DNA from: a virus
Virus record (IMG/VR): IMGVR_UViG_3300035182_000015
Location: 1-23,277 of that record
Strand: one strand, 5' to 3'
DNA: 23,277 nucleotides
The notes beneath the pieces were generated by a model. That model worked only from the letters and a program-made list of their open reading frames with translations, did not search any database and was not told the origin of the DNA. The position numbers and the translations under genes are program-made. Below, piece after piece: positions 1-23,277 of the stretch. How positions within the stretch are numbered: position 1 is the first letter of the stretch; every line of letters begins with the position of its first letter.

Positions 1-2
1 TG

Positions 3-1220
3 GGAAATGCTGAGCTCCTTAGTGATCTCATGTCCCCAGAAACCTCCACTAGTAATCCTGATGACATAAAAGAAATTAAGGATGAACCTATTGTGAAAGA
101 AGTAACTCCCTCAGAATCAAAGAGTTCTGAAAAGTCCACTGCTAAAGAAGATGTTGAAGCTAAGAAAAGCTTACAAGATTTTTTATTAGGAGATGATGAG
201 GAAGAAGAGGAAGAAGAAGCAACACCTGCTCCTATAGCAAAGAAAGATAAAGCTGCTCCTGCAAAAGAAGTTGCTCCTGAAGCTAACACTGAGGAAGATG
301 AAGAACTTACAGAAGAACAAGTTGAATCTAATAGGTTCAAAGCTCTTTCTAATGACCTATTCAAACTTGGAGTGTTCTCTAAAGGAGATAATGATGATGA
401 AGAAGATTTAGACATAAGCAGTCCTGAAAAGTTCCTTGAGAGATTTCAAGAGGAAAAGAAAAAGGGAGCTGTTGAAGTGGTACAAAACTTCATAGGACAA
501 TTTGGTGAAGACTATCAACAAGCATTTGAAGCCATATTTGTAAAGGGTGTTAATCCTAAAGAATACTTTGGTGTATTTAATAGTATACAGAGTTTTGCTG
601 AAATGGACTTATCAGATGAAACTAATCAGATGGCTATTATCAAACAAGCTCTTAATGATAATGGATATGAGCCTGAAGATATAAATACAGAAATAGAAAG
701 ATTGAAAAACTATGGTGATCTAGAGAGCGTAGCTCAAAAGCATCATAAAGTGTTAGTGAAAAAAGAGGCTGTTAAGATACAACAACTTGAACAGAATTCA
801 CAAAGAGAACTAGAACAAAAGTCTGCCATTCGTAACATGTATGTAAGCAATGTTCAGTCTGTTCTACAGGAAAAACTAAAAGGAAAGGAATTTGATGGTA
901 TTCCCATCAATCCAACATTAGCAAATGAGCTACAGGACTTCTTGCTAGTGGATAAATATAAAACAGCTTCTGGAGAAACCTTAACAGATTTTGACAGAAC
1001 AATCCTGGAACTAAAAAGACCTGAGAATCATGAAATGAAAGTGAAGGTGGGACTGCTCTTGAAAATCCTTGAAAAAGACCCAACCCTATCTACCATTCAG
1101 AAATCAGGCATATCTAAAAAGTCAGATAAATTATTCAGTGAGGTGGCTAGACAAGTTACAAAATCTGGTGTTAAATCATCAGGATCTAATAAGTCTTCTT
1201 CATCTTCCTGGTTTTTATAA
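3..1220 (+). CDS. Scaffold-like acidic protein upstream of the MCP, 5' partial
   Basis: This gene lies directly upstream of the major capsid gene, where crAss-like phages carry a conserved acidic, coiled-coil-rich protein of probable head-assembly or scaffold role. The first internal ATG is at position 30, but the frame stays open to the window edge, encoding GNAELLSDL before that Met. No A-rich leader precedes position 30, so the true start probably lies outside the window. From position 30 the visible part is 396 residues: a low-complexity N-terminus rich in Lys/Glu/Ser/Thr with a run of Glu near residues 57-63, then a helical charged middle and C-terminal half with the conserved-looking string DFDRTILELKRPENH. 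It ends in a Ser-rich tail (SSGSNKSSSSSWFL). The MCP starts 29 bp downstream, consistent with one transcript. The scaffold role is inferred from position and composition. Confidence 0.72.
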   Translation, partial: GNAELLSDLMSPETSTSNPDDIKEIKDEPIVKEVTPSESKSSEKSTAKEDVEAKKSLQDFLLGDDEEEEEEEATPAPIAKKDKAAPAKEVAPEANTEEDEELTEEQVESNRFKALSNDLFKLGVFSKGDNDDEEDLDISSPEKFLERFQEEKKKGAVEVVQNFIGQFGEDYQQAFEAIFVKGVNPKEYFGVFNSIQSFAEMDLSDETNQMAIIKQALNDNGYEPEDINTEIERLKNYGDLESVAQKHHKVLVKKEAVKIQQLEQNSQRELEQKSAIRNMYVSNVQSVLQEKLKGKEFDGIPINPTLANELQDFLLVDKYKTASGETLTDFDRTILELKRPENHEMKVKVGLLLKILEKDPTLSTIQKSGISKKSDKLFSEVARQVTKSGVKSSGSNKSSSSSWFL

Positions 1221-1249
1221 TCAATTAAATTTTTAAAAAAGAATAAAAA

Positions 1250-2803
1250 ATGGCAATTCAAACAATCCCAGGCTTAACTGGTTTCACGTATGCTCGTGTT
1301 GCTTCTATGGATAAGCGTGCTGTAGGTAAACTTACAGACTCTAATCACCTAGAAAGCTTTCACAGCACTGAACCTGCTGACTATGATAAAAAAATCATTA
1401 GTCTCTACACTCAGAGCTCATTGTATAGCAATGATTTCTTAGACATGATTAACAAAAGCACACCTTATTACATTGATAATAATAGTGATGCTTGGAAATG
1501 GCAAGTAGCTGTTCCTTACAAATTCCCTAAAATTGTTGACATTCCAACATCAACAATGGATCTTTCTAAACCAGGTATTGATGGTCAAGAGTTTTCTCTT
1601 GTTATTGATACTAATGAGTTTTCTAAGAATGCTATTGTTTCTGTAGGTTCTCGTCAATATGGTCCTCGTTTCTACGTTATCAAAGATCCAGTTCCTTGGA
1701 ACATGGGTTGGTTGTATTCATTCACTTTGGTGACTGATAATCCAACAGTTGATTTCGTTAGTTCTACCTTCTTACAAGTTGGTATTGAACTTGAACTAGT
1801 TGATGCTGCTATTGGTGAATTTGATCAAGATCTTTTAGGTCTTCCTCGTTTAGGTGAGCAAATCACAATGTTTGAATCTTTAGGTTCTGCATATGGTTAT
1901 GAGCACAAGATCACTGAGTGGGCTGATGATAAGATGATGAGAGATGCTTCTGGTAAACCTTTGGATATATTGGTATATGCTCCTCAGCGTAGAAACCAAC
2001 TTCCTTTAACTCGTAATGATGTTAAATGGGAACCATTCATTGAGTTCTGGATGCGTAAATCAATGCTTGAGTTGAAAGTTAAACGTATGATTTGGTCTAA
2101 ACCAGGTACTGTTAAAAGTAATGGTTCTAAGCAAGAGTTGAAGCGTACATCTGCTGGTGTTTACCACAGAATGCGTAACAATGGTAACTTAGTACAATAT
2201 AATCGTGGTGAGTTTTCTGCAAACCTGATTCGTTCTGTGTTTGGTGATCTTTTCTACCGTAGGGTGGATGTTAAAGATCGTAAAGTGAAAATGTACACTA
2301 ATGAAGCTGGATTTGATGTGTTCCAACAAGCTTTGAAGAATGACGCTTTAAACAGCGGTCTTACCTTCATGGCTGATTCTGGAAATCGTTACATGCAAGG
2401 AGAAGGTCAACATATCACTTACAACTTTGCATTTGATGCAATGGTTACACGTGAGACTGGTCGTGTTGAACTTATTCACTTGAAAGAACTTGATCTTCCA
2501 CAATCTAATTTAGAGTTTGGACAGAACAAGAAGTCTACACCTGTATTCATGGTATTTGATGTTAGTCCTATGAGCGATGGTTCAATGATTAATAACATTC
2601 GTGAAGTACGTATGAAAGGTGCTCCTTCTATGACTTGGGGATATATTGATGGTACTCGTCACCACTTAGGTTTTGCTAAATCTCAGGGTATGTCAAGTGC
2701 TAACAAATTCCCAGGATATGAGATTTGGATGAAAGACCGTTGTGATGTATTCATCGAGGATCTTTCTCGTACAGTTCTTATCGAGGAGATTCCACAATTC
2801 TAA
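1250..2803 (+). CDS. Major capsid protein, crAss-like HK97-fold type
   Basis: This 517-aa protein is recognised as the crAss-like phage major capsid protein, which forms the icosahedral shell with an HK97-type fold. Length fits the family (about 490-520 aa). Typical stretches include the N-terminal LTGFTYARVASMDKRAVGKL, DPVPWNMGWLYSFTLVTDNP, EPFIEFWMRKSMLELK and the C-terminal DVFIEDLSRTVLIEEIPQF. The start follows an A-rich leader (aaaaaagaataaaaa), usual for Bacteroidota genes without a Shine-Dalgarno site. Arg codons are nearly all CGT, unlike the AGA preferred in most neighbours, as expected for the most highly expressed protein. It lies between the scaffold-like gene and a structured 188-bp spacer. 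The identification is from memory of the family, without a search. Confidence 0.93.
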   Translation: MAIQTIPGLTGFTYARVASMDKRAVGKLTDSNHLESFHSTEPADYDKKIISLYTQSSLYSNDFLDMINKSTPYYIDNNSDAWKWQVAVPYKFPKIVDIPTSTMDLSKPGIDGQEFSLVIDTNEFSKNAIVSVGSRQYGPRFYVIKDPVPWNMGWLYSFTLVTDNPTVDFVSSTFLQVGIELELVDAAIGEFDQDLLGLPRLGEQITMFESLGSAYGYEHKITEWADDKMMRDASGKPLDILVYAPQRRNQLPLTRNDVKWEPFIEFWMRKSMLELKVKRMIWSKPGTVKSNGSKQELKRTSAGVYHRMRNNGNLVQYNRGEFSANLIRSVFGDLFYRRVDVKDRKVKMYTNEAGFDVFQQALKNDALNSGLTFMADSGNRYMQGEGQHITYNFAFDAMVTRETGRVELIHLKELDLPQSNLEFGQNKKSTPVFMVFDVSPMSDGSMINNIREVRMKGAPSMTWGYIDGTRHHLGFAKSQGMSSANKFPGYEIWMKDRCDVFIEDLSRTVLIEEIPQF

Positions 2804-2807
2804 TAAT

Positions 2808-2941
2808 ATACAGCTTAGGCTGTATGCAACCTACCAAGAAGAGCTCCCCCAAACATTCCCACCACAGGGAGCTCCTCTTAAATACAGAGTGAAGAGGTAC
2901 ATTATATGTGTATCTGCTTTATCTTCGATGGTGCCACTCTG
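2808..2941 (+). ncRNA. Structured spacer after the MCP gene: three consecutive hairpins
   Basis: The 188-bp gap between the MCP stop and the next gene holds three separate inverted repeats. Hairpin 1: atacagc (2808-2814) pairs with gctgtat (2819-2825) around a 4-nt loop. Hairpin 2: 2836-2848 pairs with 2867-2879, 12 of 13 positions, with one A.C mismatch and an 18-nt pyrimidine/A loop; its core is gagctccc/gggagctc. Hairpin 3: cagagtg (2885-2891) pairs with cactctg (2935-2941), closing a 43-nt interior. No long T-tract follows any of them, so this does not look like a simple terminator. It could be an RNA-processing or stability element for the MCP message, a cis-regulatory element for the next gene, or a small RNA. 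Pairing is seen directly; function is inferred. Confidence 0.5.
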
Positions 2942-2991
2942 CAATAACTACATATGGGTAAGTTAATTTTTTAAACCAAATAAACTAAATA

Positions 2992-3960
2992 ATGGGTAAG
3001 ATAGGTAAAATCTCAACGATTAAAAGAGAGTTCAATAACTCTCAATTGCAAACAATGCAAGGTGGTCTTTCTAGAAGAGGACTTACAAGAATTCCTGGTA
3101 CAGGAGTATTCAAATATCCTTACAAGGAATTGGATGGTCATTATAGAACAGGACTTGATCCAAATGCTTCTTACATTCGTAGGATTTCTGATCCTCTGGA
3201 AAAAGAAATGGAAGTTGAACGTGTAACAGCTCTAAAAGAAAAACTAGAACTAGCACTTGGAAGTATTGACTTAGGACCTCGTTCTGCTTTCTGGAACTAT
3301 GGACTTTCCACTTCAACAGAAGACACTGCACATGTGCAATCTGTCAAACTATTAGATGGTGATAACTTTTTCGATCTTAGTGTTCCTTTTCAGGAATTAG
3401 CTTTCTGCTGGCTTAGAGTGCATCCAACAATTGCTTCTAGCTATCAAGCTTGGGAGCGTGGTGAATATGCTGCTGATATACAATTCTATGTAGCAGATGA
3501 TGAGATTGAGAATGCAGTGATGTTCAAAAAGAAACAGCTTATTAACAAAGCTATTATGAAGTTTGAACAAATGACTCCTGAAAAAAGAAAGAAGGTGGCT
3601 AGATTGCTAGGACTTCCTGTAACTGATGAAACTAAAGAAGAATCAGTTTATAATCAAGTGGACAACATGTTGAAACAAACAGAGATGAAATCTGGTAAAT
3701 TCCAGGGATTAAGTCCTGTAGAAGTGTTCAATAGGTTTGCTGATATGAAAGAAAACTTACTCCATATTAAAGACCTTGTTAAACAAGCAATTATACACTC
3801 CATATATAGAGCTAAGCCTAGTGGCAAAATCTATGAAGGAGAATTTGAAATAGCTAAAGATGAGGATGATTTAATTAAGTTCCTTGCTGATGATGATAAT
3901 CAAGATCAACTATTAACATTGGAAGGAAAACTGAAAAGTAAAAAACTTGCTTCTGTATGA
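2992..3960 (+). CDS. Conserved crAss-like structural protein next to MCP
   Basis: This 322-aa protein occupies the slot immediately after the MCP in the crAss-like late region. It looks like the conserved, uncharacterised head-associated protein found there; I cannot assign a precise role. The N-terminus is basic (MGKIGKISTIKREF) with RRGLTRIPGTG. The middle carries LDPNASYIRRISDPLEKEME, GPRSAFWNYG and a Trp-containing FCWLRVHPTIASSYQAWERG segment. The C-terminal half is helical and charged, including a predicted coiled region around EKRKKVARLLGLPV and an acidic end (DEDDLIKFLADDDNQDQ). The start at 2992 follows an A/T-rich leader (ccaaataaactaaata). Its TGA stop overlaps the ATG of the next gene (ATGA), suggesting translational coupling. 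Arg codons are mostly AGA, unlike the MCP. Confidence 0.65.
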   Translation: MGKIGKISTIKREFNNSQLQTMQGGLSRRGLTRIPGTGVFKYPYKELDGHYRTGLDPNASYIRRISDPLEKEMEVERVTALKEKLELALGSIDLGPRSAFWNYGLSTSTEDTAHVQSVKLLDGDNFFDLSVPFQELAFCWLRVHPTIASSYQAWERGEYAADIQFYVADDEIENAVMFKKKQLINKAIMKFEQMTPEKRKKVARLLGLPVTDETKEESVYNQVDNMLKQTEMKSGKFQGLSPVEVFNRFADMKENLLHIKDLVKQAIIHSIYRAKPSGKIYEGEFEIAKDEDDLIKFLADDDNQDQLLTLEGKLKSKKLASV

Positions 3961-4688
3961 TACCTGTAGATAGTTTATTATATAAAATAGATCAGAAACT
4001 AAATAAACTATCAACAAATGATCATCAGCAAATTCAACTAGAAGATAAGATTTTAGCTCTCAATGAGGCTCAAATCAAGCTGATAAAACAAAAGGTTGAT
4101 GGAATTAATACTGTCTCTGGATTAGGACTTGATGCCTTTAAAAAGAGATATGAAGATCTTCAAAGTTTGGTGGTTTCATATAATAACCAACCATTAGATC
4201 TTTCTCTAATGAATCCTGAATTAAATCAGTGGAGAGCAAATATTCATCTTCTTGTACCAACATACATGTTCTATGTAGATAGTTATGTAATTGCTGATAA
4301 AGGAAGATGTAAGGATAGAAAGATTTGGATTAATAGGGATCTTGCAAAACATGGTGATCTTCAATTCTGTTTGACCAACACACATTACAGACCATCGTTT
4401 GAATACCAAGAAACCTTTAACTTCATATCCTCTGATGAAATAAGTATATTTACAGATGGGACATTTATTCCTAAAACTATAAATATAATGTATATGAGAT
4501 ATCCCAAGTACATAAATAAAGTGGGATATATAATGCTTGATGGTCAACCATCATTCAATGAAGATTGTGAATTAGAAACATATCTGGAAGATGAACTTCT
4601 AGACCTAACAGTTCAAAATCTTGCAATGTACACAGAAAATGCGTCTGCTGTTCAAAGTGCTCAGTACAGAATACAGACAAATGAATAA
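3957..4688 (+). CDS. Connector/adaptor-like conserved structural protein
   Basis: This 243-aa protein is translationally coupled to the upstream gene through an ATGA overlap. It resembles a conserved crAss-like structural protein of the head completion or head-tail connector class, based on its place after the MCP and on C-terminal strings such as TINIMYMRYPKYINKVGY, DCELETYLEDELLDLTV and QSAQYRIQTNE. The first 80 residues are probably helical (repeated Leu/Lys/Gln, LNEAQIKLIKQKVDGI). The central part contains NQWRANIHLLVPTYMFYVD. No membrane segment, signal peptide or catalytic motif is visible. Which ring or adaptor protein it corresponds to cannot be settled by eye; comparing a predicted structure with the solved crAss001 virion would decide. 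Confidence 0.58.
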   Translation: MIPVDSLLYKIDQKLNKLSTNDHQQIQLEDKILALNEAQIKLIKQKVDGINTVSGLGLDAFKKRYEDLQSLVVSYNNQPLDLSLMNPELNQWRANIHLLVPTYMFYVDSYVIADKGRCKDRKIWINRDLAKHGDLQFCLTNTHYRPSFEYQETFNFISSDEISIFTDGTFIPKTINIMYMRYPKYINKVGYIMLDGQPSFNEDCELETYLEDELLDLTVQNLAMYTENASAVQSAQYRIQTNE

Positions 4689-4715
4689 GTTTTTTAACAA
4701 TTAAAATAAATAAAA

Positions 4716-5891
4716 ATGGCTGATTTTTCATTAACTACCCTCTTCGTGGTGCCAGTAGGTCAAACAAGTTTACCTAGCTCTGTCTCTACGCAGAACCTTA
4801 CAGCTGGTCAATTCGGGATTTTCCTGAATGATTATTATGCTGCAACAAATGTCACTATTGCAAATGCTCCTTATTTCTATCTTGCACAAGGTAGAACAAA
4901 CACTTATTTACAAGGATCTAAACGTTCAGACAAAATTGCTGGATGTGTAGAAGGTGGTGCTTGTAGATCTAATGTTACTGAATGGTACAAAGTGAGTGGT
5001 TGTCCTACTCCTGTAAACCAAGTAACTGATGTAACTAATTTCACAGTGAAATGTGGTGATATCATCACTCTTACACTTCGTGCTCATTCTAGTTACATTG
5101 ACACATTGTATTTCAATGGTTTCACACGCTCTGTTACAGTTCAAGCTCCTTGCTGCGATTGTGGTGGTGATCCTTGTGAGAACACTGATGTTCCTGCTTT
5201 GATTGATGAGTTAATCTTCAAACTTGAACTACGTGCTCCAGGTAACAACCCTGACAACATTAGCTTTAGCACATTCTATCAATTCCAAAGAATTGGTAAT
5301 GATGATAATGCTATTCTTCGCATCTCTGGTAAACCTCTAACTAAGTATGGTCAACCTTGTGATGTTGCTGCATTCCCTTTTGAATATGACAGAATGTACT
5401 TCCGTACTTTCGTTTATTCTGGTCCAGCTACTACTGCTGATTTCATTGTTGCTGACAAATGTAATATTGTTGCAACTGCTGAAATTACACAACGTGCTAG
5501 CTATCCAACTGGTACATCTGAAGAGATTGCACAATTAGAGAAAAACTACTACAGCTATCAAGCTGGTTATTTGAAGCATCTTTACAGGATGGTTGGTTAT
5601 AACGAGAATTTTGAAAGCTGGGTTAACTCAGGTACCACTTATGATACTTATTACATTAAATTTAATGAGTATGATAAGAGTGCTTATCAATGGGGTGATT
5701 ATATCATGGAAGATAGCATGGTGATCGTTGCTGCTCCTAATGCTACTGTTAGTGGTATATCTGCTGCTATTCAGGTTGTTTTAGAAGCTGCTCTTGGTAC
5801 TGTTCTTGATGATAATGCATGTATAACTACTACATCAACTACTACCACTGTATGGCCTACTACTTCATCAACTAGCACGCTGATTCCTTAA
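4716..5891 (+). CDS. Probable abundant virion protein with Thr-rich C-terminal tail
   Basis: This is a 391-aa protein with no enzyme motif, probably a major structural component such as a capsid decoration or other abundant head protein. It starts after an A/T-rich leader (ttaaaataaataaaa) very like that of the MCP. Its codon use (CGT/CGC Arg codons, GCT, GGT) also resembles the MCP more than its neighbours, which argues for high expression. The sequence is largely beta-like and Thr/Tyr/Asn-rich, with a Cys cluster CCDCGGDPC near residues 145-153 and extra Cys residues before it (GCVEGGACRSN). It ends in a Thr/Ser-rich tail containing TTTSTTTTVWPTTSS, the same low-complexity style used as linkers in the fibre genes. 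A strong hairpin lies 24 bp after the stop. Virion role is inferred; exact function unknown. Confidence 0.6.
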   Translation: MADFSLTTLFVVPVGQTSLPSSVSTQNLTAGQFGIFLNDYYAATNVTIANAPYFYLAQGRTNTYLQGSKRSDKIAGCVEGGACRSNVTEWYKVSGCPTPVNQVTDVTNFTVKCGDIITLTLRAHSSYIDTLYFNGFTRSVTVQAPCCDCGGDPCENTDVPALIDELIFKLELRAPGNNPDNISFSTFYQFQRIGNDDNAILRISGKPLTKYGQPCDVAAFPFEYDRMYFRTFVYSGPATTADFIVADKCNIVATAEITQRASYPTGTSEEIAQLEKNYYSYQAGYLKHLYRMVGYNENFESWVNSGTTYDTYYIKFNEYDKSAYQWGDYIMEDSMVIVAAPNATVSGISAAIQVVLEAALGTVLDDNACITTTSTTTTVWPTTSSTSTLIP

Positions 5892-5914
5892 TAAAGAGAA
5901 ATAATCATATAACC

Positions 5915-5959
5915 AATGCCAGGGGGTGAGAGGATTAAAACTCAGAATCCTCTGGCATT
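5915..5959 (+). terminator. Strong bulged hairpin, probable terminator
   Basis: Two perfectly complementary blocks, aatgcca (5915-5921) with tggcatt (5953-5959) and gaggatt (5930-5936) with aatcctc (5946-5952), form a 14-bp helix. It is interrupted only by an 8-nt G-rich bulge (gggggtga, 5922-5929) and closed by a 9-nt loop. It sits between the 391-aa virion gene and the fibre cluster. The downstream sequence is A/T-rich but lacks a clean T-run, so termination, transcript-end protection or processing are all possible. Confidence 0.55.
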
Positions 5960-5974
5960 ATTATTTAGAATAAT

Positions 5975-6541
5975 ATGTCAACAACATTAAAGTTAGATTT
6001 TTTAGTAGTTCCTACATATAATACATTTACATTAGGGATTGCTGATGCATCTACCTACCCTACAAGTCCTCTTGTAACAGCTCCCACCATAGAGATAAAC
6101 ATTCCTACATATGGCATAGTTAGTCTTCCTTTCACAATAAACGATTTTAACATATTTAATTCTGCTTCCTTTGGAATGACACAAGTTGGTGAACCACTTG
6201 TTCCACTTCCTGATGGAGTATATTATATAAAGTATTCTGTATCACCAGCTTATGAGAATTTTGTAGAAAAGAACATAATGAGAGTGGACAGATTACAAGA
6301 AAGATTTGATGAAGCTTTTATGAAGCTTGATATGATGGAATGTGATAGAGCTATTAAAATGCAACAGAAGGTGGATTTAAATAGTGTATATTTCTTTATT
6401 CAAGGATCTATTGCTGCTGCTAATACATGTGCTATAGACCAAGCTAATACATTATATACACAAGCAAGCAGAATGCTTGACAATTTTATAAAGAACAATT
6501 GCTATTGTTCTGGTACTAATTTTGTAAATAACTTTTATTAA
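5975..6541 (+). CDS. Small conserved structural protein at the start of the fibre cluster
   Basis: This 188-aa protein belongs to a family I recognise from Bacteroidota phages but whose function is not known to me. The first half is beta-like and ends with the telling LPDGVYYIKYSVSPAYE. The second half is helical with a conserved-looking Cys/Asp pattern: RVDRLQERFDEAFMKLDM, then MECDRAIKMQQKVDLN, IAAANTCAIDQANTLY, and a terminal CYCSG. It opens the run of tail-fibre genes and is followed one base after its stop by a tiny Cys-rich gene and then an 88-aa gene; the three look like a cassette that travels together. A role in fibre assembly, anchoring or baseplate structure is possible. No start ambiguity is evident. 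Confidence 0.6.
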   Translation: MSTTLKLDFLVVPTYNTFTLGIADASTYPTSPLVTAPTIEINIPTYGIVSLPFTINDFNIFNSASFGMTQVGEPLVPLPDGVYYIKYSVSPAYENFVEKNIMRVDRLQERFDEAFMKLDMMECDRAIKMQQKVDLNSVYFFIQGSIAAANTCAIDQANTLYTQASRMLDNFIKNNCYCSGTNFVNNFY

Positions 6542-6542
6542 T

Positions 6543-6695
6543 ATGGCACAATGTAAATCATGTGGAGCTAAAGTTGGCTGTGGATGTCAATTGATTAATG
6601 GTCTTTGTTCATACTGTAATGGAAAGTTGAAACAAGGAGTAAACAAATTTAAACATGTTATCACCAAGACTTACGAACTGTATAGAATGTTCTAG
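6543..6695 (+). CDS. 50-aa Cys-rich zinc-ribbon-like protein
   Basis: This is a short gene, starting ATG one base after the stop of the 188-aa protein and ending with TAG. The product begins MAQCKSCGAKVGCGCQLING and continues LCSYCNGKLKQG. It has six Cys in the first 25 residues arranged CxxC, CxC and CxxC, which suggests zinc binding in a ribbon or knuckle fold. The last 41 bases overlap the start of the next gene in another frame. Its position between two conserved small genes, the ordered Cys spacing and tight packing argue that it is real despite its size. It may be a structural or chaperone-like small protein of the tail-fibre module; function unknown. Confidence 0.6.
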   Translation: MAQCKSCGAKVGCGCQLINGLCSYCNGKLKQGVNKFKHVITKTYELYRMF

Positions 6696-6921
6696 CATTC
6701 CTGCTCTATTAGCTGATATTGATAATAAGCTAGCAGAACTTGCTTCCAATCTATATAATAATATTGTGTTCTCTCTGAACTTACCAGCAAAAGGTGCTGT
6801 AATGACTGACCTGTTAAACTACAGAAGAATACTTACATTCAAATATTGCAATCCTGATTATGCTATCCACTATTCTATTAGTATGATAGCCAGTCGTGTA
6901 AAACTTTTAAAATTTAAATAA
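6655..6921 (+). CDS. Small conserved protein of the fibre cassette (88 aa)
   Basis: This 88-aa protein begins MLSPRLTNCIECSSIPALLA, continues DIDNKLAELASNLYNN, and ends with IASRVKLLKFK. I recall similar small proteins next to collar-fibre genes in Bacteroidota phages, but none with a known function to me. The sequence is mostly helical with one CxxC near the N-terminus. It overlaps the preceding Cys-rich gene by 41 bp and abuts the next start (TAA then ATG with no gap), so it is very probably co-translated with the collar fibre. A fibre-assembly or anchoring factor is a reasonable guess only. Confidence 0.6.
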   Translation: MLSPRLTNCIECSSIPALLADIDNKLAELASNLYNNIVFSLNLPAKGAVMTDLLNYRRILTFKYCNPDYAIHYSISMIASRVKLLKFK

Positions 6922-8025
6922 ATGCCCTGCTCAAATTGTTATAACGGTTGTCCTGATATTATATCAGACCAATGTGTAAGATATACTGGTGTTGATGTTC
7001 CTGCTTTTGGAATCAAAACAGGAGATTCCCTGTCTTATGTGGAACAAGCTTTAATCACATTCTTAGGAGCTACATTAGATGGTAGTGGTGTTAAAATCAC
7101 CCTTGATCCTACAGTGTATTGTGATATTGTTAGTAAGTATCTTCCTGATTGTGAAGATGTTAATGCTCTTAATCTATTCCAAGCTTTAGTGGCTGCCACT
7201 TGTGAAATACAAGGAGAAATTGATATAATAGATGCAGCTCTTGCCACTCTTAATTCTAATTATGATATAGATTGTCTTCCTGGTGTATTTGTTAATTCTG
7301 ATACACACACTATTGTACAAACTGTTATTCATAAGCTTTGTCAAGTGGATGCTGCTCTTACAGCATTAGCTATAGACATAGATACAAACTATGTAAAACT
7401 AGCTGATTTAAACACTCTTATTCAAGCATATCTAAATTCTCTTCCATCCACTGATACAGCATCTGGAAAAATGATTCCTTATACAGTGGTGGAATATTAT
7501 GGTCCTCTATCAAACTATCCTGCTATAGGAGATTCTTTTGATATAACAGGAGCAGGACAAAATTATTGGCAAGATATATATTTATGTAATGGTCAAAATG
7601 GCACTCCTGATAAAAGAGGTAGAATTGGTGTTGGTGTCACTTATGGTTCAGGAATGGATGCTGCTGTAAATCCTGGAGGTTTCAATCCAAGTTACTCATT
7701 ATATACAAAAGCTGGATTGAATAGCATTACTCTCACTGAGTTGCAAATGCCTAATCACACTCACACAGCCACTGTTACTAATCCCACACACACTCACGAC
7801 ATACTTGGAATAACAGGAGGAGATAATATGAGTAATAATAATACTATTAGATTTGCTGGTGGAGATAAAGATCAAGGTGAAACAGCATTTTATTTTACTA
7901 ATATAGCAGCCTGTCAACCAGCTGCACAAGATACTTCAGTGGCAATATCTTATACAGGTGGAGGCACTGCTCATGCTAATAACCAACCTGCTATAGCTTG
8001 TTATTACATAATGTACATTCCTTAA
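6922..8025 (+). CDS. Tail-collar-domain fibre protein
   Basis: This 367-aa fibre protein has an N-terminal Cys-rich anchor (residues 1-45: MPCSNCYNGC, then CVRYTGVDVPAFGIKTGDSL), a helical shaft (45-175, with short Cys-containing repeats), and a C-terminal phage tail-collar domain (PF07484 type). The collar signature is YLCNGQNGTPDKRGRIGVG at about 220-238. Then come LTELQMPNHTHT and the His pattern HTH...HTH (H279/H281 and H290/H292), which in related short-tail-fibre tips coordinates metal in a trimer, and finally the terminal NNQPAIACYYIMYIP. It probably forms a trimeric fibre contacting the host surface. The anchor resembles the beginning of the next gene's product, suggesting that both attach at the same kind of site. 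Confidence 0.82.
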   Translation: MPCSNCYNGCPDIISDQCVRYTGVDVPAFGIKTGDSLSYVEQALITFLGATLDGSGVKITLDPTVYCDIVSKYLPDCEDVNALNLFQALVAATCEIQGEIDIIDAALATLNSNYDIDCLPGVFVNSDTHTIVQTVIHKLCQVDAALTALAIDIDTNYVKLADLNTLIQAYLNSLPSTDTASGKMIPYTVVEYYGPLSNYPAIGDSFDITGAGQNYWQDIYLCNGQNGTPDKRGRIGVGVTYGSGMDAAVNPGGFNPSYSLYTKAGLNSITLTELQMPNHTHTATVTNPTHTHDILGITGGDNMSNNNTIRFAGGDKDQGETAFYFTNIAACQPAAQDTSVAISYTGGGTAHANNQPAIACYYIMYIP

Positions 8026-8044
8026 TATTCTAAAATCAATATAG

Positions 8045-9526
8045 ATGTCTTGTCTTCCAGGAACTCCATGTTTTGGTCATACACAAACCACTTATCCAAG
8101 AGGTTGTGGACTTGATCCTTGCACAACATTTAAAACTAGCACAGACCTTGTCTTCTATACAGGACCTAATCTTCCATGTATAGATGTACACACATGTGAT
8201 AATATGTCTCTCATTCTTCAAAAGATAGACAGTGCTTTATGTGGTGTAAATCTAGTTCAGAATATTATTGATACATTAATTAATAATACAGAGATATTTA
8301 ATCTATTTTGTACACAAATTATACAGCAATGTATAGATTGTGATTATATACAAGATTGTGTAATAAGCACAACTAGCACTTCTACAACATTACATCCTAT
8401 ATGTTTTGGTTGTGGAACCTACCAACTCACTAATAACTCCACTTATGAAGAGGTGGTTAAGTTTATTGATTGTAGTGGTATAACTCCTTGCTGGACAGAA
8501 ATCACTATTAATGCAGGACAAAGTTTATATGTTTGTGCTTGTGATGCATCTATAACTTCAAGTTGTGATGTAACAATAAGTTTTATATCTCAAGGATGTT
8601 CAATTCCTTGTGTATGTAAAACATATGCACTCATAAACACTCAATATGATTTTGATGTTACATTTAATTTTGATGATTGTGATAGAAATCCTATAACAGT
8701 TATTGTACCTGGTATATTTGCAGGATCACCACCAGTAAAAATTTGTGCTTGTGAAGATTCTCTTCCTGATAGACCAATAGTTCAAGTGATAGAAGTGGAT
8801 GATGGTTGTGTTGCTGCCACTTGTGATTTTACATTTAGTTTAGAAATATTTACAACAACAACAACATCTTCTTCCACTTCATCTACTAGTACCACATCAA
8901 CCACAACAACATGTGCTTGTGAAAGATATAATTTAGCAGGTAGTTTGAATGATTATACATATTATGATTGTAATGGTGTTTTTCATGCAGGAAGTACAAC
9001 AGATTTAACATTCTGTGCAGATGTAAGTTATGAACCTATAGCACATAGCACTTTAACATTAACAAATCTTGGATGTTGTATAGATTGTGCTTGTATAGAA
9101 TTTACTAGTTCAAGTACTTTTCCAGTTTTAGTAAACTGGACAGTTTGTCCTGGTGCACCTGGATTTGGTAATGCAGTGATTCCTGGAGGCATTGGTAATA
9201 AACTTAGAGTTTGTGGAAAAGATCCGTTCACTGATACACCTGGAGGAGTTACATGGACAATAGGAAATGCATGTGACACATCACAATATATTTTTGCATG
9301 TAGTCCATGTTTATGTACTGAAATTACAATTACAGAAACAAATCGTGGAGGATCTTGTGAAATTACATATTTTAATTGTTATGGTGACCAAGTGATAGAA
9401 ACATTAACTGAGGGTGTATATGCTAGATGTATTCAAGAAAATAGTTTTAGTAGTGTATGTACAAATGCTACATCTAGTATAATAACAGGAACAAGTTGTA
9501 CAGATGATATAGATTGTACAGTATAA
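8045..9526 (+). CDS. Cys-rich repeat fibre protein
   Basis: This 493-aa modular protein has residues 1-105 resembling the collar fibre's anchor (VFYTGPNLPCIDVHTCDNM, helical ILQKIDSALC, and IIQQCIDCDYIQDC). It is followed by a Thr/Ser linker and about five Cys-rich beta domains of 60-80 residues. Each domain starts with CxC or CxxC plus an aromatic or hydrophobic strand (CGTYQLTN, CKTYALIN, CERYNLAG), carries a DC or NC pair in the middle (FIDCSG, FDDCDR, YDCNG, FNCYG), then G plus a second Cys (SLYVCAC, VKICAC). A second Thr-rich linker (near residues 270-290) splits the array. The last domain ends GTSCTDDIDCTV. This is probably an exposed adhesin-like fibre; disulfides or a metal-free beta fold are both possible. 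The ligand is unknown. Confidence 0.65.
   Translation: MSCLPGTPCFGHTQTTYPRGCGLDPCTTFKTSTDLVFYTGPNLPCIDVHTCDNMSLILQKIDSALCGVNLVQNIIDTLINNTEIFNLFCTQIIQQCIDCDYIQDCVISTTSTSTTLHPICFGCGTYQLTNNSTYEEVVKFIDCSGITPCWTEITINAGQSLYVCACDASITSSCDVTISFISQGCSIPCVCKTYALINTQYDFDVTFNFDDCDRNPITVIVPGIFAGSPPVKICACEDSLPDRPIVQVIEVDDGCVAATCDFTFSLEIFTTTTTSSSTSSTSTTSTTTTCACERYNLAGSLNDYTYYDCNGVFHAGSTTDLTFCADVSYEPIAHSTLTLTNLGCCIDCACIEFTSSSTFPVLVNWTVCPGAPGFGNAVIPGGIGNKLRVCGKDPFTDTPGGVTWTIGNACDTSQYIFACSPCLCTEITITETNRGGSCEITYFNCYGDQVIETLTEGVYARCIQENSFSSVCTNATSSIITGTSCTDDIDCTV
8851..8912 (+). repeat. ACA/ACT/TCA-rich low-complexity DNA encoding a Thr/Ser linker
   Basis: This run of mostly ACA, ACT, ACC and TCT/TCA codons encodes a flexible Thr/Ser linker inside the Cys-rich fibre gene. 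Similar runs occur near 5824-5880, 8370-8395, 11686-11709, 20325-20400, 20452-20517 and 20920-20943, always at borders between protein modules. Confidence 0.8.
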
Positions 9527-9553
9527 AATAGAAATATAAAAATAAATAATAAT

Positions 9554-11467
9554 ATGTCTTATATAGTAACAGTAACATTAACATCATCTAGTCCATTCAC
9601 TGGTCCTTTTGATATCTATGAAGAACCAGGTCATGCACCTCTTTTAAGTAATGTTCTTAAAACTACTTTAGAAGCTGGTGTAAATGTAGTTATTACAAAT
9701 CCTGCAACTACAAGTATTACTGTACAATCTGATAATCTGATTTGTAATAATTCTGTAACAATAGATTTATCACTTCCTGTTTGTAACACAATAGAAATTA
9801 TTGGTACATCAATAGTGAGTTGGTCAATCTTTGGTGGAGGAACAAATACATTTACATTTACAGATGTTACAATTAATGTATGTACATATACAAGTTCTAT
9901 TACACATGTTGGTGGAACTGTAAATATTACATCTGGAACAGATATTTGTCAAGATGATACAGATTGTTGGCCAACTTTAAATCTTCAAGCTGTTGGTATT
10001 GATAGATTCAATCCTAGACAAGTTACAATTTGGGGTAGTCCATATACACCTAATCAAGCTATTATACCATGGATGATTGATTATGGTGATGGCACTCAGA
10101 TTTTATACACTGGATCAAAAACTTTTAATACAATTGATGATCATATATATGCCACTCCTTTTACAGGAACAATTAAGATTAAAGCTATAAGTCTTGAATT
10201 AATAAAATCTTTAAATTGTGGTATAGCTGGTCAATCATTTACTACAGGAAGTGTAACTCTTATAGGTAGTGAGCTTACAAAGCTTGTAAATTTAGAATCT
10301 ATCACTAATATAAGTTGGAATTTAAATTCTACAGCTTTACAAATTCCAACAAATCTAGATACACTTTATAGCTTACGTGGACAAATTACAGGAGATATAG
10401 CTGATCTTCCAAGTACGCTAACTAAAATTTCACTTCTAGGAGCTGAAGCTAACTTGCTCTCAGGAAATATAATAGATTTACCAACAGGACTCACTCTATT
10501 AAGAATTGATGGATTAAATACAATTGCTGGAAATGTATCAACATTTCCTGGAGCATTTGATACTCAGATAGTTAGAATAGTAATTGGAGGTAGAAACACT
10601 ATATCTGGTAATTTAAGTGAATTTTCTACATACACTACATTAGTTGAATTTGATTTAAAAGGATTAAATACAGTTGTTGGTTCAATTTGTAATTTTAATT
10701 CAAGCATGCAACGTATTGTAATTCAAGGATATAGTAGTCCAAGTGGTGATATATCATGTTTAACTGGTAGTACAGCTTTGACAACATTATCACTTGAGAA
10801 TGATGAAACGTTAGCACCTCCAGGAACAGGTAACACTGTAACTGGTGATATAGCTAATTTACCAAGTAGTTTAATAACAATAACAGTGTCTGGTTTAAAC
10901 ACCCTATATGGTGATATAATGGATATACCAGCATCTACAACTTATTGGATAGTACGTGGTGAGAACACTATAACTGGAGATATTGCAACAATTCCTTCCA
11001 CTTGTGTTAGATTCTTCCATGGAGGATTTAGCACATTATATGGTGATATTGCAACTATACATTCAAACTTTATAAGATTTTATATTAGTTTTAAAGGAGG
11101 AGGCACATCTGATTTATCTGGAATTACAGGAGATATTCATTTTATGCCAAAGGCTAATTTAACACAGTTTTCTCTATATGGTAATCATCATGTTAATACA
11201 TATAGTGCATCTAGTGTATGGCATCCTAATATGAATGTTTGTATTGTAAACCCCACTGCTGATAGAGGAACATATTTTATACCAACTGCTGAGCTTGATC
11301 AATTGATTATAAATTTAGCAGCCACTAGTTGGACAGTAACAACATCATTTGATAATGCAATAACTTTATGTGGTACAACCTCTGGTGGTCCTGCAGTTAC
11401 ATTAGCTCTTGCTACATTAAATGCAATACCACCACCAAATGATATACTAATAACCATAGCACCATAA
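9554..11467 (+). CDS. Anchor + Cys-rich + PKD-like + leucine-rich-repeat-like tail protein
   Basis: This is a 637-aa exposed tail protein candidate. Residues 1-75 form an anchor module (TVTLTSSSPFTGPFDIYEEP, C near 60-75) shared with the genes at 11472 and 20949. Residues 76-139 look like the recurrent Cys-rich domain, ending GTDICQDDTDC. Residues about 145-225 include DYGDGTQ and HIYATPFTGTIKIKA, a PKD-like beta pattern. From about 255 to 560 there are irregular repeats of about 25 residues with G.NT..GDI..LPS (for example GLNTIAGNVSTFP, GRNTISGNLSEF, SGLNTLYGDIMDIP, RGENTITGDIATIP), a leucine-rich-repeat-like solenoid. A solenoid behind a virion anchor suggests binding to a host glycan or protein. 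Stop and next start are 4 bp apart. The assignment to LRR is by eye. Confidence 0.62.
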   Translation: MSYIVTVTLTSSSPFTGPFDIYEEPGHAPLLSNVLKTTLEAGVNVVITNPATTSITVQSDNLICNNSVTIDLSLPVCNTIEIIGTSIVSWSIFGGGTNTFTFTDVTINVCTYTSSITHVGGTVNITSGTDICQDDTDCWPTLNLQAVGIDRFNPRQVTIWGSPYTPNQAIIPWMIDYGDGTQILYTGSKTFNTIDDHIYATPFTGTIKIKAISLELIKSLNCGIAGQSFTTGSVTLIGSELTKLVNLESITNISWNLNSTALQIPTNLDTLYSLRGQITGDIADLPSTLTKISLLGAEANLLSGNIIDLPTGLTLLRIDGLNTIAGNVSTFPGAFDTQIVRIVIGGRNTISGNLSEFSTYTTLVEFDLKGLNTVVGSICNFNSSMQRIVIQGYSSPSGDISCLTGSTALTTLSLENDETLAPPGTGNTVTGDIANLPSSLITITVSGLNTLYGDIMDIPASTTYWIVRGENTITGDIATIPSTCVRFFHGGFSTLYGDIATIHSNFIRFYISFKGGGTSDLSGITGDIHFMPKANLTQFSLYGNHHVNTYSASSVWHPNMNVCIVNPTADRGTYFIPTAELDQLIINLAATSWTVTTSFDNAITLCGTTSGGPAVTLALATLNAIPPPNDILITIAP

Positions 11468-11471
11468 ACCA

Positions 11472-12275
11472 ATGATACTAATTATTACATTAACTACAGC
11501 TGGAACTGATACAGGACCTTTTAATCTATATTCAAATGTTGATGGATATATATCAGCTTTTGAGGTGGGAGTTCTAAAGATTGACCTAGTTGCAGGATAT
11601 ACATCTTATGTAGTTCCTAATGGCACAACAATGGTAAGAATTATGTCTGCTGGAGCTTGTATAAATTACATTGATCTTCCAGCTATGACAACTACCACAA
11701 CAACCACATGTTCACTTCCTGATGTTACAATAGATTCTCAAATATGGACAGGATGTAATTTAAGTGTTACCACTTATAGAAATGGAGATCCTATTCCTGA
11801 AGTAACTGATCCTACAGCTTGGGTAGCATTAACAACAGGAGCATGGTGTTATTATAATAATGATCCTGCTAATGCTGCAACTTATGGAAGATTGTACAAC
11901 TGGTATGCTGTTAATGATGTGAGAGGATTAGCACCAGTTGGTTATCATGTTCCAACAGATGCAGAATGGATCACTTTAACAACCTTTTTAGGTGGAGAAC
12001 CAATTGCTGGTGGACCTTTGAAAGAAACTGGAACTATCCATTGGAATGTTCCAAATAGTGGTGCAACAAACACTACTGGATTTACTGGATTACCAGGTGG
12101 CCTCCGTTACTTTGATGGTACATTCCTCGATTTTGGGAACTACGGACTCTGGTGGAGTGCAAGTGGAGTTGGTGCTTCAGCATGGTACCGTTACATGAAC
12201 TATAACAGTAGTTACCTATTCAGGACGGTATATGATAAGATAGATGGATTCTCTGTACGTTTAATAAAAGATTAA
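11472..12275 (+). CDS. FISUMP-domain receptor-binding protein, candidate DGR target
   Basis: This 267-aa protein consists of the same anchor module as the previous gene (residues 1-70, TLTTAGTDTGPFNLYSNVDG), a short Thr linker (73-79) and a FISUMP domain (PF09603/TIGR02145, residues about 84-267). The domain is recognised from the start VTIDSQIWTGCNLSV, the centre GRLYNWYAVND, GYHVPTDAEWITL, and the end WWSASGVGASAWYRY ... GFSVRLIKD. FISUMP domains are related to the formylglycine-generating-enzyme/C-type-lectin fold used by many DGR variable proteins. The last 60 codons differ from the rest: TAC, AAC, CTC, TTC and CGT replace TAT, AAT and AGA, which is what mutated AAC-rich template codons leave behind. 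Immediately downstream are two hairpins. The probable role is a tail tip adhesin whose binding face is diversified. Confidence 0.75.
   Translation: MILIITLTTAGTDTGPFNLYSNVDGYISAFEVGVLKIDLVAGYTSYVVPNGTTMVRIMSAGACINYIDLPAMTTTTTTTCSLPDVTIDSQIWTGCNLSVTTYRNGDPIPEVTDPTAWVALTTGAWCYYNNDPANAATYGRLYNWYAVNDVRGLAPVGYHVPTDAEWITLTTFLGGEPIAGGPLKETGTIHWNVPNSGATNTTGFTGLPGGLRYFDGTFLDFGNYGLWWSASGVGASAWYRYMNYNSSYLFRTVYDKIDGFSVRLIKD
12097..12272 (+). other. Candidate DGR variable region (VR)
   Basis: This is the 3' end of the FISUMP gene, encoding the stretch from GGLRYFDGTF to GFSVRLIKD. The amino-acid pattern matches that of DGR-diversified C-type-lectin-like tips: fixed G, WWS, AW, R and GFSVR positions alternate with runs of variable Y/N/S/D/L/F codons (WYRYMNYNSSYLFR). 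Tyr is TAC 5 times and TAT twice here, against mainly TAT upstream in the same gene; Arg is CGT/AGG here against AGA upstream. No matching template repeat or reverse transcriptase is found in this window, so the call rests on composition and domain context. Borders are approximate. Confidence 0.6.
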
Positions 12276-12277
12276 AA

Positions 12278-12301
12278 CCCTGTTTTGTTGGTTTTACAGG
12301 G
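12278..12301 (+). promoter_or_regulatory. First hairpin downstream of the candidate VR
   Basis: ccctgt (12278-12283) pairs with acaggg (12296-12301) around a 12-nt T/G-rich loop. It starts two bases after the stop of the candidate DGR target gene. Hairpins just after VRs are known to matter for DGR homing, but a part in termination is equally possible. Confidence 0.4.
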
Positions 12302-12303
12302 AC

Positions 12304-12339
12304 CTCCTGGGGGTTTCTACCCCTGGGAGTTTTATTTTA
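12304..12339 (+). terminator. Intrinsic terminator (11-bp stem, TTCT loop, T-rich tail)
   Basis: 12304-12314 (ctcctgggggt) pairs with 12319-12329 (acccctgggag) over 11 bp including two G.U wobbles, with a 4-nt loop ttct, followed by ttttatttta. This is the best intrinsic terminator in the window. It separates the fibre cluster from the downstream unit, which has its own promoter. Confidence 0.75.
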
Positions 12340-12382
12340 TAACTAAATAAGTTATTGCATATAACCAGAATTATTAAATTAA

Positions 12383-12415
12383 TTTGGTAAATATAAAAAT
12401 TATTTTGTATCTTTA
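12383..12415 (+). promoter_or_regulatory. Bacteroidota-type promoter
   Basis: TTTG (12383-12386), a 21-nt spacer, then TATCTTTA (12408-12415) match the Bacteroidota housekeeping promoter pattern TTTG-N19-21-TAnnTTTG at all but the last base. It lies after the terminator and about 27 bp before the start of the metallophosphoesterase-like gene, so a short leader would be produced. This is pattern matching by eye only. Confidence 0.58.
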
Positions 12416-12441
12416 ACTCAATTTGAACTAAATACTATTAT

Positions 12442-13650
12442 ATGACGAATTTTTCTAATTTGTTATCTCAATTAGAACAGCTACTTGTACGTAAGAAAAG
12501 CAAAAAATACTATGCTGAAACACTTGGGATATCTGAATCAGAAGTTGATTTGCTCTTATCAGAGCTTAGGAAAAAGAATAATGATGAGGAAGATAGTGAT
12601 GAAATAGGTGAATATCACACTAGAGTGAATGTTGAGTCTGGCTCAATGGAAAGTACAATTGAACTTAGCTATGAACCAAAAGATGATTTGGAACTAGCTA
12701 AGTTGCACAAGATTAATCTAGAGAAGTATAAGATTGCTAACTATTGGACAAAAATGAAGAGTAATGGTAAGTTTACCTCTTCAGTGTTTGCAACTCTCAG
12801 AAAACCAACAGATTATACACTAGAAGACTTTACAAAGTTCTTAGGTGAATATAAACCAAAATATGTTAGTCCAGGTAAGAAGAAGCATGTGGGTGGGGAG
12901 ATTGATGTTGAGATGTCAATAGCTGACTTCCATTTGGCTAAAAAGACCTTAGAGGGTGAAACTATCGTTGATAAGATGAAACAGTTTCTAGGCACTCTAA
13001 TGGGCCTTACAGAGAAGGTGATGGGAAGCTTTGAAATAAACAAGATAGTTTTTCCTATTTCAAATGACTTTTTCCACACAGATAACTATCACAATACTAC
13101 AACCAATGGTACTCCTCAGGATGTTTTGGTGGGATATGATAATGAGTATGAATATGGATTTGACCTACTGGTTAAGGCTATTGATTTCTTAAGGAATCAC
13201 TGCCATAAACTAGAGGTCATTCTTGTACAAGGGAATCACGATAGAACTAAATCTTTCTATCTAGCACATGCCCTTGAGGTGTTCTTCAGGAATGACAAAG
13301 ATATATCTTTCCAAAGAGAACATTCAACAACTAAATCCACTATATTAGGAAACACTTTTATTGGATATCATCATGGGAACTGTAAGATAGATGACCTTCC
13401 TTTAGTATTTGCTACAGGTAAAACTGCCTCAGAATTTGGGAATGCTACATATAGAGAAGTTCATACAGGAGATAAACACCATTATATGGCTAAAGAAGTG
13501 AAGGGTGTTAGAATACAACAAATGCCTAGTTTATCTGGTGTAGATAGATGGCATTTAGATCACAATTATGTTAATAATATAAGAGCTGGCTTAGCCCTAG
13601 TGTATCATCCTACAAAGGGTAAAATAGCTGAGTTTGAAGAAAGAATATAA
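12442..13650 (+). CDS. Metallophosphoesterase-like protein with N-terminal HTH-like segment
   Basis: In this 402-aa protein residues about 20-45 (KKYYAETLGISESEVDLLLSELRKK) look like a helix-turn-helix, and residues 150-350 carry the ordered motifs of calcineurin-like metallophosphoesterases. These are DFH (D162/H164), NDFFHTDN (N208, D209, D214), the hallmark GNHDR (G264-R268), GYHHG (H310/H311) and HTGDKHH (H341, H346/H347). Such enzymes use two metal ions to cut phosphoester bonds; relatives include Mre11/SbcD-type nucleases and diesterases. The second motif is unusual in having ND where GD is common. It is the first gene after the promoter at 12383 and precedes connector-like and IHF-like genes, so it could act on DNA during packaging or ejection, or be a virion enzyme. 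Substrate unknown. Confidence 0.72.
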   Translation: MTNFSNLLSQLEQLLVRKKSKKYYAETLGISESEVDLLLSELRKKNNDEEDSDEIGEYHTRVNVESGSMESTIELSYEPKDDLELAKLHKINLEKYKIANYWTKMKSNGKFTSSVFATLRKPTDYTLEDFTKFLGEYKPKYVSPGKKKHVGGEIDVEMSIADFHLAKKTLEGETIVDKMKQFLGTLMGLTEKVMGSFEINKIVFPISNDFFHTDNYHNTTTNGTPQDVLVGYDNEYEYGFDLLVKAIDFLRNHCHKLEVILVQGNHDRTKSFYLAHALEVFFRNDKDISFQREHSTTKSTILGNTFIGYHHGNCKIDDLPLVFATGKTASEFGNATYREVHTGDKHHYMAKEVKGVRIQQMPSLSGVDRWHLDHNYVNNIRAGLALVYHPTKGKIAEFEERI

Positions 13651-13652
13651 AC

Positions 13653-14369
13653 ATGTCAACATTAAGAAAATTAGTAAGTGATGTTCGTAGTATGCATAAA
13701 TTATTATCAACTGATAATTTAATAACGGATAGAGTAATAGCTTCTGAAATTAGAAACAACACTCTTCTACTTGTTAAGAGAGAAACTAATCTTAGAAAGC
13801 TTTGGGCTACAGATACATTATTTACAACTATTCCATGTATGGAACTTATAGAAGTGCCTATATCTGAATGTTGTGAATTTGTAGATCCTTGTTCTGTAGC
13901 TAGAACAAGAATTAAGATTCCAAGGATAGCTGAAGGAAACTACCAATATCTGATTCAGGGTGTTTATTCTATAAACGCTATGAGTGGTATAGGTAAGAAA
14001 ATAAAAGAAATCACAATCAATAGATACATCAATCTAATAAAACTTCCTATTATAAAGAATGAGGAATACTATTGGATAGCTAATGGCTATTTGTATATAA
14101 GCAATCCTCTTCTTAAAGCTGTGAGAATAGCTGCTTTATTTGAACAAGATGTTCCAAATGAGCTGCTCTATTCTCAAGATTGTGATTGTGGAAAGAATGT
14201 CACTGATGAAGAGTATTGTATAAACCCATTAGATAAACCGTATGCTCTCCCTGGATATTTAGAAAAACAGGCATTAGAGCTAACATCTCAAAAGTTACTG
14301 TCTACATATTTCAAAATTGATGATGATAAGACTAGTGATAATAAGGATGACCAAGTGAGTAAACAATAA
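13653..14369 (+). CDS. Connector/ring-like structural protein
   Basis: This 238-aa protein has no catalytic motif. Position, length and the C-terminal strings LKAVRIAALFEQDVPNELL, KPYALPGYLEKQALELTS and KLLSTYFKIDDDKTSDNKDD match my memory of a conserved crAss-like protein of the head-tail connector (ring protein) set. The N-terminal half includes NNTLLLVKRETNLRKLWATD and a pair-Cys patch (SECCEFVDPC); a second Cys patch is DCDCGKNV. It begins two bases after the stop of the phosphoesterase-like gene. Its own stop overlaps the next ATG by one base (TAATG), indicating coupled translation. Which ring it corresponds to cannot be told by eye. Confidence 0.58.
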   Translation: MSTLRKLVSDVRSMHKLLSTDNLITDRVIASEIRNNTLLLVKRETNLRKLWATDTLFTTIPCMELIEVPISECCEFVDPCSVARTRIKIPRIAEGNYQYLIQGVYSINAMSGIGKKIKEITINRYINLIKLPIIKNEEYYWIANGYLYISNPLLKAVRIAALFEQDVPNELLYSQDCDCGKNVTDEEYCINPLDKPYALPGYLEKQALELTSQKLLSTYFKIDDDKTSDNKDDQVSKQ

Positions 14370-14842
14370 TGCGTATAAAGATTGATTGGAGAAGCTCAAG
14401 TAAGGAAAACTACAACAATTTCTGTAAAAAGAATCCTTCAATACAGCTCACATTTGATGAGTGGAGAAATGTGATTTATACATTCAATGAGTCTTTCAAA
14501 GAATATATTCTAGAAACTGGAGAGAGAGCAAGACTTCCCTATGGGTTTGGAGAGTTCTCTGTTAATAAAAAGAAGAGGAAAAGACAAACAGGAATTAATG
14601 ATGAGTTTGTAAATCTCCCAATAGACTGGCAGAAAAGCAGAGAGAAAGGTAAAAGAATCTACAATTTTAATTTCCATACAGAGGGTTATTTCTTTGGATG
14701 GTTTTGGTTTAAAGAGAGTACAAGAATGAAGAATGTTCATCTCTGGTACTTCAAACCCACAAGAACAACTTCCAGACTCCTTTCTCATTACATACGAGCT
14801 GATGATAAATATCAGCATCTCTACAGAGAGTGGAAAAAGTAA
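14369..14842 (+). CDS. IHF/HU-like DNA-binding protein
   Basis: This 157-aa basic protein has residues about 30-72 resembling the HU/IHF fold: helix DEWRNVIYTFNESFKEYILE, then the diagnostic GERARLPYGFGEFSVNKKKR, equivalent to the G..V.LpgFGtF.v..r..R strand pair of HU proteins. The remainder (73-157) is longer than in cellular HU (about 90 aa) and is rich in Trp, Phe, Arg and Lys (FFGWFWFKESTRMK, FKPTRTTSRLLSHYIR), perhaps a phage-specific extension. IHF-like genes in this part of the genome are a known trait of crAss-like phages. It probably bends or packs DNA in the virion or at the portal. It is coupled by one-base overlap to the upstream gene. Confidence 0.72.
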   Translation: MRIKIDWRSSSKENYNNFCKKNPSIQLTFDEWRNVIYTFNESFKEYILETGERARLPYGFGEFSVNKKKRKRQTGINDEFVNLPIDWQKSREKGKRIYNFNFHTEGYFFGWFWFKESTRMKNVHLWYFKPTRTTSRLLSHYIRADDKYQHLYREWKK

Positions 14843-14858
14843 AACAACATGTCATAGT

Positions 14859-14936
14859 ATGAGTAAAAAAATAACAGAACGTAGAAGTTCTCCTGAATAT
14901 AAAGTTAGAAAAGATTTAAAAAATGTAAGATTATGA
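14859..14936 (+). CDS. Possible 25-aa basic peptide
   Basis: This short ORF lies between the IHF-like gene and the next structural gene, encoding MSKKITERRSSPEYKVRKDL plus five more residues. Seven Lys/Arg occur in the first 20 residues. Its stop overlaps the following ATG in an ATGA arrangement, typical of translational coupling, and it fills the whole gap. It could be a true small protein or simply a coupling leader that brings ribosomes to the next start. Conservation of the peptide rather than the DNA would decide. Confidence 0.35.
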   Translation: MSKKITERRSSPEYKVRKDLKNVRL

Positions 14937-15853
14937 GCTATTATTACAAATATAATTTTATAAGCCCTGAGGTAGTTTATTCCACTGTAAAAGAAGAGCT
15001 TAAAAGCTATTTTGATACAGGAGCTGTTGATGATTTAATGTTTCCTACATATCTGGACAAATGTTTAAGAAAGCTAGGAAGAGCTACATATGTAATTAGT
15101 GAGAATGGTCTTTTCATAGATAACTTTGAGGCTAGACTTCCTGATAACTTTTTTGCTGTTAGAGAAGCTTGGCTTTGTACAACAGCAGCAGGATTCCCCT
15201 ATCAAACAGCTAATTCATTCTATTCTCAAGCTAATGGACAAACCACTATTCAAGTGAGCCCTCTCACTGTTGGTGGTCAAGTGTGTTCTGTATGTAATCA
15301 AGCTGCTTGTTCAGGATGTCTTCCTGAAATCATACAAGCTGTTTACAAGACTAATAATGAAATGACACAAACCTTTACAAAGCAATATCTCCTGAAACCA
15401 GGAAATATCTCTGTAAGGGGAAATTGCACATTAGATTGTGCAAATTTTGGCAGTAATGCACCAGATTCATTTGATATTAGAGATAACAAGTTTGTCACTA
15501 ATTTCAGAAATGGAGTGGTGCATTTGATATTTTATGCTACAGAATATGATGGTGGTGGTAATCAAATGATTCCAGACAACTTTCGTATTAGGGAATATAT
15601 TGAAGCATTTATTAAATACAAGGTGTTCGAAACTCTGTCTAATCAATTAACAGACGAAACCTTTCAACAGATACAACAAAAGCTTGCGTATTACAAACAA
15701 TTGTCAGATGAAGCATTCATCATGGCAGATATTGAAATTAAGAAGCAAGATGTATACGCTAAGCAAAGAAGGATAGAACAAGACTTGAATAGATTTAATA
15801 TGTACGAACTACCCAATAGAACTAATAGATATGGGTGGAGAAGAAATAATTAA
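14933..15853 (+). CDS. Ring/tail-connector-like structural protein
   Basis: This 306-aa protein precedes the muzzle-like gene. In crAss-like phages this position holds a connector protein between portal and muzzle; that is my best call. The N-terminus has SYYYKYNFISPEVVYSTVKEE and a helical SYFDTGAVDDLMFPTYLDKC, followed by LPDNFFAVREAWLC. The centre has a Cys patch (VCSVCNQAACSGCLPE). The C-terminal half contains VVHLIFYATEYDGGGNQMIPD and REYIEAFIKYKVFETLSNQL, and then a long charged helix (KQDVYAKQRRIEQDLNRFN). The C-terminal helix and the PDNFRIREYIEAFIKYK-like segment are typical of gp4-like adaptor proteins. The start overlaps the preceding 25-aa ORF (ATGA). The next gene follows after 5 bp. 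Confidence 0.6.
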   Translation: MSYYYKYNFISPEVVYSTVKEELKSYFDTGAVDDLMFPTYLDKCLRKLGRATYVISENGLFIDNFEARLPDNFFAVREAWLCTTAAGFPYQTANSFYSQANGQTTIQVSPLTVGGQVCSVCNQAACSGCLPEIIQAVYKTNNEMTQTFTKQYLLKPGNISVRGNCTLDCANFGSNAPDSFDIRDNKFVTNFRNGVVHLIFYATEYDGGGNQMIPDNFRIREYIEAFIKYKVFETLSNQLTDETFQQIQQKLAYYKQLSDEAFIMADIEIKKQDVYAKQRRIEQDLNRFNMYELPNRTNRYGWRRNN

Positions 15854-15858
15854 TATAA

Positions 15859-18800
15859 ATGGCTGAACAACAACAAGGTGGGAATATAACACCAGAATAT
15901 AATTTAGGTAGGTTGGGAATGAACATGGATCAGACTAATAATCAGATTCAGAAAGGAGTTGTTTCATATGCCCTAAATGCTGCTGTTGAAAACTTTGATG
16001 CTAATTCTGTTAACTATCAGAATGAGCCAGGGAATGAGCTATGTGTAACTTTCCCTACAGGCTTTCATTTAATAGGTACACATTTTATTAATGAGAAAGC
16101 AAAGCATGTATTCTTTCTAGTTAATCCTGATACAGGAGATAGTGAGATTGGTTACATGGAAAATAATGATTGCATCTATCGCACATACGTGAGTGCTCCT
16201 TGTCTTAATTTTAATATAGACTATCCCATCCATAAAGTGGTACATAAGATAACTAATTGTACTACAGAGATTTATTGGACAGATGGACTCAATCCTAGAA
16301 GATATTTAGACTTAGATCATATAGATAGCGTATATACAACAAAGCCTGGTACAAGAGTTTGTGATAATCAACTCATACCAGTGATAGATTGTAACAAGCT
16401 TAAAATACAACCAAACTTTAATATCCCTGAACTAGAAGTGGTAGATATTACCACTGGTGGAGAATTAAAAGCTGGAACATATCAATTTGCAATACAATAT
16501 TGTGACTCTATAGGAGATGGATATACATCCTATTATTCTGTCACAAATCCCACCCCTATTGCTAATACACAAATCACCACTCTCAATTTTGATTATCCTG
16601 TAGGTAGATCTATTGTATTGAATGTCAATAACATAGATGTAACAGGATATTTTAAATATTTTAATTTAGCTGTAATTAAGACAATAAATAATATTGCATC
16701 TGTTGAATTAGTGGGTACATATTTTATTGATGATAATAGCAGACAAGTTACATACACTGGTCAGAATCAAACACAAATAAGACTATCAATAGAAGATATA
16801 TTTGAGAAGTTTCCTTATTATGAAATTGCTCAAGATCTTACAGCTGTACAAGATGTGCTTGTATGGGACAATCTTACATCTATAGATAGGATTAACTATC
16901 AAGAGATAGCTAGTCAAATAACTCTTCAGTGGCAATCCTATAGAATACCAGCTGATCAAAACTACTCTAATGAGTTAAATGCCACTAATCTAAGAGGTTA
17001 TCTTAGAGATGAAGTGTATGCATTTGAGATTGTATTCCTTCTTAAGAATGGTAAACAAACTGATGGATTTCATATTCCAGGTAGAATAGTACAAGCCACT
17101 GATGAAACTCCAGTGAGTGTTACAAATCCTGATTTTATAGGAGAACCTGATCCTGCCACTAATACATCTCCTTATTGGAAGATATATAATACAGGTGTAA
17201 AATTATCAGATTCTCCAGGTAAATCCAATAATTCTGCATATAAAGGAGAATGGGAATATGGTGATTTCGCTTATTGGGAATCAACAGAACTCTATCCTTG
17301 TAATGATAATGTTTGGGGAGCTCTTGCTAACCAACCTATTAGACACCACAAATTCCCTGATGTATTAGTCTCTCCTATATTTGAAAGTGCTGTTCCTACA
17401 ATTGTTAGTGGTAAGTATGAAGTGAAAATGATACAGAATGATGCTGTATTTCCAATAGGAGTGAAATTAGATGTTTCTCAGGTGTCACAGCTTATTATTA
17501 ATTCAAATCTTACAGATTCACAAAAGGCTGATGTTGTTGGATTTAAGATAGTGAGAGGTGATAGAAGTACAAATAAGTCTATAACAGGAAAGGGTATTCT
17601 TAGAAATGTTGGTAAGTATAATAGAGATGAAACAGATTATTACTATCCGAACTATCCATATAATGATCTTAGAGAAGATCCATTTATATTAAAAGAAAGT
17701 AATGCTTTCTTTCAAGGCTGTAAAACATATAGAATTGATGTAAATCCTGCATCTCCTGTAGATGTAGAAATACAATATTTAGATTGTACCACTAATATTA
17801 TTACAACAGAAATCTATGCTATAAATTCAGGAACTCATTATTTATGTTCTCTATCTTTTCCAATTATTATAAATAATGGTACCACTACATTTATAGGACT
17901 TGCTAGATATAATATATATAGAATTACAGTGGGTAGTATTAGAAGAGGTGCTCATTTTACTTACACTGATCCTAGGAATCCAGATGCTGTATCTATAGTT
18001 TGGGTGTGTGCTTGGCCTTGGGCATGTTCTTCAAAAGATGATATTCTTTCTTTAACTGAACCTATTAGAGCAGATGGAGCTAAGTCATATGATATTGATT
18101 TATTACAAACAATAACTCCTCCAGCCACTGCTCCTAATTGTGGTGATAGTGATGTAGGAGGACAACTTGAAGGATTTGATGATGGTTCAAGATATAGATA
18201 TGTTTTTAATTCACCAGAAACTTCATTTGGACAACCATTCTTAGGAAACATTCTTAAGCTTGAAAATGTAATGTTTGGTGCTGGAAAAGCACATTTTGTA
18301 CAGGTGAAGAAGCATGCTATGTATAAGCTTCTTACAGCTGAAGCTCAAAATGATGCAATTAAAGCTTCAAATGGTATTGCTAACTTTACTAGTCCAATGA
18401 ATCCAACAGCAATGTTTACAGCCTATCAGGCCTACTTGCAAATCTATATAAATGGTATCACTAGAAAGAATTATACATATTCATTTAATTCAATAGCTAG
18501 TTATGACTATTGGGCTAATGTAGCTAATGGTATTGGAATCAAACAAAGAACTCTTGATCTTGCTCAATATCTTATTCCAGGAGTACAGAGTGTTGGGGAT
18601 GAGCATAATGTAAACAATTGGAATAGAGAGTCTTCTGTATATTTAAGAACTGAAGATCATACAACTAATCCTCTACCATTTCCAGATAAAACCCCTAGTC
18701 TATTATCTGGAACAATCAGTTTAATATCTGATTATTCAAGATTTACAATAAGTGAAACAGGAGCTTGTTTAATTCCAGGAAATCAACAGGATATTCAAGT

Positions 18801-20949
18801 GGTGGCATATTATGGATCATTAAAGAACCTCTTTATTAATCAATGGGGACAAATGTATTCATATCAAACAATTGATACAGGATTCCAAATAGACCTTGAT
18901 ACATATACAGGATCTTCTATTAAAACAGTGTTTGGTGGAGATACATTTATTAGTGGATTTGCATTTAAAACAAAGCTTCCTTTCTTTATAGATAATAGAG
19001 TGAATGCTCCTGATGATTCAGATATATTCTATGATGAGATAGGTAATATAGCCTATCCAAAATACTGGTATTCAGGAAGATCTGTATTGAGTAATGATAT
19101 ATATGGATATGGACTAACTAACTTTATTTCTATAAAAGCTCATAATCTTGATTGTCCAAATAGTCAACTTCCTGCACCACCATTAGTTAATCCAGGTAGA
19201 ACATATTATGATGGTAAGATGTATCTATTTGCTTATGGTGTTCCTAATTTCTATTGTGAATCAAGCATTAACACCAATCTTCGTCAAGCATTTAATGATA
19301 GAGAAGGTGATTTCTGGCCTCATGTAAATACAAGTATTCCTGATGATTGGGTGCAAGAAAGCTTTGTGCCTATTGTTCAGGACAATACATATTATTATAA
19401 TGTTACATATTCTAAGCAGAATAAAGAAAACTATTTCTCTCATCTTCCTGTAGATTGGACACAAGATTTATGTTTAACATATTTTCCATTTAGAGCAATT
19501 TATTCTGATCCTCAAGTTAGCTATTCAGATGACACTGTAAATAGCTGGTTGATATATCGTCCTATATCAAGATTTGATTTTCCACAGAATTATGGAAAAC
19601 TCACTTCTTTAGATGGTATACAGAATAAAGCAATTCTTGCTAGGTTTGAGAACAAGAGTTTATTGTATAATACGTTATTAACAATTGACACTAGCAATCC
19701 TAAAGCTGCTTATATAGGTAATCCTACATTATTCACTGGAGCTCCTCCTGTGGATTTTGCAGAAACAGATCTTGGATATGTAGGTAGTCAACATAAATTC
19801 TTATTAAAGATTCCTCAAGGACAAGTTACTGTTGATGCTAAAAGAGGACAAATATTCCTTGTTGGAGGAGATGGTGCTAAAGATATATCAGCATTTGGAA
19901 GTGGTATGAACAGATTCCTTACAGATCATCTTTCATTTGAAATCTTAAGATATTTTCCTAAAGCATTGGTTGACAACCATTTCAAAGGACTTGGGTTACA
20001 TGGAGTTTATGATTCTAAGTATGACAGGGTGATATTTACTAAGTTGGATTATATTCCTCTTAATAAGAATATAATATATGATGAGGTTGAAAGAGACTTC
20101 TATTTACAGCAAGTAATTAATGGTGTGACAGTGAGGACTCTTGTTTATCTAACAGATGTAGAATACTTCTGTAATAAGTCTTGGAGTTTGTCATTTAATA
20201 TAAACACTAATTCATGGGTGAGTTTCCACAGTTATATTCCAAATTGGTATATAGCTGAGAACAACTTCTTCTATTCAGGAATTAATGGAGGATGTGATAT
20301 AGAAGCTTTAGCTGCAGAGGTGCTTCCACAAACTACCACTTCTACCACCACTCTTGTTTTTCCACCACTACCTACAACAACTAGTACATCAACCACTAGT
20401 CTTGATTGTGCATTAGATGGTAATGTAATTGTTAACACTCCAAGACCTGTATCAACAACTACAACCACTTCATCAACCACTTCTAGTACAAGTACAACAA
20501 CAACAACCACTACATTGTGTTCAAATTGCGATACATATATAATAACAAACACTGGTATTTGTCCACAAGAGGTTACAGTAACAAGTTGTTTTGGAGAAAC
20601 ACGTACAGGAATAATAGAGGTAGATGGCTCTTTTGTTATATGTTTATGTGAAGCTCCTACACTTCCTACAGATGTAATATATACATACATAACTGCAGGA
20701 TGTACTAACTGTTTCTGTTACACTCTTAATAATACAACAAGTGTAGATCAAGATGTAACATATTCAGATTGTAATGATGATACACAAATTATTACATTGA
20801 TTTCTGGAGAAACCACTTATATATGTTCAATATATGGTTCACAGATAATTCCTACAGGTGTAACATCAACATTAGGAACCACTTGTACATATAATGTAGA
20901 ATGTGATCCTTGTTATTCAACAACAACAACAACTACCACTATACTATAA
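15859..20949 (+). CDS. Muzzle-like giant tail protein with Thr-linker/Cys-rich C-terminus
   Basis: This 1696-aa protein resembles the crAss-like muzzle protein (crAss001 gp44 type), which forms the wide barrel at the tail end through which cargo and DNA leave. The family-typical opening is EYNLGRLGMNMDQTNNQIQK, then GVVSYALNAAVENFDANSVN, and later TEIYWTDGLNPRRYLDLD and YDEVERDFYLQQ. Residues 1 to about 1488 form the core, ending at FYSGINGGCDIEALAAEVLP. Beyond this lie a Thr linker (1490-1515), a short stretch (DCALDGNV), a second Thr/Ser linker (1533-1553), two copies of the Cys-rich domain also found in the fibre genes (CSNCDTYIITN..., CFCYTLNN...), and a terminal Thr run. Its stop overlaps the next start by one base, and the next gene may supply the missing C-terminal part. 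Confidence 0.8.
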   Translation: MAEQQQGGNITPEYNLGRLGMNMDQTNNQIQKGVVSYALNAAVENFDANSVNYQNEPGNELCVTFPTGFHLIGTHFINEKAKHVFFLVNPDTGDSEIGYMENNDCIYRTYVSAPCLNFNIDYPIHKVVHKITNCTTEIYWTDGLNPRRYLDLDHIDSVYTTKPGTRVCDNQLIPVIDCNKLKIQPNFNIPELEVVDITTGGELKAGTYQFAIQYCDSIGDGYTSYYSVTNPTPIANTQITTLNFDYPVGRSIVLNVNNIDVTGYFKYFNLAVIKTINNIASVELVGTYFIDDNSRQVTYTGQNQTQIRLSIEDIFEKFPYYEIAQDLTAVQDVLVWDNLTSIDRINYQEIASQITLQWQSYRIPADQNYSNELNATNLRGYLRDEVYAFEIVFLLKNGKQTDGFHIPGRIVQATDETPVSVTNPDFIGEPDPATNTSPYWKIYNTGVKLSDSPGKSNNSAYKGEWEYGDFAYWESTELYPCNDNVWGALANQPIRHHKFPDVLVSPIFESAVPTIVSGKYEVKMIQNDAVFPIGVKLDVSQVSQLIINSNLTDSQKADVVGFKIVRGDRSTNKSITGKGILRNVGKYNRDETDYYYPNYPYNDLREDPFILKESNAFFQGCKTYRIDVNPASPVDVEIQYLDCTTNIITTEIYAINSGTHYLCSLSFPIIINNGTTTFIGLARYNIYRITVGSIRRGAHFTYTDPRNPDAVSIVWVCAWPWACSSKDDILSLTEPIRADGAKSYDIDLLQTITPPATAPNCGDSDVGGQLEGFDDGSRYRYVFNSPETSFGQPFLGNILKLENVMFGAGKAHFVQVKKHAMYKLLTAEAQNDAIKASNGIANFTSPMNPTAMFTAYQAYLQIYINGITRKNYTYSFNSIASYDYWANVANGIGIKQRTLDLAQYLIPGVQSVGDEHNVNNWNRESSVYLRTEDHTTNPLPFPDKTPSLLSGTISLISDYSRFTISETGACLIPGNQQDIQVVAYYGSLKNLFINQWGQMYSYQTIDTGFQIDLDTYTGSSIKTVFGGDTFISGFAFKTKLPFFIDNRVNAPDDSDIFYDEIGNIAYPKYWYSGRSVLSNDIYGYGLTNFISIKAHNLDCPNSQLPAPPLVNPGRTYYDGKMYLFAYGVPNFYCESSINTNLRQAFNDREGDFWPHVNTSIPDDWVQESFVPIVQDNTYYYNVTYSKQNKENYFSHLPVDWTQDLCLTYFPFRAIYSDPQVSYSDDTVNSWLIYRPISRFDFPQNYGKLTSLDGIQNKAILARFENKSLLYNTLLTIDTSNPKAAYIGNPTLFTGAPPVDFAETDLGYVGSQHKFLLKIPQGQVTVDAKRGQIFLVGGDGAKDISAFGSGMNRFLTDHLSFEILRYFPKALVDNHFKGLGLHGVYDSKYDRVIFTKLDYIPLNKNIIYDEVERDFYLQQVINGVTVRTLVYLTDVEYFCNKSWSLSFNINTNSWVSFHSYIPNWYIAENNFFYSGINGGCDIEALAAEVLPQTTTSTTTLVFPPLPTTTSTSTTSLDCALDGNVIVNTPRPVSTTTTTSSTTSSTSTTTTTTTLCSNCDTYIITNTGICPQEVTVTSCFGETRTGIIEVDGSFVICLCEAPTLPTDVIYTYITAGCTNCFCYTLNNTTSVDQDVTYSDCNDDTQIITLISGETTYICSIYGSQIIPTGVTSTLGTTCTYNVECDPCYSTTTTTTTIL
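20452..20517 (+). repeat. ACA/ACC/ACT-rich low-complexity DNA in the muzzle gene
   Basis: This stretch of Thr/Ser codons encodes the linker before the first Cys-rich domain of the muzzle C-terminus. Together with the run at 20325-20400 and the terminal run at 20920-20943, it brackets the appended modules. Composition is close to the linkers at 8851-8912 and 11686-11709. Confidence 0.8.
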
Positions 20950-21830
20950 TGTCAAGAACAATAGTCATAAAGTTAACAAAAGCTGGATCACGTACAGGTC
21001 CTTTTGATATCTCTGATAATCTTGGAGAGGTGTTGGGAACAGATATTCCTAAAAGCATCCTCATATCTGGATATTCAGTGATAATAAGAGATGAGGCTAG
21101 AGTGATTATTATTAAGTCTGTAGGAGGTTGTAATGGTAAATGTGTGGGTGAAATAAGAATCCCTATAACCACCATCTATCCAGATGAACTAGCTGCTATT
21201 CAATATCAACAACTTGATACAGCTTCTCTTTGGAGACACTTAACAAACCCTATATTATATAATATTTATTACGATGTGATAAATCCATATATAGTGGAAT
21301 ATCCTTATGCGTATCAGTTTCAGGATGAGATATTACAGAACATAAAAGACTACACTAAGGCATATAAATACCTACCTTCTAATGATGGGGTGTTTGATGC
21401 TAATCTTAAAGTGGAAACAGATGACAGATGGTTTAACAAAGCTGTCTTATATAATGGACAACAGTCTTCAGGAATACTCACTCTTGTTCCTAAACCTAAG
21501 AATAACATGTCTGAATATATGAAATATCCTATATATAGTGCAGACAGTAAAACTATAACATTCACTAAGTCAGATAATTTCTACCAGTATAACACATTCT
21601 GGGGACTAGTGAAGAATAAATCCATACCTTTGTTTGTAACTAGCTGTTGCTATAGTTTATCTCTGGATAAGGCTGTAAACCAGCTTAATATGGATTATGG
21701 AAAAAGATCATTTAAAAAGGAACCACTAAGAGCTAAAGAACTTAAGGTGAGGCACATTCTAGACAATAGAAGTGATGCCCATCTCACTTCTCAATTCACA
21801 GTGGCTCCTAGTCAAATCTCTTACAAATAA
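20949..21830 (+). CDS. Anchor-module protein carrying a muzzle-C-terminal-like domain
   Basis: I place the start at 20949 (TAATG overlap with the muzzle stop), giving 293 aa; an in-frame ATG at 20910 lies inside the muzzle's Thr-codon run and would add an Asn-rich, non-homologous leader. Residues 1-75 are the same anchor module as in the genes at 9554 and 11472 (IVIKLTKAGSRTGPFDISDN, then CNGKCVGEIRI). The rest (about 80-293) contains DDRWFNKAVLYNGQQSSGIL, LVPKPKNNMSEYMKYPI, FTKSDNFYQYNTFWG, and the end RAKELKVRHILDNRSDAHL, SQFTVAPSQISYK. I recall this block as the C-terminal end of muzzle-type proteins in other crAss-like phages, so the gene may encode a physically separated muzzle part. Function: tail end structure, inferred. 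Confidence 0.62.
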   Translation: MSRTIVIKLTKAGSRTGPFDISDNLGEVLGTDIPKSILISGYSVIIRDEARVIIIKSVGGCNGKCVGEIRIPITTIYPDELAAIQYQQLDTASLWRHLTNPILYNIYYDVINPYIVEYPYAYQFQDEILQNIKDYTKAYKYLPSNDGVFDANLKVETDDRWFNKAVLYNGQQSSGILTLVPKPKNNMSEYMKYPIYSADSKTITFTKSDNFYQYNTFWGLVKNKSIPLFVTSCCYSLSLDKAVNQLNMDYGKRSFKKEPLRAKELKVRHILDNRSDAHLTSQFTVAPSQISYK

Positions 21831-23277
21831 TGGCTAATAAGATTACATGCACATGTGGACATTCCTGGAATAAATTAGATTCCAGTAAGAAGGATGCAAC
21901 AGTGTGTCATATATGTGGAAAGAATAATATGAAGAATGGTGGTTGGTTAGACAAATATGATGATGGGGGTAATGCTAATGAAGGAAGTTCTTCTGCTCAA
22001 GATAATTGGGTGGGAGAAGGATATAGTAATGTAGGTAGAAACTATTCTCCTGCATGGGGTGGACAGTTTGCAATGGGTGGTAGTCTTCCTGGTTCTGTAG
22101 GATTTACATACGCACGTACGAATAGTCCTGCTCCTTCAGAAGGACCTTATGCAAAGAAAACAATGCCTAGTGCTCAAGGTGGTATAGCTGTTGCTGATGC
22201 TACGTATGTTAAACCTCCAGTTATTCTTCCAATAAAAACATCTACTGGTCCAATTAAACAAAGAGAAGATTTTGAACCTTGGTGGGATTGGGCCAGTATT
22301 CAAGCAGCTGGAGGTAATAGAAGACAAGAAACTTATGGTAGTTTAGGAGATTTATATGCTTATTATGCAGGTCAACCTTTAAAATATAATGTATTAGAAC
22401 ATAGTCAATATAAACCTACTAATGCAAAGAATCCTAAAGCTGATTATATAAGTATTAATGATCCTAAATTTAGACAAGAAGTTATAGATAATTATGATAG
22501 AATATTTAATAAAAAAAAATTATTGAGGGGTGAAAAACAAATAAAAGATAACACCTATGCTGTTTCTGGGTATACTCGTCCCACAAAAGAACAAATGCTA
22601 AAAAGCAAATCTGGGGAGCTATATTATGAGAAAGGTAAAGATCATGTGTCTAATGCAATAGGGCATTATTATTTATCAAAAGGAAAAGACAATAAAGGAG
22701 ATTATATTTCTTATTATGATGTTTTTGATGAAGGAACAGGAGGATCTGATGGAGGAGGTATAGGTGAAACTTTAGGTTTAACAAAACCATTTGAAATATA
22801 TGATAGAATATATCTAGATCCAAAAACAGGGAAACCTAAAATGCAGAATGGTGGAGAAATGAGATATTACCAACATGGTCTTGATTGGAAACCAAAAGGT
22901 ATGAAGAAAGGAGGATGGCTTGATAAGTATGATGTTCCTCAGGCTCAAAAAGGAAAAGATATTCTTCCTAGATATGATATGCCTATTAATAAAACAGATT
23001 CTCCTAGAGGCATCAGTATACAAGAGAAACAAAAACAAGATGCTGCAGCTTTAGAAATACAAAGAAGAAATGAGGCTACAGCTAAAAGACAATTTGTAGG
23101 TCAAGGTAAGGCTTCTACACCAGCATCAGAAGCTAGGAGAATAATGCTTAATAAGCAATATGCTTCTCAACAACCTAATGCTAAAATAGATGAACAGGGT
23201 AATGTATCTAGAGTGAATCCTAATAGAAGTGTTACAGGAGAAGCTGAGAACTTTATGTCTAGAAGAGAAGATAAAGC
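21830..23277 (+). CDS. Cargo-like virion protein, 3' partial
   Basis: The ATG overlaps the preceding stop by one base (TAATG), and the frame is open for 482 codons to the window end, so the gene is truncated by the window. The N-terminus is a zinc-ribbon-like CTCGHSWNKLDSS...CHICGK (Cys 7, 9, 26, 29). An 11-residue motif MKxGGWLDKYD occurs at residues 34-44 and again at 358-368. Between them are NYSPAWGGQFAMGG, GSVGFTYARTNSPAPSEGPY and YDRIYLDPKTGKP. The part after residue 370 is charged, helical and Gln/Arg/Lys-rich. Proteins with GGWLDKYD and SPAWGGQF strings follow the muzzle gene in crAss-like genomes, where large cargo proteins packed in the tail or head are encoded. A role in ejection into the host is inferred. 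Confidence 0.68.
   Translation, partial: MANKITCTCGHSWNKLDSSKKDATVCHICGKNNMKNGGWLDKYDDGGNANEGSSSAQDNWVGEGYSNVGRNYSPAWGGQFAMGGSLPGSVGFTYARTNSPAPSEGPYAKKTMPSAQGGIAVADATYVKPPVILPIKTSTGPIKQREDFEPWWDWASIQAAGGNRRQETYGSLGDLYAYYAGQPLKYNVLEHSQYKPTNAKNPKADYISINDPKFRQEVIDNYDRIFNKKKLLRGEKQIKDNTYAVSGYTRPTKEQMLKSKSGELYYEKGKDHVSNAIGHYYLSKGKDNKGDYISYYDVFDEGTGGSDGGGIGETLGLTKPFEIYDRIYLDPKTGKPKMQNGGEMRYYQHGLDWKPKGMKKGGWLDKYDVPQAQKGKDILPRYDMPINKTDSPRGISIQEKQKQDAAALEIQRRNEATAKRQFVGQGKASTPASEARRIMLNKQYASQQPNAKIDEQGNVSRVNPNRSVTGEAENFMSRREDK

Follow-up and report, generated by a model that had tools for sequence, protein, structure and literature searches.

Is the 3' end of a phage adhesin gene the variable region (VR) of a diversity-generating retroelement (DGR) when no reverse transcriptase (RT) lies beside it, and from where would such a region have been templated? 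The gene in question encodes a 267-aa protein at 11472-12275 of a 23,277-base window, which is an entire IMG/VR record. A sequence-only reading of this DNA had described the last 60 codons of the gene as a DGR target, with both RT and template repeat (TR) absent from the window; the gene and the residue pattern that it quoted are present, and no RT was found in the window. Our preferred reading, with a probability of about 0.6, is that the VR-like segment of this gene is an orphan, partly decayed DGR VR that was templated from outside the phage.

An adhesin gene of a crAss-like phage

The source virus is a crAss-like phage, with profile searches placing it in Crassvirales by its capsid protein (PF23898, E = 1.2e-27) and its muzzle protein (PF25731, E = 3.3e-42). 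A 53.6-kb contig of the same virus (L001/G001) has 22,435 bp in common with the window, with 8 mismatches. All eight fall within 19906-20037, 132 bases of a muzzle-type gene, and the other shared 22.4 kb are identical; this cluster resembles a patch left by recombination or else a variable segment of the tail. The adhesin gene comprises the following elements:

11472-12275, + strand: gene for the 267-aa receptor-binding-type protein, with an N-terminal module, a Thr-rich linker and a C-terminal FISUMP domain (open reading frame and profile match)
11472-11666, + strand: N-terminal module, aa 1-65, a putative virion anchor (common to the genes at 9554 and 20952)
11724-12269, + strand: Fib_succ_major (FISUMP) domain, probably with a C-type-lectin-like fold (PF09603 and AlphaFold2 model)

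The FISUMP domain belongs to PF09603, which matches aa 85-266 at E = 1.6e-42 and 146.4 bits against a cut-off of 33.9. In the AlphaFold2 model, this domain has pLDDT values of about 60-92 by blocks, and aa 1-79 fall below 50. By VIA-align, the model gave Z scores of 8.2 with InvE, 7.3 with Lcl, 6.3 with FGE and 5.0 with TaqVP, and most rows were C-type lectin or FGE-like chains. The solved DGR proteins Mtd and TvpA are not in that listing, and their absence excludes nothing. Foldseek with the model gave no match at E <= 0.001 (best E 0.84), and a sequence search of the PDB gave none at E 0.01.

Residues 1-65 match the starts of the genes at 9554 and 20952 by blastp (E 0.001 and 1.3e-7, respectively), and the latter gene matches phrog_15100, a virion structural protein. 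The module that had been called a virion anchor is therefore real and related to the starts of two other genes, with its attachment to the virion presumed. A module of this kind, about 65-72 aa long (..LT..G..TGPF..), is found in all three genes (9554, 11472 and 20952), which suggests that several adhesins may use one virion site. A FISUMP domain occurs in only one (L390) of 50 records whose capsid is 96-98% identical, a set with many partial contigs, and the adhesin seems to be an accessory, exchangeable gene.

Codon usage at the end of the gene

The stretch under study had been taken to begin at 12097, which falls at the second position of codon 209; the codon itself begins at 12096. We delimit the segment as follows:

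12096-12257, + strand: VR-like segment, aa 209-262, equivalent to the template-covered stretch of relatives (third bases and mismatches at non-A positions)

The codon shift on which the sequence-only reading relied is readily recovered. Relative to the rest of the gene, the last ~55 codons are rich in TAC, AAC, CTC and TTC; tyrosine is encoded by TAC at 5 of 7 positions in the tail and 2 of 12 upstream (previously given as about 2 of 13), and codons ending in C or G make up 38% of the tail versus 13% upstream. Over aa 209-262, 15 codons end in C against 6.5 expected from synonymous redraws with the contig's own usage (p = 0.0004). The claim that this shift is confined to the stretch holds inside the gene but not across the contig: in a scan of C at third positions over 6,099 windows of 54 codons, the tail (z 3.82) ranked third, behind 1313-1474 (z 4.37) and 5127-5288 (z 3.98). 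These two stretches lie in the capsid gene and in the gene at 4716, and since they are equally enriched, codon bias alone is little proof. Most of the residue pattern that had been quoted is conserved among the FISUMP tails of relatives and, without the codons, is therefore not evidence for a DGR. From the window alone, the DGR claim would be a lead and not a result.

A third-base footprint in related phage domains

A scan of viral_contigs gave 271 relatives, of which the best 80 were kept, yielding 79 loci. From 107 tblastn matches, 106 of them near full length, removal of duplicates left 83 distinct FISUMP domains, the window's included. In the high-entropy columns of the tail, C-ending codons occur in some sequences and are absent from others. 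Among 14 relatives, the third base is set by the column whatever the amino acid: C occurs in 14 of 14 at aa 239 and 253 and in 13 of 14 at aa 214, 223, 233 and 250, and T occurs in 14 of 14 at aa 234 and 255. The 14 were chosen for C-ending codons, and the independent part of this result is the T columns and the column pattern; the set omits L048, a near-duplicate of L063, and L002_7912, whose C-ending fraction equals that of the last one taken. Template codons AAC and AAT, with their adenines randomised, leave such fixed third bases. Neither ordinary selection nor a GC-richer donor is known to us to produce third bases fixed in this column-wise manner.

Measured against a synonymous-redraw null, the AAC/AAT-template footprint exceeds z = 4 in 20 of the 83 domains and stays below z = 1 in 35. 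It is strongest in L009 (z = 9.6), where 42 of 54 third bases are as in the template versus 16.2 expected. The window's own signal is moderate and carries the caveats of the contig scan. Relatives with capsid stretches 93-97% identical to the window's (G004, G008, G048 over 97 aa only, G068 and G002) include footprints of z 3.6 to 6.7.

The tail also varies where this signature is missing. Pairs examined among the domains with no footprint differ at all three codon positions, and L022_10001 and L017_13291, which lack the footprint, are 96% identical upstream and 65% identical in the tail, with all codon positions changed; the FISUMP tail segment is swapped or diversified without a DGR footprint as well. 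Tandem FISUMP domains occur in L031, L038, L045, L014 and G453 (55392-57158), with a footprint in some and not in others, and in several tandem genes the VR is internal and the frame continues into another FISUMP domain.

Matching templates in Bacteroidota genomes

A template 24-mer deduced from the footprint, AACTGGTGGAGYTCNNCNGARAAC, has no exact match in viral_contigs, where a narrower form of it had none either, but 11 matches in one-genome-per-species bacterial assemblies (genome_contigs), all in Bacteroidota MAGs. Ten of these stretches are AAC-rich TRs, with 13-22 AAC codons, and one (L153) is a VR. Seven of the 11 genomes contain RVT_1, and in every one of these seven a match lies on the TR's contig, within about 1 kb of the TR. 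On the L158 contig (CAMAXI010000024, from a MAG catalogued as Chryseobacterium gleum), a 583-aa collagen-FISUMP target, bAvd, TR and RT stand in a row. This contig, the one of the 11 whose origin was checked, is bacterial chromosome by its genes for ROK kinase, peptidase S46 with OmpA, spermidine synthase, arginase, amidase and MlaD.

Six bacterial VRs, compared with their own TRs, show 0, 0, 0, 1, 1 and 2 mismatches at 110-121 non-A positions and 21 to 35 changed adenines; the L159 VR, aligned with gaps, has 2 of 120 non-A positions changed. With mismatches outside adenines near zero, these look like working DGRs and serve as our yardstick. Used as a tblastn query, the L158 RT aligns with six further bacterial loci at 54-63% over 360-427 aa and in pieces with another two, and the best E that it reaches in the phage loci is 0.95. 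The L158 TR (221 bases, with about 40 bases of its 3' end omitted) had no match among annotated phages and plasmids. Across viral contigs, annotated phages, plasmids and bacterial species genomes, templates of the matching type were found only in Bacteroidota. Among 299 genomes of the order of G100, the TR pattern occurred in G100 itself alone, and templates with the exact core are therefore rare in the sampled genomes.

Phage variable regions compared with bacterial templates

The freshest phage domains resemble copies of these templates. Along 176 bases of the L158 TR, L009, an 84-kb crAss-like contig, has 29 of 71 adenines changed and differs at 4 of 105 other positions (L153, being a VR, was left out of this type of comparison). 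Counted over 100 non-A positions, the best four phage VRs have 4, 8, 8 and 9 mismatches to the L158 TR (the last three being L031, L045 and L022), whereas the 35 phage domains with z < 1 mismatch their best TR at 42% or more; the truncated TRs of L152 and L157 were omitted here. No whole phage VR matches any of the TRs found perfectly outside adenines. The phages that match best are distant from the window's, with, for example, 25-29% in the muzzle protein. Among phages that share the window's capsid, non-A mismatches number 15/103 in L007, 17/100 in L025, 21/100 in L063, 27/103 in L011 and 32/103 in L002.

The agreement between phages and TRs begins at the template start and ends before the last codons. 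In the 20 relatives with z > 4, pooled, excess third-base agreement is 0.00-0.06 over aa 88-206, 0.17-0.39 over aa 207-262 and -0.04 over aa 263-267. This set was chosen by its inner columns, and only the flanks are therefore an independent result: there, the excess agreement with bacterial targets surpasses the value for the z < 1 group by at most 0.02. This flank test did not include the targets of L160 and of L161, the latter because its match is fragmented. Phage DNA 3' of the VR differs from the bacterial 3' end; ten bacterial TRs encode RC[LV]RD there, and most phages encode RLIKD.

The window's tail lies between these extremes, and two parts of the gene's end can be told apart:

12096-12158, + strand: best preserved part, aa 209-229, with 36 of 41 non-A template positions the same and 13 of 22 A positions changed (alignment to the L151 TR)
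12258-12275, + strand: phage-type 3' end (RLIKD and stop), beyond the part that resembles a template (at aa 263-267, agreement with bacterial targets shows no excess)

Over aa 209-262, 25 of 54 codons have the third base of the TR consensus, against 16.8 expected (p = 0.003), giving a footprint of z = 2.9, rank 28 of 83; a shift of the tail by -4 codons fits nearly equally well (z 2.78 vs 2.92). Against its best TR, the tail mismatches at 36 of 64 A and 31 of 104 non-A positions, which ranks 22 of 83, and its non-A fraction of 0.30 is below that of all 35 domains with z < 1, whose minimum is 0.42. The match is uneven. Residues 209-229 have 5 of 41 non-A mismatches (0.12, rank 10 of 83, against a lowest value of 0.33 among the z < 1 domains), while aa 230-247 have 13 of 32 and aa 248-262 have 8 of 25, far from any TR found. 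The first third of the segment therefore looks template-written still and the rest does not; the rest may have drifted, been replaced or come from an unsampled template.

Downstream of the gene, we found one further element:

12304-12329, + strand: hairpin of 11 pairs with a 4-nt loop, followed by a T-rich tail (sequence)

In the DGR of BPP-1, an IMH and a GC-rich stem-loop are described downstream (PMC3240598, PMC12875486). A comparable hairpin follows the gene in 3 of the 24 relatives with the strongest footprints, and those three have one common downstream sequence; with so little conservation a DGR stem-loop is improbable, and the hairpin is most likely an intrinsic terminator. As to an IMH, the best phage VR has up to 14 bp in common with the TR end and then diverges, as judged by sequence only.

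Searches for a reverse transcriptase and template in the phages

No RT was found by profile search in the 53.6-kb contig of this virus, nor was a second copy of the tail. RVT_1 was likewise absent from the 79 records with the adhesin gene (some of them near-duplicates) and from 50 records with a 96-98% identical capsid, which are mostly the longest of 80 such relatives. In 13 further records, none exceeded the RVT_1 cut-off, and one weak match below it (E = 2.1e-4) fell in a 1494-aa frame of G457; these 13 include chance pattern matches (L396, L408 and L414), one record without C-ending bias (L405) and two with the same VR (L400 and L412). The same search was positive in the Bacuni control and in L104's contig.

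Absence from partial contigs is complemented by genomes with terminal repeats. G002, G033, G023, G031 and G045 carry such repeats, which suggests that they are complete, and have no RT; G002 (z 4.7) is the only one of the five with a footprint above 4. G453, of 121,494 bases with an exact 127-base terminal repeat and distant crAss-like capsid and muzzle relatives, encodes three tandem FISUMP domains, two of which have 9/105 and 10/105 non-A mismatches to the L158 TR. In this apparently complete 121.5-kb genome, we found neither RT nor TR, only the three FISUMP domains.

Templates were sought in the phages in several ways. In the relatives' loci, with up to 10 kb of flank, no A-biased second copy was found at TR-like identity; the matches were paralogous FISUMP genes at 67-82% or short, and a few were skewed, the most skewed having 8 vs 18 of 51 mismatches (L031). 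In the Bacuni control, 13 of 14 and 16 of 18 differences fell at template adenines. A VR profile run over loci including pieces of G002 and G033 gave 73 distinct matches, none with more than 8 AAC codons. AAC-rich stretches in G001, G002, G033 and G453 (11-14 AAC codons in 120 bases) proved to be of low complexity and unlike the VR. A guessed TR pattern, TGGAACCGNAACYTGAAC, hit 13 stretches of viral_contigs, 12 of which looked unrelated on inspection; the remaining one (L104), on a contig with an RT, resembles the TR of some other phage DGR. A second AAC-rich pattern, itself of low complexity, gave at least 119 stretches; among the 80 listed, six passed a filter for neighbouring motifs, of which one, L262, is a FISUMP-type VR and none is a matching TR.

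The proposal that the target is served from elsewhere in the genome is thus disfavoured, with all relatives searched lacking an RT above the cut-off and templates seen, in the collections searched, only in Bacteroidota genomes. The wider genome search that had been suggested yielded neither an A-substituted copy nor an RT in the 53.6-kb contig, about half a genome.

Variation between close relatives

Current activity would appear as excess change in the segment between near-identical phages. In 39 of the 42 close pair rows, the segment is identical. L062 and L066 differ at 0 of 183 positions in the segment vs 170 of 10,945 elsewhere, and L004 and L005, which have a strong footprint, at none vs 90 of 7,264. 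One lineage among the 42 rows is DGR-like: L048 differs from L060/L063, otherwise near-identical phages, by 3 changes in two adjacent DGR-type codons. L055 and L070 show 6 segment changes and no excess. The window and the L001/G001 contig, perhaps from one sample, have no difference in the tail. For the most part there is no sign of current activity; for the window's VR it is unsupported, and the tail cannot be called an actively diversifying target in this virus. The two contigs in hand, covering about half a genome and compared as assemblies, show no copy, no RT and no polymorphism in the tail, the kind of findings that the sequence-only reading had named as telling against itself, yet the footprint suggests past DGR writing.

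Origin of the segment

How might a phage gene have come to resemble a bacterial template? The main rival to our reading holds that a segment of a bacterial DGR target, already diversified, was acquired by homologous recombination, with no reverse transcription on phage DNA. FISUMP genes are indeed exchangeable: of the 50 capsid relatives, a set with many partial contigs, one has PF09603. The segment differs also between genes that lack the footprint, such as L022_10001 and L017_13291. Against capture, the pooled footprint of 20 genes starts and stops at the limits of the template, with flanks unlike those of bacterial targets; the bacterial RC[LV]RD ends were not brought along, and L048 and L060/L063 differ at just two adjacent DGR-type codons. 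We regard such capture as unlikely. We consider it improbable, too, that the protein is an ordinary receptor-binding protein whose FISUMP tail is under diversifying selection, the codon shift being chance or a GC-richer recombination tract. That account draws on the two other contig stretches that are equally C3-enriched, on the 35 of 83 phage domains with z < 1, whose tails, compared in pairs, diverge strongly at every codon position, and on the identity of the tail in two assemblies of this virus. It leaves unaccounted for the match of aa 209-229 to the template (36 of 41 non-A positions, 0.12 vs 0.33 in the best z < 1 domain), the overall fraction of 0.30 vs a minimum of 0.42, and the footprints of z 3.6 to 6.7 among relatives with 93-97% identical capsid stretches.

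A phage-encoded DGR, with RT and TR in the unassembled part of the genome as had been proposed earlier, appears very improbable. Only 53.6 kb of this virus are in hand, and DGRs are reported in alpha, epsilon and zeta crAss-like phages (PMC7290462, PMC11054128, PMC12386605); but no RT exceeded the cut-off in 79 + 50 + 13 records, the terminal-repeat genomes G002, G033, G023, G031, G045 and G453 included, G453 and G002 combine a clear footprint with no RT, and the TR 24-mer has no exact match in viral_contigs.

Writing from outside the phage accommodates these observations best. The adhesin would be an exchangeable, C-type-lectin-like FISUMP head on a crAss-like phage, whose segment at 12096-12257 was at some time copied, by mutagenic reverse transcription, from an AAC/AAT-rich TR. 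The first two bases of the receptor-site codons would have been randomised and the third fixed, and the segment would later have frozen and drifted, least in its first 21 codons. Template and RT would have acted in trans, most likely from a chromosomal DGR of the Bacteroidota host, the phage carrying neither. Because no template was found in the phages and the footprint stops where the template does, we infer that this writing took place inside the infected host, and the window's tail would descend from one such event. That the stretch is a DGR variable region thus stands for part of the gene family, by the footprint in relatives and the matching templates, and for this gene probably by descent.

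Relation to known DGRs

The phages and the L158-type DGR of Bacteroidota (CAMAXI010000024) are alike in template codons, in the FISUMP target and in the variable span, with up to 101 of 105 non-A positions the same. They differ in that the bacterium holds target, bAvd, TR and RT together, whereas the phages have the target only, with another 3' end and the N-terminal module instead of a collagen-like stalk. Among crAss-like phages, DGRs are described in the LMMB and alpha genus I phages, in the epsilon phage crAssE-Sib and in zeta phages (PMC7290462, PMC11054128, PMC12386605), and these have, as the present phages probably do, tail or receptor-binding targets with a C-lectin VR. Alpha crAss-like phages are described as often having a VR without the rest (80 of 91 with a VR, 30 with a TR and 15 with complete cassettes; PMC7290462). 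Complete RT cassettes occur there within the genus; in the present phages, no RT exceeded the cut-off, and templates were seen only in bacteria. The Bacuni phages of Bacteroides uniformis (PMC8143477; MT635598), whose TR and VR we recovered, carry RT, Avd and TR in the phage genome, adjoining the target.

FISUMP/DUF1566 targets of DGRs are described in human microbiomes and phages (PMC4159848, PMC8143477). Remote targets, with the VR away from the RT, are said by Roux et al. to be missed by their own survey (PMC8144416); the present case is alike in that separation, except that here the VR would be in the virus and the template in its host. The open-access literature searched, as far as its text was available, yielded no description of a phage VR with its template in a bacterial chromosome.

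RT-based surveys of DGRs are blind to targets whose template sits in another genome, and the third-base footprint makes it possible to detect these orphan targets, whether live or dead, when no RT is at hand. Since the fresher phage VRs match bacterial templates and no such template was found in the viruses searched, phages of this kind may borrow their hosts' diversity machines. The broader proposal, that environmental crAss-like phages keep orphan VRs which chromosomal DGRs of their Bacteroidota hosts rewrite in trans, is a tentative one that we hold to be possible rather than probable. If it is true that host DGRs write phage adhesins, the tropism of a phage would hinge on a gene of its host, and the DGR that serves a bacterium's own adhesins would also feed its parasite.
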